Position numbers and translations under genes: made by a program
Notes under the pieces: model-generated
Told to the model about the DNA's origin: nothing
The model's input: the letters and a program-made list of their open reading frames with translations, nothing else
Database searches by the model: none
Part shown: positions 1 to 64,000 of the stretch, piece after piece
Position numbering within the stretch: position 1 is the first letter of the stretch
Layout of the letters: each line of letters begins with the position of its first letter
Origin: Marinobacter sp. es.042
Lineage (GTDB): Bacteria; Pseudomonadota; Gammaproteobacteria; Pseudomonadales; Oleiphilaceae
DNA length: 64,000 nt
Direction of reading: 5' to 3'
NCBI RefSeq assembly: GCF_900188315.1
Contig: NZ_LT897781.1
Span: 682,001 to 746,000 of the forward strand

Positions 1-456
1 CGGCTGGCCGAGGAGTTATCTGCCGGCAAGCTGGTTTCGGCACTGGCATCGGCAGTCGAGGGGCTCAAGCCGGCTCCAGGCGCCACAGTGAATCTCGAGA
101 ACAAAATCTCCAGCGACTGCCGGCTGATGTGTAATCGGGATGCTCTTGTTGGCGCCTGTACCAATCTGGTGAATAACAGCCTGGAGGCCGGCGCTCGCCA
201 TGTGGCGGTTCGGGTAACCGAGGAAACCGGGGAACTGGTCATCCGGGTTGTGGACAACGGCCCTGGTTTTGAGTCCTCAGACGCAGCCCGGTTGACCGAA
301 GCTTTTTACACAACCAAGTCCCATGGTACGGGGCTCGGACTTGCGGTAGTGCAAGCCGTCATCAAGGCGCATCAGGGGCGGTTTTCCATTGAATCGCCGG
401 AGCAGGGCGGTGCTGTAGCCACCTTGCGTTTGCCGCAATTACGTAACAGAAACTGA
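1..456 (+). CDS. fleS: Flagellar two-component sensor kinase FleS/FlrB, C-terminal part
   Basis: The gene is cut by the left edge of the window; the frame is open from base 1 to the TGA at 454-456. What remains is the HATPase domain of a histidine kinase. An N-box (NLVNNSLEAG), a G1 box (VVDNGPGF) and a G2 box (GTGLGLAVVQAV) are all visible, so ATP binding looks intact. The neighbouring sigma-54 response regulator 12 bp downstream identifies it as the kinase of the FleSR/FlrBC pair, which controls mid-class flagellar genes in polar-flagellated gammaproteobacteria. The sensor and dimerisation regions lie outside the window. The kinase identity is clear; the FleS assignment rests on context. 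Confidence 0.9.
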   Translation, partial: RLAEELSAGKLVSALASAVEGLKPAPGATVNLENKISSDCRLMCNRDALVGACTNLVNNSLEAGARHVAVRVTEETGELVIRVVDNGPGFESSDAARLTEAFYTTKSHGTGLGLAVVQAVIKAHQGRFSIESPEQGGAVATLRLPQLRNRN

Positions 457-468
457 TCGGAGGCAACC

Positions 469-1932
469 ATGGCTAAGGCCCAGATTCTGATTGTTGAGGA
501 CGACCATGACCTGCGGGAAGCGCTGGTAACGACCCTTGAACTTGCAAGGTTTCGGGTGCGGGAAGCGTCGAATGCCAGCGAAGCGCTTGAGCGACTGGCA
601 GAGTCTCCGGTGGATATGGTGGTCAGCGATGTCAACATGCCGGGTCTGTCAGGACATCAGTTGCTGGCTGAGGTCCAGCGGCTGTATCCGGGGCTGCCAA
701 TGATGCTTATCACGGCCTATGGTCAGATCAGCGACGCGGTATCCGCAATGCAGGCTGGCGCTATCGATTATCTGGTGAAGCCATTCGAACCGCGTTTCCT
801 GGTGGATGCCGTCAGCAAGGTTGTTGGCGGCGGGCGTGAGAAAGCCAGTGATGAGCCGGTGGCAGAAGACCCGATCAGCAAGCGGATGTTCCAGCTGGCG
901 ACCAAAGTGGCTGGAAGCGATTCCACCGTCATGATCTCGGGGGAAAGCGGAACCGGCAAGGAAGTCCTTGCCCGGTTCATTCACCAGCAGTCCCCGCGGT
1001 CAGAGCAGCCATTCGTGGCGATCAACTGTGCTGCAATACCGGAAAACATGCTGGAGGCTATCCTGTTCGGTCACGAGAAAGGTGCCTTTACCGGTGCCGT
1101 CGCCTCCTCGCCCGGCAAATTCGAGCAGGCCAACGGCGGCACCATTCTGCTGGACGAGATTTCGGAGATGGATCTGGGGCTTCAGTCCAAGCTCTTGCGG
1201 GTATTGCAGGAGCGGGAAGTGGAGCGGGTTGGTGGCCGCAAGACCATCAGCCTGGATGTCCGTGTTGTAGCGACCACCAACCGGGATCTGGCGGATTACG
1301 TTCGCGAAGGCAAGTTCCGGGAAGACCTTTATTACCGTCTGACAGTGTTCCCGATGCACTGGCAGCCGCTCCGGGAGCGGCCGCTGGATATCATGCCACT
1401 GGCTACTTCGCTGCTTAAAAAGCATTGCCGCAAAATGAAGCTGACCGGGATTACCTTCGCCCAGGATGCCAGGAGCGCGCTCATGCATCACCAATGGCCG
1501 GGGAATGTCCGCGAGCTGGATAATGCCATCCAGCGAGCTCTGGTGCTACATCAGGGCAATGTGATTCATTCTGGGGATCTGTGCCTGGAGTTGGGCATTA
1601 CCGGGCGACCGGACCTTCGCAGCGTGGAGTCGGTTTCCCATGCTGACACCACTTCGAGCATGGCGGGCGATCCTGGCTTCTCAGGCCAGAGTGTTTCGTC
1701 CCTCGAGCAGTCCTGTGATGAACAGAACGGCGAACCGGAAGGGGCGGTTTCCCTGGGCGATGATCTGAGGCAGCAGGAATTCCGTATTATTATTCAGACA
1801 CTCCGGAAAGAGCGTGGGCGTCGCAACAGGGCCGCAGAGCAATTGGGGATCAGCCCCCGGACGCTCAGGTACAAGCTGGCCCAGATGCGCGACGCCGGAA
1901 TCGATCTGGACGCCGAGATGGCCTTGGTCTGA
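469..1932 (+). CDS. fleR: Sigma-54-dependent flagellar response regulator FleR/FlrC
   Basis: This 487-residue NtrC-family activator has three domains. An N-terminal receiver has its phospho-acceptor at Asp54 and the downstream VKPF lysine. A central AAA+ domain has Walker A GESGTGKE at 158-165 and the sigma-54 contact loop GAFTGA at 205-210. A C-terminal Fis-type helix-turn-helix (AAEQLGISPRTLRYKL) binds DNA. Phosphorylated by FleS, FleR-type proteins activate sigma-54 promoters of basal body, hook and export genes. Those promoters are recognisable downstream in this window before fliE, fliK and fliL. A good ribosome-binding site (GGAGGC) precedes the ATG at 469. A strong terminator follows. 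Confidence 0.95.
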   Translation: MAKAQILIVEDDHDLREALVTTLELARFRVREASNASEALERLAESPVDMVVSDVNMPGLSGHQLLAEVQRLYPGLPMMLITAYGQISDAVSAMQAGAIDYLVKPFEPRFLVDAVSKVVGGGREKASDEPVAEDPISKRMFQLATKVAGSDSTVMISGESGTGKEVLARFIHQQSPRSEQPFVAINCAAIPENMLEAILFGHEKGAFTGAVASSPGKFEQANGGTILLDEISEMDLGLQSKLLRVLQEREVERVGGRKTISLDVRVVATTNRDLADYVREGKFREDLYYRLTVFPMHWQPLRERPLDIMPLATSLLKKHCRKMKLTGITFAQDARSALMHHQWPGNVRELDNAIQRALVLHQGNVIHSGDLCLELGITGRPDLRSVESVSHADTTSSMAGDPGFSGQSVSSLEQSCDEQNGEPEGAVSLGDDLRQQEFRIIIQTLRKERGRRNRAAEQLGISPRTLRYKLAQMRDAGIDLDAEMALV

Positions 1933-1958
1933 CCCCCTGCAAGACGAACTCCTTCATT

Positions 1959-1984
1959 GGCACCCCTCGGGGTGCCGTTTTTTT
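1959..1984 (+). terminator. Rho-independent terminator after fleR
   Basis: A perfect 8-bp inverted repeat, GGCACCCC/GGGGTGCC with a 2-base centre (1959-1976), is followed by G and seven T residues. It lies 27 bp after the fleR stop. It should separate fleSR transcription from the fliE operon, which has its own sigma-54 promoter. Confidence 0.9.
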
Positions 1985-2101
1985 ATCTTCGATTCCCCAT
2001 GCCGGTGGGCGCGGCTTGCCCATCGTCAAAAGTCCGTCATGGCACTTCGACCACTCCGTCCTTGGGTTCATAAACTACTGATATAAATACCTAAAATCTA
2101 C

Positions 2102-2119
2102 TTGGCCTGCCAATTGCTT
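2102..2119 (+). promoter_or_regulatory. Sigma-54 promoter for the fliE operon
   Basis: TTGGCCTGCCAATTGCTT has the -24 GG (2104-2105) and -12 GC (2116-2117) elements separated by exactly 10 bases, with a TTGCT -12 box. It sits 65 bp upstream of the fliE ATG and downstream of the fleR terminator. Control by FleQ or FleR is inferred from homologous systems; no activator site was identified. Confidence 0.85.
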
Positions 2120-2183
2120 GATCGGAGCTAAGATCATCCCAAGAGCAATTCCGTCCCTGGGAGGGCGGAGCCAGGAGAGAGTT

Positions 2184-2552
2184 ATGGTTCAGCGTGCCGA
2201 CATCAACAGTGTTTTGTCCGATATCCGGTCCCTGCGTTCACAGATGATGCAGAACCAGCGGGTCGAACAGGATCAATCGGTTCGTGGCCGCATAGACGGC
2301 CCTCGCCAGGTTCAGGAAACCCAGGAGACGCCCAGCTTCAATGACATGCTGAGCAACGCGGTGAACAACGTGAGTGACGCCCAGAAAACGGCGGGGGATC
2401 TGCGAACCGCATACGACATGGGCGATCCGAACGTAGACATCACCCGTGTGATGATTGCCGCCCAGAAATCCTCTGTCTCCTTCGAAGCGCTGACCCAGGT
2501 ACGTAACCGGGTGGTTCGGGCCTACGAAGACATTATGAACATGCCGATCTGA
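2184..2552 (+). CDS. fliE: Flagellar hook-basal body protein FliE
   Basis: FliE joins the MS ring to the proximal rod. The start was placed at ATG 2184 (MVQRADINSVLSDIR), giving 122 residues. An AGGAGAG ribosome-binding site lies at 2173-2179, and the longer open frame from 2118 begins within the sigma-54 promoter. The C-terminal half carries family residues (MLSNAVNNVSDAQKTAGDL and DPNVDITRVMIAAQKSSVSFEAL), which match the conserved export/rod helix pattern of FliE. It is the first gene of fliEFGHIJ and fliF follows after 15 bp. Confidence 0.95.
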   Translation: MVQRADINSVLSDIRSLRSQMMQNQRVEQDQSVRGRIDGPRQVQETQETPSFNDMLSNAVNNVSDAQKTAGDLRTAYDMGDPNVDITRVMIAAQKSSVSFEALTQVRNRVVRAYEDIMNMPI

Positions 2553-2567
2553 TAACGGAGCAGAGTC

Positions 2568-4277
2568 ATGGCCAGCGTACCTGCAGAAACCAATGCCTCC
2601 AACATGCCCACAGCCCGGGAGGGAGACGCGCCAGAGAGCCGTAGCGACCTGTTCATGGGGTTCAACCGGCTCAACCTGCTGCGCCAGATAGGCCTGATGG
2701 TGGGGCTTGCTGCCAGCGTGGCGTTGGGGCTGGCGGTCGTGCTCTGGGCTCAGGAGCCGAACTATCAGCCGGTGGTGGGTGATCTTTCATCCTACAATCC
2801 CCAGGATGTGACCACCATCCTCGAAAGCAACGGTATCGACTACAAGATGGATCCGCGCACCGGCGCGTTACTGGTTCCCTCGGATCAGGTCTACAACGCC
2901 CGTTTGAAGCTGGCAGCCGAAGGTGTCACCGATCGTCAAACCATGGGCTACGAACTGCTGGACCAGGAACGTGGTCTCGGCACGTCCCAGTTCATGGAAA
3001 CCATCTCATATCGGCGCGGGCTTGAGGGTGAGCTTGCCCGCACCGTTGCCAGCATGCGTGGCGTTCGGAATGCCCGTGTGCACCTGGCTATCCCGGAGCG
3101 CTCTGTCTTTGTTCGCGATGCCCGCGATCCCTCTGCCTCGGTGTTTCTTGAAGTTTTCGCTGGTCGCCGGCCGGAACAGGAACAGATCAACGCTATTGTG
3201 AATCTGGTTGCCGGCAGTGTTCCCATGATGAGCAAGGAACACGTTACCGTTGTCGATCAAAACGGCAATCTGTTGACGGGCAAGCAAAGTCAGAGCGGTG
3301 CGGATCAGATGGCGGACCAATATGAATACACCTCCAAAGTCGAGGAGCGTCTGACACGTCGGGTTGCCTCTCTCATCGGCCCCATTGTGGGTGATGGTCG
3401 CTATCGTGCCGAAGTGTCGGCGGATCTCGATTTCTCCTCGGTGGAGCAGGCAGAGGAATTGTTCAACCCCGAACAGCAGGCGGTGCGCAGTGAGCGTGAG
3501 CTGACCGAACGGCGCACTACCGGCGCACAGGGCGGCATTCCCGGTGCGCTGACCAACCAGCCGCCGGCTAATGCTACGGTGCCCGAGCAGGCTGCCGGCG
3601 GTGATGGTGAGCAGGCGGCGCCAGCTCCGGTCAATGTGCGAAGTGAATCCACGCGGAATTATGAAATGGATCGTACTGTCAGCTACCGACGTCAGGAGCT
3701 GGGCAGAGTCAAGCGGGTGACCGTGGCTCTGGCGGTGGACGACATGAAAGTAGTGGATCCACAAACGGGCGAAGTCAGCTACGAGCCCTGGCCGGAGCAG
3801 GAGTTGCAGCGCCTGAGCATGCTGGTTCGGGACGCCGTGGGCTATTCAGCCGCCCGGGGTGACAGTGTTACGGTGATGAATACCGCATTTGCGCAGGAAG
3901 AATCCGTTGAATTCGAGGCTCCGGCCTTCTGGGAACAGCCCTGGTTCTGGGATCTGATGAAGCAAGTGCTCGCAGGCCTGGTGATTCTGGTGCTCGTGCT
4001 GGGGCTGCTGCGCCCAACGCTTAAGAGCCTGTCCGGCGGTGGCCAGCGGGAACGCGGCCTGGATTCCGGCTCCGGCAGTGGCGGTGGTTACGGGGGCCTT
4101 GATGACATCGAGGGCGGAGATGAGCTCCGCAAGGCCATGTCCGCCCAGGATGATCTGCTTTTGCCGGGTGCCACAGACGGTTATGATAGGCAGCTGAACG
4201 CATTGAAAGGGCTGATTGCCGAAGACCCGGCGCGGGTCGCACAGGTAATGCGCCAGTGGGTGAACGTCGATGACTGA
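2568..4277 (+). CDS. fliF: Flagellar MS-ring protein FliF
   Basis: This 569-residue protein forms the inner-membrane MS ring, the base of the flagellum and housing for the export gate. One transmembrane segment lies at about residues 40-65 and a second (VLAGLVILVLVLGLL) near residue 470. Between them is the large periplasmic region with the ring-building motifs, including the segment around RVHLAIPERSVF. A Gly/Ser-rich stretch follows the second membrane helix, and the C-terminal tail (DDLLLPGATDGYDRQLNALKG onward) is the FliG-binding region. The stop overlaps the fliG start by 8 bp. Length is typical for the family. Confidence 0.97.
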   Translation: MASVPAETNASNMPTAREGDAPESRSDLFMGFNRLNLLRQIGLMVGLAASVALGLAVVLWAQEPNYQPVVGDLSSYNPQDVTTILESNGIDYKMDPRTGALLVPSDQVYNARLKLAAEGVTDRQTMGYELLDQERGLGTSQFMETISYRRGLEGELARTVASMRGVRNARVHLAIPERSVFVRDARDPSASVFLEVFAGRRPEQEQINAIVNLVAGSVPMMSKEHVTVVDQNGNLLTGKQSQSGADQMADQYEYTSKVEERLTRRVASLIGPIVGDGRYRAEVSADLDFSSVEQAEELFNPEQQAVRSERELTERRTTGAQGGIPGALTNQPPANATVPEQAAGGDGEQAAPAPVNVRSESTRNYEMDRTVSYRRQELGRVKRVTVALAVDDMKVVDPQTGEVSYEPWPEQELQRLSMLVRDAVGYSAARGDSVTVMNTAFAQEESVEFEAPAFWEQPWFWDLMKQVLAGLVILVLVLGLLRPTLKSLSGGGQRERGLDSGSGSGGGYGGLDDIEGGDELRKAMSAQDDLLLPGATDGYDRQLNALKGLIAEDPARVAQVMRQWVNVDD

Positions 4278-5313
4278 GCAAGCCAATCAACAGGGTGGCG
4301 GTGAGCCGTCAAAGCCGCAGCGGAAAATTCCGCGTGTGGAGCAGGCTGCGATTCTGCTCATGTCACTGGGCGAAGCGGATGCCGCAGAAATCCTCAAGCA
4401 CATGGGCCCCAAAGAGGTCCAGCGTGTGGGCGTGGCCATGGCCCAGATGAAGGATGTCAGCAAGGACGAAGTGACCTACGTGATGAACCAGTTTGTTGAT
4501 GCCGTAGGCGGCCAGACCGGGCTTGGCGTAGGCAATGACGAGTACATCCGGACGATGCTCACCCAGGCGCTCGGCGACGACAAGGCATCCAGCCTGATCG
4601 ATCGCATCCTGATTGGCGGCAATACCACCGGCCTCGATACCCTCAAGTGGATGGAGCCCCGGGCCGTTGGCGACATCATTCGCTACGAACACCCGCAAAT
4701 CCAGGCCATTGTTATTTCCTACCTGGATCCGGATCAGGCCGCTGAAATTCTTGGCACCCTGGATGATAAGGTCCGCCTTGATGTGATGATGCGTGTTGCG
4801 TCACTGGAGAGTATCCAGCCCCAGGCTTTGCAGGAACTCAACGATATCCTGGAGAAGCAGTTCTCGGGTGGCGCCGCCTCCCAAACCAGCCGCATTGGCG
4901 GGGTCAAGCGGGCAGCGGACATCATGAACTTCATGGATCGGAGCATCGAAGGCAATCTGATGGATTCCATAAAGGATATGGATCCGGACCTTGCCAGCAC
5001 CATTGAAGACCTCATGTTCGTGTTCGACAACCTCAAGGAAGTGGACGACCGTGGAATCCAGGCGCTGTTGCGGGAAGTGTCCTCGGAAGTGCTGGTGGTG
5101 GCCCTCAAGGGCGCCGACGAGGAGGTTCAGAACAAGATCTTCAAGAACATGTCCAAACGCGCTGCGGAATTGCTGCAGGATGATCTTGAGGCCAAGGGGC
5201 CGGTCAAGGTCAGCGAAGTTGAATCCGCCCAGAAAGACATTATCACCATTGCACGCCGTATGGCCGAGGCCGGTGAAATCTCCCTCGGCGGTGCCGGCGA
5301 AGAAATGATGTGA
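4270..5313 (+). CDS. fliG: Flagellar motor switch protein FliG
   Basis: FliG (347 residues) is the C-ring protein that contacts the stator and converts ion flow into torque. The N-terminal domain (VEQAAILLMSLGEADAAEIL) binds FliF. A middle domain includes the EHPQ motif (RYEHPQIQAIV), and the C-terminal armadillo-like domain contains the charged helix with EVDDRGIQALLREV that interacts with the stator. All three domains are intact. Translational coupling to fliF (8-bp overlap) and fliH (ATG within the stop region) supports co-expression. Confidence 0.97.
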   Translation: MTEQANQQGGGEPSKPQRKIPRVEQAAILLMSLGEADAAEILKHMGPKEVQRVGVAMAQMKDVSKDEVTYVMNQFVDAVGGQTGLGVGNDEYIRTMLTQALGDDKASSLIDRILIGGNTTGLDTLKWMEPRAVGDIIRYEHPQIQAIVISYLDPDQAAEILGTLDDKVRLDVMMRVASLESIQPQALQELNDILEKQFSGGAASQTSRIGGVKRAADIMNFMDRSIEGNLMDSIKDMDPDLASTIEDLMFVFDNLKEVDDRGIQALLREVSSEVLVVALKGADEEVQNKIFKNMSKRAAELLQDDLEAKGPVKVSEVESAQKDIITIARRMAEAGEISLGGAGEEMM

Positions 5314-6206
5314 TGAAAGATTCCACCCGTGATGTTAATCGCATTCCCAAGGAACAGCTGACCGCCTATGAACGGTGGGAGCTGCCTCTGCTGGATGCCC
5401 GCGGCAATGAAGTAGCGCGGGAAGAGGAGCGCGAGGTCAAACCCCTGACCGCCGCCGACATTGACGAGATTCGCGAGGCGGCCCGGGAAGACGGCTATAA
5501 CGAGGGTCGGGAACAGGGTTACCAGGATGGCCTGAAGGCCGGCAAGGAGGAAGGCCGTCAGGATGGGCTGGAAACCGGCCTGGCAGAGGGCAGGGAGCAA
5601 GGCAAAAGCCAGGGCTACGACGATACGCGCAAGGAAATCGACACCAAGCTTGACCGTCTCGAACATCTGCTCGGTGAGCTGCTGCTGCCCATCAGGCGCC
5701 ACGAGGACGAACTTGAAACCTCTCTGGTCAATCTGACCACGGTTCTGGCCCGGGCGGTGGTCTATCGTGAACTGACCATCGACTCCTCCCAGATCCGTCA
5801 CGTGGTTCGCCGCGCCATGGAGGCGCTACCCTCCACCGCGGAAAACATCCGCATCCATATAAACCCGGAAGACTGTGAAATGGTTCGCGAGGTGACCGCG
5901 CGCCTCGATGCGTCCGCTTCCGTCATTGAAGACGCCAGTATCCTGCCCGGTGGCTGTAAGGTGGAAACCCGCCATAGCCTGGTGGATTTCACGGTTGAGA
6001 AACGTTTCCAGCGGGCCGTGCAGAGCATGCTGGATCAGCAGATGAGCGACAGTGAGGGCGGAGAAACCGAGGAACTGGACTCCATGATGGAAGACCTGAC
6101 CGGTTTCCATCGGGACGTGCTGGATTCCCCGGAAACCGGGGATTCCTCAGACGATCCGAAGCCGGCGCAAAATACAGGTGACGGTGATGACCTCGAGCCT
6201 CGCTGA
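5313..6206 (+). CDS. fliH: Flagellar export apparatus regulator FliH
   Basis: FliH binds and restrains the FliI ATPase and links it to the C ring. The protein has about 297 residues if it starts at ATG 5313, which overlaps the fliG stop as TGATG; a GTG at 5310 is also possible. Residues about 50-110 are a run of G-x-x-x-G repeats ([20 protein letters not shown]), the helical signature of FliH. The C-terminal part matches the V-type ATPase E-subunit-like domain of the family. A distinctive acidic tail follows (about residues 245-297, rich in Asp, Glu and Ser). Confidence 0.93.
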
Positions 6207-7581
6207 TCGCCTCAATCGCTTTCAGGGTTTCCTGGGAAACGAGCCCGAGCCTGAACTTTCCGGCCGACTGACCCGCATGGTGGGCCTCACCCTCGAATGT
6301 GTCGGCTGCCCCATGGTGGTCGGTGACCGCTGTGTCATCTTCGGCCAGAACACCGGTAATGTTGAGGCGGAAGTGGTGGGCTTTGAGGACGACCGGGTGT
6401 ATCTGATGCCCCTGACAGCAATCGAGGGGCTCAAGCCCGGTGCTAGAGTTGTGCCTCTGTCTGCCGCAAGCCGGGTGCCGGTCGGCCCCCAGTTGCTTGG
6501 CCGGGTGGTCGATGGCAGTGGCGAGCCCCTGGACGGTAAAGGTCCCTTGCAGGCCGAAGCTCGCGTCGCGCTCACCGGCGATATTATCAACCCGCTGAAC
6601 CGCGCCCCGGTGCGGCAGTCGATGGATGTGGGTATTCGGGCGATCAATGCGTTGATGACCGTCGGCCAGGGGCAGCGCCTGGGTCTGTTTGCCGGCAGTG
6701 GCGTGGGCAAGAGTATGTTGCTGGGCATGATGACCCGCTTTACCGATGCCGACATCACCGTGGTCGGCCTGATTGGTGAGCGTGGCCGCGAGGTAAAGGA
6801 GTTTATCGAAGACATCCTGGGCGAAGAGGGCCTTTCCCGCTCGGTGGTGGTGGCCGCACCCGCGGACGATTCGCCACTGATGCGGTTGCGCGCCGCCATG
6901 CTGACCACCCGGATTGCCGAGTATTACCGGGATCAGGGCAAACGCGTGCTCCTGTTGATGGATTCGCTGACCCGTTACGCCCAGGCCCAGCGGGAGATTG
7001 CCCTGGCCGTGGGTGAGCCGCCGGCGACCAAAGGCTACCCGCCCTCAGTATTTGCCAAACTGCCCCAATTGGTGGAGAGAACCGGCAATGGTCGCCCCGG
7101 AGGTGGTTCTATCACGGCGTTCTACACCGTACTAACCGAAGGCGATGACCAGCAGGATCCGATTGCAGACGCTGCCCGGGCGATTCTGGATGGCCACATC
7201 GTACTCTCCCGCCGGCTTGCCGAAGAGGGACACTACCCCGCCATTGATGTGGAAGCGTCGATCAGCCGGGTGATGCCGCAGGTAACCGAGACCGAACATT
7301 TTTCCAGGGCCCAGCGATTCAAGCAGGTTTATTCACGGTACCAGCAGGCCCGGGATCTGATCTCTGTCGGCGCTTACGTGAAGGGTTCCGATCCCGAGAC
7401 CGATTTTGCCATCACTCACATCGGCAATATGCGCCAGTTCCTGCAGCAGGGCCTGAATGAGAGTGCACCATTGAAGGAAAGTGTTGATCAGTTGCTGGCG
7501 GTGGTGCCAGAGCGTCGCTCCCCCGATCGGCGCAAGTCGGCCGTGCCGAATCTGGCAGCCGGCGGCGGAGGTGATGCCTGA
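6187..7581 (+). CDS. fliI: Flagellum-specific export ATPase FliI
   Basis: FliI is the F1-beta-like ATPase that energises unloading of type III flagellar substrates. The Walker A motif ([11 protein letters not shown]), the catalytic GERGREV segment and the Walker B region ([18 protein letters not shown]) are all present. The start at ATG 6187 gives 464 residues and has an AGGTG site 7 bp upstream; a GTG at 6178 is an alternative. The gene overlaps the end of fliH by 20 bp and its stop overlaps the fliJ ATG (TGATG). Confidence 0.97.
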
Positions 7582-8024
7582 TGCTACGCTCGCGGCGCCT
7601 GGAAGTGGTTCTTTCCCTGGAGGAGCGCAAGGAGCAGGAAGCCCTGGAGCGAATGGGCGAGGCCCGGAAGCTGGCGGAGCAGCAGCGCGAACAAGTCCAG
7701 AACCTGAATCGCTACCAGCAGGAGTACCGGGATCAGATTCGCAACAGCCAGCAGGGGGTTGTGCAGGTGTCCAGGCTCCAGGCGTGGCAGGCCTTTATTG
7801 CGCAACTGGATCAGGTAATCCGGCAGCAGCAGACGCAGCTGGAGCAGGCGGAAAAGGTCTTCGAGGCGCGCAAAAAGGAATGGCAGCACGCCTGGGAGCG
7901 CCGGCGTGGCATGGAAAAATACATAGAAACCTGCCGCCAGCAGGAGCAGAGGGAGCAGGATCTCCGGGAACAGAAGCTTTCGGATGAGGCCGCGGGGCGG
8001 GCCTTCAACCAACGTCGTCGCTGA
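7581..8024 (+). CDS. fliJ: Flagellar export chaperone-escort protein FliJ
   Basis: This 147-residue protein is almost entirely predicted coiled coil, rich in Glu, Gln and Arg, as expected for FliJ. FliJ forms the central stalk of the FliI hexamer and recycles export chaperones. The start [25 protein letters not shown] matches the family's typical beginning. It ends the fliEFGHIJ set; a 122-bp gap follows before the Hsb module. Sequence conservation in FliJ is low, so position after fliI carries much of the identification. Confidence 0.92.
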   Translation: MLRSRRLEVVLSLEERKEQEALERMGEARKLAEQQREQVQNLNRYQQEYRDQIRNSQQGVVQVSRLQAWQAFIAQLDQVIRQQQTQLEQAEKVFEARKKEWQHAWERRRGMEKYIETCRQQEQREQDLREQKLSDEAAGRAFNQRRR

Positions 8025-8146
8025 ATCTTGCTCCGCATCAAGCAAATACAGATGCAAAATCAGACCACTCAGCTATCCTTAACGGATGTAGGGCTGGTAG
8101 AACTCGCCGGTCAAATGCTGCTCTTGATAGCCCGGGAGGTTTTGGA

Positions 8147-8452
8147 ATGCCGATCCAGACGCGTCGCGATGATGACGGTCAGACTCTTGTTATCAGGATA
8201 GAGGGGCGTTTCGACTTCAGCACCCATCAGGCGTTCCGTGATGCCTACGAGCACGGTGATCCGCACATCCGGAATTACATTGTGGACCTGTCTGACACCA
8301 CCTACCTGGATAGCTCGGCGCTGGGAATGCTGTTGTTGCTCCGTGATTATGCTGGAGGTGACAGTGCCGGAATCGTCATCGAAAACTGCAATAACGATGT
8401 CCGTCGTATCCTTTCAATCTCCAATTTCGAGCAACTTTTCAATATCCGCTGA
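8147..8452 (+). CDS. hsbA: STAS-domain anti-sigma-factor antagonist (HsbA-like)
   Basis: This 101-residue single-domain protein belongs to the SpoIIAA/STAS family. The motif YLDSSALGMLLLLRD (residues 53-67) includes the phosphorylatable serine (Ser56/Ser57). In Pseudomonas aeruginosa the homologue HsbA binds the anti-sigma factor FlgM or a diguanylate cyclase depending on phosphorylation, which links flagellar gene expression to biofilm signalling. That role here is inferred from the module hsbA-hsbR-hptB. GGGAGG precedes the ATG. The preceding 122 bp hold no clear sigma-54 promoter. Confidence 0.85.
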   Translation: MPIQTRRDDDGQTLVIRIEGRFDFSTHQAFRDAYEHGDPHIRNYIVDLSDTTYLDSSALGMLLLLRDYAGGDSAGIVIENCNNDVRRILSISNFEQLFNIR

Positions 8453-8476
8453 CGCTCGCGGACTGCCGGAGTACTC

Positions 8477-10234
8477 ATGGATGATTCCGTTGCAGAACAT
8501 AGCCGTCCCCTGAGAATACTGATCGCTGACGATTCAGACAGCGATCGCCTGATCCTCAAAACACTGCTGAAGCGGCTGGGGCACGAAGTCCTTGATGTGG
8601 CAAACGGGCTGGACGCGGTCTCTGTTTTCCAGCGGGAGGCGCCGGATCTGGTGCTGCTGGATGCCCTGATGCCGGTCATGGATGGCATGGAAGCGGCCCG
8701 TCAGATCAAGCTCCTGGCTGGCGAACGGCTGGTCCCCCTGATTTTCCTGACCTCCCTCTCTGAAGCCGGTGCCCTGGCCCGATGCCTGGAGGCTGGCGGC
8801 GATGACTTCCTGGGAAAGCCCTATAACCGGATCATCATTGAAGCCAAGATCAAGGCCTTCAACCGAATGCGATTGATGCACCGGACCCTCTCGGATCAGC
8901 GGGATCTCATTCGTGAGCGCAACCGACAACTTACCGAAGAGCAGGAAATCGCCAAGCGGGTCTTCGATAACGTGGCTCATTCCGGCTGCCTGGATGCCTC
9001 CAATATTCGTTATCACGCTTCGCCCCAGTCCATTTTCAATGGTGATGTGCTGTTTGCCTCGCCGCGGCCGGCGGGCGGGATGCTGATCTTCATGGGGGAT
9101 TTCACCGGCCATGGTCTGCCGGCTGCCATCGGCGCCATGCCTGTAGCCGAGATCTTCTACGGCATGGCCAATAAGGGTTTTAACGGCCAGGACGTGTTGC
9201 GCGAGATCAACCAGAAACTCAAACGGATTCTGCCCACGGGCATGTTCTGCTGTGGCGCCATGATCGAGGCGGATTTCAAACTTAATCAGCTGCAGATCTG
9301 GAACGGCGGTCTGCCGGATGGCTGGCTGATCCGGACCACCGGAGAGCTCCTGGCACTGCCATCGCGGCATCTTCCCCTCGGTATCCTTGCGCCGGATCAG
9401 TTCAATGCCGATTTCGAGAGGGTTGGTGCCGCCCCTGGTGACAGGGTGCTGATGATGACCGACGGCTTTCTGGAATCTGCCGACAGCGCCGGCAACGTAT
9501 TCGGTGAGCAGGGCGTCACCGGCACGCTTGACCGGCTGGAAGGTGGCGACCATCCGTTCGATGCCATGATGTCCGCGGTTCACCGGTTCACCGGAAACTT
9601 TGAGGATGGCGATGACCTGACGCTCTGCTGTCTGGAAATGATGGACGAGGCGGGGCTGGCTGCCCTGCCAGATCGTGCCGCACCGTCTGCTCTTGCCGGG
9701 CCGGCGGAGTGGCGCTGCAGCTATGAAATCCGGGAAAGGACCCTCGGAGAGTTCAGTCCTCTGCCTCTGTTGCTTCATATCTGCATGGAGGTGCCGGGTC
9801 TTCGACGGAAGAGCGGTGAAATCTATACCCTGCTGGCGGAACTTTACAACAACGCGCTGGAGCACGGTGTTCTGGAACTCCCGTCAGAATGGAAACACAC
9901 ACCGGAGGGCTTTGGCCGCTACTACGCGGAGCGCAATCGGCGCCTGGCCAACGTGGAGGGTCACTACATCCGGTTCACACTTCACCATTCCCTGAAACCG
10001 GAGGGAGGTCGGCTTCGTGTTATCTGTGAGGACAGCGGCCAGGGGTTTGATTTTCACAATCATCCCGACGTGGCCCCCGGTAATTCCCCAACGAAGAGCG
10101 GGCGCTATGCAGGGCGGGGCCTGTTGCTGTTGAAACGTCTGGCGGAGACCATCAGGTTTCATGAACAGGGCAATCATGTTGAAATTGTCTATGATTGGCA
10201 GTTCGCCCGTACAGCGGAGAATCGAGATGACTGA
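8477..10234 (+). CDS. hsbR: Response regulator with PP2C phosphatase and kinase-like domains (HsbR-like)
   Basis: This 585-residue protein has three parts: a receiver domain (phospho-acceptor Asp62 in LVLLDALMPVMDG), a SpoIIE/PP2C phosphatase domain (about 180-390, with FMGDFTGHGLPAAIGAMP and MMTDGFLES metal-binding motifs) and a C-terminal HATPase domain (ELYNNALEHG N-box, CEDSGQGFDF G1 box). The combination lets one protein both dephosphorylate and phosphorylate the STAS protein encoded just upstream, as shown for HsbR/HsbA in Pseudomonas. HptB probably feeds phosphate to the receiver; hptB overlaps the end of this gene by 8 bp. Confidence 0.88.
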   Translation: MDDSVAEHSRPLRILIADDSDSDRLILKTLLKRLGHEVLDVANGLDAVSVFQREAPDLVLLDALMPVMDGMEAARQIKLLAGERLVPLIFLTSLSEAGALARCLEAGGDDFLGKPYNRIIIEAKIKAFNRMRLMHRTLSDQRDLIRERNRQLTEEQEIAKRVFDNVAHSGCLDASNIRYHASPQSIFNGDVLFASPRPAGGMLIFMGDFTGHGLPAAIGAMPVAEIFYGMANKGFNGQDVLREINQKLKRILPTGMFCCGAMIEADFKLNQLQIWNGGLPDGWLIRTTGELLALPSRHLPLGILAPDQFNADFERVGAAPGDRVLMMTDGFLESADSAGNVFGEQGVTGTLDRLEGGDHPFDAMMSAVHRFTGNFEDGDDLTLCCLEMMDEAGLAALPDRAAPSALAGPAEWRCSYEIRERTLGEFSPLPLLLHICMEVPGLRRKSGEIYTLLAELYNNALEHGVLELPSEWKHTPEGFGRYYAERNRRLANVEGHYIRFTLHHSLKPEGGRLRVICEDSGQGFDFHNHPDVAPGNSPTKSGRYAGRGLLLLKRLAETIRFHEQGNHVEIVYDWQFARTAENRDD

Positions 10235-10574
10235 TAAACCACACCTGGACGAGGAGGCACTGGCTGAGCTTCGAGACGTCATGGAGGACGAATTCGAGGT
10301 GCTGATACAGACCTATGTTGCAGATTCCCGCGACAGGATTCGGGGATTGCAAGAAGCCCTGGGGGCTGATGACAGTGACGCCTTTGCCAAGACGGCCCAC
10401 AGCTTCAAGGGCAGTTGTATCAATATTGGCGCCCCACGGCTTGGCGCTCTCTGCCTGAAGGCGGAAATAGCAGGAAAGGAGTCCCGGCTGGACGATGCCT
10501 CGGGATTAGTGGATGACATCGCCCGGGAATTCGAACAGGTAATCGCAGGCTTGGATGGCTTGATGGTAGGGTGA
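10227..10574 (+). CDS. hptB: Histidine phosphotransfer protein (HptB-like)
   Basis: The start was placed at ATG 10227 (MTDKPHLDEEALAEL), with GGAGA 8 bp upstream, giving 115 residues. The Hpt motif AHSFKGSCINIGA has the phospho-acceptor His58. The 8-bp overlap with the upstream response regulator gene argues that it is the phosphodonor for that receiver. In Pseudomonas, HptB collects phosphate from several hybrid kinases; no such kinase is in this window. A sigma-54 promoter for fliK follows within 45 bp. Confidence 0.88.
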   Translation: MTDKPHLDEEALAELRDVMEDEFEVLIQTYVADSRDRIRGLQEALGADDSDAFAKTAHSFKGSCINIGAPRLGALCLKAEIAGKESRLDDASGLVDDIAREFEQVIAGLDGLMVG

Positions 10575-10617
10575 ATCAGGTCGATTCAGGCCGTTTGTCA
10601 GGCGAAGCAGGTGTGTG

Positions 10618-10635
10618 CTGGCATCACAATTGCTT
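10618..10635 (+). promoter_or_regulatory. Sigma-54 promoter upstream of fliK
   Basis: CTGGCATCACAATTGCTT has GG (10620-10621) and GC (10632-10633) separated by exactly 10 bases, with TTGCT at -12. It lies 92 bp before the fliK ATG and 43 bp after the hptB stop. It therefore gives fliK expression independent of the Hsb module. Confidence 0.85.
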
Positions 10636-10727
10636 TGTCCTTCGCATTGAGTGGATTAACCGCCCATGCACCGGCCGAGTCCGGCAAGGTGAGGGCGACA
10701 ATGCGATAAAAGCGGCAAGAGGTTGCC

Positions 10728-11918
10728 ATGGCCCAGATGGTTCTTCCCCAAACCCCCGCGCCCGGGACGCAGCAAGATCCCGGCCCGTCAAAATCCGGAA
10801 CCAGCCGGGATCCGGCTGACAGGAAAAGCGATTTTGACTCTGTCTCCCAGGCTGAGCAAAAGCGGCTCGATCGCCAGAAGGCGGATCGGAACGCCGAGGC
10901 CAGATCTGCCGATGAATCCCGGGCGGCCCGGGACACTTCTTCAGAGACGAAAACGGAAGCAAACGCGAACGCTGATCCAAAGGGTGGCGAAAAAGCCGAC
11001 GTTGCCACGGATGCTGAATCACGGGACGCGGGCGAGGCCGCTGTTGCCGGTGATGGCAAATCAGAGCTGACGGCGCTTCCCCTTACCTTTGTCGAGTTGC
11101 AGTCCTGGCTGAATCCAAAAGTCGGAGGTGCCGGTGAGTCCGCCATGTCAGCTACAATGCCGGGAGCCGGCGTCAACGCTGCCACCGGTGGTTCGGGCCA
11201 AACGAATCCCGTTGCCGGATTGTTCAGTGGCCTTCTCACAGGGGGCTCGGGTCAGAAAGCTCAGTCCGCATCCGGCGGTGTCTCCGGCGAAGCGACACTG
11301 ACAGATGTCATGAAGGCCTCAGTGCTCACCGACTCGGGCCGCAATTCGGATTCCGGCTCGTTGATCAATTCTGGCCGCTTCCAGTCCGCCATGGATCTGG
11401 TGTCCCAGCAAGCGGCCAATAATGCCAATGGGGCAGCGAAACTGACGGCTGAGAACACCGCACCTTTGCGAGGTTATGCTACGTCCATTGATGTGCCGGT
11501 AGGCCATGCAGAGTGGGGCGACAAACTGGTGGGCAAACTCAGCTGGCTAACTGCCCGCAACATGTCGGTTGCCGAAATCCACCTGACACCGCCGGACATG
11601 GGACCCATGGAGGTCAAGGTCCGGGTGCAGAACGAGCAGGCGAATATTACGGTCCATTCGGCCAATCCCGTGGTCCGTGACCAGCTTGAACTGCATTCCC
11701 ACCGGCTCAGGGATATGCTGGGTGAGCAGGGTCTGTCGTTGGCAGGCTTCGATGTTTCCGATTCGCCTCGCCAGCAGACCGGCGAGCAGGGCACCGGAAA
11801 TGATGATGGCTCCGGTGGCGGGTCGGCATCGCTGGTCGCTGGCGATCAGGACGATGAGGGCATCAGCTCCGGCAGCCTTGATCTGAGCTGGAAAGGCGAA
11901 GTAGACATCTTCGCCTGA
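10728..11918 (+). CDS. fliK: Flagellar hook-length control protein FliK
   Basis: This 396-residue protein has the two-part FliK layout. The long N-terminal half is low-complexity, hydrophilic and rich in Ala, Gly, Ser and charged residues (the molecular ruler). A compact C-terminal Flg_hook domain spans about residues 250-345 and contains the conserved segment IHLTPPDMGPMEVKV. FliK measures hook length and triggers FlhB to change substrate specificity. A second FliK-like protein is encoded at 38973-40331; this copy sits in the canonical position before fliL. An Asp/Gly-rich tail follows the domain. Confidence 0.93.
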   Translation: MAQMVLPQTPAPGTQQDPGPSKSGTSRDPADRKSDFDSVSQAEQKRLDRQKADRNAEARSADESRAARDTSSETKTEANANADPKGGEKADVATDAESRDAGEAAVAGDGKSELTALPLTFVELQSWLNPKVGGAGESAMSATMPGAGVNAATGGSGQTNPVAGLFSGLLTGGSGQKAQSASGGVSGEATLTDVMKASVLTDSGRNSDSGSLINSGRFQSAMDLVSQQAANNANGAAKLTAENTAPLRGYATSIDVPVGHAEWGDKLVGKLSWLTARNMSVAEIHLTPPDMGPMEVKVRVQNEQANITVHSANPVVRDQLELHSHRLRDMLGEQGLSLAGFDVSDSPRQQTGEQGTGNDDGSGGGSASLVAGDQDDEGISSGSLDLSWKGEVDIFA

Positions 11919-11950
11919 TACCCTTCGATATTCTCTTCCAATCTCCTTTG

Positions 11951-12000
11951 CCCATCCTTCCCGGCAACGCTAAACTGCTGTTCTGAACGGGAAGGTTGGG
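11951..12000. repeat. 13-bp imperfect inverted repeat before the fliL promoter
   Basis: CCCATCCTTCCCG (11951-11963) pairs with CGGGAAGGTTGGG (11988-12000), matching 12 of 13 positions with a 24-base loop. It lies between the fliK stop and the sigma-54 promoter of fliL and has no T-tract. It could be a terminator-like hairpin for fliK transcripts or a protein-binding site; the sequence does not decide between them. Confidence 0.55.
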
Positions 12001-12005
12001 TGTTC

Positions 12006-12022
12006 TGGCCCGCCCTTTGCAT
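12006..12022 (+). promoter_or_regulatory. Probable sigma-54 promoter for fliL operon
   Basis: TGGCCCGCCCTTTGCAT has GG (12007-12008) and GC (12019-12020) with the required 10-base spacing and a TTTGCA -12 element. It lies 61 bp before the fliL ATG. The -24 box reads TGGCCC rather than TGGCAC, so confidence is a little lower than for the fliE and fliK promoters. Confidence 0.75.
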
Positions 12023-12083
12023 CCAATCCTGAAAAGTCGCGGAAAATTGCTCCCCGTGACGGATTTCTGGCAAAGCGAACATT

Positions 12084-12593
12084 ATGGCTGAAAATAACGA
12101 ATCTGAAGCGGCTCCTGCCAAGAAGGGAAAACTGAAACTGATCATCATGCTGGTTGTGGTGGTGATCCTGGCCATTGTGCTGTCTGTGGTGGGTACCCTG
12201 TGGTTCCTGGGCGGCGGTCTTCCGGGCATGGGGGAGGAAGAGGGTGACGCAACCGAGGTTGCAGAGGAAACCTTTATTCCCAGCAGCTACTACCAGATGG
12301 AAAAAGCCATCGTTACCACGGTTCAGGCTGAGGGTCGCCAACGCTACGCCCAGGCTTATCTGGCGCTGGAGTCCACCGATCCACAGGCGCTTGAAGCTTC
12401 CAAGCTGCACATGCCTCTGATTCGAAGCCAGCTGGTGACAGTCCTTGGTAGCAGTAACTTCAACGAGCTGCAGACGCCCGAGGGCCGCAGTGGCCTGGCC
12501 GAGCGGATGCTGACCACGGTGAATCAGGTGCTGGAGCAGGAAGGCGAGCCCGCCATCAAACGGGTGTTATTCAGAAATTTTGTCGTGCAATAG
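12084..12593 (+). CDS. fliL: Flagellar basal body-associated protein FliL
   Basis: FliL is a single-pass inner-membrane protein that surrounds the stator and supports torque at high load. The 169-residue product has a short cytoplasmic tail with a KKGKLK cluster and one transmembrane helix at about 17-40. The periplasmic FliL domain follows (FIPSSYYQMEKAIVTTV at its start, ending IKRVLFRNFVVQ). It is the first gene of the fliLMNOPQR-flhB set and is preceded by a sigma-54 promoter. Confidence 0.94.
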   Translation: MAENNESEAAPAKKGKLKLIIMLVVVVILAIVLSVVGTLWFLGGGLPGMGEEEGDATEVAEETFIPSSYYQMEKAIVTTVQAEGRQRYAQAYLALESTDPQALEASKLHMPLIRSQLVTVLGSSNFNELQTPEGRSGLAERMLTTVNQVLEQEGEPAIKRVLFRNFVVQ

Positions 12594-12629
12594 CGCACGG
12601 GCCAAGGTACTTCACGGGCAGGACTACGT

Positions 12630-13628
12630 ATGCAGGACTTGTTGTCACAGGATGAAATCGATGCCCTCCTCCACGGGGTGGATGACGGTGACATTGATAC
12701 CTATGAAGAGACTGACGATACCGGCATAAAGAACTACGACCTTGCCAGTCAGGACCGCATCGTTCGGGGCCGGATGCCGACCCTGGAGATGATCAACGAG
12801 CGCTTTGCCCGTTACACCCGGATCAGCCTGTTCAACCTGATGCGTCGCAACGCCGATGTCTCCACCGGAGGCGTCCAGATCATGAAGTTCGGAGAGTATA
12901 TTCATACCCTCTACGTGCCCACCAGTCTTAACCTGTGCAAGGTTCGCCCGCTTCGTGGCACCTCCCTGTTCGTGCTGGATGCCAAGCTGGTGTTCAAGCT
13001 GGTGGACAATTTCTTTGGTGGTGAGGGCCGTCACGCCAAGATCGAGGGCCGCGAATTTACCCCGACCGAGACCCGGATCGTCCAGATGGTGCTGGACCAG
13101 GTGTTCCACGATATGAAGGAAGCCTGGCACGCGGTACTCAAGGTGGACTTCGAGTACCTGAGCTCGGAAGTGAACCCGGCCATGGCCAACATCGTCAGTC
13201 CCAGTGAAGTGGTTGTGGTCAGCACCTTCCACATTGAACTCGACGGTGGCGGCGGTGAACTGCACTTTGCCTTGCCGTATTCCATGATCGAACCCATCCG
13301 CGATGTGCTCGATGCCGGCGTTCAGAGTGATATTGACGATGTTGATGAGCGCTGGGTGAACGCGCTTCAGGAAGACATCAAAGAGGTCAATGTTCCGATC
13401 AACACGACGGTCTGTCGCCGTCGAATCTCATTGCGGGACATTGCCAAGCTGAAGGCTGGCGACATTATCCCGGTGGAGGTGCCCGAGCATTTGACGGTCA
13501 CCGCCAACGGCATCCCCGTTTACAAGGCAACTCTGGGGACTCGGGACGGGAAACTGGCACTGCGGATTCATGAGCGGGCATCAAGGCCCAAGGTGAAGAA
13601 ACAATTCAAGGTGGGAAACAATGGCTGA
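12630..13628 (+). CDS. fliM: Flagellar motor switch protein FliM
   Basis: FliM (332 residues) is the C-ring protein to which phospho-CheY binds. The N-terminal CheY-binding peptide LSQDEIDALLHG is intact at residues 4-15. The middle CheC-like domain binds FliG (through the GGXG-type region near NADVSTGGVQIMKFGEYIH), and a C-terminal SpoA domain packs with FliN. The stop overlaps the fliN ATG by 8 bp. Confidence 0.97.
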   Translation: MQDLLSQDEIDALLHGVDDGDIDTYEETDDTGIKNYDLASQDRIVRGRMPTLEMINERFARYTRISLFNLMRRNADVSTGGVQIMKFGEYIHTLYVPTSLNLCKVRPLRGTSLFVLDAKLVFKLVDNFFGGEGRHAKIEGREFTPTETRIVQMVLDQVFHDMKEAWHAVLKVDFEYLSSEVNPAMANIVSPSEVVVVSTFHIELDGGGGELHFALPYSMIEPIRDVLDAGVQSDIDDVDERWVNALQEDIKEVNVPINTTVCRRRISLRDIAKLKAGDIIPVEVPEHLTVTANGIPVYKATLGTRDGKLALRIHERASRPKVKKQFKVGNNG

Positions 13629-14112
13629 CGACGACAAGAAAGACGAGCAGGAACTCAGCGAGGACGAAAAGCTGGCTGCCGAGTGGGAAGCCGCCATGGA
13701 AGAGTCCGGAGATGAGGGCGAACGCGAGGACGAGTGGGCCGCTGCGATGGCAGAGGCCGGCGAAACCGGTGAAGCCGAGGACGATGTTCAGGCAGCGCCC
13801 ATGGAGGAATTTGATAACGGAAGCGAGCCCGCCAAGGGTGGTGGTCCGGCTCCGGATATCGACGTCATTCTTGATATTCCGGTCACCATATCAATGGAGG
13901 TGGGTAACACTGAGATTCCGATACGGAACCTGTTGCAACTGAACCAGGGCTCCGTTATCGAACTTGACCGCCTGGCGGGTGAACCCCTGGACGTGCTGGT
14001 AAACGGTACCCTGATCGCCCATGGCGAGGTGGTCATGGTGAATGAAAAGTTCGGCATCCGTCTCACCGATGTGATCAGCCCGGGCGAACGTATCAAGCGG
14101 TTGCAGAAGTAA
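13621..14112 (+). CDS. fliN: Flagellar motor switch protein FliN with acidic N-terminal extension
   Basis: The 163-residue product has a SpoA domain in the second half (about 80-163: DIPVTISMEVGNTEIPI, VLVNGTLIAHGEVVMVN, GIRLTDVIS) that forms the lower C ring with FliM. The first about 75 residues are highly acidic and contain two near-copies of the same block, EWEAAMEESG (21-30) and EWAAAMAEAG (38-47). The E. coli protein (137 residues) is shorter. Similar extensions are known in Pseudomonas-type FliN and their role is unclear. Confidence 0.95.
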   Translation: MADDDKKDEQELSEDEKLAAEWEAAMEESGDEGEREDEWAAAMAEAGETGEAEDDVQAAPMEEFDNGSEPAKGGGPAPDIDVILDIPVTISMEVGNTEIPIRNLLQLNQGSVIELDRLAGEPLDVLVNGTLIAHGEVVMVNEKFGIRLTDVISPGERIKRLQK

Positions 14113-14113
14113 C

Positions 14114-14563
14114 ATGTGGTCCAGACTGATTGCGGCACTGACGCTGATTGTGATCCATCCGGTCGTCGCCCAGGAGACGGCAAAGACGGCTGCGGCTGAT
14201 TCACCCGTGCGTGCCCCGGATACCGTTGGCACCATTGTCAGCCTGGGGTTGGGGCTGGTGGCAGTGATTGCCGTGATCTATGGCTGCGCCTGGATTATCC
14301 GCCGTATGAATGGCATGACCGGCATGAACAACAACGCTATCAAGGTGGTGTCGGTGATGGCCATTGGTGCTCGCGAGCGTATCGCCCTGATCGAGGTGGG
14401 CGGCCAGCAGATCCTGGTGGGTGTTACCCCATCGGCGATCCGGACCCTGCACGTGTTTGACGAGCCGGTTGTCGAGGCTGGCAGCGCTGGCTCCAGTGAT
14501 TTTGCCCGGCGTCTGCAGGGCATGATCGGCAAATCCTGGACTTCCCCGACAAGGAACGACTAG
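14114..14563 (+). CDS. fliO: Flagellar export gate assembly protein FliO
   Basis: FliO stabilises FliP during assembly of the export gate. The 149-residue protein begins with a hydrophobic signal-like segment, followed by a transmembrane helix at about 37-58 ([19 protein letters not shown]). A small cytoplasmic domain has the typical [23 protein letters not shown] pattern. The position between fliN and fliP confirms the assignment of this poorly conserved family. Confidence 0.92.
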
Positions 14564-14567
14564 CCCC

Positions 14568-15344
14568 ATGCTTGCGGCAACCATCAAGCGACTGCTTCCA
14601 TCCCTGATTGTCTTGGCGGGCTTTGTCTGGGCGCCACTGGCGCTGGCTCAGGAGCCTTCCGGCATCCCCGGTATACCGGCTTTCACTGTGACGCCCGGAG
14701 AAGGCGAGGGCGCTCAGGAATACTCGGTAACCCTGCAGATCCTGGCGCTGATGACAGCGCTAACGTTCCTGCCGGCCATGCTGATGATGATGACGTCTTT
14801 TACCCGCATCATCGTTGTGTTTGCGATCCTGCGCCAGGCGATTGGCCTGCAATCCACACCGTCGAACCAGATTCTTCTTGGCCTGGCCCTGTTTCTCAGC
14901 ATCTTCATCATGAAACCGGTGCTGGAGGAGGCCAACCGGGTGGCGCTGCAACCCTACATGCAGGAGGAAGTAACCTCCCTGGAGGCGGTCGAGCTGGCCA
15001 GCCAGCCGTTCCGTAAATTCATGCTGGAACAGACCCGCGAGAGCGATCTGGCATTGTTCATGCGAATCTCCGATACACAGTACGAGACGCCGCAGGACGT
15101 GTCTTTCTGGATCCTGATGCCGGCATTCGTGACCAGTGAACTCAAGACCGCGTTCCAGATCGGGTTTATCCTGTTCATCCCGTTCCTGATTATCGACATG
15201 GTGGTGGCCAGTGTTCTCATGGCCATGGGTATGATGATGCTGTCACCAATCATCATCTCTCTGCCGTTCAAGATCATGCTGTTTGTTCTGGTGGATGGCT
15301 GGGCCCTGATCATGGGCACACTCGCCGCCAGTTACGGAATATAG
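14568..15344 (+). CDS. fliP: Flagellar type III export gate protein FliP
   Basis: FliP forms the pentameric core of the export pore. The 258-residue sequence starts with a cleavable signal peptide (ending near ALAQE), as is usual for FliP. Membrane helices follow, with the family motifs [20 protein letters not shown] and [20 protein letters not shown]. Length is normal (E. coli 245). It follows fliO by 4 bp and precedes fliQ by 8 bp. Confidence 0.97.
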
Positions 15345-15352
15345 GAGGCATC

Positions 15353-15622
15353 ATGACTCCGGAAACCGTTATCGACATCCTGCGCGAAGCTCTGTGGATG
15401 ATCGTATTGTTGTCCTCGTTGATCATTGGCCCCGGTCTGGTGATTGGCCTGGTTGTCAGTACCTTCCAGGCGGCAACCCAGATCAACGAACAGACCCTGA
15501 GCTTCCTGCCACGCCTGCTGGTTACGCTGATCGTCATCATCGTCTGGGGTCCCTGGATGCTCACGCAGTTGCTGGATCATGCCAACCGGTTGTTCGGCAA
15601 CATACCCTACCTGATCGGCTGA
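15353..15622 (+). CDS. fliQ: Flagellar export gate protein FliQ
   Basis: This is an 89-residue membrane protein with two transmembrane helices, the exact size of FliQ. Family residues are visible in LIIGPGLVIGLVVSTFQAAT and QINEQTLSFLPRL. Four FliQ copies wrap the FliP5-FliR1 complex and clamp the closed gate. An AGGAGG ribosome-binding site at 15343-15348 precedes the ATG. Confidence 0.97.
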   Translation: MTPETVIDILREALWMIVLLSSLIIGPGLVIGLVVSTFQAATQINEQTLSFLPRLLVTLIVIIVWGPWMLTQLLDHANRLFGNIPYLIG

Positions 15623-15625
15623 CGG

Positions 15626-16411
15626 ATGATACCGGCGGAGATCAGCGCGGATGTGATCGGCCAATGGGTCGGTCAGCACCTATGGCCGCTGTTCCGCCTG
15701 GCCAGCTTCCTGATGGTGATCCCCATTTTCGGTACCCAGCTGGTACCCGCAAGGGTCCGCCTTGGGCTGGCTCTGCTGATGACCATCCTCATTGCTCCCA
15801 TAATCCCACCTGTGCCACAGGTTGAAGCTCTAAGCGCCGATGCTGTGGTGATCACTCTGCAGCAGATCCTTATTGGCGTCGGCATGGGCTTTGCGCTGAC
15901 CGCACTCTGGCAGTTGTTCGTGATTGCCGGCCAGATGATCGCCATGCAGATGGGGCTTGGCTTTGCTTCCATGGTTGACCCCTCTAACGGTGTCAATGTT
16001 CCGGTGCTGTCCCAGATTTACACGATCACGATCACGCTGCTTTTTCTGGCTATGAACGGCCACCTGGTTGCCTTTGAAGTCTTTATCGAGAGCTTCCGGA
16101 CATTGCCCATCGGCATGGAAGGCCTCGGCCAGACCGGCGTCTGGGAATTGGCCCACAGAATCAGCTGGATGTTCGCCTCCGCCATGCTCCTGGCGTTGCC
16201 GGCGGTTACTGCCGTGCTGATCGTCAATATCTCCTTTGGCGTCATGACGCGCGCCGCTCCCCAGATGAACATCTTTGCGTTGGGTTTCCCGATTGGCCTG
16301 ATTTTTGGATTGTTTGCCATATGGGTGCTGCACGCCAATTTTCTGCCGCACTTCGATCAGTACGCCCGGGAGACGTTTGATTTCATGCGGGGATTGCAGG
16401 GGCAGCCGTAG
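15626..16411 (+). CDS. fliR: Flagellar export gate protein FliR
   Basis: FliR (261 residues) is the single subunit that completes the FliPQR pore and contacts FlhB. The sequence is mostly transmembrane. It includes the family segments FRLASFLMVIPIFGTQLVPARVR near the N-terminus and MQMGLGFASMVDPSNG in the middle. It begins 3 bp after fliQ and flhB begins 6 bp after its stop. Confidence 0.97.
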   Translation: MIPAEISADVIGQWVGQHLWPLFRLASFLMVIPIFGTQLVPARVRLGLALLMTILIAPIIPPVPQVEALSADAVVITLQQILIGVGMGFALTALWQLFVIAGQMIAMQMGLGFASMVDPSNGVNVPVLSQIYTITITLLFLAMNGHLVAFEVFIESFRTLPIGMEGLGQTGVWELAHRISWMFASAMLLALPAVTAVLIVNISFGVMTRAAPQMNIFALGFPIGLIFGLFAIWVLHANFLPHFDQYARETFDFMRGLQGQP

Positions 16412-16417
16412 AGAGTT

Positions 16418-17554
16418 ATGGCCGAAGAAGACGACAACAGTCAGGAAAAAACAGAAGAGGCCACGCCGCGAAGGCTCGAAAAAGCCAAAGAGGATGGCCA
16501 GACTGCGCGCTCAAAGGAGCTGGCTACCATGGCCGTCCTGCTGGCAGGGGCCGGCGGCATGCTGATGTTTGGCGCCAGCCTCGGAGCCTCGCTGGAGGCG
16601 ATCATGCGCGATAGCTTCGTTATCGAACGCTCCGCCATCTTCGACATGCGCCACATGAGTGTGCAGCTCATCGAATCCTCCAAGGAGGCCGCCTGGGCTC
16701 TCTCTCCCATTTTGGTATTATTGCTGATCGCCGCTATCTTCGGCTCCATCGGCATCGGCGGCTTGCTGATCAGCGGCAAAGCCGTGGCCCCGAAACTCAA
16801 TCGCATGGACCCCATCAAGGGCCTCGGGCGCATGTTCTCAATGCGCTCCCTCATCGAGCTGGTCAAGGCCATTGCCAAGGTCGGTCTGGTGATGGCCTTG
16901 GCCATCCTGATCCTCGATCTGCGCACGGAAGACCTGCTTGCCATTGCCGAGGAGCCGGTGGTGCCCGCCATGGAACATGTACTCTGGACCATCGCCTGGA
17001 GCTTCTTCCTGCTTTCCTGCGCCACCATCATCATCGCGGCCATCGACGTACCTTTCCAGATCTACGATCACCAGAAAAAACTGCGCATGACCAAGCAGGA
17101 GGTGAAAGACGAATACAAGGACACCGAGGGCAAACCCGAGGTCAAAGGCAAGATCCGCCAACTCCAGCGTGAAATGGCCCAGCGCCGCATGATGCAGGAT
17201 GTGCCTACCGCAGATGTGGTGATCACCAACCCGACCCATTACGCCGTTGCCCTGAAATACGATCAAAAGGCGATGGCCGCGCCGATTGTGGTGGCCAAGG
17301 GCGCCGATGAGGTAGCCTTCAAGATCATGGAAATTGCCCGTGAGAACAAAGTCGAGATCCTGAGAACACCGCCGCTGACCCGGGCGGTGTACCACAACAC
17401 CGACATCGGCGAGGAGATTCCCGATGGCCTGTATATGGCCATTGCCCAGGTGCTCGCCTATGTGTTCCAGCTTCGACAGTTCCGCAAGGGGCGCGGGCCC
17501 AAGCCCGGTATGCCAGAGTTCCCGATTCCGTCGGATTTGCGGCGGGACGTCTAG
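16418..17554 (+). CDS. flhB: Flagellar export switch protein FlhB
   Basis: FlhB (378 residues) sits at the export gate and switches from hook-type to filament-type substrates. The N-terminal cytoplasmic start (EEDDNSQEKTEEATPRRLEKA) and four transmembrane helices are followed by the cytoplasmic FlhB-C domain. The autocleavage motif NPTH is at residues 271-274 and is intact. FliK triggers the switch. A separate short FlhB-C-like protein is encoded at 38662-38976. The gene is the last of this block and is followed by a structured non-coding region. Confidence 0.97.
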   Translation: MAEEDDNSQEKTEEATPRRLEKAKEDGQTARSKELATMAVLLAGAGGMLMFGASLGASLEAIMRDSFVIERSAIFDMRHMSVQLIESSKEAAWALSPILVLLLIAAIFGSIGIGGLLISGKAVAPKLNRMDPIKGLGRMFSMRSLIELVKAIAKVGLVMALAILILDLRTEDLLAIAEEPVVPAMEHVLWTIAWSFFLLSCATIIIAAIDVPFQIYDHQKKLRMTKQEVKDEYKDTEGKPEVKGKIRQLQREMAQRRMMQDVPTADVVITNPTHYAVALKYDQKAMAAPIVVAKGADEVAFKIMEIARENKVEILRTPPLTRAVYHNTDIGEEIPDGLYMAIAQVLAYVFQLRQFRKGRGPKPGMPEFPIPSDLRRDV

Positions 17555-17598
17555 TTTGGAGCTGGGTTTCTTTTGGTAGCCTGCGAGTACTGGTGCTG

Positions 17599-17708
17599 GC
17601 GGCTTGTCGGGTGGGCCTCCCAAAAACCGCTACGAGCACATCCATGTGCGCTTGACGTCGGCCATCCCTGGCCGCCGACATTTTTGGGAGGCCCACCCGA
17701 CAAACCGC
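17599..17708. repeat. Long inverted-repeat element, copy 1
   Basis: The 28-bp arms at 17599-17626 and 17681-17708 are complementary except for one position. They enclose a small inner hairpin GCACAT-CC-ATGTGC and a second at 17657-17679. A 27-bp core (17628-17654) is identical to copy 2 in reverse orientation. The outer arms differ in sequence from copy 2 yet stay self-complementary, which suggests selection for structure. It lies downstream of flhB between convergent genes, so it may act as a transcription end or RNA-stabilising element. Confidence 0.85.
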
Positions 17709-17747
17709 TTCTGAGCCATTCGATATCGCATTGAAAGTCAGAATCGT

Positions 17748-17779
17748 AGGTCGGATTATAGCTTCGCCTAATCCAACCT
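17748..17779. repeat. Short REP-like hairpin
   Basis: AGGTCGGATTA and TAATCCAACCT form an 11-bp stem with one G-T pair around a 10-base loop. The sequence resembles the GTAGGTCGGATTA-type extragenic palindromes common in gammaproteobacteria. It lies between the two long inverted-repeat elements. Confidence 0.65.
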
Positions 17780-17811
17780 TAGTGGTTTTGGCGGATTCCC
17801 GTCAGGTGTGC

Positions 17812-17919
17812 GAGGTTTGTGGGTCTGCTTCCCAAAAATGTCTGTGGCCATGGATGGCCACAGCCAAGCGCACATGGATGTGCTCGTAGCGTTTTTTGGG
17901 AAGCAGACCCACAAACCTC
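17812..17919. repeat. Long inverted-repeat element, copy 2 (opposite orientation)
   Basis: Perfect 27-bp arms at 17812-17838 and 17893-17919 enclose a perfect 9-bp inner stem (17842-17863) and the 27-bp core (17865-17891) shared with copy 1 as its reverse complement. The element reads in the opposite direction to copy 1, mirroring the convergent genes on either side. No protein is encoded. The gap 17555-17961 is otherwise unassigned. Confidence 0.85.
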
Positions 17920-17961
17920 TTCCCCCGAAACAGCAGGCTAGGGCAGGACTCGAAGGCAAGA

Positions 17962-18816
17962 TCAGCAACCAGCCTCGATAACCCGAACCATCGGTTCCCC
18001 GCGGCTTTCGGGAATTGGCAGAATCCCATACCAGGATCGCGGATCGTGCACCGTGGCGGAGGCAAACCCACAGGACAGGAAGTGTTCCCGTGCCTCTTCG
18101 TCGGTCTGGAAGTGGAAAGATACCTCGCTGCGGGTTACGGCCCCGAGGACGCCACCGAGGGCTTTGAGGGTGGTGTTCAGCAACGGCTGGCGGGGTTGGT
18201 AGTAGCTCTCGGAGAGGTAAATGGAGCCCGGGCGTTTGGCCATGGCAGCGGCTAGGCGGTGCCAGAACTCGCTGATGGTCGGCAGTGAGAAGTAGCTGGT
18301 CAGGCCTTCGGTGATAATGATCACCGGTTCGGAATTCTCAAATACCCGGTCGATCACTTTTTCCAGTTGATACTCGCCGTAGTCCGCGAGGATATCGATC
18401 GGCGTGACCTGGTGGTGGTCGCCGAGTCGGCCCGTGGCCATCAGGCGCAGTGCTTTGCGAGCCGCCATGTCGGGCAGGTCGGCTTCGACCACATGGAGTA
18501 GGGGGTGTTTCTGGCGTAACCGAATGCCTCTTGGCGACATGCCGCAGGCGATTTCCAGCACTTGTGTAATGCCCTTGTCGCGGATGGCCTGATCAATCAG
18601 GTGGTCGATAATCAGATGTCGTTGCAGCAGGAAGGTGCGGATGTTTCCGCCGATGGCGGCCTGACTGGCGGCTTCGAAGGGGGTCATCAGGCGATAGATC
18701 CAGCGGCCCTTTTCCGTAACGAGGGTGTCGTCAGAGAGCCCGTACCGGTGCCAGACGGCACCGGTATACAGGGCAGTGAAGCTGATGCCAGAGCTGTCAG
18801 TCGGCTTTCTGCTCAT
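17962..18816 (-). CDS. Class I SAM-dependent methyltransferase (LCM/PPM family)
   Basis: This 284-residue protein resembles the leucine carboxyl methyltransferase/TcmP-like family. The SAM-binding motif I is visible as VLEIACGMSPRGIRL and an acidic motif II as LLHVVEADLPD. The family-type segment IIITEGLTSYFSLPTISEF follows. The substrate is unknown. The start overlaps the end of the uracil permease gene by 20 bp, so the two are probably co-transcribed with upp. Neither domain nor context ties it to flagella. Confidence 0.8.
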   Translation of the reverse strand: MSRKPTDSSGISFTALYTGAVWHRYGLSDDTLVTEKGRWIYRLMTPFEAASQAAIGGNIRTFLLQRHLIIDHLIDQAIRDKGITQVLEIACGMSPRGIRLRQKHPLLHVVEADLPDMAARKALRLMATGRLGDHHQVTPIDILADYGEYQLEKVIDRVFENSEPVIIITEGLTSYFSLPTISEFWHRLAAAMAKRPGSIYLSESYYQPRQPLLNTTLKALGGVLGAVTRSEVSFHFQTDEEAREHFLSCGFASATVHDPRSWYGILPIPESRGEPMVRVIEAGC

Positions 18817-20053
18817 AGACGGCTTTACCCCATGCCTCGCGGCTGCCGGGGAGTATCAGGTTCAGGATGATGGCAGCCACCGCGCACAACGCGATGCCCT
18901 CCAGGTGCCCGAGCACCATGCCGCCGATACCGAACACCAGGGTGACACCCACGATAACCAGGTTGCGAGACTGTGACAGATCTACCTGGTGGCGGATCAG
19001 TGTGTTCAGGCCAACGACGGCAATGGAACCGAACAGCAGGCAGAGGATGCCGCCCATGACGGGTACCGGGATCGTCTGCAGTGCTGCGCCGAACTTGCCC
19101 ACGAAAGCCAGAACAATGGCGATGCAGGCAGCCCACCACATGACCTTGGGGTTGAAGTTCTTGGTGAGCATAACCGCGCCGGTGACTTCCGAGTAGGTGG
19201 TGTTGGGCGGTCCACCGAGCATGGAGGCGGCGCTGGTGGCCAGGCCGTCACCCAGCAAGGTGCGGTGCAGGCCCGGCTTTTCCAGGTAGTTCTTGCGGGT
19301 TACGTTGCCGATGGCCAGCACGTCACCGATGTGTTCAATGGCCGGCGCAATGGCGACGGGGATCATGAACAGCACGGCGCCCCAGCTGAATTCCGGCGCC
19401 ACAAAGTTGGGAACCGCAAACCAGGCGGCGTCCCGGATTGGCGTGGTATCCACGATCCCGGCAAACGCGGAGAGGATGTAGCCGGTGATAACACCGAACA
19501 TGATCGGAATCAGCCGGAAAATGCCTTTCGACCAGACCGACATGATGATGGTTACGGCCAGCGAGATCATGGCGATCCAGATGGCAGTGTCGTAGGGAAT
19601 CAGCTGGTTCGCGCCATCACCGGTGCGGCCGGAGGCCATGTGAACGGCAACCGGCGCCAGGCCGAGACCGATAGTCATGATCACGGGGCCGATGACCACC
19701 GGCGGCAACAGGCGGCGGACAAAACCGGTGCCTCGCAGCCGCACCAGTCCACTGAGGAAAATATAGAGAATACCCGCCGCCATCAGGCCGCCGAGCGTCT
19801 CTTCCATGCCGAACTTGCCTTTGGAGGCAATCACGGGGGCAATAAAGGCGAAGGACGACGCGAGGAAAATCGGGATCTGACCGCCGGTCACCACGTGAAA
19901 GATCAGGGTGCCCAGGCCGGCGGTGAACAGGGCCACGTTGGGATCCAGCCCGGTAATCAGTGGCATCAGAACCAGCGCGCCGAACGCCACCAGCAGCATC
20001 TGGGAGCCTGCAATAGCCTGTTTCCAGACCGGGTCGTTGGTATGGTCCTGCAT
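18797..20053 (-). CDS. uraA: Uracil permease (NCS2 family)
   Basis: This 418-residue polytopic membrane protein belongs to the nucleobase:cation symporter 2 family and has hydrophobic segments throughout. The motif FAIAPAIEHIGDVLAIGNVT-type segment (VAIAPAIEHIGDV) contains the substrate-binding glutamate of UraA, and LGGPPNTTYSE is the second half-helix motif. It begins 2 bp after the upp stop, a common uracil salvage arrangement. It imports uracil for Upp to convert to UMP. Confidence 0.93.
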   Translation of the reverse strand: MQDHTNDPVWKQAIAGSQMLLVAFGALVLMPLITGLDPNVALFTAGLGTLIFHVVTGGQIPIFLASSFAFIAPVIASKGKFGMEETLGGLMAAGILYIFLSGLVRLRGTGFVRRLLPPVVIGPVIMTIGLGLAPVAVHMASGRTGDGANQLIPYDTAIWIAMISLAVTIIMSVWSKGIFRLIPIMFGVITGYILSAFAGIVDTTPIRDAAWFAVPNFVAPEFSWGAVLFMIPVAIAPAIEHIGDVLAIGNVTRKNYLEKPGLHRTLLGDGLATSAASMLGGPPNTTYSEVTGAVMLTKNFNPKVMWWAACIAIVLAFVGKFGAALQTIPVPVMGGILCLLFGSIAVVGLNTLIRHQVDLSQSRNLVIVGVTLVFGIGGMVLGHLEGIALCAVAAIILNLILPGSREAWGKAVYEQKAD

Positions 20054-20055
20054 TC

Positions 20056-20694
20056 TTAAACGTCCTTTTGCTTGGTGCCGAAGATTTTGTCACCGGCATC
20101 GCCGAGACCCGGAAGGATGTAGCCTTTGTCGTTGAGGCGCTCATCAACGGAGGCAGTGTAAATAGACACGTCCGGATGTTTTTCCAGAACCTTTTCAACG
20201 CCTTCAGGCGCGGCAACCAGAACCAGGGCCCGGATCTCGGTGCTGCCAGCCTTCTTGAGCAGGTCAATGGTGGAGATCATTGAGCCACCGGTGGCGAGCA
20301 TCGGATCGACAATCATGGCCATGCGCTGGTCCAGTTCGCCCACCAGCTTTTCAAGGTAGGTGCTGGCCTCGAGGGTTTCCTCATTGCGGATCTGGCCGAC
20401 AACACTGACCCGGGCCACCGGAATCAGGCTGAGGACACCGTCAAGCATGCCAAGGCCGGCCCGCAGGATCGGCACGATGGTGACTTTCTTGCCGTGAATC
20501 TGTTCCACGTTAACCGGCCCTGCCCAGCCTTCGATGGTCTTTTCCTGCAGATTGAAGTCTTTGGTGGCCTCGTAGGTCAGGAGTGCACCGACTTCCTGTG
20601 CCAGCTCCCGGAAATTCTTGGTGCTGATATCCGCACGGCGCATGATGCCGAGCTTGTGGCGGATCAGAGGGTGTTTTACCTCGTGGATTGGCAT
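20056..20694 (-). CDS. upp: Uracil phosphoribosyltransferase
   Basis: This 212-residue enzyme converts uracil and PRPP to UMP. The PRPP-binding loop [14 protein letters not shown] and the C-terminal uracil-binding segment [16 protein letters not shown] are intact. The length matches E. coli Upp (208). It is the first gene of the minus-strand upp-uraA-methyltransferase unit. It is divergent from flhA, with 218 bp between the two starts. Confidence 0.97.
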
Positions 20695-20812
20695 GGGGTC
20701 ACCTGTGTGTCTGGTTGGAATTTTGGCGTCGCGATCAAATGGCGCAAGGATACCGCATCTGGCAAGGCGAGTCAGGCCGCAAATGGCTGCTTAACGGAAA
20801 TCCCCTAAGGGG

Positions 20813-20829
20813 TGGTACGGATCTTGCGA
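20813..20829 (+). promoter_or_regulatory. Sigma-54 promoter for flhA
   Basis: TGGTACGGATCTTGCGA has GG (20814-20815) and GC (20826-20827) separated by 10 bases, with a TTGC -12 box. It lies 84 bp before the chosen flhA ATG. A small palindrome, CCCCTAAGGGG (20802-20812), abuts its upstream edge. Confidence 0.8.
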
Positions 20830-20912
20830 TAACCCTTCCAAACGACGCTCCGGTGTCAGATTTTCGACCTTCAAAACGCCTGCAGGCACGGCCAATCGGA
20901 GAAGTATCCGGC

Positions 20913-23093
20913 ATGGACAGAGCTTTAGTCCTCAATAACGTCAAAACCCTGACGCGGGGCAACCTGGGCATACCCATCATGCTGATGGGCTTGCTGGGCA
21001 TGATGATTCTGCCCATGCCGGCGTTCCTCCTGGACGTGTTCTTTACTTTCAACATCACCCTATCGATTGTCATTCTGCTGGTGTGTGTCTACGCCTTGCG
21101 GCCGATGGAGTTTGCATCTTTTCCCACGGTCCTGCTGGTAGCCACACTTCTGCGTCTCGCCTTGAACGTGGCGTCTACCCGGATTGTTCTGCTGAACGGC
21201 CACGAAGGTGGTGACGCCGCCGGTAAAGTGATCGAATCCTTCGGCGCCGTTCTGATCGGCGGCAACTACGCCGTAGGTCTGGTGGTGTTCGCGATTCTCA
21301 TGATCATCAACTTCCTGGTCGTGACCAAAGGTGCCGGCCGGGTCTCCGAGGTAAGCGCCCGTTTCACACTGGATGCAATGCCCGGCAAGCAGATGGCGAT
21401 CGATGCGGATCTGAACGCCGGCCTGATCAATCAGGATGAGGCCAAGCATCGTCGTGCCGAGATTGCCCAGGAAGCGGATTTCTACGGCTCCATGGACGGC
21501 GCGTCCAAGTTTGTGAAAGGCGACGCCATTGCTGGCCTGCTGATTCTTGCCATCAACATCATTGGCGGTATTGCCATTGGTATGCTGCAGCACGGTCTGG
21601 ATTTCGGGCTGGCCATGGAGCGCTATGCGCTGCTGACCATTGGCGACGGCCTGGTGGCACAGATTCCCTCGCTGCTGCTATCCACGTCTGCTGCAATCAT
21701 GGTAACGCGGGTTACCTCCAGCCAGGACATGGGAGGCCAGATCCTCCAGCAAATGTTCAGCGCGCCCAAGGCGCTGTCCATTGCCGCCGCTATCCTGATC
21801 ATTCTCGGTCTGATTCCCGGCATGCCCCACGTGGCCTTCCTGGGTCTGGGTGCACTGGCCGCCGGCGCTGCCTGGTATATCTGGAAGCACCAGAGACAGA
21901 CCGTCGAAGAAGATGGCGCATTCCCGGCGCGGGGCGCTGGCGGGGCGACTCCGCGGCCGGCGGGGCGTGATCTGCCACCAGGCGGTGATGCTGGCGGCGA
22001 TCAGGGTCGTCAGCTACCGGCCCCTGGAGAGACCAAGGAGCTGGGCTGGGACGATGTGTCCACTGTCGATATTGTCGGTCTGGAAGTGGGTTATCGGTTG
22101 ATCCCGCTGGTGGACAAGTCACAAGGTGGCCAGTTGCTCAGTCGTATCAAGGGCGTTCGTAAAAAGTTGTCCCAGGATCTCGGCTTCCTGATGCCCTCGG
22201 TCCACATTCGAGACAACCTCGATCTGATGCCTAACGTCTATCGCATTACCCTGATGGGCGTGACCATTGCCGAGGCCGAAATCCATCCGGACCGCGAGCT
22301 GGCCATCGACCCCGGTCAGGTATTCGGAAAGATAGAGGGCATTGAAGGCAAGGATCCGGCGTTTGGTCTGGATGCCAGCTGGATTGAGCCAGACAAGAAA
22401 GACCAGGCCCAGACGCTCGGCTATACCGTGGTCGATGCCAGTACGGTGGTCGCGACCCACCTTAACCAGGTGCTGCAGAAACACGCCCACGAGCTGCTGG
22501 GCCACGAGGAAGTCCAGAAATGGCTGGATCAGCTTGAAAAGATTTCTCCGAAGTTGGCCGAGGAACTGGTGCCCACCACCGTATCCATCAGCTTGCTGCT
22601 GAAAGTGCTGCAGAACCTCCTGAAAGAGGAAGTGCCGATCCGGGACATGCGGTCCATTGCCGAGGCCATCGTGAACGTGCACCCGAAGAGTCAGGATCCG
22701 AAGCTGTTGACCACCGTTGCCCGGCAGTCCCTGCGTCGGATGATTGTCCAGAGTATCTGCGGCAACGAATCGGAGATACCGGTGATCACCCTGGATCCGG
22801 ATCTGGAACAGTTATTGCTAAAGTCTGTTCAGCAGAGTCAACAATCCGGCGGACAGGAAGATATTGGCCTGGTCCTGGAGCCGAATATGGTTGAAAAGCT
22901 CCAGCGCTCGCTTCAGGAGAGCGTCCAGCGTCAGGAGATGCTCGGCAAGCCGGCCATTCTGCTGGTGTCCGGGCCCCTGAGGCCGGTGCTGGCGAAGTTC
23001 GCCAGCTACGGGGTAGAGCGCCTGCATGTGCTCTCGTACCAGGAAATTCCGGATAACAAACAGATTACGATCGTGGCGTCCGTTGGCCAGTAA
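20913..23093 (+). CDS. flhA: Flagellar type III export gate protein FlhA
   Basis: FlhA forms the nonameric export gate channel and docks substrate-chaperone complexes. The start was chosen at ATG 20913 (MDRALVLNNVKTLTRGN, 726 residues). The frame is open further upstream, but that part lies over the sigma-54 promoter and does not look like FlhA. The N-terminal half has about eight transmembrane helices and the family segment ARFTLDAMPGKQMAIDADL. The C-terminal half is the cytoplasmic domain, preceded here by a Gly/Pro-rich linker (about 345-365). Confidence 0.96.
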   Translation: MDRALVLNNVKTLTRGNLGIPIMLMGLLGMMILPMPAFLLDVFFTFNITLSIVILLVCVYALRPMEFASFPTVLLVATLLRLALNVASTRIVLLNGHEGGDAAGKVIESFGAVLIGGNYAVGLVVFAILMIINFLVVTKGAGRVSEVSARFTLDAMPGKQMAIDADLNAGLINQDEAKHRRAEIAQEADFYGSMDGASKFVKGDAIAGLLILAINIIGGIAIGMLQHGLDFGLAMERYALLTIGDGLVAQIPSLLLSTSAAIMVTRVTSSQDMGGQILQQMFSAPKALSIAAAILIILGLIPGMPHVAFLGLGALAAGAAWYIWKHQRQTVEEDGAFPARGAGGATPRPAGRDLPPGGDAGGDQGRQLPAPGETKELGWDDVSTVDIVGLEVGYRLIPLVDKSQGGQLLSRIKGVRKKLSQDLGFLMPSVHIRDNLDLMPNVYRITLMGVTIAEAEIHPDRELAIDPGQVFGKIEGIEGKDPAFGLDASWIEPDKKDQAQTLGYTVVDASTVVATHLNQVLQKHAHELLGHEEVQKWLDQLEKISPKLAEELVPTTVSISLLLKVLQNLLKEEVPIRDMRSIAEAIVNVHPKSQDPKLLTTVARQSLRRMIVQSICGNESEIPVITLDPDLEQLLLKSVQQSQQSGGQEDIGLVLEPNMVEKLQRSLQESVQRQEMLGKPAILLVSGPLRPVLAKFASYGVERLHVLSYQEIPDNKQITIVASVGQ

Positions 23094-23153
23094 CGGCGCG
23101 GATGACAGAGCGGACAGCGCCGGCACGGCGTTGCCGGTGGAGGAAGAGGCATC

Positions 23154-24461
23154 ATGAAAGTAAAGCGGTTTTTTGCTCAGACCATGGCCGAGGCGCTCAA
23201 GCAGGTCAGTGAACAGATGGGGCCGGACGCCGTGATCCTTTCCAATCGTCGGGTCGACGGCGGTGTCGAAATTGTGACGGCGTTGGATTATGACGAGAAT
23301 ATGGCGCGCCAGCGACTGGGCAACCAGGCAGAAGACGCCGCCAACGGGTCCCGCTTGGCCGAGATGCAGGCCGACCAGCACAGGCGTCTTGAAGACGAGC
23401 TGAGCCGGTCCCGGGACCGCATCCGTGAAGTCCGGGAAAAGCGGGCATCGCAGGGCGCGAGCTACGCCGGTTCGTTCGCTGCCATTCAGCAAGAGGTGAG
23501 TGGTGGTTTTGGTGATATTGCACCTCTGCCACAGGCGCCGAGGGAAGCCTATTCCGATGAGCTGGCGCAGATGCGGGCCGAGATCAGCTCGCTCAAAGAC
23601 ATGATGCAGGGCCGTCGGCCGCAAACGGAGCCGGAGGTTTCTGCGACCACCGCCGTGCAGCAGAGGCTTGCCGAGCGCTTGCAGGAGTTCGGCCTCGGCA
23701 GCGATCTGGCGGGGTCAATTTCCCGTCGTCACAAGTCGGGGCGCCTGGAAGACGGTTGGAAGCAGTCCCTGAAAATGCTGTGTACCGGGGTCCGGACCTC
23801 CCGCATGGAGTGGCTGGATGAGGGCGGCGCCTACGCGTTGGTGGGTCCGACAGGGTCCGGGAAAACCACCACCATCGGAAAACTCGCCGCTCGCTACGTG
23901 CTCAAGCATGGCTCCGATTCCGTGGCCCTGGTTACCACGGACCGCTATCGGGTGGCGGCGCACGAGCAGTTATTCGTGTTCGGTCGGATCCTGAATGTGC
24001 CGGTGCGGGTCGTGGATGAAAGCCACAGTCTGGACGATATTCTGGATGAGCTGTCAGACCGTCATCTGGTGCTGATTGATACCGCCGGACTGACCAGTGC
24101 CGACAAAGGCTATCAGGAACAGCTGGCCGAACTGGCTCGCAGCCATCACAATATCAAAACCCATCTGGTGGTCTCGGCAACCAGTCAGCCTCGCATCATG
24201 AAATCCGTGTGGCATTGCTATAAGATGGCAAATCTTGCGGGCTGTGTGATGACCAAAATCGACGAGGCCCTGACGCTGGGCGAGTCTCTCGGGTTTGTGA
24301 TGGAAACCGGTCTGCCGGTAGCCTATTACACAGACGGCCAGAAGATTCCTGAAGACCTGCACCACGCAGAAGCCGTTCCGCTGGTGCGGTTGGCCGTGGA
24401 TCGGCTGAAAACACTCCAGCAACAGCAAGCGGTCGCAGAGGGCCTGAAAGAGCACGCCTGA
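23154..24461 (+). CDS. flhF: SRP-type GTPase FlhF, polar flagellar placement
   Basis: FlhF (435 residues) marks the cell pole for flagellar assembly. The N-terminal B domain (MKVKRFFAQTMAEALKQV) is followed by a variable region and the SRP-type G domain. That domain contains the P-loop VGPTGSGKTTTIGKLAARY and the motifs VTTDRYRVAAHEQL, LIDTAGLTSADK and MTKIDEALTLG. All GTP-binding motifs are intact. FleN, encoded 68 bp later, acts against it in controlling flagellar number. GGAGGAAGAGG precedes the ATG. Confidence 0.96.
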   Translation: MKVKRFFAQTMAEALKQVSEQMGPDAVILSNRRVDGGVEIVTALDYDENMARQRLGNQAEDAANGSRLAEMQADQHRRLEDELSRSRDRIREVREKRASQGASYAGSFAAIQQEVSGGFGDIAPLPQAPREAYSDELAQMRAEISSLKDMMQGRRPQTEPEVSATTAVQQRLAERLQEFGLGSDLAGSISRRHKSGRLEDGWKQSLKMLCTGVRTSRMEWLDEGGAYALVGPTGSGKTTTIGKLAARYVLKHGSDSVALVTTDRYRVAAHEQLFVFGRILNVPVRVVDESHSLDDILDELSDRHLVLIDTAGLTSADKGYQEQLAELARSHHNIKTHLVVSATSQPRIMKSVWHCYKMANLAGCVMTKIDEALTLGESLGFVMETGLPVAYYTDGQKIPEDLHHAEAVPLVRLAVDRLKTLQQQQAVAEGLKEHA

Positions 24462-24529
24462 GACCGGACAGATTGACAGCAGGCGTCGGAGACAAAGCCG
24501 GCGAAACGTGGCGAGAGACCAAAAACAGT

Positions 24530-25342
24530 ATGAGCAGAGCACATCCGGTACAGGTGATTGCAGTTTCCGGCGGAAAGGGTGGTGTCGGCAAGAGTAACGT
24601 GTCGGTGAACCTCGGAATTGCCCTGGCGCAGAAAGGCCGGAGAGTGGTACTGCTCGACGCCGATCTGGGGCTCGCCAATATCGACGTCTTGCTGGGCATC
24701 ACTGCCAATCGTAACCTCCAGGATGTTCTGGCCGGCGATTGTGATCTGAAGGACGTTCTGGTGAATGGTCCCGGTGGCATCAAGATTGTCCCCGCCTCTT
24801 CCGGTACCCAACGAATGACCCAGCTCAGCCCCATGGAACATGCCGGGCTGATTAATGCGTTCAGCGAACTGGGTGATCAGATCGATGTTTTGATAGTGGA
24901 TACCGCTGCCGGTATCTCCGAATCTGTGGTCAGTTTTCTCAGGGCCTCCCAGGAGCTTTTGCTGGTAGTGTGTGACGAGCCCACGTCCATTACTGACTGT
25001 TACGCTTTGATTAAACTTATGAACCGCGAGTACGGCACCAATCGGTTCCGTATTCTTGCCAACCAGGTCCGGAATGAACAGGAAGGCCGGCATCTGTTCG
25101 AAAAACTGACACGGGTCACCGAGCGCTTCCTGGATGTGGCACTACAATACGTAGGAATAGTCCCCTACGATGAGGCCGTGAAGAAAGCGGTTCAGCGGCA
25201 GCGTGCGGTGCTGGACGCCTATCCCAGGGCGAAAGCTTCGCTGGCCATCAAGGCGCTGGCGGACAAGGTAGATAGCTGGCCGTTGCCGTCCTCTCCCCGC
25301 GGGCATCTGGAATTTTTTGTGGAGCGGCTCGTCGAAGTCTGA
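24530..25342 (+). CDS. fleN: Flagellar number regulator FleN/FlhG (MinD-like ATPase)
   Basis: The start at ATG 24530 (MSRAHPVQVIAVSGGKGGVGKS) gives 270 residues; the frame is open from 24473 without a better start. This is a ParA/MinD ATPase with the deviant Walker A GGKGGVGKS and a DADLGLANID motif. The switch motif VDTAAGISESV follows. FleN binds the activator FleQ and limits flagella to one per pole in Pseudomonas. Position between flhF and fliA is canonical. Confidence 0.95.
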   Translation: MSRAHPVQVIAVSGGKGGVGKSNVSVNLGIALAQKGRRVVLLDADLGLANIDVLLGITANRNLQDVLAGDCDLKDVLVNGPGGIKIVPASSGTQRMTQLSPMEHAGLINAFSELGDQIDVLIVDTAAGISESVVSFLRASQELLLVVCDEPTSITDCYALIKLMNREYGTNRFRILANQVRNEQEGRHLFEKLTRVTERFLDVALQYVGIVPYDEAVKKAVQRQRAVLDAYPRAKASLAIKALADKVDSWPLPSSPRGHLEFFVERLVEV

Positions 25343-25375
25343 ATCGGATCCAGTCAAACAAAAAAAACCGGATAC

Positions 25376-26119
25376 ATGATATTGGCGAAAAACCTCGGAA
25401 TCTATAACCAGTCAAGTGCGCAGAAGCCGGCTCAGCTCATTGAGCAGCACGCGCCGCTGGTCAAGAAAATTGCCCTTCACCTCATGGCTCGCCTGCCGGC
25501 GTCCGTCCAGCTTGAAGACCTGATGCAGGCCGGCATGATCGGTCTGCTCGAGGCCGCCCAGCGTTACAGCTCCACCAAAGGTGCTACCTTCGAGACTTAC
25601 GCCGGTATCCGTATTCGCGGCGCCATGGTGGACGAAATCCGCAAGGGTGACTGGGTGCCACGTTCTGTTCATCGAAACGCCCGTCGCATTTCCCAGGCCA
25701 TCAAAGCCGTTGAAGATCGACTTGGCCGCGAAGCCCACGACCAGGAAGTGGCCGAAGAGCTGGGGATGGGGCTGCCCGAATACCACTCCTACCTTTCCGA
25801 TTCCAACAGCGGTCGACTTTTTAGCCTCGACGAGCTCAATGAATCCGGAGAGCTGCCGATAGAACAGACAGAGACGCAGGATAATCCCCTTGAGGGATTG
25901 TCCTCCGATGCCTTCCGGCGGAGCCTCGCTGAGGCGATTGAGGACCTTCCGGAGCGGGAAAAGCTGGTGTTGAGCCTTTACTACCAGGAAGAACTGAACC
26001 TCAAGGAGATTGGCGCGGTGCTGGGCGTCAGTGAGAGCAGGGTAAGCCAGATTCACAGCCAGGCAGCCCTGCGCCTTCGGGGACGGCTCTCGGATTGGCG
26101 TCAGGAATCGGACAGCTGA
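25376..26119 (+). CDS. fliA: Flagellar sigma factor FliA (sigma-28)
   Basis: FliA directs transcription of late flagellar and chemotaxis genes and is inhibited by FlgM. The 247-residue protein has the sigma-28 regions: LEDLMQAGMIGLLEAAQRY (region 2), YAGIRIRGAMVDEIRKGDWVPRSV (2.4 to 3) and a C-terminal region-4 helix-turn-helix (LNLKEIGAVLGVSESRVSQIH). The ATG at 25376 has only a weak upstream ribosome-binding site. The FlgM gene is not in the window, but the HsbA-type module earlier may act on it. Confidence 0.96.
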   Translation: MILAKNLGIYNQSSAQKPAQLIEQHAPLVKKIALHLMARLPASVQLEDLMQAGMIGLLEAAQRYSSTKGATFETYAGIRIRGAMVDEIRKGDWVPRSVHRNARRISQAIKAVEDRLGREAHDQEVAEELGMGLPEYHSYLSDSNSGRLFSLDELNESGELPIEQTETQDNPLEGLSSDAFRRSLAEAIEDLPEREKLVLSLYYQEELNLKEIGAVLGVSESRVSQIHSQAALRLRGRLSDWRQESDS

Positions 26120-26281
26120 CGGCGTTCAGTCTGTGTCGGCAACGAGGTAGTCTGTAGTTTTTGGTAACCGATGCTTTACAACCGAAGCAAAGGTCCGACA
26201 ATAAGCGGTTAAAACAGCGGCCTGCTAGACTTTGAACGCAAAGGTCAAACGAATTCCGGGTGTTACTAACTGGAGGTCCCA

Positions 26282-26665
26282 TTGGACAAAAACATGAAAA
26301 TCCTCATTGTGGACGACTTCTCCACAATGCGACGGATCATCAAGAACCTGCTGCGTGATCTTGGCTTCACCAACACCGATGAAGCTGACGACGGCAACAC
26401 AGCGCTGCCAATGCTCAAAAGCGGCAAATACGATTTTCTGGTGACCGACTGGAACATGCCGGGCATGTCAGGCTTCGACCTTCTCAAGGCCGTTCGGGCG
26501 GACGAGAATCTGAAAACCCTGCCGGTATTGATGGTAACTGCTGAGGCCAAGCGCGACCAGATCGTTGCCGCTGCCCAGGCAGGCGTAAACGGTTATGTGG
26601 TCAAGCCGTTTACCGCTGCGGTGCTCAAGGAAAAGATTGAGAAAATCTTTGAAAGAATCCAGTAA
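26282..26665 (+). CDS. cheY: Chemotaxis response regulator CheY
   Basis: CheY is a single receiver domain that binds FliM when phosphorylated. The chosen start is TTG 26282 (127 residues) because a TGGAGGT ribosome-binding site lies 5 bp upstream. The next ATG at 26294 would be too far from it. Key residues are visible: the acidic pair in LIVDDF, phospho-acceptor Asp56 in VTDWNMPG, Thr in MVTAEAK and Lys in VVKPF. It starts the che gene set after a 162-bp gap. Confidence 0.96.
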
Positions 26666-26676
26666 CCAGAGGTCGG

Positions 26677-27471
26677 ATGGCTCCCATGAGCGATAGCGAA
26701 AAGAACCATCGGGGCCTTGAGCCGGAGGTGACTGAGAAGCTCCAGCGTCAGGCAACCGAACTGGCTGAAGTTGTTAACGCCGGTGATTATGCCAAGGCCA
26801 TGACCCTGATCAATGAACTCAGCGAGGTCAGGGATCAGAGTCTGTACCGTGAGGTAGGGCGGCTGACGCGGAGCCTTCACGAAGCAATCCGGAACTTCCA
26901 GATTGATCCCCGAAACGCAGAACAGCAGGAAGCACTGTCGAAAATGACAGATGCCTCTGATCGCCTCGAGTATGTGGTGCAGATGACCGGCGAAGCAGCC
27001 AACCGGACGATGGACCTGGTTGAGGAAACCATGCCGGTGGCCAATGCCCTGAGAGACGAGGCCGCCGCGTTGCGTGATGAGTGGCAGCGACTGCGTCGCC
27101 GGGAAATGCAGCCGGCCGAGTTTCGCGAGCTGTACGGCCGGATTGATCGCTTTTTTGTCAGCATGGCAACCGATGCCGACACCATGTACAGCAACCTGTC
27201 GGAAATCCTGCTGGCTCAGGACTATCAGGATCTGACAGGTCAGGTCATTCAGAAGGTCACCGCCCTTGTGAAAGAGGTTGAGGAGCAGATGCTCAGTCTG
27301 GTGGTGATGGCTAGTCATGTGGACCAGCTCACGGGCACGGTGCACCAGATTGAAGAAAAAGAAGAGTCTGCAGAGAAGGGCGTCGGGCCCCAGATCAAGG
27401 CCGATGAGCGTGAAGATGTAGTTTCGGGGCAGGACGACGTAGACGACCTGTTGTCCAGTCTCGGTTTCTGA
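26677..27471 (+). CDS. cheZ: CheY-P phosphatase CheZ
   Basis: CheZ dephosphorylates CheY. The 264-residue product is mainly long helices. The catalytic segment LAQDYQDLTGQVIQKV holds the Asp and Gln used for dephosphorylation. The C-terminal tail DDLLSSLGF is the CheY-binding peptide and is almost identical to that of E. coli. ATG 26686 (MSDSEKN) is an alternative start. An unusually acidic, lysine-containing region precedes the tail. Confidence 0.95.
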   Translation: MAPMSDSEKNHRGLEPEVTEKLQRQATELAEVVNAGDYAKAMTLINELSEVRDQSLYREVGRLTRSLHEAIRNFQIDPRNAEQQEALSKMTDASDRLEYVVQMTGEAANRTMDLVEETMPVANALRDEAAALRDEWQRLRRREMQPAEFRELYGRIDRFFVSMATDADTMYSNLSEILLAQDYQDLTGQVIQKVTALVKEVEEQMLSLVVMASHVDQLTGTVHQIEEKEESAEKGVGPQIKADEREDVVSGQDDVDDLLSSLGF

Positions 27472-27487
27472 ATAATGAGGGTAACGC

Positions 27488-29620
27488 ATGGCGTTTGATG
27501 CTGATGAAGAGATTTTGCAGGACTTCCTGGTAGAAGCCGGCGAGATCCTCGAAAAGCTGTCAGAGCAGTTGGTGGATCTTGAGCGACATCCTGACGACAG
27601 TGATCTGCTCAACGCCATCTTCCGTGGTTTTCATACCGTGAAAGGCGGTGCCGGCTTTCTTCAGCTTGAAGCGCTGGTGAACTGCTGCCATTCCGCCGAA
27701 AACGTCTTCGACATCCTGCGTAACCACAAGCGCAAGGTGGACTCTGAACTGATGGACGTGGTTCTCGAAGCACTCGACCACGTCAATGCCATGTTTGAGC
27801 AAGTCCGCAATCATGAGGAGCTGACACCGGCGCCGGACGAACTGATTGCCCGTCTGGACGCCCTGGCGCAGCCTGAAGGCGAGGGGGAGCCTGCCGCTGC
27901 CGTTCAACCGGAGCAGGAAGAGAGCGAACCGGCAGAAGACGGTGGCGACATCACCGACGACGAGTTCGAACAGCTTCTGGACGCATTGCAGGATGAGAAA
28001 TCGGGGGACGCTCCCCAGGCTTCAAGCGCCGGGTCGGCCGGCGGTGACCAGGAAAGTTCTGGAGACGACGAAATAACCGACGACGAATTCGAGGCGCTAC
28101 TGGACCAACTGCACGGAAAAGGTCAGTTTGCTGGTGCGCCAACCTGCGAGGAAGAGGCCGTCAGCGAAGAAGACAGTCCGGCTGCCAAGGCCGGATCTGG
28201 TGGCAGCGATGACCTGATCACCGACGACGAATTCGAGAAATTGCTGGACGATCTTCACGGCAAGGGCGGAAGCCCGACCGCGGGCGGAGAGCCTTCAGCT
28301 CCGAAAGAGCCTCCAGCTCCAAAACAGCCCTCAGCGCCGAAACAGCCTGCATCGCCGACAGCAAACACGTCAAAGCCCGAAAAGTCGAAGCCGGCCGAGA
28401 AGCCGGAAGCCAAAGGCGCTGCCGCACCGGCGATGCCTGCTCGCGACAATGCCCCGGTGGCTGAAACGACGGTTCGTGTCGACACCAAGCGGCTCGACGA
28501 CATCATGAATATGGTAGGTGAGCTGGTGCTGGTGCGTAACCGCTTGCAGCGTCTGGGTGCCGAAAGTGAAGACGAACACATGCACAAGGCGGTATCCAAC
28601 CTGGATGTGGTTACGACTGATCTTCAGTCCGCCGTCATGCAGACCCGAATGCAGCCGATCAAAAAGGTGTTCGGTAGGTTCCCCCGCGTTGTGCGCGATC
28701 TCGCCAGAAACCTCAAGAAAGAGGTGAACCTGGTGATGCATGGCGAGGAAACCGATCTCGACAAGAACCTGGTTGAAGCACTGTCAGATCCGCTGGTTCA
28801 CCTGGTGCGGAATTCGGTGGACCACGGGATTGAGGCTCCGGACGTCCGCGAGAAGGCCGGAAAGCCCCGACAGGGCACGGTTACCCTCTCTGCCGAGCAG
28901 GAGGGAGACCATATTCTGCTGTTTATCGAGGATGACGGTGCGGGCATGGATCCGGAGGTCCTGCGCCGTAAAGCGGTCGAAAAGGGTATCTACGACCAGG
29001 ACGCCGCGGACCGGCTGACCAATTCGGAGTGTTACAACCTTATTTTTGCCGCCGGATTTTCCACCAAGGAGCAGATTTCGGATGTGTCCGGTCGTGGCGT
29101 CGGCATGGATGTGGTCAAGACCAAGATTGGCCAGCTCAATGGCCAGTTGAGCATCGAATCGGAACTGGGCAAGGGCTCTCGCATTGTCATCAAGGTTCCG
29201 CTGACGCTCGCCATCATGCCCACCCTGATGATCATGCTGGGCGATCAATCCTTTGCGTTGCCGCTGGTTAACGTGGTCGAGATTTTCCATCTGGACCTGA
29301 CCAAGACCAACATCGTCGATGGGCGCGAATGCATTGTGGTTCGGGATAAAGTGTTCCCGCTATTCCACATCAAGCGCTGGCTGGTTCGTGCCGGCGCTGG
29401 CCAGGAGGTGCCCGATAACGCCCATGTTGTCATTGTGGCCATGGGTACCAAGCAGGTCGGGTTCGTGGTCGACCAGCTGGTTGGTCAGGAAGAAGTGGTT
29501 ATCAAGCCCCTCGGACGAGCGCTCCAGGGTACGCCAGGCATGGCCGGTGCCACCATTACCGGTGATGGCCGGATTGCACTGATTATTGATGTGCCAAGCC
29601 TGTTGCAACATTACGGTTGA
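27488..29620 (+). CDS. cheA: Chemotaxis histidine kinase CheA
   Basis: This 710-residue kinase has P1 (His49 in FHTVKGGAGF), a long linker, P3 dimerisation, P4 ATPase (LVHLVRNSVDHGIE N-box, EDDGAGMD G1) and a P5 CheW-like domain. The linker carries three near-identical acidic repeats beginning at about residues 155, 196 and 244, of the form ITDDEFExLLDxLxG, separated by variable Ala/Pro/Ser-rich spacers. In Vibrio a linker region of CheA (LID) binds ParP; these repeats may serve that purpose here, given parP downstream. P2, the CheY docking domain, is not obvious. Confidence 0.96.
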   Translation: MAFDADEEILQDFLVEAGEILEKLSEQLVDLERHPDDSDLLNAIFRGFHTVKGGAGFLQLEALVNCCHSAENVFDILRNHKRKVDSELMDVVLEALDHVNAMFEQVRNHEELTPAPDELIARLDALAQPEGEGEPAAAVQPEQEESEPAEDGGDITDDEFEQLLDALQDEKSGDAPQASSAGSAGGDQESSGDDEITDDEFEALLDQLHGKGQFAGAPTCEEEAVSEEDSPAAKAGSGGSDDLITDDEFEKLLDDLHGKGGSPTAGGEPSAPKEPPAPKQPSAPKQPASPTANTSKPEKSKPAEKPEAKGAAAPAMPARDNAPVAETTVRVDTKRLDDIMNMVGELVLVRNRLQRLGAESEDEHMHKAVSNLDVVTTDLQSAVMQTRMQPIKKVFGRFPRVVRDLARNLKKEVNLVMHGEETDLDKNLVEALSDPLVHLVRNSVDHGIEAPDVREKAGKPRQGTVTLSAEQEGDHILLFIEDDGAGMDPEVLRRKAVEKGIYDQDAADRLTNSECYNLIFAAGFSTKEQISDVSGRGVGMDVVKTKIGQLNGQLSIESELGKGSRIVIKVPLTLAIMPTLMIMLGDQSFALPLVNVVEIFHLDLTKTNIVDGRECIVVRDKVFPLFHIKRWLVRAGAGQEVPDNAHVVIVAMGTKQVGFVVDQLVGQEEVVIKPLGRALQGTPGMAGATITGDGRIALIIDVPSLLQHYG

Positions 29621-29642
29621 GCCGGGCCTTCCGGCGCTTTTT
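29621..29642 (+). terminator. Weak hairpin with T-tract between cheA and cheB
   Basis: GCCGG-GCCTT-CCGGC (29621-29635) is followed by GC and five T residues. The stem is only 5 bp and lies inside an apparent operon, so it may attenuate rather than end transcription. Confidence 0.35.
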
Positions 29643-29685
29643 GCCAGAGAAGGCCGAAGAACGATGGATTGGGTAGGAGAAGTGG

Positions 29686-30849
29686 ATGACAGTTTCTGTC
29701 CTGGTCGTTGACGATTCAGGGTTTTTTCGCAAACGGCTGACGGAAATCCTGACCAGCTCCGGCCAGATCAAAGTGGTAGGTGCTGCGACCAATGGTCGGG
29801 AAGGCGTTGAGCTGGCCGAGAAACTGCGTCCCGACGTGATTACCATGGATTATGAGATGCCCGTGATGGATGGCATCTCTGCCGTGCGCGAAATCATGCG
29901 CAAACATCCGATACCGGTGCTCATGTTCTCATCGCTCACCTATGAGGGCGCCCGGGTCACACTGGATGCGCTCGAGGCCGGCGCCGTTGATTTTCTGCCC
30001 AAGAATTTCGAAGAAATTGCCCGGGACAACAGTCAGCTTCAGAAAATCCTGATTGAGCGGATTCTGGATGTAGCCCGCAGTCGTCCCGGCAACCGTTCTC
30101 CTGCGCCTTCCCGCGCGGAACCTTCAGCTCCCGCCTCCCGGGCGCCGGAGCCTGCAGGGCGCCCGCGTCCGGAACCAGCACCGCGTCAGCGTCCTTATAC
30201 CCGGGCTCCGGCAGCGCCGGCAGGTTCTCCGGGCGAAACCGAGGCCCCCAGGCGCCATGGCCGCCGTGGGCCGGCCAAGCATTACGCCTTGGTTGGCATC
30301 GGTACTTCAACCGGCGGCCCGGTTGCCCTGCAGCGGGTACTGACCGTGTTGCCCGCGACCTTCCCGGCTCCGATTGTTCTGGTGCAGCATATGCCGGCGA
30401 GTTTTACGCCGGCCTTCGCCGAACGCCTTAACAAGCTCTGCCGGATTGAAGTCCGGCAGGCTGAGGATGGTGATGTGTTGCGGCCCGGCCTGGCTTTGCT
30501 GGCGCCCGGCGGCAAACAGATGATGGTCGAGAATCGGGGCGGACAGGCCAGGATCCGTATTTTGCCCGGGGACGAGCGGCTCAATTACAAACCCTGCGTG
30601 GACGTTACCTTCGGTTCTCTTGCCCGCAGCTTTCCGGGCAAGACGCTGGGCGTCATTCTTACCGGCATGGGCTCGGACGGCAAAGAAGGCTGTCGGATGA
30701 TGAAGCAGAGCGGTTCCGATATATGGTCCCAGGATGAAAAATCGTCTGTGATCTACGGCATGCCGATGGCCGTTGCCAAGGCAGGGCTGACGGATGACGT
30801 ATTGTCCCTGGACGAGATCGGGCCACGCCTCGCTGAAGGTGTCTGCTGA
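29686..30849 (+). CDS. cheB: Chemotaxis methylesterase/deamidase CheB
   Basis: CheB removes methyl groups from chemoreceptors when its receiver is phosphorylated. The 387-residue protein has a receiver (Asp in VITMDYEMPVMDG). A Pro/Arg/Ala-rich linker of about 60 residues is longer than usual. The methylesterase domain has the catalytic triad visible as Ser in GIGTSTGGP, His in VLVQHMPASFT and Asp in LTGMGSDGKEG. No cheR is in the window. Its stop overlaps the motC start by 1 bp. Confidence 0.96.
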   Translation: MTVSVLVVDDSGFFRKRLTEILTSSGQIKVVGAATNGREGVELAEKLRPDVITMDYEMPVMDGISAVREIMRKHPIPVLMFSSLTYEGARVTLDALEAGAVDFLPKNFEEIARDNSQLQKILIERILDVARSRPGNRSPAPSRAEPSAPASRAPEPAGRPRPEPAPRQRPYTRAPAAPAGSPGETEAPRRHGRRGPAKHYALVGIGTSTGGPVALQRVLTVLPATFPAPIVLVQHMPASFTPAFAERLNKLCRIEVRQAEDGDVLRPGLALLAPGGKQMMVENRGGQARIRILPGDERLNYKPCVDVTFGSLARSFPGKTLGVILTGMGSDGKEGCRMMKQSGSDIWSQDEKSSVIYGMPMAVAKAGLTDDVLSLDEIGPRLAEGVC

Positions 30850-31589
30850 TGGATATCCTGAGCCTGCTCGGGGTCATTCTGGCCTTTGCCGCAATTCTTG
30901 GCGGTAACCTGCTGGAAGGCGGAGCGGTTGGCTCACTGTTTAATGGGCCGGCGGCCATCATCGTCATCGGTGGCACTCTGGCAGCGACTATCCTGCAGAC
31001 CTCGTGGCCCATGCTGAAGCGGGCTTTCACTCAGGTGCGCTGGGTCTTTTTCCCGCCGTTTATCAACCTTGAAGACGGCATCGGAAAAGTCATTGACTGG
31101 AGCGTCAAAGCCCGCAAGCAGGGCTTGCTGGGCCTTGAAGGTCTTGCCGAGCGTGAGCCGGAGCCCTTTGCCCGCAAAGGTTTGCAGTTGCTGGTCGACG
31201 GTGCCGAAACCGAGACCATCAGGGGCATCATGGAAGTTGACCTGGAATCCCGTGAGCAGAGGGATCTGGAGTCGGCCAAGGTGTTCGAGGCCATGGGTGG
31301 TTACTCGCCAACCATTGGCATTATCGGGGCTGTCATGGGCCTGATCCAGGTAATGACCAACCTGGAGGATCCCCAGTCCCTGGGTAGTGGGATCGCAACC
31401 GCCTTTGTAGCCACCATCTACGGTGTGGCGCTGGCCAACCTCCTGTTCTTCCCGGTCGCCAACAAGATGCGCGGTATCGTGCGGGAGCGCACCCGCTATG
31501 AGGACATGATGATCGATGGCCTGATTGCCATCGCCGAGGGTGAAAACCCGAAATCCATCGAATTGCGGCTGCGGGGCTTCCTGCAGTAA
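30849..31589 (+). CDS. motC: Flagellar stator subunit MotC (MotA family)
   Basis: This 246-residue member of the MotA/ExbB proton-channel family has four transmembrane helices and a cytoplasmic loop that contacts FliG. The conserved PTIGIIGAVMGLIQVM helix and the SGIATAFVATIYGVALANL helix are clear. Together with MotD it makes the second stator type found in Pseudomonas-like bacteria beside cheB; MotAB, if present, is encoded elsewhere. Proton or sodium coupling cannot be decided from the sequence seen. Confidence 0.94.
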   Translation: MDILSLLGVILAFAAILGGNLLEGGAVGSLFNGPAAIIVIGGTLAATILQTSWPMLKRAFTQVRWVFFPPFINLEDGIGKVIDWSVKARKQGLLGLEGLAEREPEPFARKGLQLLVDGAETETIRGIMEVDLESREQRDLESAKVFEAMGGYSPTIGIIGAVMGLIQVMTNLEDPQSLGSGIATAFVATIYGVALANLLFFPVANKMRGIVRERTRYEDMMIDGLIAIAEGENPKSIELRLRGFLQ

Positions 31590-31607
31590 GCATGCGCAGG
31601 CCAACTT

Positions 31608-32390
31608 ATGCGGCGCCGTAGGCCACCCCAGGATGATCTGCACAACAAGGAGCGGTGGCTGATTTCCTACGCGGATTTCATCACCTTGCTGTTCGCCTTT
31701 TTTGTCGTGATGTACTCGGTATCGTCCGTTAACGAAGGCAAATATAAAGTCCTTTCTGAAACCCTGACCGGTGTGTTCAATGCACCCCAGCGCTCCTTCC
31801 AGCCAATCGAGATTGGCGACCAGCCCCAGAGATCGCTGAATGCGCCTGCCGAGAACGTAATCCCGCCGGCCGTGACCGAAGCGCCCCGAAATCCGGAGAT
31901 GGACGCGCAGGCGCGGACTGAAGCGCTGCGAGCCATGGCTGACCAGCTTTCCATGGAGTTTGATGAGCTGATCAACCAGGGCGTGGTGTCGCTTGAGACC
32001 AGCGACCAATGGCTGGAGCTGAATCTGCCCAACAGCCTGTTGTTTGGCAGCGGCGATGCCGAGCCCCATTACGATGCGTTCGAGGTGGTCGAGAAAATCG
32101 CCACCGTTCTGAACAACCGGGACAACGCCGTCAAAGTGGAAGGCTTCACCGATAATCAGCCGATCAGTACTTCCCGTTTTCCGTCAAACTGGGAATTGTC
32201 AGGCGCCCGGGCGGCGGCCATGGTCCGGATGCTGATGATGGAGGGCATCGAGCCGGAACGTCTGGCGGCTGTTGGCTATGGCCAGTATCAGCCGGTTGCC
32301 CGGAATGACACCGAAGAAGGGCGCCGCAGAAACCGCCGGGTGGTATTGCTGATCTCCCGAGACGCCAGTATTCGCGGTGCCATGCGCTGA
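31608..32390 (+). CDS. motD: Flagellar stator subunit MotD (MotB family)
   Basis: This 260-residue protein has a short basic N-terminus, one transmembrane helix (SYADFITLLFAFFVVMYSVS) that contains the ion-binding aspartate, and a periplasmic OmpA-like peptidoglycan-binding domain. The domain motif is VEGFTDNQPISTSRFPSNWELSGARA. It pairs with MotC to anchor the stator in the wall. A possible terminator follows at 32462-32484. Confidence 0.95.
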   Translation: MRRRRPPQDDLHNKERWLISYADFITLLFAFFVVMYSVSSVNEGKYKVLSETLTGVFNAPQRSFQPIEIGDQPQRSLNAPAENVIPPAVTEAPRNPEMDAQARTEALRAMADQLSMEFDELINQGVVSLETSDQWLELNLPNSLLFGSGDAEPHYDAFEVVEKIATVLNNRDNAVKVEGFTDNQPISTSRFPSNWELSGARAAAMVRMLMMEGIEPERLAAVGYGQYQPVARNDTEEGRRRNRRVVLLISRDASIRGAMR

Positions 32391-32461
32391 CCCGGTCGTC
32401 GGCAGATGCGTATAGAGCCATTGGCATGGTTCCTGTATTACTCCCCGTTAACAATAAGGCG

Positions 32462-32484
32462 CCGGCAACAGCTTGCCGGATTTT
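32462..32484 (+). terminator. Probable terminator after motD
   Basis: CCGGCAA-CAGC-TTGCCGG (32462-32479) is a perfect 7-bp stem followed by ATTTT. It lies about 72 bp after motD and 100 bp before parC, so parC-parP may have their own promoter; none was recognised. Confidence 0.55.
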
Positions 32485-32584
32485 CCGAGGACTGGTTCAA
32501 GTTGCCCGGGGAATGGCCGATAAACGGAATTGTGGCAACGGTTAATTGCCGGCCACACCGATGTATTCTCTGGAGAATCAAAGC

Positions 32585-33382
32585 GTGCGAATCTGGGCAG
32601 TAGCCAATCAAAAAGGTGGTGTCGGTAAAACCACGAGTGTGGTCGCACTGGGCGGCTTGCTTGCCGAACGCGGCAAGCGTGTTCTCGTTGTGGATCTGGA
32701 CCCGCATGGCTCGCTCACCAGCTGGTTCGGGTACGATCCGGATACAATCGCGCACAGTGTTTTCGACCTGTTCCAGCACCAGGGCAAGGTTCCGGAAGGG
32801 CTACCTGCCCAACTGATTACGGAGACCGGCTGCAAGGGCCTGTCCCTTTTGCCGGCGAGTGCAGCCCTGGCTACCCTTGAGCGACGAATGATCGGCGTGG
32901 AAGGCATGGGGCTGATCATTTCCCGGGCCCTGACTCAGCTTTGGGACGACTTTGATTATGTCCTGTTGGACAATACCCCCTCTCTGGGGGTTCTGATGGT
33001 TAACGCCCTTGCGGCAGCCCAGCATCTGATCATTCCCGTGCAAACCGAATTTCTGGCCATCAAGGGCCTGGAGCGCATGCTCCATACCCTGAAGATGATC
33101 ATGCGCTCCCAGAAAAACGAACTCTCTTACACCATTGTGCCCACCTTGTATGACCGGCGGACACAGGCATCGGTGAAAAGCCTGAACCTGTTGCGGAAGA
33201 CCTACCGCGAGTCCCTCTGGCAGTTTGCGATTCCGGTGGACACCAAGTTCCGGGATGCCAGCCAGGGCGGAATAACACCGTCCGCGCTGGATGCCGAAAC
33301 CCATGGTGTCCGCGCCTACAGCCATCTGCTGGATGATCTCATGGCCCGGGTGGGCAGGGTGAAGGAGCGTCAGCATGGCTGA
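32585..33382 (+). CDS. parC: ParA-like ATPase ParC, polar placement of chemotaxis arrays
   Basis: The start was placed at GTG 32585 (VRIWAVANQKGGVGKTTS), with GGAGA 8 bp upstream, giving 265 residues. It has the ParA Walker A KGGVGKTT, the VDLDPHGSLTSWFG motif and the LLDNTPSLGVLMVNAL switch region. In Vibrio and Pseudomonas the ParA homologue in the che cluster (ParC) carries chemotaxis arrays to the pole through ParP. It overlaps parP by 8 bp, supporting that pairing. Confidence 0.9.
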   Translation: MRIWAVANQKGGVGKTTSVVALGGLLAERGKRVLVVDLDPHGSLTSWFGYDPDTIAHSVFDLFQHQGKVPEGLPAQLITETGCKGLSLLPASAALATLERRMIGVEGMGLIISRALTQLWDDFDYVLLDNTPSLGVLMVNALAAAQHLIIPVQTEFLAIKGLERMLHTLKMIMRSQKNELSYTIVPTLYDRRTQASVKSLNLLRKTYRESLWQFAIPVDTKFRDASQGGITPSALDAETHGVRAYSHLLDDLMARVGRVKERQHG

Positions 33383-34184
33383 CGATAAATTGACACGGCT
33401 GGCGGATCCGGAAACTGCCATTGCCAGTTATCTTGACGAACTGCTGCACACGGCCACTGATACGGCGCTTCGGGAGGAAATCGAAGCGCCAGAACCGGTG
33501 AAACCTGCACCTCCGGAACCGCGGGTGGAAGCCCGCACGAAACCGGCATCTGTGCCAACCGTCGAAAAACCGACGGCAAGACCTGAGCCACCCAAACGGG
33601 TGCGGGAAACGCCTGCGGCACCAGACCGACCAGTGGTGAGACAGGCGCCGGAAGCGCCGGTGCCGAAGCCAAGGATAGAAGCTCAGCCTGCGCCCGAGCC
33701 GGCCGCGCCGCCGTCCCGCCCGGAGTGGTCAGAACAGCCCTTTGAATGCCTCATTTTCACGGTGGCCGGTCTGCAGCTGGCGGTTCCCCTGATTCTGCTC
33801 GGTGCCATTCACCGCATTGAAGAAGAAATCCGGCCCATCCCGGGAAGTCCACGCTGGTACATGGGAATCCGCCCGGACCGGGATCAGAATCTGAGGGTGG
33901 TGGATACCGCCGAATGGATCATGGCAGGGCGGGTGCCGCCCGATGCCCGGGCCAACTACCGGTTCGTGATCCGGCTGGATAACAGCGACTGGGGGCTGGC
34001 CTGTGATGACGTTGCCCAGTCCTTCACCCTCCGGCCGGACGAAGTGCGTTGGCGCACAGCCCGCAGCAAGCGGCCCTGGCTGGCCGGCACGGTGATTGAC
34101 CACATGTGTGCGCTCATTGATGTGCGCACCATGGCAGACTTGCTGGTGAGGGCGGAAAGAGAGCACCATCTGGATCTGAGCTGA
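33375..34184 (+). CDS. parP: CheW-like adaptor ParP
   Basis: The 269-residue protein has a short N-terminus, then a long Pro/Glu/Ala-rich linker (about 35-115), and a C-terminal CheW-like domain (about 120-265; FECLIFTVAGLQLAVPLILLGAIHRIEE at its start). In Vibrio, ParP uses this domain (AIF) to bind CheA and its N-terminus to bind ParC. Here the linker is about 80 residues of low-complexity sequence. It is placed between parC and cheW, as in related genomes. Confidence 0.88.
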   Translation: MADDKLTRLADPETAIASYLDELLHTATDTALREEIEAPEPVKPAPPEPRVEARTKPASVPTVEKPTARPEPPKRVRETPAAPDRPVVRQAPEAPVPKPRIEAQPAPEPAAPPSRPEWSEQPFECLIFTVAGLQLAVPLILLGAIHRIEEEIRPIPGSPRWYMGIRPDRDQNLRVVDTAEWIMAGRVPPDARANYRFVIRLDNSDWGLACDDVAQSFTLRPDEVRWRTARSKRPWLAGTVIDHMCALIDVRTMADLLVRAEREHHLDLS

Positions 34185-34214
34185 CGCAAACAATGGTTAC
34201 TGAATGAAACCGAG

Positions 34215-34257
34215 CCGTGCTGGCACGGTTTGTGCCCTTAACTATAGTATTGGGCAC
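34215..34257 (+). promoter_or_regulatory. Overlapping palindromes and promoter-like elements before cheW
   Basis: GCCGTGC-TG-GCACGGT (around 34213-34229) forms a hairpin. The adjoining GTGCCC (34232-34237) and GGGCAC (34252-34257) form a second inverted repeat around a TATAGT box. TGGCACGGTTTGTGCC (34221-34236) also has sigma-54 spacing but a poor -12 element. A regulatory function for cheW is likely, but which element is used is uncertain. Confidence 0.4.
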
Positions 34258-34318
34258 TGATGATATTTTTTTGACGATCAGGTTGCCCGCCGGGCAGCCC
34301 AAGAGGAGAAACATCGCT

Positions 34319-34807
34319 ATGGCATCCCCGAGCGGACAAACCAATCAGGCCCAGGACGATCAGGTACTGCAGTACGTTACCTTCCGGCTGGATGATGAGA
34401 CCTACGGTCTGAACGTCATGCAGATTCAGGAAGTGCTGAGATACACGGAGATTGCTCCGGTTCCGGGGGCCCCGGATTATGTGCTCGGCATCATCAACCT
34501 TCGGGGTAACGTTGTTACCGTTATCGACACCCGCCGGCGCTTTGGCCTGGCCGATGCCGAAGTAACCGATGCCACCCGGATTGTGGTTATGGAATCTGCC
34601 AACCAGGTAATGGGCATTCTGGTGGATTCCGTCGCCGAGGTGGTGTACCTGAAAGCCAGCGAAATTGAAACTGCACCGAACGTGGGTAACGAGGAAAGTG
34701 CCAAATTTATCCAGGGCGTGTGCAATAAGGATGGCGAGCTAATCATTCTGGTTGAGTTCGACAAGATGCTGTCAGACCACGAGTGGGCTGAAATCGCGGC
34801 ACTGTGA
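34319..34807 (+). CDS. cheW: Chemotaxis coupling protein CheW
   Basis: CheW links chemoreceptors to CheA. The start at ATG 34319 (MASPSGQTNQ, 162 residues) has a strong AAGAGGAGA site upstream; the longer open frame covers the intergenic elements. Family sequence is clear: VTFRLDDETYGLNVMQIQEVL, PDYVLGIINLRGNVVTVID and MGILVDSVAEVV. A 134-bp gap from parP contains palindromic regulatory-looking sequence, so cheW may be expressed separately. Confidence 0.96.
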   Translation: MASPSGQTNQAQDDQVLQYVTFRLDDETYGLNVMQIQEVLRYTEIAPVPGAPDYVLGIINLRGNVVTVIDTRRRFGLADAEVTDATRIVVMESANQVMGILVDSVAEVVYLKASEIETAPNVGNEESAKFIQGVCNKDGELIILVEFDKMLSDHEWAEIAAL

Positions 34808-34874
34808 TCCGGGGCAACCCGCTACAGGCCTCACGATGGATGCCTTCCGTGGCAATTAACGGGAGACATCCGTC

Positions 34875-35267
34875 ATGTTTGCAGAAATTCCTTCATACCT
34901 TCCCTGGGCGCTGACTGTTGCCGCCCTGTCTCTGGTTTTCGTTCAGGGCCTCGTTCTCGGGCGTCAGGTACGTAGCCTCAGAGCAACGCTGAAAGAGCGC
35001 TGTGATATCCTCGGCCGGGAACTGCATGCCACTACCAGTGGCAGCATGGGGGTAGGGCAGCGGTTGGTTAGCTGTGAGCGTCAGTTGCACGAGCTGAGGA
35101 CCACGCTCGACGAAATGCGTCAGAACGATCCGCTGCGAATCTCATACGATGAAGCCTCTCGGCTGGTTGATCTCGGCGCCGATATCGACGATCTTATGAA
35201 CACGTGCGGAATTTCCCGTCCCGAGGCCGAGCTGGTGTCAGCACTCAGAAAACGTCAGGCGGCCTGA
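34875..35267 (+). CDS. DUF2802 membrane-anchored protein of chemotaxis clusters
   Basis: This 130-residue protein has one N-terminal transmembrane helix (LPWALTVAALSLVFVQGLVLG). A basic/coiled region follows, then a C-terminal DUF2802-like segment (DEASRLVDLGADIDDLMNTCGISRPEAELV) that looks like a helix-turn-helix-type fold. Similar genes follow cheW in Pseudomonas. Its function is not known. It begins 67 bp after cheW. Confidence 0.75.
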   Translation: MFAEIPSYLPWALTVAALSLVFVQGLVLGRQVRSLRATLKERCDILGRELHATTSGSMGVGQRLVSCERQLHELRTTLDEMRQNDPLRISYDEASRLVDLGADIDDLMNTCGISRPEAELVSALRKRQAA

Positions 35268-35293
35268 TACCAAGCCGTTACGGACGTTGTTGA

Positions 35294-37576
35294 ATGAAGA
35301 GAGTCTATCCGAGGGCCCTTGAGGCCCTTCGATCTGTATCCCGCCATGATTTTGTTTCCGGTTCCGACCTGGTTGCCTCGATAACCGGCCACTCCATTCC
35401 CCGCGAAGAAACTGTCGGCCACATTCTTTCCCTGCTCCCGGAAATAGAACCGGATCAGATTGTGATGCATGTGGGCGGTGGCTCAGGCTATTTTGCCGCT
35501 GTGCTGTCCGGGCTCGCCCATCGGGTCCTGTGCGTGGAGCGGAATGCCATTGTCGCCGAGGCTGCCAGAGAGCGGTTTGTCCGTCTGGGTATGCACAATG
35601 TGGATGTCGTTGTTGCCCGTGCGGAAGAGGCGCCGGAGCCTGATCCACTCTGTGATCTCGTGTTGTGTACCTCGTTTATCAGGGACCAGACTGCACTGGC
35701 GCACCTGGTTCGTGAGGGGGGGCACCTGGTGTGTCTTGAAGGGCGAGCGGGACCCGTCCCGAGCCTGGCCATGTTCGAAAAACAGGGTGCCAAGCTCAAG
35801 CGTGTGCGCACCCTGGGCTGGGTCGACTTCAACCGTAACGTCGAGCAGATCCTCATTGATCAGGGCGTCGTGGACGAAGCGGTCCTGGCCGAAGCAAAGG
35901 CGGAGGCAGCGAAGCAGAATTGCCGGCTGCTGGAGGTGCTCCGGCGGAAACTGAATCTTGAAGAGATTGATCTCTACCGTTCTCTTGCCCGTCAGCGGGG
36001 CATGACCTTCACCGACGCGGACGAGCTTCTGCCGGATCTCCATCCGGCGCTGTTCCGGCGATTTTCCCGAACGTTTCTGGATCTCTCACGACTGATACCC
36101 ATCGCCGAGGAAGATGGCAGGATCACGGTTGTGACCGACGATCCCGATGCGCGCACTGATCAGCTCGAGCGGTTGAGTCCTAACCAGGTGGTTGACTGTC
36201 TTCTGGTTACACCGACGGACTTTCGCCGGCTCTGGTCAGCTCTTGATCTGACTGCCAAAGGGCGCCGCTTTGCGGCGGATCAGGAACCAACCCCGAACCA
36301 GGCGGCGGACCCGACTGGCAGCAAGGTCCAGCTTCTGGGCAAGGATCCGAAAAACAAGCACGTCAGCCCCTATCTGGTGTCTGTTTACGAAGCCATTCTG
36401 ATGGACGCTGTAAGTGAAAAAGCCAGCGACATCCATATAGAACAGTACGGTGACCGGATTCGTATTCGCCTTCGGGTGGATGGCGATCTTCATGATCTGC
36501 CCCAGTACCAGCTGTCGGCCCGGGAGATGAAAGGGGTGATTAACGTCATCAAGCTGCGGGCAGAGCTGAACATCGCCGAGCACCGGCTGCCCCAGGGTGG
36601 GCGGTCCCGGCTGCAGCTCGGCGATATGGCCTACGATCTGCGGATACAGACCCAGCCTTCGCTCCATGGCGAACATGCCGTTATACGTCTGCTGCCGCAG
36701 ACCGGCCGCGCCATGACCATTGCCGAACTTGGCATGTCATCCATGATCGGTGCCCGTTATCAGCGCTTGCTGGATAACCCGGCGGGACTGGTGCTGGTGG
36801 TCGGTCCGACCGGGTCAGGCAAGTCCACCACGCTGTATGCGGGGCTGCAGACCCTTGCCGATGACGGCCGCCGGAAAGTTATCACGGTGGAAGACCCCAT
36901 CGAGTACTCCATCGACAACATTCAACAAACCCGGGTCAGATCAGAAATTGGCTTTGGTTTCGCCGATGCCATGAGGGCGTTTGTCCGGGAAGATCCGGAT
37001 GTCATTCTGGTGGGCGAGATCCGTGACCAGGAAACCGCTCTGGAGGCGATACGGGCCTCCCAGACCGGCCACGTGGTTCTGTCCACGCTGCACTGCAACG
37101 ACGCGGTGGATTCACTGCAGCGCTTGTATGATCTGGGTATCCACCCGAATTCCATTGCCGGTGAGCTGCTGGCTGTCATCGCCCAGCGGCTGGCCAAGCG
37201 CATCTGCAAGCATTGTTGCCAGCCTGCAGAGCCGGACCCGGTGATTGTGTCCGAGGTGTTTCCCGACGGCCCGCCCGCGGATTTCCGGTGTTTTCAGGGC
37301 GCCGGTTGTGACAAATGCAACGGCCGCGGCACCCAGGGGCGAGTGGCGATCGTCGAGTATATGGAAGTTGATTCGGACATCCGGAATGCCATTTCCAGCC
37401 AACCGCCCATCGGTGAGCTTCGCTGGCGCGCTCTCGATGCCGGACTGGTGACCATGCGGGACAGTGCTCTGGACCATGTTATTGAAGGCATAATTCCGCT
37501 GTCCGAACTGCCCCGTATTCTCCCGAGAGAGCGCATGGCACCGGAAGTTCGCGGCGGCCGCAGGAGTCAGGAATGA
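35294..37576 (+). CDS. Fusion of PCMT-like methyltransferase, MshEN and GspE/PilB-type ATPase
   Basis: This 760-residue protein joins parts usually found separately. Residues about 1-190 resemble protein-L-isoaspartate methyltransferase, with a changed SAM loop (VMHVGGGSGYFAAVL, 58-71). Residues about 195-330 resemble the MshEN domain; the usual RLG of the c-di-GMP motif reads NVE in the first copy and RLL in the second. Residues about 370-735 are a secretion ATPase with Walker A GPTGSGKST (504-512), Walker B DPDVILVGEIRD (from 567), a His box (TGHVVLSTLHCND) and a zinc site Cys638, Cys641, Cys672, Cys675. No pilin, platform protein or secretin gene is nearby. It overlaps the next ATPase by 4 bp. 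Confidence 0.85.
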   Translation: MKRVYPRALEALRSVSRHDFVSGSDLVASITGHSIPREETVGHILSLLPEIEPDQIVMHVGGGSGYFAAVLSGLAHRVLCVERNAIVAEAARERFVRLGMHNVDVVVARAEEAPEPDPLCDLVLCTSFIRDQTALAHLVREGGHLVCLEGRAGPVPSLAMFEKQGAKLKRVRTLGWVDFNRNVEQILIDQGVVDEAVLAEAKAEAAKQNCRLLEVLRRKLNLEEIDLYRSLARQRGMTFTDADELLPDLHPALFRRFSRTFLDLSRLIPIAEEDGRITVVTDDPDARTDQLERLSPNQVVDCLLVTPTDFRRLWSALDLTAKGRRFAADQEPTPNQAADPTGSKVQLLGKDPKNKHVSPYLVSVYEAILMDAVSEKASDIHIEQYGDRIRIRLRVDGDLHDLPQYQLSAREMKGVINVIKLRAELNIAEHRLPQGGRSRLQLGDMAYDLRIQTQPSLHGEHAVIRLLPQTGRAMTIAELGMSSMIGARYQRLLDNPAGLVLVVGPTGSGKSTTLYAGLQTLADDGRRKVITVEDPIEYSIDNIQQTRVRSEIGFGFADAMRAFVREDPDVILVGEIRDQETALEAIRASQTGHVVLSTLHCNDAVDSLQRLYDLGIHPNSIAGELLAVIAQRLAKRICKHCCQPAEPDPVIVSEVFPDGPPADFRCFQGAGCDKCNGRGTQGRVAIVEYMEVDSDIRNAISSQPPIGELRWRALDAGLVTMRDSALDHVIEGIIPLSELPRILPRERMAPEVRGGRRSQE

Positions 37577-38676
37577 GCAACAAGCAATCGGTTACAAAGG
37601 CAGCCCAGCGGGAACCGGCAGAAGTGGTCTATGCCGCCGAGCTGGACAAGCTGAGAGAGATGGACCATGGCCCGGTGCCACCCGGCTGGCAAATGTCCCC
37701 GCGAGCGGTGGAAAAGTTCGTGATGGGGGATGAGAAACTCGGCATTGAGCGGAAGTTCGTGGCGGAGCGTGCCATGGTGGTCCGGATCATCATTTCCCTG
37801 TGCACCAGTCGCGGGTGCCTGCTGGTTGGCGAGCCGGGAACGGCCAAATCCTGGTTGTCGGAATTGCTGGCTGCCGCCATTTCGGGTGGCTCTACCCTGA
37901 CCTTGCAGGGAGGGGCGGTGAGCGACGTAGGGCAACTGCTGTACAGCTGGAACGAGGCGATCTTGCATACCGAGGGGCCGTGTTTGAAAGCGCTGGTTCC
38001 GAGCCCGTTGCTGCGGGGCATGATGGAGGGTCGAATGGTGCGGTTTGAAGAGATCGCCCGCTGTCCACAGGCGCTGCAGGATGCGCTGCTCTCGGTTCTG
38101 TCCGACAGGGTTGTGGTGATTCCCGAGCTGGCGGGAGACGACGGGGTGGTGCTTGCGCGAGAGGGCTTTAACGTCATCGCCACGTCCAACAGTATCGATG
38201 AGGGAGTGCACCGGATGAGCGCCGCCCTGAAGCGGCGCATGGACTTCGAGGAAATCCGCCCGATCCGCAATCTGGCCGATGAGATGGATGTGGTTCTCCG
38301 GGAGGTTGGTAGGGCCAACAGTCGGGCCGGGATTGAGGTGGCACTTGAAGAATCGGTCATCGAGGTACTGGTGACCATGTTCCACGAGCTGCGCAATGGT
38401 CAGACCCTTGATGGACGCAGTACCGACCGACTCGCCGGTTCGGCGCTGTCGACGGCGGAAGCGGTTTCGGTGGCTCACGCGGCCAGCCTGAACGCCTGGT
38501 ATTACGGCGGGGGCAGTATCACGGTGGAGCAGCTAATGCACCACATCATCGGTTCAGCCCTCAAGGACCAGCCCGAGGACCGGCGCCGGCTGCGTCATTA
38601 CTTTGAAACCACCGTGGCGCCCAGGCGTGGTGATAACTGGCAGCAGGCCTGGGCGCTCCGATCACTGATTCACTGA
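37573..38676 (+). CDS. Orphan MoxR-like AAA+ ATPase
   Basis: This 367-residue ATPase of the AAA_5/MoxR type has Walker A GEPGTAKS at residues 86-93 and sensor-1-like FNVIATSNS. An arginine-finger region lies near ALKRRMDFEEIRPI. The Walker B position reads RFEEI instead of the usual hhhhDE. MoxR ATPases normally act with a von Willebrand A protein; none is encoded next to it, though an unrelated MoxR-Bat set lies at 47734-54698. It overlaps the fused ATPase gene as ATGA, so the two are probably translated together. Substrate unknown. Confidence 0.8.
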   Translation: MSNKQSVTKAAQREPAEVVYAAELDKLREMDHGPVPPGWQMSPRAVEKFVMGDEKLGIERKFVAERAMVVRIIISLCTSRGCLLVGEPGTAKSWLSELLAAAISGGSTLTLQGGAVSDVGQLLYSWNEAILHTEGPCLKALVPSPLLRGMMEGRMVRFEEIARCPQALQDALLSVLSDRVVVIPELAGDDGVVLAREGFNVIATSNSIDEGVHRMSAALKRRMDFEEIRPIRNLADEMDVVLREVGRANSRAGIEVALEESVIEVLVTMFHELRNGQTLDGRSTDRLAGSALSTAEAVSVAHAASLNAWYYGGGSITVEQLMHHIIGSALKDQPEDRRRLRHYFETTVAPRRGDNWQQAWALRSLIH

Positions 38677-38976
38677 ATCATCCGACGCGCCGGGTTTGCG
38701 ATCGTCCGGGGTTAGCCCGCGAATATGGAAGGCAAATGCCAGGATTTCCGCAATCACCCGGTACAGCGACTCGGGAATTTCTTCGTTCAGTGACAGGCGC
38801 GCCAGAATGCTGGCCAGCTCGGCATTTTCATAAAGGGGAACATTGTGCTCCCGGGCGATGCGGATGATCTCTTCCGCCAGCTCATGGGTGCCGGTGGCGC
38901 TGATGGTTGGCGCTTTCTCGCCATCGTACTTGAGCGCAACGGCGGCTCTGCTGTGATGCTCTGTCTCTGAGGTCAT
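38662..38976 (-). CDS. FlhB C-terminal-domain-like export switch protein (FlhX/YlqH type)
   Basis: This 104-residue protein corresponds to the cytoplasmic FlhB domain without membrane helices (AAVALKYDGEKAPTISATGTHELAEEIIRIAREHNVPLYENAEL). It lacks the NPTH cleavage site and starts at the position where cleaved FlhB would. Such proteins can replace part of FlhB in some bacteria. Its 4-bp overlap with the FliK-like gene upstream pairs the two export-control proteins. Its end overlaps the convergent AAA+ gene by 15 bp. Confidence 0.85.
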   Translation of the reverse strand: MTSETEHHSRAAVALKYDGEKAPTISATGTHELAEEIIRIAREHNVPLYENAELASILARLSLNEEIPESLYRVIAEILAFAFHIRGLTPDDRKPGASDDSVNQ

Positions 38977-40331
38977 GCCCGGGTATCCACCAGTCTGTGT
39001 TCGAGTCGGGTTACGCTGCTCTGGGGCGTGCCGCGGCGGCAGTCCAGGTCAGTGACTTCCAGGCCCAGATCGCTCAGGCTCTGCCGCAAGGCGGGAAGCT
39101 CCTGGTTCACCTGGCGCAGGGTTGACTGCTTTTCGGCCCAGACCCTTGCACTGACCGCCTGCTGGCGGAGGGAAACATCAAAGTGCAGGGGGCCTGCCTC
39201 ATCCAGATCCATGGTCAGTGACAGCCGCCATTCAGCCGTGGTGGTTTTCGTGGACCTGGTTTCTGACTCGCTGTTCTCGGGGTACTGTTCGATCCGGACC
39301 TGTGCCAGTCTCGGTTCGTTTTGTGGTGTCAGCCACGGCAGATCAAGCACCAGGGTCGACGCGGGCGCCGGGCCCGGAGCTTCGCCGCCCCCCCTGGCGG
39401 TGAGTACCTGACTGTGTAATTGATTGACGGTGATCCGGTTGAGCATCCCGGCCAGCAGGCGAAGCATTTGCCCAACGGTGGGCGCGTCACCACTGCCCGA
39501 GGGCTGGGGTGTTGCCAGGGGTTGGGGAAATTGCAGTGGCGCCTGCATCAGCTCCGGCGTTGAAATCGGCGTCAGCCGGTTGAACTGTTCCGGAGTGCTA
39601 CCCTGTTGGGCAAGCAATGCGGTGATCACCCTGCCCAGCGCCAGCTTGAGATCCGGTAGCTGGGCCGACGGTGTCTGGGCCAGGCGTGACTCGGCGAACA
39701 GGCCGCTTTCCGACAGCCATTGGCGGACCTGCTGAGGTGTTGCGCCCTGGCCGCCCGAGCCGGGGGTCAGGCTGTTTCCCGTGGGCAGTCTCGACACCAA
39801 TTGTTCAATGGCCTGCCTGGCGGCTTCCGGAAGCGGTTGAGGACTTCGTGATGATGGCAGTTGCCCTGGTAGCGGTTCCTGCCTAAGGCCCTGTGTCAGT
39901 GTGCCCAGTAGCCTGGCCAGGCCGCCGTCCAGAGTCTGCTGCCACGGAAGACGTTGGGCCAGGGCCCGGGCGATCCCGGCCTCGGGCGCAGGCGCCAGTT
40001 TGCCCATCAGCTGCAGTTCATTGCCGGCACGCATTACTTTTACCCAGTCACCGGTCGCCAGCTCGGTCTTGCCGACAGCGGACTGCACAAGAAGGGATTT
40101 GCCCCGGATGTCCAGCAACAGATCCGCGGTGTTGCCACCCTGGCGGTTGATGATCTCCGCGACCCGGGCCAGGGTGGTTCCCCTGTTGGCCAGTTGCATC
40201 TGGTCGAGCAGCTGCCGGGCTGATGCGGCCACGGGCTCGCGGGCCGCTTCGCTGGTGACCGCGGGCCGGGAAGTCTGCGTTGCAGGCTGGGCAGGGGGTG
40301 TCGGTGGCTGCTGTCCGCTGGGTAGTTTCAT
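38973..40331 (-). CDS. Second FliK-like hook-length control domain protein
   Basis: The start was placed at ATG 40331 (MKLPSGQQPPTPPAQ), giving 452 residues; upstream codons to 40466 cross a promoter-like region. The protein is low-complexity and rich in Gln, Pro, Ala, Arg and Leu. A C-terminal Flg_hook-like domain holds the segment ADWRLSLTMDLDEAGPLHFDVSL-type pattern (LSLTMDLDEAGPLHFDV). Paired with an FlhB-C-like gene, it may be an accessory switch controller. The canonical fliK is at 10728-11918. Whether it is secreted is unknown. Confidence 0.75.
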   Translation of the reverse strand: MKLPSGQQPPTPPAQPATQTSRPAVTSEAAREPVAASARQLLDQMQLANRGTTLARVAEIINRQGGNTADLLLDIRGKSLLVQSAVGKTELATGDWVKVMRAGNELQLMGKLAPAPEAGIARALAQRLPWQQTLDGGLARLLGTLTQGLRQEPLPGQLPSSRSPQPLPEAARQAIEQLVSRLPTGNSLTPGSGGQGATPQQVRQWLSESGLFAESRLAQTPSAQLPDLKLALGRVITALLAQQGSTPEQFNRLTPISTPELMQAPLQFPQPLATPQPSGSGDAPTVGQMLRLLAGMLNRITVNQLHSQVLTARGGGEAPGPAPASTLVLDLPWLTPQNEPRLAQVRIEQYPENSESETRSTKTTTAEWRLSLTMDLDEAGPLHFDVSLRQQAVSARVWAEKQSTLRQVNQELPALRQSLSDLGLEVTDLDCRRGTPQSSVTRLEHRLVDTRA

Positions 40332-40378
40332 CGTCACTGATTTGATGTTGGACAAGAGTAATCCGCCGGCGCTTTCGT

Positions 40379-40384
40379 TATAAT
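40379..40384 (+). promoter_or_regulatory. -10-like TATAAT between the fliK-like gene and ccmA
   Basis: A perfect TATAAT lies 104 bp before the ccmA ATG on the plus strand, in the divergent region. No good -35 at 16-18 bp was found, so this is only a possible start of the ccm operon. Confidence 0.35.
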
Positions 40385-40487
40385 ACTGCGCGCCGGCAGG
40401 CCACGAGCGAACAATGTTCATGGCCGCCGCTGTCACGAATGCACCCGATGCCGTCTTCACACGCATCGTCCTGGTTACGGGGCCCTG

Positions 40488-41126
40488 ATGTCTGAGCCGT
40501 TATTACAGGCTGTCGATCTGCAGTGCGAACGGGATGAACGTATCCTGTTCCGTGACCTGTCGTTCTCCATACTGCCCGGTACGGTCACCCGTGTCGAGGG
40601 TCCGAACGGCTCCGGCAAGACCACTCTTCTACGGATGCTGGCCGGTCTGAATGATGCCTGGTCCGGCAATTTGCTCTGGTGCGGCACACCCAGGTCTGCC
40701 CAGCGGGAAGAATTCCTCCGCAATACCCTGTACCTTGGCCACCGGCCGGGCATCAAACCGTTGCTGACGCCCCTGGAAAATCTCCGGGCACTGACGGCAG
40801 GTCGTCGGCCGCTGCCGGATCCGGTTCTGCGCGAGGCGCTTGACGGTACCGGGTTGACCGGATTTCAGGATGTCCCCTGCCGGAATCTCTCTGCAGGTCA
40901 GCAAAGACGGGTGGCCCTTGCGCGTCTGTTGATCGCCGATGAGCCGCTCTGGCTGCTGGATGAAGTCTTCACGGCGATTGATTCGGGCGGCGTCAGTGCG
41001 ATTGAAGAACTGCTTCAACAGCGATCCCGGGAGGGAGGTGCGGTGGTCGTGACGACCCACCATGACCTCAATTTACCCGGTATGAAGCGTATTGTTCTGG
41101 GTGGAGGTGCGATCAATGACTGCTGA
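40488..41126 (+). CDS. ccmA: Heme exporter ATPase CcmA
   Basis: This 212-residue ABC ATPase is the first gene of the cytochrome c maturation (System I) operon. Walker A GPNGSGKTTLLRML, the signature LSAGQQRRVALARLL and Walker B LWLLDEVFTAID are intact. With CcmB it powers release of heme-loaded CcmE. Its stop lies within the beginning of ccmB (11-bp overlap). Confidence 0.96.
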   Translation: MSEPLLQAVDLQCERDERILFRDLSFSILPGTVTRVEGPNGSGKTTLLRMLAGLNDAWSGNLLWCGTPRSAQREEFLRNTLYLGHRPGIKPLLTPLENLRALTAGRRPLPDPVLREALDGTGLTGFQDVPCRNLSAGQQRRVALARLLIADEPLWLLDEVFTAIDSGGVSAIEELLQQRSREGGAVVVTTHHDLNLPGMKRIVLGGGAINDC

Positions 41127-41841
41127 TTGCCGGCCGGCGCTGAGTTTGCAGCGGGATGCCGTCGGAGCGCTGGCGGCGATGCAGGCTGTGTTCGCCCGGG
41201 ATATGAAGGTGGCCTTCCGGCAGCGGCAGGATCTGCTCAATCCGCTCCTGTTCTTTGTCATGGTCGTAACCCTTTTTCCCCTCGGGGTTAGCCCGGAAGT
41301 GTCATTCCTTCAGGAGGCCGGAGCCGGTATCCTCTGGGTAGCGGCGTTGCTGGCGGTTTTGTTATCACTGGACCATCTGTTTCGCCATGATTTTGACGAC
41401 GGCACGCTCGAGCAACTGGTGCTTCAGCCCCAGCCCCTGTTTCTGCTGGTATTGGCAAAAACGGCGGCTCACTGGGTGTTAACAGGCTTGCCGCTGGTGG
41501 TACTAACGCCGGTTTTGGGAGTAATGGTTCATCTTGACGGGAACTCCATCGGGGTTTTGTGTCTAACGCTGCTGATCGGTACACCGGTGCTGAGCCTGAT
41601 CGGATCAATCGGCGCGGCACTGACGCTAGGATTAAGGTCTGCCGGGGTGCTCTTGTCTCTGTTGATCATTCCGCTGTACATTCCCGTCCTGATTTTCGGA
41701 ACAGGTACGGTGGCCTCGGCCGCAGAGGGCGCTCCCGTGGGAGCCTATCTGGCCCTGATGGGGGCGTTTCTGGTGCTGGCACTGACCCTGGCACCCTTTG
41801 CATCAGCAGCGGCGCTGCGTATCAGCCTGTCTAACGGGTAA
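41116..41841 (+). CDS. ccmB: Heme exporter membrane protein CcmB
   Basis: The start at ATG 41116 (MTADCRPALSLQ, 241 residues) follows GGAGG by 8 bp. It is slightly longer at the N-terminus than the usual 220 residues. About six transmembrane segments are present, with the family regions QRQDLLNPLLFFVMVVTLFPLGV and DFDDGTLEQLVLQP. It forms the membrane channel of the CcmAB ABC transporter. Confidence 0.95.
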   Translation: MTADCRPALSLQRDAVGALAAMQAVFARDMKVAFRQRQDLLNPLLFFVMVVTLFPLGVSPEVSFLQEAGAGILWVAALLAVLLSLDHLFRHDFDDGTLEQLVLQPQPLFLLVLAKTAAHWVLTGLPLVVLTPVLGVMVHLDGNSIGVLCLTLLIGTPVLSLIGSIGAALTLGLRSAGVLLSLLIIPLYIPVLIFGTGTVASAAEGAPVGAYLALMGAFLVLALTLAPFASAAALRISLSNG

Positions 41842-41872
41842 AACAAGGTAACGGTAGGACGGTAACCATCTG

Positions 41873-42616
41873 ATGTGGCAATTTTTTCACAAGCTGGGTT
41901 CTCCCAAATGGTTTTTCGGGATTGCAGCCCGGCTGATGCCCTGGCTCCTGGCAGGTGGCATCCTGCTGTTGATGGCAGGGATTGTCTGGGGGCTGGCTTT
42001 TGCGCCGAAAGATTACCTTCAGGGTAATAGCTACCGGATTATTTTTATTCACGTGCCTACGGCCTTCCTCGCCCAGTCGGTCTACGTGATGATGGCGGTG
42101 GCGGCTGTCGTTACCCTGGTCTGGCGCATGAAGCTGGCCGACTTATTCGTCAAAGCGGTCGCGCCCGTGGGGCTGATTCTGACCTTTCTTTCACTGTTTA
42201 CCGGCGCTGTCTGGGGCAAGCCCACCTGGGGAACCTGGTGGGTCTGGGACGCCCGTCTGACGTCAATGCTGATCCTGCTGTTCCTGTACGGCGGCGTAAT
42301 TGCCCTGGACAGGGCGATCAACGATGAAAAATCTGCGGCACGGGCGGTAGCGGTGCTTGTGCTGGTCGGGGTGGTAAATATACCGATTATCCAGTACTCC
42401 GTTGAATGGTGGAATACGCTACACCAGCCGTCGACGTTCAAACTGACGGAGAAGCCGTCCATGCCGGCAGAAATGTGGGTGCCGTTGCTCCTGTCTGTGC
42501 TGGGGCTTTATCTGCTGTTTGGCTGGCTCGCCTGTCTGCGTATGCAGACAGAGATTCTGTTACGCGAACAGAGAACGCGCTGGGTAAAAGATTACGTGTT
42601 GGCCGGGAGGGGCTGA
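41873..42616 (+). CDS. ccmC: Heme lyase component CcmC
   Basis: CcmC (247 residues) transfers heme to CcmE. It has six transmembrane helices. The tryptophan-rich heme-handling motif [12 protein letters not shown] sits between periplasmic histidines (the IHVPTAF and [11 protein letters not shown] segments). It begins 31 bp after ccmB and precedes ccmD by 3 bp. Confidence 0.97.
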
Positions 42617-42619
42617 AGT

Positions 42620-42859
42620 ATGGCGTTTGATTCCTTTTCGGCATTTATGGTGATGGAAGGCCACGGACCCTATGTGTGGGCCTGTTACGCTGCGTTTTTC
42701 CTGCTGATGATTGGCCTGATGGTCGGGTCCCTGCGCCGTCGCAAAGCGGCCGTTGAGGCCTGCCGTCGCGGTTATGAGTTGCAGGAAGGCCCGCAGGGCC
42801 CCCAGGCTGCATCGGCTTCGGCAGCATCCTTCACCCGCGTCAGGGTTTCCCAAGACTGA
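42620..42859 (+). CDS. ccmD: Heme exporter protein CcmD
   Basis: This 79-residue small membrane protein has a single helix (VWACYAAFFLLMIGLMVGSL) and the family start FDSFSAFMVMEGHGPYVWACY. CcmD helps release holo-CcmE from CcmABC. The tail is Ala/Ser-rich and longer than in E. coli (69 residues). Confidence 0.94.
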   Translation: MAFDSFSAFMVMEGHGPYVWACYAAFFLLMIGLMVGSLRRRKAAVEACRRGYELQEGPQGPQAASASAASFTRVRVSQD

Positions 42860-42873
42860 AAGGCAGATAGCTG

Positions 42874-43344
42874 ATGCATCCAATCCGAAAAAAGCGACTG
42901 ACAATTGTCCTGTTCCTGCTAGTGGGGCTGGGCATCGCGGTGGGTCTGAGCACCTATGCGCTGCGCCAGAACATCAATCTGTTCTATGACCCCAGCCAGA
43001 TTTCTGCGGGTGAAGCGCCTGTGGATGTCAGAATCCGGGCCGGCGGAATGGTCGAGGAGGGCTCGGTCAAACGCGACCCGGATAGCTTGAAGGTCGAGTT
43101 CCGGGTGACGGATTTCAACGCGTCTGTGCCCATCGAATATGTCGGAATCCTCCCCGATCTGTTTGCCGAAGGGCAGGGGGTCGTCGCCATGGGCCGGTTG
43201 GATGGTAATGGACGACTGGTCGCCGATCAGGTTCTAGCCAAGCATGATGAGAACTACATGCCACCGGAAGTCGCTGCGGCCCTGGAAAAGGCTTCGAAGG
43301 GTCAAAATAAGGCCGGCGAAAGTACGGAAACCGTTTCCTATTAA
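42874..43344 (+). CDS. ccmE: Heme chaperone CcmE
   Basis: This 156-residue periplasmic heme chaperone has an N-terminal membrane anchor ([22 protein letters not shown]) and an OB-fold. The covalent heme site HxxxY is visible as [12 protein letters not shown]. It receives heme from CcmC and delivers it to CcmF. A flexible C-terminal tail follows. Confidence 0.97.
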
Positions 43345-43380
43345 ACACAAGAACTGACAGCCTGGTTCTGGAGGGCTTCG

Positions 43381-45387
43381 ATGTATCCTGAGTTCGGACA
43401 AATTGCACTGATACTTGCGCTCTTGCTTGCCGTGTTGCTTTCGGTGGTGCCCCTCGTGGGCTCCCTTGCCGGGAGAGACAACTTGATGGCCTTTTCCCGG
43501 CCGCTGACATCGGGCATGTTTGTGTTCGTTGGCATCGCTTTCGCCGTACTGACGCATGCTTTCATGGTTGACGATTTCTCCGTGGCCTACGTTGCCAACA
43601 ACAGCAACAGCCTGCTGCCCTGGTACTACAAATTCAGCGCGGTCTGGGGCGGCCACGAAGGCTCATTGCTGCTCTGGATCCTGATGCTTGCGGGATGGAC
43701 GCTGGCGGTGGCGATCTTCAGCCGTCGTCTTCCGGAGGTCATGACAGCCCAGGTGCTCTCGGTGCTGGGGATGGTCTGCGTCGGTTTCCTGTTGTTTATT
43801 GTTATTACCTCCAACCCGTTTGACCGTACCCTGCCGAATGTTCCGGCGGATGGGGCGGATTTGAACCCGCTGCTTCAGGATTTCGGCCTGATTGTGCATC
43901 CGCCGATGCTGTACATGGGGTACGTCGGCTTTGCTGTTGCCTTCGCCTTCGCCATTGCCGCGTTGATTAACGGCCGGTTAGACGCGGCATGGGCCAGGTG
44001 GTCACGTCCCTGGACAACCGTTGCATGGGCATTTCTCTCCCTGGGGATTGCTCTTGGCAGTTGGTGGGCGTATTACGAGCTTGGCTGGGGCGGCTGGTGG
44101 TTCTGGGATCCGGTCGAAAACGCATCGTTGCTGCCGTGGCTTTCCGGTACTGCACTCATGCACTCTCTGGCGGTCACCGAAAAGCGGGGCGTGTTCAAGA
44201 GCTGGACCGTATTGCTTGCCATTGTTACCTTTTCCCTGAGTTTGCTGGGCGCTTTCCTGGTGCGTTCCGGCGTACTCACCTCCGTGCATTCTTTTGCGGC
44301 GGACCCTGAGCGGGGCACCTTCCTGCTCGGCTTGCTGGCAGTAACGGTTATTGCAAGCCTCGCGCTCTATGCGTTCCGGGCACCCGTGGTTCACGTCCGG
44401 TCGCGCTATGGCTCGTTATCCCGTGAGGTATTCCTGCTTCTTAATAACGTGCTGCTGGTTTCCGCCACGATTCTGGTGGCCGTAGGAACCCTCTACCCCC
44501 TTGTTCTTGATTACCTTGAGCTGGGAATGCTGTCGATCGGAGAGCCGTTCTTCAACCTGACGTTCAGTCCTCTCGCCGTTGCCACAGGTCTTTTGCTTGG
44601 CGCCGGGATATTCTCCCGCTGGAAGAAAACAGACGGTGGCTGGCTGGGCCGTAAACTCCTTTGGCCTCTTGCTATCAGTACCCTCGTAACGGCTGCTGTC
44701 CTTGTGGGCTACGGGGGCTTCACCACCTGGGCGTTCCTAGGAGTTTTTGCCTCTGCATGGGTCACCGTGGCGACTTTCTGGGATCTGTGGGACAAGTCTT
44801 CCTCCCGGAAAGGGCGCCTCCACGGTCTCAAGCGTCAGTCCCGCAGCTATTACGGCATGGTTCTAGGGCACCTGGGGCTGGCAATCACCATGGTAGGGGC
44901 AACCGTGGTTTCGAACTACGGCATTGAGCGGGATGTCCGCATGGTGCCCGGTGATGTGGCTTCTGTTGGCGATTACCAGGTGGCGTTCAGAGGTATCGGC
45001 CAGCGCCAGGGGCCGAACTTTACCGCGCAGTATGGAACCTTTGATGTGTCACTGGATGGCGAGCGGGTTGCCGTTCTGCATCCGGAGAAACGGCAATATA
45101 CGGTGGGCATGAGCGTTATGACCGAAGCTGATATTGACGCCGGGTTGTCTCGGGATATCTTCGTCGCGATCGGGGAAAGGATTACCGATGAGGCCTGGGC
45201 CATCCGTCTGCAATACAAGCCTTTGGTTCGCTGGCTGTGGCTCGGGCCCCTGTTCATGGCCGTCGGTGGCTTCCTGGCCATTGCCGATCGCCGGTACCGG
45301 ATCCGGGAGCGGGCCTACCAGAAGGCGGAAACCGGCACTGATGTGCCAGAGCCTGGCTCTGCGACCTCTGCAGGAGCAACCTCATGA
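43381..45387 (+). CDS. ccmF: Heme lyase CcmF
   Basis: CcmF (668 residues) with CcmH and CcmI attaches heme to apocytochrome c. The tryptophan-rich domain reads YYELGWGGWWFWDPVENAS. Roughly fifteen transmembrane helices and conserved histidines (VHPPMLYMGY, HSLAV, VHSFAADPERG) are present. A 3-bp overlap couples it to ccmG. Confidence 0.97.
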   Translation: MYPEFGQIALILALLLAVLLSVVPLVGSLAGRDNLMAFSRPLTSGMFVFVGIAFAVLTHAFMVDDFSVAYVANNSNSLLPWYYKFSAVWGGHEGSLLLWILMLAGWTLAVAIFSRRLPEVMTAQVLSVLGMVCVGFLLFIVITSNPFDRTLPNVPADGADLNPLLQDFGLIVHPPMLYMGYVGFAVAFAFAIAALINGRLDAAWARWSRPWTTVAWAFLSLGIALGSWWAYYELGWGGWWFWDPVENASLLPWLSGTALMHSLAVTEKRGVFKSWTVLLAIVTFSLSLLGAFLVRSGVLTSVHSFAADPERGTFLLGLLAVTVIASLALYAFRAPVVHVRSRYGSLSREVFLLLNNVLLVSATILVAVGTLYPLVLDYLELGMLSIGEPFFNLTFSPLAVATGLLLGAGIFSRWKKTDGGWLGRKLLWPLAISTLVTAAVLVGYGGFTTWAFLGVFASAWVTVATFWDLWDKSSSRKGRLHGLKRQSRSYYGMVLGHLGLAITMVGATVVSNYGIERDVRMVPGDVASVGDYQVAFRGIGQRQGPNFTAQYGTFDVSLDGERVAVLHPEKRQYTVGMSVMTEADIDAGLSRDIFVAIGERITDEAWAIRLQYKPLVRWLWLGPLFMAVGGFLAIADRRYRIRERAYQKAETGTDVPEPGSATSAGATS

Positions 45388-45920
45388 AGCGCTTCCTGCT
45401 CTTCCTCCCGCTTCTGATCGCCATTGTTGTCGGCATCGTGCTTTTCGCGGGTATTGGCAAGGATCCGACCAAGCTTGAATCGGCTCTGGTCGGCAAACCG
45501 GTTCCCGAGTTCAGCCTCAGGGATCTGCACAACCCGGATGCCATGCTCAATCAGAGCCTGTTTCGGGGCCAGGTTTCCCTGCTGAATGTCTGGGGAACCT
45601 GGTGCCCTGCCTGCAAGGATGAGCACGACGACCTGATGTGGCTGGCCGAGGAGAAAGGCGTCAACATCATTGGTCTCAATTACAAGGACAACCGGGAGGA
45701 TGCTCTGGTTTGGCTCGACCGTTTGGGTGACCCCTACCGGAAAACCATCTATGACCCCCGCGGCACGCTCGGGTTTGATCTGGGGGTTTACGGGGCGCCG
45801 GAAACCTTCGTAATTGATGCCACTGGCGTGGTCCGCTATCGCCACGTGGGTGTGGTGAACGAGACAGTCTGGGAGCAGACGCTCCTGCCGGTCATTAACG
45901 ACGTTCGAGGGAATGGCTAA
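45384..45920 (+). CDS. ccmG: Thiol:disulfide interchange protein CcmG/DsbE
   Basis: This 178-residue membrane-anchored thioredoxin reduces apocytochrome c thiols. One N-terminal helix is followed by the thioredoxin fold with active site WGTWCPACKDEH and a GVYGAPETFVID cis-proline region. E. coli DsbE has CPTC; here it is CPAC. The stop overlaps the ccmH ATG by 1 bp. Confidence 0.96.
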   Translation: MKRFLLFLPLLIAIVVGIVLFAGIGKDPTKLESALVGKPVPEFSLRDLHNPDAMLNQSLFRGQVSLLNVWGTWCPACKDEHDDLMWLAEEKGVNIIGLNYKDNREDALVWLDRLGDPYRKTIYDPRGTLGFDLGVYGAPETFVIDATGVVRYRHVGVVNETVWEQTLLPVINDVRGNG

Positions 45921-46393
45921 TGGTCCGGATCGTCTGTTTGGTATTGGCTCTGCTTCTACCGGCCCTCGCGATGGCCGACGTTGTTGATGTCTATGAGTTT
46001 TCCGATAGGGCGGAGGAGCAGCGATACCAGAACCTGATCGAAGAACTACGCTGCCCGAAATGTCAGAACCAGAACATTGCCGATTCCAATGCGCCGATCT
46101 CCAAGGACATGAGGGACGTCGTCTATCGGATGATGAACGACGGTGCCAGTAACGAGGAGATTGTTGATTCCCTGGTTGGCCGGTTCGGTGAGTTCGTCCG
46201 CTACAAGCCCGAATTCGACAGCCGGACATTTCTGCTCTGGGCGACACCTGCCATTGCGGTTTTCGGTGGGCTTCTTGTGGTGGCCGCTGTCGTCATTCGA
46301 TCCCGGAGGGCGGGGCCCGATAGTCCGGCACTGAGTGCCGAGGAAAAAGCTCGGGTCGACAAGATGCTGGCAGACCAGGATAGATCGTCCTGA
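45920..46393 (+). CDS. ccmH: Cytochrome c maturation protein CcmH
   Basis: This 157-residue periplasmic thiol reductase has a signal peptide, the redox motif LRCPKCQNQNIADSNAP and one C-terminal transmembrane helix (LLWATPAIAVFGGLLVVAAVV). It lacks the TPR extension of E. coli CcmH, because here that part is a separate ccmI gene. Confidence 0.96.
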   Translation: MVRIVCLVLALLLPALAMADVVDVYEFSDRAEEQRYQNLIEELRCPKCQNQNIADSNAPISKDMRDVVYRMMNDGASNEEIVDSLVGRFGEFVRYKPEFDSRTFLLWATPAIAVFGGLLVVAAVVIRSRRAGPDSPALSAEEKARVDKMLADQDRSS

Positions 46394-46461
46394 CGCTGGT
46401 TTCGCCATGAATTTTCGAGCCGCTACCTCATTCTAAATTCTGAACCTGTGACTGAAACTCC

Positions 46462-47730
46462 ATGACTGACACTTTCTGGATTGCCGCAACGGTACTGATC
46501 ATTCTTGCCCTCTTGTTTGTGCTATACCCGGTCTTTTTTCATAGGCTTGGTGTAAGGACGCAAACGGACCTGAAAAACCAGAATCTGATGGCCTATCGCT
46601 CCCGGATGAGGGAGCTTGATAGCGAATACGAGGCCGGTATTCTGGACGATGAGAATTATCATCAACTCAAGGAAGAGCTCGCTGGCAGCATGCTGGACGA
46701 TGTGCCGGAGCAGGAACAGGTGAGACCTGTGATCAGTGGGCGCAGGAGCGCCATGGCCGTGTCGCTGGTATCGATTCTTCTGATACCTGCGGCAACCGTG
46801 TACCTGTATGAGCGTTGGGGTGCGATGGACCGCGTTGAGCAATTCATTACCATGCAGGAAATGGGGGGCACCGACGGATCGCGACAGGCCCAGATGACTG
46901 AGCTTTCAGGCCAGCTTCGAGAGCGGCTGGAAGCCAGCCCTGATAACCCTGATGGCTGGGCCATGCTGGGCCGCACCTACATGCGCCTGGAGCGCTATGA
47001 CGATGCAGCCTGGGCCTTCCGGCAACTGGCGAACAATGTCAGTGACGATGACCGGGCCGAAGCCGTCGCTTATGGTCTCTCTGCCCAGGCGCTGTTCTTC
47101 GGTAGTCAGGGTGCCATGACGGAAGAGGTTACCGCAGCCATTGAGCAGGCCCGTGCGCTGAACCCGGATGAAGTCAATGCCCTTGGATTGCTGGGCATCA
47201 ATGCCTTCAGCCAGCAGAACTACCAGGAAGCGATTGAGTATTGGGAGCGGATCGAAACCGTCGCACCAGACCACCCACAGATCGCCTCGATACAGGAAGG
47301 GATTCGTGAAGCCTATACGCGTCTGGGTGAGGAACCACCCGCGCGGATGGCCGAACCCGAGATCGACGGCGCGGGGGTTACCGTTCGTGTAAGCCTTGCC
47401 GAGGGCTTCCGGGATCAAGTGCCGGCAGATACCACACTGTTCCTGTTTGCACGCCAGCCCAATGCCCAGCAGGGTCCGCCTCTGGCAGTAGCGCGACTGA
47501 CGGCGGACCAGTTGCCGGTGGAGATCCGGCTGGACGACCGGTACGCCATGTCACCCCAGGCTACCATTTCCAGTGCTGACGAGGTTGTTGTGACAGCCCG
47601 TCTCAGTCGTTCCGGCAATGTGGCCGCCCAGGCAGGAGACTGGCAGGGCAGCACCGACGTTCCTGTAGCCGTTAACGAGAGCCAGGAAGCGCCGGTAGCG
47701 GTTGTGATCGATCAGCAACTGATTGACTGA
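46462..47730 (+). CDS. ccmI: Cytochrome c maturation chaperone CcmI
   Basis: CcmI (422 residues) binds apocytochrome c C-termini and presents them to CcmFH. It has two transmembrane helices (about 5-22 and 95-115) and a TPR domain (about 150-290: PDGWAMLGRTYMRLERYDDAAWAF). A periplasmic beta-type region follows. The coupling 68 bp after ccmH is looser than elsewhere in the operon. Its stop lies only 3 bp from the convergent batD stop. Confidence 0.93.
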   Translation: MTDTFWIAATVLIILALLFVLYPVFFHRLGVRTQTDLKNQNLMAYRSRMRELDSEYEAGILDDENYHQLKEELAGSMLDDVPEQEQVRPVISGRRSAMAVSLVSILLIPAATVYLYERWGAMDRVEQFITMQEMGGTDGSRQAQMTELSGQLRERLEASPDNPDGWAMLGRTYMRLERYDDAAWAFRQLANNVSDDDRAEAVAYGLSAQALFFGSQGAMTEEVTAAIEQARALNPDEVNALGLLGINAFSQQNYQEAIEYWERIETVAPDHPQIASIQEGIREAYTRLGEEPPARMAEPEIDGAGVTVRVSLAEGFRDQVPADTTLFLFARQPNAQQGPPLAVARLTADQLPVEIRLDDRYAMSPQATISSADEVVVTARLSRSGNVAAQAGDWQGSTDVPVAVNESQEAPVAVVIDQQLID

Positions 47731-47733
47731 TCC

Positions 47734-49470
47734 TCAGGAGAGGCCCTCGGGATAAAGCGGAGGCAGATCGGCGTTTGCCCGCGTCTGTTTTCGCTTCCGA
47801 ATGGCCTCAAGAGTCCGGGCCAGTGGCCGTCCATCCCAGTTTTCGTTGCCATGGTCTGGCGCAAAAAACCGGGCCTGGAGCTTCCCGAGCTCTGTTGCCA
47901 TGGTCTCGTCCCGGAAGTGGTGCACAACGTCAGACGCGGAACGGAAGTGTTCGCCGGGTCTGTGGCGATTGGCCCATGCCACCAGCAGCTCCGGTGTCCG
48001 GGCTGAACCGCTTCTCACGGCTGTGATCAGATGCTCGAAGGCGCCATCTTCATCGTCATTGTGCTGAGTAAAGTCGGGGGCGTTCTTGGCGCCTTTTCGC
48101 GACCACCACCACGCCATCAAGGTTCCGGCCCAAAGTATTCCGAACGCCAGAGTGAGCCACTGCCACAGCCCGGCCTCTGGTTCTGTCAGGTCAGTCGATG
48201 ATTCCGGGCTGATCGTGTCCGGTTCAGGGGCCGGTTCTACATTCACGGGTTGCGGCGCTCCGGCGGCGACGGCATTCGGGTCCGTCACCGTCAGGGTTTT
48301 CTCCGGGATGACGGCAACGCGCTCCCGATCCGCTTCGGTATCCCACCAGGAAATGCGAATGGCTGGCAACGTCATCTGTCCCGCCTCAACCGGTACCAGA
48401 GCCACGGATTGCTTCAGCGAAGAGGTCAGGCCTGCCGGCGTTGTTTCGGTCTGCCTCTCTGGCTCTTCCGGGTAACTTCTAAGTCCGTCCGGGACCGTAT
48501 CGGGTAAGGGTGGCAGCGCCTCCCCGGGCAAGCCCGCCGCCGTCAGCCTGATCTCTCGGGTAATGTTTTCGCCGGTCGCGACTTCCAGTGACGGAGGAAG
48601 CCCGGACTCCTCAAGCGACAAGCCTGTTGCCGGCAGCCAGGTATCGCCACTGAATTGGGCCGGGACATCCTTGACCGGCACCTCGAAAAGCTCCTCACTG
48701 TCCCTCAGAAAACGGAGGCTGCCAGAGGCATCTCTGGCCTGTCCCTCGAAGTTTACGGGGGGCAGCTTCAAGGTTCCGGGTCGTTGGGGGAAGATCGCGT
48801 AACGCCGCTCCACCACGCGGTATCGCACACCATCGCGATAGCGTGAAAATTCCTGCTGCCTGCCCAGGGATTCGATAATCACGTGGGGGTGGGTCGGCTC
48901 AGACAGCTCGCCGCGAATCAGGTTGCCCCTGAAGAAAAGCCGCACTGTCAGGATCAGTTGCTCCTGCACATAGACTTCATCCTTGTCGGTGGACAGCTCG
49001 ATAAAACTGTCCCGTCCAGGCGCGGCCTGGTCCGGCGGCGAGCCGTCGACGACTTCCACGGTAACCGGCTCCGAAACAGCATCCTTGAAGGTGAGTGCAG
49101 GAATGGTCAGTTCGCCGGTGGTTTTCGGTGCCAGCTGGTAGGTCCAGGTGATTTCACCCACCATCTGACTGTTTACGGTGCGGATACTGTACTGCTGGTT
49201 CTGGGCCAGGATGTCAAAATCGGGTTCCACTTTCTCGATATCAGGCTTGGGCAGGCTCGACATGTCGAAGTCGAACAGGTTGCCAAGATTGATGTCGATC
49301 TCCATGCTGCCTTTTACGGTCAGGGTCAGAACCTCACCCTCATACAGCCGGGTCCGGTCCGGCTCGACTGCCAGTTGCCGGGCCTGTGTATGGGGTTGTG
49401 CCTGGGCCGGCAGCCAGAGTGCCGTCAGAAGAAACAGACAGACGGCGGGAATCATCAGCCGTTTTACCAT
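47734..49470 (-). CDS. batD: BatD-family protein
   Basis: This 578-residue protein has a signal peptide (AVCLFLLTALWLPAQAQ), a large periplasmic region of beta-rich repeats (BatD/oxygen tolerance domain), and a transmembrane helix near residue 430 (LTLAFGILWAGTLMAWWW). A cytoplasmic tail follows. BatD accompanies MoxR, DUF58 and VWA proteins and is thought to support envelope stress tolerance; the mechanism is not established. It overlaps the VWA/TPR gene by 7 bp. Confidence 0.88.
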   Translation of the reverse strand: MVKRLMIPAVCLFLLTALWLPAQAQPHTQARQLAVEPDRTRLYEGEVLTLTVKGSMEIDINLGNLFDFDMSSLPKPDIEKVEPDFDILAQNQQYSIRTVNSQMVGEITWTYQLAPKTTGELTIPALTFKDAVSEPVTVEVVDGSPPDQAAPGRDSFIELSTDKDEVYVQEQLILTVRLFFRGNLIRGELSEPTHPHVIIESLGRQQEFSRYRDGVRYRVVERRYAIFPQRPGTLKLPPVNFEGQARDASGSLRFLRDSEELFEVPVKDVPAQFSGDTWLPATGLSLEESGLPPSLEVATGENITREIRLTAAGLPGEALPPLPDTVPDGLRSYPEEPERQTETTPAGLTSSLKQSVALVPVEAGQMTLPAIRISWWDTEADRERVAVIPEKTLTVTDPNAVAAGAPQPVNVEPAPEPDTISPESSTDLTEPEAGLWQWLTLAFGILWAGTLMAWWWSRKGAKNAPDFTQHNDDEDGAFEHLITAVRSGSARTPELLVAWANRHRPGEHFRSASDVVHHFRDETMATELGKLQARFFAPDHGNENWDGRPLARTLEAIRKRKQTRANADLPPLYPEGLS

Positions 49471-51278
49471 GGTGTATCGCCCTCATCGGATGGAGTCTGG
49501 CGTTGTTGATACTGCTGCAGAAATTTGCGCTGTAATAATCCGCCCGGATTGTCAGGGACCCGCCTGAGCCACTGCTCCTGGCTCTGGGTCAGCGGCGTTT
49601 CGGAGATAGGGGCGGGTGCCGGGGACTGGCCGGACGAGGTTTCCTGCTCCCCGGAAGCCTGCTCGGGATCTCCGCGTTCGCCCGCCTGCTGTTGATTCTG
49701 TTCAGCCGTCTGGCTGCCTTGCTGATTCTCCGTGTCGGAAGAAGACTCGTTGTTTTCCGGGTTCTGCTGCTGACTGTTCCGCTGACTGCCGGGATTCTCG
49801 CTTTCACTGTTTCCGTTCTGGTCCTGACGGTTTTGTTGCTGATTACTGCCGTCGCCCTGGGAGTCCCGGGAATCCTGTTGGTTGTTATCCTGGTTGCCGT
49901 TCTGGTTCTGCTGTTTTTGATTCAGAAGTTCCTCGACAATTTTCCGGTTGTGAAGGGCGTCGTCCATGTCGGGCGCTGTGTCCAGCGCCGCATCATAGGC
50001 AGCCAGGGCCTCTTCCAGTTTTCCGGCACGGGCCAGGGCATTGCCCCGGTTGTAACTGGCACGGGGGCCCTGTTTGCGTCCAAACGCTTCGGCGGCGCTG
50101 TCGAACTTGCCGGAACGATAGAGGGCGGAGCCCCGCCATTCCGGGTCTTCAAGCTGGCGGGCGGCTGATTCCGGGTTGTCCTGAATCAAGGCGGGAGCTC
50201 GCTGATCCTCCCTCTGCCAGAGCTCTTCCCAGCTTATGGCGGCTGCCGGCTGCGGCCAGACCGGCAGCAGGGTCAAAGCAAGCGCACTGAGAGCCCCCCG
50301 ACGCCAACCTATCAAAACCAGCGGCAGCGCGAGCCAGAGCAACCAGTAGCCGTCATCCTGCCAGCGATTGACCGTCAGGCCGTCCTCGGAATCCTGCCAG
50401 TCGTCACTGTCCCGCGGGCTCAGGTCGAGCGCTTCAATATCGGTGTCGTCCAGGGTCAGCTCATGGCTCTGGCCGCCGCTGCTGCGGGCGAGTGCCGCCA
50501 ACGCTTCGGGTTCAGCACGACTGATGACAATGTCGCCGTTCTCCCGTATGAAACCGCGCCGGGCGAGGGGAATGGGGCCTCCGTTCTCAGTGCCGACGAC
50601 CAGGGTATTGAGCGCGTATCCGGTGCCGGAAAGCGTGTCCCGGATGGTACCTTCGTAGTCGTCGTTGATGCTGTCCGTGATTAACAGGATGCGACCTTCG
50701 CCCGGTGCGCCTTGTTCCAGCAATGCCTTTGCGCGGGCAACGGCGAGATCTGCCCGGTTGCCTGTCGCCGGCATGATCACTGGGTCCAGCACGTTGAGCA
50801 TGCCCTCAATCGTACGGGCATCATCGGTCAGCGGTGTCACTACGTGGGCATCGCCGGAAAAGACGAGCAGGCCGGTCAGGCTGCCTTCCCGAAGCTCGAG
50901 AATATCCCGGATTTTCCGTTTGGCCCGGGTCAGTCGATCAGGTTCCACGTCCGTTGCCAGCATGGACAGTGAAAGGTCCAGTGCGATCACGAGGCTGTCG
51001 CCGGGTTGTTTCAGCGGTGTCGGCGCCTCCCTCCAGGCCGGCCCGGCCAGGGCCAGGGACAGAATGATCAGGGCCAAAGATGCCGGAACCAGAGGTGACT
51101 TGTTTGATTGGTCCGCGCTGCCGTTGTGACGAATCAGGGGCGAGAGCAGGCGGGCCGGAATAAGCCGGGACCATCCGCTGTCGCCCATGCGGAGTTGCCG
51201 GAATGCAAGATACAGTATCGGTATCAGCAGGATTAACAGCAGCCAGAGGGGGCGCAGGAAATGGAAGTCAGCCCACAT
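49464..51278 (-). CDS. batB: Fused BatB/BatC: VWA-domain and TPR protein
   Basis: The start at ATG 51278 (MWADFHFLRPLWLLL, 604 residues) has a GGAGGA site upstream. Two N-terminal membrane helices flank a VWA domain with MIDAS DLSLSM, and a third helix is near residue 310. A TPR segment (ASYNRGNALARAGKLEEALAAYDAALD) follows. The C-terminus is strongly Gln/Asn/Ser-rich (roughly 70-100 residues). The joining of VWA and TPR parts corresponds to BatB plus BatC. Confidence 0.88.
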   Translation of the reverse strand: MWADFHFLRPLWLLLILLIPILYLAFRQLRMGDSGWSRLIPARLLSPLIRHNGSADQSNKSPLVPASLALIILSLALAGPAWREAPTPLKQPGDSLVIALDLSLSMLATDVEPDRLTRAKRKIRDILELREGSLTGLLVFSGDAHVVTPLTDDARTIEGMLNVLDPVIMPATGNRADLAVARAKALLEQGAPGEGRILLITDSINDDYEGTIRDTLSGTGYALNTLVVGTENGGPIPLARRGFIRENGDIVISRAEPEALAALARSSGGQSHELTLDDTDIEALDLSPRDSDDWQDSEDGLTVNRWQDDGYWLLWLALPLVLIGWRRGALSALALTLLPVWPQPAAAISWEELWQREDQRAPALIQDNPESAARQLEDPEWRGSALYRSGKFDSAAEAFGRKQGPRASYNRGNALARAGKLEEALAAYDAALDTAPDMDDALHNRKIVEELLNQKQQNQNGNQDNNQQDSRDSQGDGSNQQQNRQDQNGNSESENPGSQRNSQQQNPENNESSSDTENQQGSQTAEQNQQQAGERGDPEQASGEQETSSGQSPAPAPISETPLTQSQEQWLRRVPDNPGGLLQRKFLQQYQQRQTPSDEGDTPW

Positions 51279-52296
51279 GCGCTTCCTCCTCCTTGCTCCG
51301 GCGGGCTTCAGCAACAAGTTCCCGCCCGTGGCGGACGAGGAACAGCGCCAGCCACAGAATGATCGCGAGCCCGGCAGGCCAGACATAGAGCTCGGTTACC
51401 GGCCGATAGAACTTGCCCTCAAGCTCGATCGGTTCCAGTTGATCAATGCTCTCGTAGATAAGCTCCAGCTCGGGCAGGCTGCGCGCCCGGAAATACTCCC
51501 CGCCGGTCTGCTGGGCCATGCGGGTTAGCAGGTTTTCGTCCAGATCCCGGGATGGGTTGACCCGGCGCGAACCCAGCAGGCCACGCTGCACCATGGACTC
51601 GGCGCCAATGCCAATGGTGTACAGGCGAATGCTGGCGGCCGCGGCGATTTCGGTAGCTTTATCTGGGGTGATTTCACCCGCTGTATTGGCGCCATCAGTC
51701 AGGAGGACCACAACGCGCTGGTCCTGGGGCCGGTTTCTCAGGCGTTTGGTTGCCAGGCCCACGGCGTCGCCAATGGCCGTGGCGCGCCCGGCCATGCCAA
51801 GGCCGGCCTCACGCATCAGGGTTCTGACCGTCTCCAGATCGAAGGTGAGCGGAGCCTGTACGTAGGGCTCGGTGCCGAACAGGATCAGGCCGAGCCGGTC
51901 ACCCTGGCGGCGGGAGATAAAGTCATCAAGCACGCGCTTGACCGCCTGCAATCGATTAATGCTCCGGCCCTGAAGGACCATATCCTGCTCATCCATGCTG
52001 GGGGAGATGTCGACGACCAGCATGAGATCCCGGCCGGAAACGGGCATCTGAACCTGCTCGCCCACATGCTGCGGCCGTGCCAGAGCAACCACCAGAAGCG
52101 TCCACATCAGGAACAGCAACAGTTGCTGCCAGAGCGGTACGGCATTGCCACGACGACTGACACCGGGCAGGTCCGACAGCCAGTGGCCAACCGGCAACAC
52201 GGGCGCGTCGACCGATTGCGCTCCGGGCTTGCGCCATTTGAGAATCAGGGGCAAGAGCACCAGAACCAGTGCCCAGGGCCAGGCGAGATTCAGCAT
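51268..52296 (-). CDS. batA: BatA: membrane-anchored VWA-domain protein
   Basis: The start at ATG 52296 (MLNLAWPWALVLVLL, 342 residues) overlaps the DUF4381 stop. Two hydrophobic helices at the N-terminus and one at the C-terminus flank a VWA domain with MIDAS DISPSM and a TDGANTAGE motif. BatA-type proteins work with the MoxR ATPase encoded in the same operon. The 11-bp overlap with the next VWA gene supports a BatA-BatB pair. Confidence 0.9.
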   Translation of the reverse strand: MLNLAWPWALVLVLLPLILKWRKPGAQSVDAPVLPVGHWLSDLPGVSRRGNAVPLWQQLLLFLMWTLLVVALARPQHVGEQVQMPVSGRDLMLVVDISPSMDEQDMVLQGRSINRLQAVKRVLDDFISRRQGDRLGLILFGTEPYVQAPLTFDLETVRTLMREAGLGMAGRATAIGDAVGLATKRLRNRPQDQRVVVLLTDGANTAGEITPDKATEIAAAASIRLYTIGIGAESMVQRGLLGSRRVNPSRDLDENLLTRMAQQTGGEYFRARSLPELELIYESIDQLEPIELEGKFYRPVTELYVWPAGLAIILWLALFLVRHGRELVAEARRSKEEEAHVG

Positions 52297-52760
52297 TTCT
52301 GACTTCCCAGCCACAATCGGGCGAACGCCAGGGCGTCGGCCGGCTTGGTTGAAACCTGAGGTCGCCAGGCACTGTGAACCAGCGCTTCGGCAACCGGTCT
52401 GGAGGCAACCCGGTCCTTCGGGGCGGTCTTTAACAGGAATTCCACCCAGGCATCGCCGGTCAGCGCTTCCGGGTGCTGTTCCGGGTAGCGCTCGCGGGCG
52501 GCCTGCTTCAGCAGGGTGTTCAGTTGTGTGAACCACGCGGGGGTAGTGGCTGCTGATCGTTCCAGTCTGGCGAGTTCGGCCCGAGCGGAGCGGAACCACC
52601 GGTTTCTTTGTCTCCGCCGGATAAACAGCCAGACCAGGGCAGCAAGCACAGCAATGAGCAAAATGGCCAATACCCACCAACCTGGCGCCGGAGGCCAGAG
52701 GCCCCCTGTTTCAGGCAGGTGAATGTCCCGAAGCTGGCTGAGTGGATCCTGCGGGTTCAT
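52290..52760 (-). CDS. DUF4381 domain membrane protein
   Basis: This 156-residue protein begins DPLSQLRDIHLPETGGLWPPAPGWW, the signature of DUF4381, followed by one transmembrane helix (VLAILLIAVLAALVWLFIRR) and a cytoplasmic helical tail. DUF4381 genes are found in gammaproteobacterial Bat operons between DUF58 and batA, exactly as here. Function unknown. Confidence 0.9.
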   Translation of the reverse strand: MNPQDPLSQLRDIHLPETGGLWPPAPGWWVLAILLIAVLAALVWLFIRRRQRNRWFRSARAELARLERSAATTPAWFTQLNTLLKQAARERYPEQHPEALTGDAWVEFLLKTAPKDRVASRPVAEALVHSAWRPQVSTKPADALAFARLWLGSQKC

Positions 52761-53698
52761 CCTATGCGGCCTCCGGGTCCCAGCAGCAATTTGAGGGTCG
52801 CTGCGGGGTCATTCGCCGTGGACACTTCTGCCATGGTAACGCCGGAGGTACGGAAACACTCTGCCAGCCGGTGTTCATGGTTGGTGACTTTCTCGTGCCA
52901 GGCCCTCTGGAACCGGGGGTTTCCGGCATCGAACCACACCGGTCCGTCCGGGCCGGCTATCGCAAAGCGTCCGCTTTTCGGCAGCTCTTTTTCCAATGGA
53001 TCCACGATCCTCAGGGCGCTGACGCCGTTATGGCGGGCGAGCGCGCCGAGCAGGGTGCCCGTCTCCTGTGAGATATCCAGGAAATCGCTGATCACGAAAA
53101 TCCGGCTACCGGTATGGGCCACCCTGCGAGCCTCGGTCAGTGCCATGTCCAGGCGGCTCTGGCCGGACGGCTCGTTTTGTTCCGGCCCTCGATTATCCCT
53201 TCTTTGCAGTTCATCGAGAGTATCCAGCAGTCGCAGCACTGATTTCTTCCGCCGCGCCGGGCGAAGCACTCTCAGGGTCTCGCCGTTGAAGACAATGCCA
53301 CCTACCTGATCGCCTGACCAGAGTGCCAGCCAGGCCAGTATGGAGGCGATCTGTGCGCAACGAACCTGCTTGAAGGCGCCGGTACTGGAAAAAAACAGGC
53401 TTGGGCCGAGATCGCAAAGAAGAAGAACGGGCCGTTCCCGTTCCTCCTCATAAAGCTTGGTATGGGGCTCCTGACGCCGCGCCGTTACCCGCCAGTCGAT
53501 GCTACGGATGTCGTCCCCGGGCTGGTACAACCGTACCTCGGCAAACGCCATGCCCCGGCCTCGTTGCGGCGAGCGCTGCAAGCCGGCCTGACGCGTCCGC
53601 ACCGGACGGGCAGAGGGAAGTTTCAGTGCCCGTGCGTCTGCCTGCAGGCGGATCAGGTCCGGTAGGCCGATGTGCGTTATTGCTTCGGTGTTGCCCAT
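52757..53698 (-). CDS. DUF58 domain protein
   Basis: This 313-residue protein has the DUF58 core (RSIDWRVTARRQEPHTKLYEEE) and a VWA-like fold. The typical MIDAS serine motif is replaced by LLLCDLGPSLFF. DUF58 proteins couple MoxR ATPases to the VWA partners. The 4-bp overlap with DUF4381 indicates co-expression. Confidence 0.92.
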   Translation of the reverse strand: MGNTEAITHIGLPDLIRLQADARALKLPSARPVRTRQAGLQRSPQRGRGMAFAEVRLYQPGDDIRSIDWRVTARRQEPHTKLYEEERERPVLLLCDLGPSLFFSSTGAFKQVRCAQIASILAWLALWSGDQVGGIVFNGETLRVLRPARRKKSVLRLLDTLDELQRRDNRGPEQNEPSGQSRLDMALTEARRVAHTGSRIFVISDFLDISQETGTLLGALARHNGVSALRIVDPLEKELPKSGRFAIAGPDGPVWFDAGNPRFQRAWHEKVTNHEHRLAECFRTSGVTMAEVSTANDPAATLKLLLGPGGRIG

Positions 53699-53735
53699 GC
53701 CTGACGGCTCCCGTGTATTGCTTCCGTCGATGGCT

Positions 53736-54698
53736 TCAGGCGCTCACCGGAACACGTTCGATCAGCCGTTCGATAACCGTGTCAGCGGTCATGCCCTCGG
53801 CTTCTGCTTCGAACGTGAGGAGGATGCGGTGTCGTAGCACATCGAAGGCCATGGCTCGGACATCGTCGGGTGTTACGTAATCCCGGCCATCTAGCCAGGC
53901 CAGCGCCCGGGCACAGCGGTCCAGGGCGATGGTGCCACGGGGGCTGGCGCCGAAGGCTGTCCAGCGGGCCAGTTCCGGGTTCAGTGCCGCCGGGTCGCGG
54001 GTTGCCAGCACCAGGGCCAACAAATATTGCTCGACGGGTTCCGCCATGTAGATGTTCGCGACTTCCGCGCGGGCATCAAACACCTGGTCTGGCGTCAGGC
54101 GAAGGTCCGTTCTCGGAAGGCCGTGACGATAATCGTTACGGGCCAGTTGCAGGATGGCCTTCTCCGCTTCCGCCGACGGGTAGTGGATAACCACATGCAT
54201 CAGGAAGCGGTCCAGCTGGGCTTCGGGCAGGGGGTAGGTGCCTTCCTGCTCGATGGGATTCTGGGTGGCCATCACCAGGAACAGCCGGTCCAGCGGAAAC
54301 GTGCGCATCCCGACGCTGATCTGGCGTTCACCCATGGCCTCGAGAAGGGCAGACTGAACCTTGGCAGGCGCACGGTTGATTTCGTCCGCAAGCACCAGGT
54401 TGTGGAAGATGGGGCCGCGCTGGAATTCGAACTGCCCGGTTTCCGGGCGGTAGATTTCACTGCCGGTGACGTCTGAGGGCAGCAGGTCTGGCGTAAACTG
54501 GATTCTGTGAAAGTCGCCTTCCAGATGGTCGGCAAGCGCCTTGATTGCCGTGGTTTTTGCCAGCCCCGGGGCGCCTTCTACAAGCAGGTGGCCGTCGGCA
54601 AGAAGCGCGATCAGCAGACGATCCACCAGTTTTTCCTGCCCGATTATCCGTTTGGCTAACTGTTCCCGTAACTCACCGAACGTATGCTGTAGCGACAT
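53736..54698 (-). CDS. moxR: MoxR-family AAA+ ATPase of the Bat operon
   Basis: This 320-residue MoxR ATPase has Walker A LVEGAPGLAKTTAIKAL, Walker B NLVLADEINRAPAKVQSAL and sensor-1 VMATQNPIEQEGTYPLPEAQ. It is the first gene of moxR-DUF58-DUF4381-batA-batB/C-batD. This is the ordinary MoxR with its VWA partners, unlike the orphan AAA+ at 37573. A small hairpin (54725-54743) lies upstream. Confidence 0.95.
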   Translation of the reverse strand: MSLQHTFGELREQLAKRIIGQEKLVDRLLIALLADGHLLVEGAPGLAKTTAIKALADHLEGDFHRIQFTPDLLPSDVTGSEIYRPETGQFEFQRGPIFHNLVLADEINRAPAKVQSALLEAMGERQISVGMRTFPLDRLFLVMATQNPIEQEGTYPLPEAQLDRFLMHVVIHYPSAEAEKAILQLARNDYRHGLPRTDLRLTPDQVFDARAEVANIYMAEPVEQYLLALVLATRDPAALNPELARWTAFGASPRGTIALDRCARALAWLDGRDYVTPDDVRAMAFDVLRHRILLTFEAEAEGMTADTVIERLIERVPVSA

Positions 54699-54861
54699 TG
54701 GAAATGACTGCTCTCTGTATCTGAGGGTTTTCCGGAGAAACCCGTATCGTGCGTAGGTAGTTGCCGAAGTTTTGGCGTCTGGCCGGCAAAAATCAAGGGT
54801 TTGACTATGCTTATGTGACGATACGCCGATTACGTTTATTTCACACTAACTGAGGTCGACC

Positions 54862-57800
54862 ATGAATGCGCTGACAGTGGCCAGCAAGGATCAATTCTTC
54901 GAACAGTTGGCTGACGCTTTCGCAAAAAAGATTTCTAAAACCGAAGCCAAGAAAATCAGCGAATTTGCCAAGCAGCACTACGCCCACATTCCTCTCGAAG
55001 AGCTGGTCAGTCGACGATTTGCGGACACTTACGGCGCCGTTCTGGCAGCCTGGCAGTTTTTGCAGAAGCGTTCTGCCGAAGAAACCCCGGTTGCTGTTTT
55101 CAATCCGGACCTCGAGAGTGACGGTTGGCAATCGACCCATACCGTTGTTTTTATCCTGCACCCGAATATTCCGTTTTTGATCGATTCCCTGCGCATTGCT
55201 ATTAACCAGCGCGAAATCGGTACTCATTCCATTCAGCATTCGATCCTGCAGGTGGAGCGAGACAAGGATGGCAAGCTCAAGAAACTTTATACCACGAAAA
55301 AGAAAGCTTCCGAATCGGCCTATGAGGCCTTCATTGTCCTCGAGATTGATCGGCACAGTAATCCCGAGGATCTCCGTGATCTGGAAGATACCCTGCAGAA
55401 CGTGCTTCACGAGGTGCGGATCGCTGTCAGCGACTTCCCGGTAGTTACCGAGAAAGTGAACGAGATTCTTGGTGAGCTGGACAACACGACGGCGGGCATT
55501 AACGAGGAGCAGAAAGAAGAGGCCAGGGCGTTTCTGGAATGGCTCGCCCGGGACCATTTTACGTTCCTTGGCTACGACGAGTACGACTTTGCCAAGGACA
55601 AGAGTGGCATGGTGGTGCGTCGGGTAGAGAATTCCGAACTGGGCATCCTCCGGGTCAATAATGAGCGCCCGGACCGGGTTCGCCTGAACGAACTGCCACA
55701 GCGCACGCGTCACGAGATGACCCGAAGCGATGATATTTTCATCTTCGCCAAATCGGCCCAGCGCTCACGGGTGCACCGGCCCGCCTACCCGGACTACATC
55801 GCAGTCAAGAAATTCAACAGCAAAGGCGAGGTGGTCGGTGAGCGGCGGTTCCTGGGCCTTTACACCGCCCGCGTCTATAACGAGCGGCCGGACGAGATTC
55901 CCCTGCTGCGCCGTAAGTTCCAGAGCGTGATGAAACGGTCCGGTTTTCTGCGTGACGACTACGCCGGTAAAGAACTCGAGCAGATCCTGACAGTGTATCC
56001 CCGGGACGAACTGTTCCAGATCGAGCAGGACGAACTGCTCAAGGTGGCCAAAAGTATCCTATACATTCAGGAGCGTCGCCGGATCGAATTGTTCCTGCGG
56101 GAAGACGTTTATGGCCAGTTCGTTACCTGCCTGGCGTTCTTTCCGAGGGACATCTACAACACCGAACTACGGCTGAAAGTCGAGCAGGTGCTGGTTGACC
56201 GGTTGGGAGCGGAAGACGTCGAGTTTGTCACCCACTTTTCCGAATCGGTCCTTGCGCGGGTCCAGTTCACCATCCGGGTACCCCAGGTCGAGAACCGCCA
56301 ACTGCCAACGGCGGAGATCCGGGAGAAGGTTATCGAGCTTGCCCAGTCCTGGCGTGATGGGTTGTCTGAAGCCCTGAGTGAGGCCTGGGGCGAAGAGCAG
56401 GGCAATGAGCTCTATCGCTTGTGGGCGGGCGGTTTTCCGGCCAGCTACACCGATATGTTCTCGCCCAGGCGAGCGGCGATCGACCTGGAGCATATCGCGT
56501 CATCGGCGAACAATCATGACCTTGCCATGAGCTTCTACCGGGCTCTGGAAGAAGACGAGAGTACGCTGCATTTCAAGCTTTTCTACCCGGACGAACCGTT
56601 GCCGCTTTCCGATGTGATGCCGATCTTCGACAACCTCGGCTTCAGGGTTATCGGCGAACACCCCTTCGAGGTCATCGACCGGCACAACAAAACGGTCTGG
56701 ATTCACGACTTCACGCTCCAGGCTCACCAGGGGACTGTTGTCGATATTCATCGTATCCGTCCGATCTTTGAGGAGCTGTTCCGCCGGGTGTGGTACGGAG
56801 AAGCGGAAAACGACGCCTTCAACCGGATGCTGCTCTCTTCCTACATGAGCTGGCGGGAAATCGCGCTGTTGCGGACCTACGCCCGGTATATGCGCCAGAT
56901 ACGCTTTTCCAACAGTCAGACCTTTATCTCCAACACGCTGGTGAACCACGTTGAGCTGACCCGCCTGCTGCTGGAATTTTTCGAAATACGTTTCAATCCG
57001 GAGCGTTACCAGAGCCCCGGGAAGAGCCAGGCGGCCCAGCAGAAACTGGAAATCGAATTCAATGCCGGCCTCGAAAATGTGGAGAACCTCAGTGAGGACC
57101 GGGTGCTTCGGCTCTACCTGGAATTGATCCAGGCGACCCTGCGTACCAACTACTACCAGCATGGCGAGTCCGGTGGTCCCAAGCCCTACATCAGCGTGAA
57201 GTTTGATCCATCCCGGATTCCGGACATGCCATTGCCCATGCCGATGTTCGAGATTTTCGTGTACTCGCCGCGCGTCGAAGGCGTACACCTGCGGGGTGGC
57301 AAGGTCGCCCGCGGCGGCTTGCGCTGGTCAGACCGGTTTGAGGATTACCGCACCGAGATTCTGGGGCTGGTCAAGGCTCAGCAGGTCAAGAATGCGGTTA
57401 TCGTGCCGGTCGGCGCCAAAGGTGGCTTTGTGGCCAAGCGCCTGCCGGATCCGTCGGACAGGGAGGCTTTCCAGGCCGAGGGCATCGAAGCCTATAAGAC
57501 CTTTATCCGGGGGTTGCTGGATATCACCGACAATCTGGTGGATGCCGGCATTGCGCCGCCGGAACGGGTGATCCGTCATGACGACGACGACCATTACCTG
57601 GTTGTGGCGGCTGACAAGGGTACGGCAACCTTCTCGGACATCGCCAATGGTCTGGCCGCGGAATACGGTTTCTGGATGGGCGATGCCTTCGCCTCCGGCG
57701 GAAGTAATGGTTACGACCACAAGAAAATGGGCATCACGGCCCGGGGTGCCTGGGTCTCTGTTGAGCGGCATTTCCGGGAAATGGGCATCAACCCTGGGCT

Positions 57801-59748
57801 GGATGAGTTCACCGCCATCGGCATTGGCGACATGGGTGGTGATGTCTTCGGCAATGGCATGTTGTGCTCAGAGAAGACCAAGCTGGTCGCTGCTTTCAAC
57901 CACGTGCATATCTTTGTCGACCCTTCACCGGATCCGGAGAGGAGCTACAAGGAACGTATGCGTCTGTTCGGACTTCCGCGATCCGCCTGGACCGATTACG
58001 ACAGCAAGCTGATTTCCAAGGGAGGCGGGGTTTTCAGCCGGAATTCGAAATCTATCCCGGTCAGCCCGGAAATGAAGAAACTGCTGGGTATCAAATCGGA
58101 TCGGGTGCCACCAAACATGCTGATCTCGCACATCCTCAAAGCCCAGGTTGACTTACTCTGGGTCGGTGGCATTGGCACCTATGTGAAAGCCGCCAGTGAA
58201 TCCCACAGTGATGTGGGCGACAAGGCCAACGACGGTCTGCGGATCAACGGTTCGGATCTTCGCTGCAAGGTGGTCGGTGAGGGCGGCAACCTTGGGCTTA
58301 CCCAGCTCGGTCGCATTGAATTTGCGCTCAAGGGCGGACGCCTGAACACGGACTTTATCGACAACTCCGGCGGTGTGGATTGTTCTGACCACGAGGTCAA
58401 CATGAAGATCCTGCTCAATCGGGCCGTTGCCATGGGTGATCTCACCAACAAGCAGCGCAACATCATGCTTGAGGAGATGACCGATGACGTCGCGGAGTTG
58501 GTGCTCAAGAACAACTACCGGCAGACCCAGGCCATCAGTATTGCCAGCGAGGATGCGGCGACCCGGCTGGAAGAGTATCGCCGGCTGATGAATACCTTTG
58601 AGAGTGAGGGCAAGCTCAACCGTGCCCTGGAGTTTCTGCCCGATGACGAGACCCTGTCCGAGCGCAAGCTGGACAAGAAAGGGCTGACTCGGCCGGAACT
58701 GTCGGTTCTCATTTCCTATGTGAAGGGCGACCTGAAGCAGACCCTGATCGACAGCACCCTGCCTGACGATCCCCTGCTGGCCGGTGAAATGTACAAGGTG
58801 TTTCCCAGGGATCTGACCCAGAAATTCTCTAAGGAGCTGGGAGAGCATCAACTGCGGCGTGAAATCATCGCGACGCAGATTGCCAACGACATGGTCAACC
58901 ACATGGGGATTACCTTTGTGGAGCGTTTGAACCAGTCTACGGGTGCCGATGCGGCCTCTATTGCTCTGGCCTGGATTATCGCCCGTGACGTGTTCCGCAT
59001 TGATAACTGGTGGGACAGGGTTGAAGCCCTGGATTTCCATGTCTCAGCCCAGCTACAGATGGAGCTGATGCAGGATCTGATGCGCCTGATGCGCCGTTCT
59101 GTGCGCTGGCTGTTACGCAACCGTCGGGCGGAGCTGAGCATTCAGCACCACATGGAGCGCTTCGCCGACAGCGTCTGGGCGATTACAGCGGGGCTGCCGG
59201 AGTATCTTGGTGATCAGGCGAAAACCACCTGGGAGAAACGGCATCAGGCTCTGGTGGATGCCGGGCTGCCCTCAGAGCTGGCGTCCGTGGTTTCGGGTAC
59301 CGGCCACCTGTACTCGTCTCTGGGTATCATCGAGGCCCACGAAGCTTCTGGCATGCCACTGAAGACGGTGGCCAATCTTTACTATGAGCTGGGCGACCGC
59401 CTTGATCTGAACTGGTTCGCGAGCGCCATTGCATCGCTGCAGCCCGGCTCACACTGGCAGGCCCTGGCCAGGGAAAGTTTCCGGGAAGATCTCGACTGGC
59501 AGCAGCGGGCGCTAACCACCGGTGTCTTGAAGCTGGCAGACAAGCCGGAAGACGTGCCGGCCTGCGTTGAGGCGTGGCTGTCTCGCCATCAGCAGATGAT
59601 CGACCGCTGGAAATCCATGCTTTCCGAGCTCAAGGGTGTGCGGGAGCCGGAGTACGCCATGTTCTCGGTGGCTCTGCGAGAGTTGCTGGATCTGGCCCAG
59701 AGCACCATGCATCAGCCCCATGCAGAGGTGGAGGTGCAGACCAACTGA
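54862..59748 (+). CDS. gdhB: NAD-specific glutamate dehydrogenase, large (GDH180) type
   Basis: This 1628-residue enzyme oxidatively deaminates glutamate to 2-oxoglutarate with NAD+. The length matches the L-180 class of Pseudomonas (about 1620). An N-terminal regulatory region with ACT-like segments precedes the catalytic core. The core holds GGLRWSDRFEDYRTEILGL and VPVGAKGGFVAKRLPD (substrate binding), then GIGDMGGDVFGNGM and VVGEGGNLGLTQLGRIEF (NAD-binding region). No truncation or frameshift was seen. It is divergent from the Bat operon with 163 bp between starts. Confidence 0.96.
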   Translation: MNALTVASKDQFFEQLADAFAKKISKTEAKKISEFAKQHYAHIPLEELVSRRFADTYGAVLAAWQFLQKRSAEETPVAVFNPDLESDGWQSTHTVVFILHPNIPFLIDSLRIAINQREIGTHSIQHSILQVERDKDGKLKKLYTTKKKASESAYEAFIVLEIDRHSNPEDLRDLEDTLQNVLHEVRIAVSDFPVVTEKVNEILGELDNTTAGINEEQKEEARAFLEWLARDHFTFLGYDEYDFAKDKSGMVVRRVENSELGILRVNNERPDRVRLNELPQRTRHEMTRSDDIFIFAKSAQRSRVHRPAYPDYIAVKKFNSKGEVVGERRFLGLYTARVYNERPDEIPLLRRKFQSVMKRSGFLRDDYAGKELEQILTVYPRDELFQIEQDELLKVAKSILYIQERRRIELFLREDVYGQFVTCLAFFPRDIYNTELRLKVEQVLVDRLGAEDVEFVTHFSESVLARVQFTIRVPQVENRQLPTAEIREKVIELAQSWRDGLSEALSEAWGEEQGNELYRLWAGGFPASYTDMFSPRRAAIDLEHIASSANNHDLAMSFYRALEEDESTLHFKLFYPDEPLPLSDVMPIFDNLGFRVIGEHPFEVIDRHNKTVWIHDFTLQAHQGTVVDIHRIRPIFEELFRRVWYGEAENDAFNRMLLSSYMSWREIALLRTYARYMRQIRFSNSQTFISNTLVNHVELTRLLLEFFEIRFNPERYQSPGKSQAAQQKLEIEFNAGLENVENLSEDRVLRLYLELIQATLRTNYYQHGESGGPKPYISVKFDPSRIPDMPLPMPMFEIFVYSPRVEGVHLRGGKVARGGLRWSDRFEDYRTEILGLVKAQQVKNAVIVPVGAKGGFVAKRLPDPSDREAFQAEGIEAYKTFIRGLLDITDNLVDAGIAPPERVIRHDDDDHYLVVAADKGTATFSDIANGLAAEYGFWMGDAFASGGSNGYDHKKMGITARGAWVSVERHFREMGINPGLDEFTAIGIGDMGGDVFGNGMLCSEKTKLVAAFNHVHIFVDPSPDPERSYKERMRLFGLPRSAWTDYDSKLISKGGGVFSRNSKSIPVSPEMKKLLGIKSDRVPPNMLISHILKAQVDLLWVGGIGTYVKAASESHSDVGDKANDGLRINGSDLRCKVVGEGGNLGLTQLGRIEFALKGGRLNTDFIDNSGGVDCSDHEVNMKILLNRAVAMGDLTNKQRNIMLEEMTDDVAELVLKNNYRQTQAISIASEDAATRLEEYRRLMNTFESEGKLNRALEFLPDDETLSERKLDKKGLTRPELSVLISYVKGDLKQTLIDSTLPDDPLLAGEMYKVFPRDLTQKFSKELGEHQLRREIIATQIANDMVNHMGITFVERLNQSTGADAASIALAWIIARDVFRIDNWWDRVEALDFHVSAQLQMELMQDLMRLMRRSVRWLLRNRRAELSIQHHMERFADSVWAITAGLPEYLGDQAKTTWEKRHQALVDAGLPSELASVVSGTGHLYSSLGIIEAHEASGMPLKTVANLYYELGDRLDLNWFASAIASLQPGSHWQALARESFREDLDWQQRALTTGVLKLADKPEDVPACVEAWLSRHQQMIDRWKSMLSELKGVREPEYAMFSVALRELLDLAQSTMHQPHAEVEVQTN

Positions 59749-59767
59749 GTATTGCTTTGGGATGCGT

Positions 59768-59794
59768 ATTCCCGTTCAATCGCCGGACGGGAAT
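59768..59794. repeat. 8-bp perfect inverted repeat between gdhB and can
   Basis: ATTCCCGT (59768-59775) and ACGGGAAT (59787-59794) form a perfect stem with an 11-base loop. There is no T-tract, so it is not a typical terminator. It lies 19 bp before the carbonic anhydrase ATG and could influence translation or bind a protein. Confidence 0.4.
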
Positions 59795-59813
59795 CATCAA
59801 ACGGAGTGGGATA

Positions 59814-60497
59814 ATGGGTCAGCTTGACCATCTTCTGGAAAAAAACCGGGCCTGGGCAGATGGTATCAAGGCCCAGGATCCGCAGTTTTTTACCCGCCTG
59901 TCGAATCAGCAGGCACCGGAATACCTGTGGATTGGTTGCGCAGACAGCCGCGTGCCCGCCAACCAGATCGTCGATCTTCTGCCGGGGGAGCTTTTTGTTC
60001 ACCGGAACGTGGCCAACGTGGTTGTCCACACGGATTTTAACTGCCTGTCGGTGCTTCAGTTCGCCATCGAAGTATTGAAGGTCAAACATGTCCTGGTAGT
60101 TGGCCACTATGGCTGTGGCGGCGTCAGGGCGGCATTGCTCAATGAAGGGTTTGGACTGATCAGCAACTGGCTTCGACACGTTCAGGATGTCCGTGACCGG
60201 CATCAGCAAGTACTCGATGCCCTGCCGGGCGTCCAGGATCGGGTCGACCGCCTGTGCGAACTCAACGTGGTTGAGCAGGTGGGGCATGTTTGCCAGAACA
60301 GCATTGTTCAGGAAGCCTGGCGGCGGGGTCAGCCGCTCACGGTTCATGGCTTTGTCTACGATGTCTCGGATGGGGTTCTGCGGGATATGGGGTTGTCGGT
60401 AGCCTGCGAGGAAGACCGTGAGCGGGTGCGGCAGAACAGCATCGATGAGCTGGTTCAGAGGCCGGTACGCTCTGGGCGCCAGAAAATTATGCAGTGA
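59814..60497 (+). CDS. can: Beta-class carbonic anhydrase
   Basis: The start at ATG 59814 (MGQLDHLLEKNRAWADG, 227 residues) has GGAGTGGG upstream; the frame extends further back into gdhB but is not coding there. Zinc ligands are intact: Cys and Asp in WIGCADSRVPANQI and His and Cys in VVGHYGCGGVRA. The enzyme interconverts CO2 and bicarbonate in the cytoplasm. Length and motifs match E. coli Can (220 residues). Confidence 0.96.
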   Translation: MGQLDHLLEKNRAWADGIKAQDPQFFTRLSNQQAPEYLWIGCADSRVPANQIVDLLPGELFVHRNVANVVVHTDFNCLSVLQFAIEVLKVKHVLVVGHYGCGGVRAALLNEGFGLISNWLRHVQDVRDRHQQVLDALPGVQDRVDRLCELNVVEQVGHVCQNSIVQEAWRRGQPLTVHGFVYDVSDGVLRDMGLSVACEEDRERVRQNSIDELVQRPVRSGRQKIMQ

Positions 60498-60617
60498 AGA
60501 ATGTAAAATTGCGTCAAAAATTCGTGAAGGGCGTCACTTCCTGACCCTCGGCGTCATCACAGTTGGTCACCTCCTGCTTTGCTAGAGTAGATCCTGCAAT
60601 AAGCGAGGAGTGTGACC

Positions 60618-60791
60618 ATGAAAGAATTGATGCAAAAAGCCCTGACAGTTCTGAACCAGAGGAAAGACGCCACGGTCAGCACGGAGTCACGGGGTCGGGG
60701 ACGGAAATCGTCTGATGCCGGTCAGGCTGAGGACTGGGGTATGTCACCGGAGGACGCCCTGAGGGTTGGAACGGTTGCCCGTTACAAGTGA
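60618..60791 (+). CDS. Small hypothetical protein, 57 residues
   Basis: A short gene starts at ATG 60618 (MKELMQKALTVLNQRKDA) and ends at TGA 60789-60791. A GAGGAG ribosome-binding site sits 8 bp before the ATG. The N-terminal helix is amphipathic, the middle is basic (GRGRKSSDAG), and the end holds a short segment (DWGMSPEDALRVG). No family was recognised. Its good ribosome-binding site and codon use like its neighbours support that it is real. Confidence 0.6.
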   Translation: MKELMQKALTVLNQRKDATVSTESRGRGRKSSDAGQAEDWGMSPEDALRVGTVARYK

Positions 60792-60915
60792 TTGAAGATT
60801 CCATGGTATTTCCTCTCTGAAGGCCCCCCGGTCTCCGTCTTTCAAGGGAGACGCGAGGGCTCATTCCGGTTAGCATATCTCGTCTTTGAATTACCCACTC
60901 GGGATAAGCCCATCA

Positions 60916-61962
60916 ATGTCATTGCCCAATTCCCATGAAGTTCTATTGCGAAACCGCCACCTTTTGCAGGGGAGGCTGGCCCTTTTGGGCGTATCCGCTG
61001 GTGAGCTGCTGACGGATTTGCCCGCTGGCGGTATGGCAATGAGTGAGCATGCCGGTGTCTGTGCCTCACTCGGCGGGCGAGACGGCTGGCAGATCTGTTT
61101 TGGCTACGACGATCCTGCTCTGGCTGCCGGTACCTTTGACACACTTGTGGTTTTTCTTCCCAAGGCCCGGGCGGAGCTTGACCTGCGTCTTGCCCTGGCG
61201 CGCGGGCTGGCAGCACCCAGCGCTCGACTGTTGCTGGTAGGTGAGAAGAAAGAAGGCATTGCCGGGGCCGTGAAACAGCTCAAGGCCGTGGCGCCGCAGG
61301 CCAATAAGACCGATAGCGCCCGGCATTGCCAGGTCTGGTGTGCGGAGAATATCGAACCTCTTCCAGAATTCTCGCTCCGGGAGTGGATGACCTGGACCGG
61401 GATTGACTGCCAGTCGGTTCATCTGGACATTGCCGGATTGCCGGGTATTTTCAGTCTTGGTGAGCTGGATGACGGTACTCGCTTGTTGATGGAAACGCTG
61501 GACGGGGCGCCTCTGCGGTCTGGCCCGGTTCTGGATTTTGCCTGTGGTGCGGGTGTCCTCGGTGCCTGGCTCCATCGCTGGCAAGAGCGGCAGGACCTTC
61601 CCTGGCTAACGATCGACGGGATTGATGTTCAGTCCCAGGCCGTTATCTGTGCACGGGCCACCTATGAGCGCAACGGCGTTTCCGGGCGGATCATGGCTTC
61701 GGACGGCCTTCCGGGCATTGAGGGTTCATGGCCTGTTATTCTCAGTAATCCACCCTTTCACTCTGGTGTTAGAACAGACCTGTCGATGACTGAGCGTTTT
61801 CTTCGGGAGGTAGTGCGCCATCTGGCGCCGGGTGGTGAGGTGCGCCTGGTGGCGAACAGTTTTTTGCCCTACGAGCCATTGATGAAGCGCTGTATCGGCC
61901 CGGTTGAACGATTGCGGGAGAATCAGCGTTTTACCGTTTATCGCGCTTTTCGACGTTCCTGA
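60916..61962 (+). CDS. rsmC: RsmC-like 16S rRNA guanine-N2 methyltransferase
   Basis: The start at ATG 60916 (MSLPNSHEVLLRNRHLL) gives 348 residues, near E. coli RsmC (343). It has the two-domain layout of the RsmC/RlmG family. The N-terminal half is a degenerate methyltransferase fold; the C-terminal half has SAM motif I VLDFACGAGVLGAWL and catalytic motif SNPPFHSGV. RsmC modifies G1207 of 16S rRNA. The assignment to RsmC rather than another paralogue rests on length and the VLLRNRHLL start. Confidence 0.85.
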   Translation: MSLPNSHEVLLRNRHLLQGRLALLGVSAGELLTDLPAGGMAMSEHAGVCASLGGRDGWQICFGYDDPALAAGTFDTLVVFLPKARAELDLRLALARGLAAPSARLLLVGEKKEGIAGAVKQLKAVAPQANKTDSARHCQVWCAENIEPLPEFSLREWMTWTGIDCQSVHLDIAGLPGIFSLGELDDGTRLLMETLDGAPLRSGPVLDFACGAGVLGAWLHRWQERQDLPWLTIDGIDVQSQAVICARATYERNGVSGRIMASDGLPGIEGSWPVILSNPPFHSGVRTDLSMTERFLREVVRHLAPGGEVRLVANSFLPYEPLMKRCIGPVERLRENQRFTVYRAFRRS

Positions 61963-61965
61963 ACG

Positions 61966-61989
61966 AAAAAAGCCCCTGGGGTGAGGGGC
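61966..61989 (-). terminator. Hairpin with A-tract after rsmC (minus-strand terminator)
   Basis: GCCCCT-GGGGTG-AGGGGC (61972-61989) is preceded by six A residues at 61966-61971. Read on the minus strand it has a stem and T-tract. No minus-strand gene is close enough to need it, and there is no T-tract on the plus strand, so the role is doubtful. Confidence 0.4.
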
Positions 61990-62118
61990 AAGAGGTTCGC
62001 GTCCAGGACAACGGAGCCAACCGGAAAAGGGATGTTCAGCGTGAACACCTTCCACGTTAGGGTTAATTTCTAGAATAAACAGCCTAGAATGGCGCTTTTG
62101 TGACAAAAGGCCCCCAGC

Positions 62119-63276
62119 ATGCCCGAAATGACTACCGCCGAACTCGATTTCTCCGGAGGCTCACTGATTCTTGCCCGGCCGGGCACTGGTGATCCGACGC
62201 TGAGGGCATGGGATGCGGCGGACGAGCTTCTGCTCGAGGAAGCCATTGGCGCGGCGGCAACCCTGAATGAGCCCCGGGTTCTGGTGGTGGATGATCAGTT
62301 CGGGGCTCTTTCACTGGGGCTGTCAGCGCTTTCGCCGACCGTGGTGGCCGACAGTGCTGTGTTGCCCGTTTCCCTGGCACATAATGCTTCTTTGAACCCG
62401 GAAGTCACGCCGCCTGAATCTGTTTTCAGCTGGATTAATGCGCCCGAGGGCCTGTTTGACCTGGTGGTATTGAGAATACCCCGCCAGGCCGATTATCTGG
62501 CCTGGTTGCTGCGCTGGCTCAATCGCGTGATGGCGGATTCGGGCGTGTTGCTGGCAGGCGGCATGATCAAGCATCTACCGGCGAGAAGTGTTGATGTGTT
62601 CGCCGAAGCTGTACGGACAGAGCAGGTGCTGCCGGCGCGAAAAAAAGCGAGGGTGATTCGTTGTACCAGGGGCATAGCGAATCTGGAGGATTGGTCAGCG
62701 ACCTGGAAAGGCTACCGATTGGGTGACCGAAAAGGTGATGTCGACATAGCGGCATTGCCGGCGGTGTTCGCCCGGGAAAAGCTGGATATCGGAACCCGCC
62801 TGATGTTGCCACATGTGGCCAACGAGGTGTCGACGGCCAGGGCTGGCGATTCGGTGCTTGATCTGGCCTGCGGCAACGGCGCACTGGGCCTGGCGGCGCT
62901 GTCGGAGCGACGGGATCTGCAGTTGGTATTCAGCGATGTTTCAAGCCAGGCCGTGCTCAGTGCCCGTCGTAACGTTGAAAAAGCCTTTCCGGGTGCCAGA
63001 ACCGCTTTCTCCCATCGCGACGGTATTGATTCCGATCTGGGAGCCTTTGATCTGATACTACTGAATCCGCCTTTCCACGAGGGTGGTGTGGTCGGTGATC
63101 ACATCGCACTTCGGTTATTCCAACAGGCGTCGCAATACCTGAGGCCGGGCGGTCGCCTGCTCCTGGTAGGCAATCGCCACCTTGGCTATCACCGGAGCCT
63201 GCGCCGGTACTTTTCGTCAGTGCAGCAACTGGGCGCCAGCCCCAAGTTCGTGGTGTTTCGGGCTGGCAATCGCTGA
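62119..63276 (+). CDS. rlmG: RlmG-like 23S rRNA guanine-N2 methyltransferase
   Basis: This 385-residue member of the same family as the upstream RsmC-like protein has the N-terminal pattern RAWDAADELLLEEA typical of RlmG (E. coli 378 residues). The C-terminal catalytic half has SAM motif VLDLACGNGALGLAAL and LNPPFHEGG. RlmG modifies G1835 of 23S rRNA. The two methyltransferase genes lie in tandem, 156 bp apart. Confidence 0.88.
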   Translation: MPEMTTAELDFSGGSLILARPGTGDPTLRAWDAADELLLEEAIGAAATLNEPRVLVVDDQFGALSLGLSALSPTVVADSAVLPVSLAHNASLNPEVTPPESVFSWINAPEGLFDLVVLRIPRQADYLAWLLRWLNRVMADSGVLLAGGMIKHLPARSVDVFAEAVRTEQVLPARKKARVIRCTRGIANLEDWSATWKGYRLGDRKGDVDIAALPAVFAREKLDIGTRLMLPHVANEVSTARAGDSVLDLACGNGALGLAALSERRDLQLVFSDVSSQAVLSARRNVEKAFPGARTAFSHRDGIDSDLGAFDLILLNPPFHEGGVVGDHIALRLFQQASQYLRPGGRLLLVGNRHLGYHRSLRRYFSSVQQLGASPKFVVFRAGNR

Positions 63277-63289
63277 ACAACCTGGCAGA

Positions 63290-63910
63290 TTACAATGTTG
63301 GCGCCGGGCGGTCATACCCGAGCCGGGCCAGGGTGTCCACGATGGTCTGGGTCTGACTGTCTATTTCAATATTCACCCGCTGGCCCTCTTCACAGGACCC
63401 AAAGGTTGTGGCCCGCAGGGTCTCCGGGATCAGATGGATGTTGAACCGGTTGCCCCGTACCTCGCCAATAGTCAGGCTGGCGCCATTGATGGCGATGTAG
63501 CCTTTGGGAAAGATGTAGCGGGCCCATTCCTCGGGCACCTCAAACCATAGTGTGACGTTGTTTTCCGTACGCCGTATTTCGACAATGCTGGCCGCCGTAT
63601 GTATGTGGCCAGAAAGCAGGTGGCCACCAATTTCATCCCCAATCCGGGCGGCGCGCTCGAAATTCACCTGGTCCCCGGTTGTCAGCTCCCCCAGCGTGGT
63701 AAGTCTCAGGGTTTCCTGCATGGCATCGAAATAAAGCACGCTGTCTTCCTGGCGTGTGACGGTCAGGCAGGTCCCGTTGATTGCCACCGAGGCGCCGATG
63801 GAAACGCCATCTGCCTTTTCTGCGGGAAGGCGGATGGCAAAAGTGCTGAGCCCGGGCTCTGCAGTGACGTCTTCGATGGTTGCAATGCCCTGGACAATGC
63901 CTGTGAACAT
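63290..63910 (-). CDS. ribE: Riboflavin synthase, alpha subunit
   Basis: The start at ATG 63910 (MFTGIVQGIATIEDV) gives 206 residues. MFTGIVQ is the invariant start of riboflavin synthase. Two similar halves are visible, with SIGASVAINGTCLTV in the first and IAINGASLTIGEVRG in the second. It dismutates two 6,7-dimethyl-8-ribityllumazine molecules to riboflavin. It converges with rlmG across 13 bp. The frame is open upstream to the window edge region, but no other start is convincing, and no gene is supported in 63911-64000. Confidence 0.96.
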   Translation of the reverse strand: MFTGIVQGIATIEDVTAEPGLSTFAIRLPAEKADGVSIGASVAINGTCLTVTRQEDSVLYFDAMQETLRLTTLGELTTGDQVNFERAARIGDEIGGHLLSGHIHTAASIVEIRRTENNVTLWFEVPEEWARYIFPKGYIAINGASLTIGEVRGNRFNIHLIPETLRATTFGSCEEGQRVNIEIDSQTQTIVDTLARLGYDRPAPTL

Positions 63911-64000
63911 AAGCCTGACCTCATTCAATGTGGTATGGGGCGCCTCTCTGGCAGGTGCGCCAAGGATAGCGAGCGGGCTGACTGATGCCAAGGCCCGACT

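Follow-up and report, generated by a model that had tools for sequence, protein, structure and literature searches.

A motor ATPase fusion with a PIMT-derived domain and an adjoining MoxR-family ATPase gene form a two-gene module in Marinobacter and other bacteria

We found that a Marinobacter gene encoding a PIMT/PCMT-like domain, an MshEN-like domain, and a GspE/PilB-type motor ATPase in one frame is paired with a directly following gene for a MoxR-family AAA+ ATPase. Comparative genomics shows this module in its domain makeup, co-occurrence, adjacency, joint presence or absence, and persistence without flagella; its pilus target is something that we infer. Altogether, the results suggest a little-studied two-gene module that is not an ordinary part of a pilus or a flagellum. 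The parts are of known kinds, and it is their combination, together with the conserved motor-MoxR pair, that looks new. Neither the fusion nor the pair is described in any title or abstract found in our literature search, which covered few subscription journals. Our best reading, to which we assign a probability of about 0.45, is that the fusion would be an accessory type IV pilus-class motor carrying a pseudo-PIMT docking or ligand domain and remodeled by its own MoxR ring.

RESULTS

A three-domain fusion gene overlaps the start of a MoxR gene

The window (i.e., the whole 64-kb stretch of DNA that was analyzed) belongs to a 3.94-Mb genome on a single contig. The following features of the window are used throughout.

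35294..37576, + strand: fusion motor gene, PCMT-MshEN-T2SSE, 760 aa
35294..35821, + strand: PIMT/PCMT-fold domain, residues 1 to about 176-180
35831..36262, + strand: MshEN-fold domain with degenerate c-di-GMP motif, residues about 180-323
36377..37510, + strand: T2SSE motor domain, residues 362-739
36803..36826, + strand: Walker A, residues 504-511
37205..37318, + strand: tetra-cysteine (zinc) site, C638 C641 C672 C675
37505..37567, + strand: conserved C-terminal tail of the fusion, residues 738-758, just 5' of the next gene's start
37573..38676, + strand: MoxR-family AAA+ ATPase, 367 aa, start overlapping the fusion stop by 4 bp
34875..35267, + strand: DUF2802 gene (context), bordering on the left the site that is empty in strains lacking the pair
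38662..38976, - strand: FlhB C-terminal-like protein, presumed FlhX (context), right edge of the empty site
24530..25333, + strand: MinD-like ATPase, FleN by place (context), the name being inferred from position

The fusion is a single real open reading frame with an ATG start, on which Pfam places PCMT, MshEN, and T2SSE domains. Together with the fold match, this confirms the observation of an earlier sequence-only reading that PCMT-like, MshEN-like, and GspE-type ATPase parts share one 760-residue frame. An assembly artefact was ruled out: a frame of the same cluster is present in 79/80 loci, with the remaining one (L136) assigned by hand. These 80 loci are the best of a genome-contig scan, in which more exist. 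The 81 aligned fusion sequences, window copy included, are all distinct. We took one protein of 846 aa (P0099), in which the fusion is joined to MoxR and the end of the motor is missing, to result from an internal deletion or from assembly. Our AlphaFold models are of single chains, and the fold search does not list every family, so that absences there carry no weight.

Among the best 120 of 586 protein matches, full-length relatives come from Marinobacter, Pseudomonas, and Halopseudomonas, and a search with the N-terminal part adds Wenzhouxiangella. The best 80 loci come from Marinobacter, Alishewanella, Arsukibacterium, Alkalimonas, Porticoccus, Spongiibacter, Zhongshania, Wenzhouxiangella, and Halopseudomonas, as well as from one Geobacter MAG, two Myxococcota MAGs, and one Planctomycetota MAG. 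Since the fusion was found in just 2/369 genomes of an even sample of the class (E 1e-150, two candidates scored per genome), it appears to be rare and patchy. The M. segnicrescens copy groups beside a Halomonas MAG, and the copy of Pseudomonas sp. TTU2014-080ASC falls inside Marinobacter on a long branch. These placements suggest that the fusion may have been transferred horizontally.

The motor is of the GspE/PilB type and forms a clade of its own

The motor domain has the features of the GspE/PilB superfamily, namely a T2SSE domain, Walker A, Asp and His boxes, and a tetra-cysteine site. Every checked residue of pilus/secretion-type ATPases is conserved in it, and it is the slowest-evolving part of the protein. 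The motor residues and the tetra-cysteine site thus support the proposed intact GspE-type ATPase with a zinc site.

The intact T2SSE and MshEN fold would also be expected of an ordinary PilB/TfpB-type motor to which a decorative extension had been added at the N terminus. However, the fusion scores far below the curated cut-offs for PilB (TIGR02538, 411.8 versus 675.65), GspE (TIGR02533, 403.8 versus 630.25), and TfpB (NF053534, 351.6 versus 850), though the same genome holds separate PilB, GspE, and TfpB genes that exceed them, along with an MshE-like motor below them. In addition, the 29 fusion rows of the motor tree form one clade (support 99/100) separate from the PilB, GspE, MshE-like, TfpB, and PilT-like rows, with long branches flagged by the program and two identical PilT-type rows from overlapping loci counted as one. 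Given also the conserved MoxR partner described below, we consider an ordinary motor of this type very unlikely.

An RGG in the C-terminal tail is found in most MoxR-bearing members and is absent in L133, L136, and L137. We considered the tail as a possible MoxR tag; the RGG stretch adjoins the moxR start, a place where one would expect a ribosome site.

The c-di-GMP motif of the MshEN region is not matched in the family

None of the 81 fusion sequences matches the c-di-GMP motif (two 24-residue RLG motifs) in a relaxed test; L028 (two) and L038 (one) gave positives. This suggests that c-di-GMP binding has probably been lost, in line with the earlier remark that the RLG positions look lost and that ligand binding may have changed. 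The Planctomycetota copy (L136:7914-10220) retains the GDG of PIMT and more of the MshEN pattern (LLGDILVELG, RLGDAL), and is perhaps nearer the ancestor; it fails the relaxed test too.

Among annotated neighbors, a GGDEF/EAL gene lies just upstream of the fusion only in the Alishewanella/Arsukibacterium group. This gene belongs to cluster C39, whose L105 member identifies it as GGDEF/EAL. Its end overlaps the fusion by 4 bp in L103, and a gap of 61 bp separates the two in L105. It may tie to c-di-GMP a family that lacks the corresponding motif.

The N-terminal PIMT fold differs at the isoaspartyl-binding signature

The N-terminal domain scores over the cut-off for PCMT (PF01135) and matches the PIMT fold. 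The fold match confirms that this part is methyltransferase-like, and the lack of structural similarity that the sequence-only reading had named as counting against its proposal did not occur. On the functional-PIMT profile (TIGR00080), the fusion scores 49, below the cut-off of 159.05. Alignment to PIMT places S34-I35-P36 of the window copy at the Thr-x-Ser isoaspartyl-binding signature, with about 8 residues missing ahead of it. A role of the Thr-x-Ser residues in isoaspartyl binding is described in PMC11522691. Because this signature of the PIMT fold is changed, sensing or docking would be likelier than repair, which agrees with the sensing or binding domain proposed earlier.

Alternatively, the PCMT domain could be active as a methyltransferase, or sense SAM, and in this way modify or gate the motor or its partners. 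The GxGxG (residues 61-65 in the window copy) and the following acid (E82) are present in 79/79 fusion copies, and the dN/dS of the domain is 0.08-0.14 in nine comparisons; a value of about 0.1 indicates that purifying selection maintains the domain. The DG cofactor position is divided, with Asp in about half of the family members (38/79) and R-A in the window copy. However, the Ser of Thr-x-Ser is Pro in 78/79 copies, which, with the missing residues and the R-A, speaks against this alternative, as does the domain's divergence: among 41 distant proteins, its median identity to the window copy is 31% versus 75% for the motor. The closest named relative, a Marinobacter flavimaris copy that is 99% identical (genome-contig scan, best 80 loci; the L058 sequence equals that of L010), is interrupted within the PCMT domain by an in-frame stop, at codon 115 (L058:8001-10283), with the motor frame otherwise open from a later start. 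Either the PCMT domain of M. flavimaris is broken or the record is erroneous. The stop counts against an essential PCMT domain and not against the two-gene module, and it leaves our confidence in the best reading unchanged at 0.45. Overall, we regard an active or SAM-sensing PCMT domain that modifies or gates the motor as quite unlikely.

The fusion and the MoxR gene mostly occur together

The product of 37573-38676 carries an AAA_5 domain (Pfam), and its fold matches are led by NorQ and CbbQ2; an AAA+ fold, Walker motifs, and NorQ/CbbQ-like character identify it as a MoxR AAA+ protein. The MoxR gene lies directly 3' of the fusion in 77/80 of the best loci (76 by script plus L099 from a separate neighbor reading). 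The exceptions (L133, L136, and L137) are the two Myxococcota MAGs and the Planctomycetota MAG, in whose records the MoxR partner was not found. Of the 37 fusion genomes searched, all from outside the main Marinobacter set, 34 have MoxR at a threshold of 1e-20; in four of these, which are MAGs, the match is partial.

Presence and absence coincide as well: 17 of 38 related genomes have both genes and 21 have neither, these genomes not being independent and one of the 17 being the stop-bearing M. flavimaris copy. Seven of eight fusion-less Marinobacter show an empty site, where DUF2802 adjoins flhX, both genes are gone, and the cheA-fliK stretch is otherwise conserved; in the eighth (G004), the site is unreadable, as the contig ends. 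Outside the pair, the neighbors vary by lineage (outer-membrane efflux protein, superoxide dismutase, amidase, nucleoside enzymes, and permeases). No conserved third gene was seen beyond group level among the annotated neighbors (20 of 1224 ORFs called).

The database search for the spread and neighbors of this architecture, which the sequence-only reading had proposed, thereby revealed a MoxR partner that it had not foreseen. Its interpretation holds in part, in the domain readings; it did not anticipate the conserved MoxR, a spread that reaches from Gammaproteobacteria as far as MAGs of Myxococcota and Planctomycetota, or the independence of the flagellar neighbors (see below).

MoxR proteins are often paired genetically with VWA proteins (PMC9976466). 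Two VWA_CoxE queries gave 0 tblastn matches in the 80 loci (1.29 Mb) for homologues within query reach, and the motor gene occupies the VWA partner's usual place in this module. The closest other MoxR relatives, found in 11/369 class genomes with no fusion match at 1e-150, stand in different operons. Among the four of these 11 loci that were annotated, DUF5682 is present in 4, DUF5691 in 2, and DUF4132 in 1; VWA_CoxE is present in 2, i.e., both of the loci where such a gene was submitted. This sister operon (L165, L166, L169, and L174; e.g., L169:3711-9860), found in Gammaproteobacteria, comprises DUF5691 (or DUF4132), MoxR, DUF5682, and, where tested, VWA_CoxE. At the sister-MoxR places L164 and L171, the ORF list holds no MoxR frame.

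Such operons raise the possibility of a MoxR-centered stress, protein-quality, or conflict system, in which the fusion would replace the VWA adaptor and no pilus would be involved. The lack of homologues of those VWA proteins in the 80 fusion loci and the patchy spread would fit it, as would the PADLOC results, which comprise a match of residues 30-153, in the methyltransferase part, to mad2 (8.9e-16) and short P-loop matches to mad8 and mad3. However, the mad2 match does not extend beyond the generic methyltransferase region, PADLOC finds nothing in the MoxR protein, and the motor, with all its checked pilus/secretion residues in place, evolves slowest. We therefore judge a MoxR-centered system without a pilus to be unlikely. 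A defense system was rejected, PADLOC having given just one domain-level methyltransferase match and two short P-loop matches.

The pair persists in Marinobacter lineages without FlhA

Left of the fusion lie cheA, cheB, motAB-like, ParA, and CheW-like genes and DUF2802. Right of the pair lie the 38662-38976 gene, whose product we take to be FlhX, then FliK (opposite strand) and ccm genes; most neighbor names are assigned from sequence alone. The short FlhB C-terminal-like gene adjoins FliK; it converges on the MoxR gene, and the two overlap by 15 bp. On the minus strand of the flagellar region, 18797-20694 holds a uracil permease and a uracil phosphoribosyltransferase (similarity to L084).

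The position between cheW-DUF2802 and flhX-fliK, common to 16/17 same-genus copies, would be explained if the pair belonged to the flagellar/chemotaxis system, e.g., as a polar energy source for placing the flagellar or chemosensory array. However, FlhA is unmatched in 20/41 distinct fusion genomes, many of them drafts or MAGs (21/42 genome handles, G002 being the same as L131). G002, listed as 99% complete, also lacks the cheA of this cluster, and 0/20 neighbors annotated outside the main Marinobacter set are flagellar. Five distinct FlhA-less fusion genomes are Marinobacter; in a supported tree they fall into two separate lineages (two changes forced by supported branches), both retaining the pair. 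Since the pair persists in these two FlhA-less lineages, its flagellar neighbors are not its function, and we find a flagellar or chemotaxis role highly improbable.

In the M. pelagius group and M. vinifirmus (L063, L065, L074, L084, L131, and L146), which have no FlhA match, the FleN-like gene, the orthologue of the window's MinD-like ATPase gene, is retained and lies directly 5' of the fusion; part of the regulatory gene set of the earlier flagellar cluster is retained too. In L084, what remains of this cluster is a sigma-54 regulator (FleQ, to judge by its place), a STAS/response-regulator pair, uracil genes (transport and salvage), FleN, the fusion, and MoxR; L074 keeps a similar, not identical, set. 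A functional trio of FleN, fusion, and MoxR was rejected given the other genes that L084 retains. So was a FleN link, FleN (1e-40) being found in 0/15 FlhA-less non-Marinobacter carriers searched. The retention of FleN may have another cause, e.g., FleQ, to which FleN is linked.

No platform gene accompanies the pair

Three GspF/PilC platform proteins used as tblastn queries gave 0 matches in the 80 loci (1.29 Mb in total, some with <8 kb on each side); as a control, the three queries recovered each other's loci. The 64-kb window holds no platform gene either. For platform genes, these results bear out the earlier statement that no pilus or secretion genes lie nearby. By the same search of the 80 loci, the fusion did not turn up in a pilus or T2SS locus, a placement that the same reading had named as telling against it. 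PilT and PilB matches in the 80 loci number 82 each, as expected from the fusion itself, and are unsorted. T2SSF is present in 33/33 fusion genomes; since it is also present in 25/25 related genomes with or without the fusion, this weighs little.

TfpB is described in PMC8213720 as a motor phylogenetically distinct from PilB and needed for pilus synthesis in Acinetobacter. The TfpB-type motor of our genome (L005, G000 1708742-1710316), which scores over the curated cut-off, has no T2SSF match nearby.

DISCUSSION

In our best reading, the motor would represent a distinct GspE/PilB-type family, hexameric by analogy. On the example of TfpB, it may dock, in an accessory or conditional role, on a type IV pilus (or T2SS) platform whose genes lie elsewhere in the genome. 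The PIMT-derived pseudo-enzyme domain would act as a dock or as a SAM/ligand sensor, replacing c-di-GMP control. The MoxR ring would remodel, load, or unload the motor, which would be its client instead of a VWA partner. Three findings count against this reading, namely that no platform gene stands beside the pair in the 80 loci, that three deep members (the two Myxococcota MAGs and the Planctomycetota MAG) have the fusion without MoxR, and that the M. flavimaris copy has a stop in its PCMT domain. A more specific proposal, which we hold to be doubtful, is an undescribed two-ring machine in which the MoxR ring switches a pilus-class motor on its platform and the pseudo-PIMT domain, as a dock or small-molecule switch, replaces c-di-GMP control.

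As we read it, the module bears on how one pilus platform chooses among motors and on how motors are loaded and removed. A motor and a MoxR ring that form one genetic unit would give a direct handle on motor choice, and the clients of MoxR proteins would extend to motor ATPases. With the fusion, there would also be a second case in which a PIMT fold has become a structural or regulatory component of a large machine. Culturable marine Marinobacter carry the module, and natural strains without it or without flagellar genes exist.

Comparison with known systems

With the type IVa extension motors PilB and TfpB, the fusion shares the MshEN and T2SSE makeup with a zinc site. TfpB is, in addition, a second, phylogenetically distinct motor whose gene, in this genome too, stands without a nearby T2SSF match. 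Unlike PilB and TfpB, the fusion has a PIMT-derived domain, a separate clade, and a MoxR partner. The c-di-GMP motif is missing from it as well; the genome's own PilB and TfpB are likewise unmatched by the relaxed motif.

The PIMT subunit of Paracoccus complex I (CI-PIMT) is likewise a PIMT fold recruited to a large machine. It is altered at the same positions of isoaspartyl and cofactor contact, and its description (PMC11522691) considers it inactive. It differs in being a separate subunit; in our protein, the fold is joined in one chain to a motor ATPase, has Ser at the Thr position, and keeps the GxGxG.

The pairs NorQ-NorD, CbbQ-CbbO, and RavA-ViaA resemble our module in their MoxR-type AAA+ member, as reflected in the leading fold matches. 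They combine MoxR with VWA proteins, whereas no VWA homologue was seen near our pair, and the genetic partner is a motor ATPase. Finally, archaeal type IV pilus loci of thaumarchaeal subclade 4A also link a MoxR/GvpN-class ATPase to a pilus-type system; there the ATPase gene comes with vWA and is linked to type IV pilus loci (PMC4858521), whereas here the MoxR gene neighbors a motor gene without a platform gene beside it.
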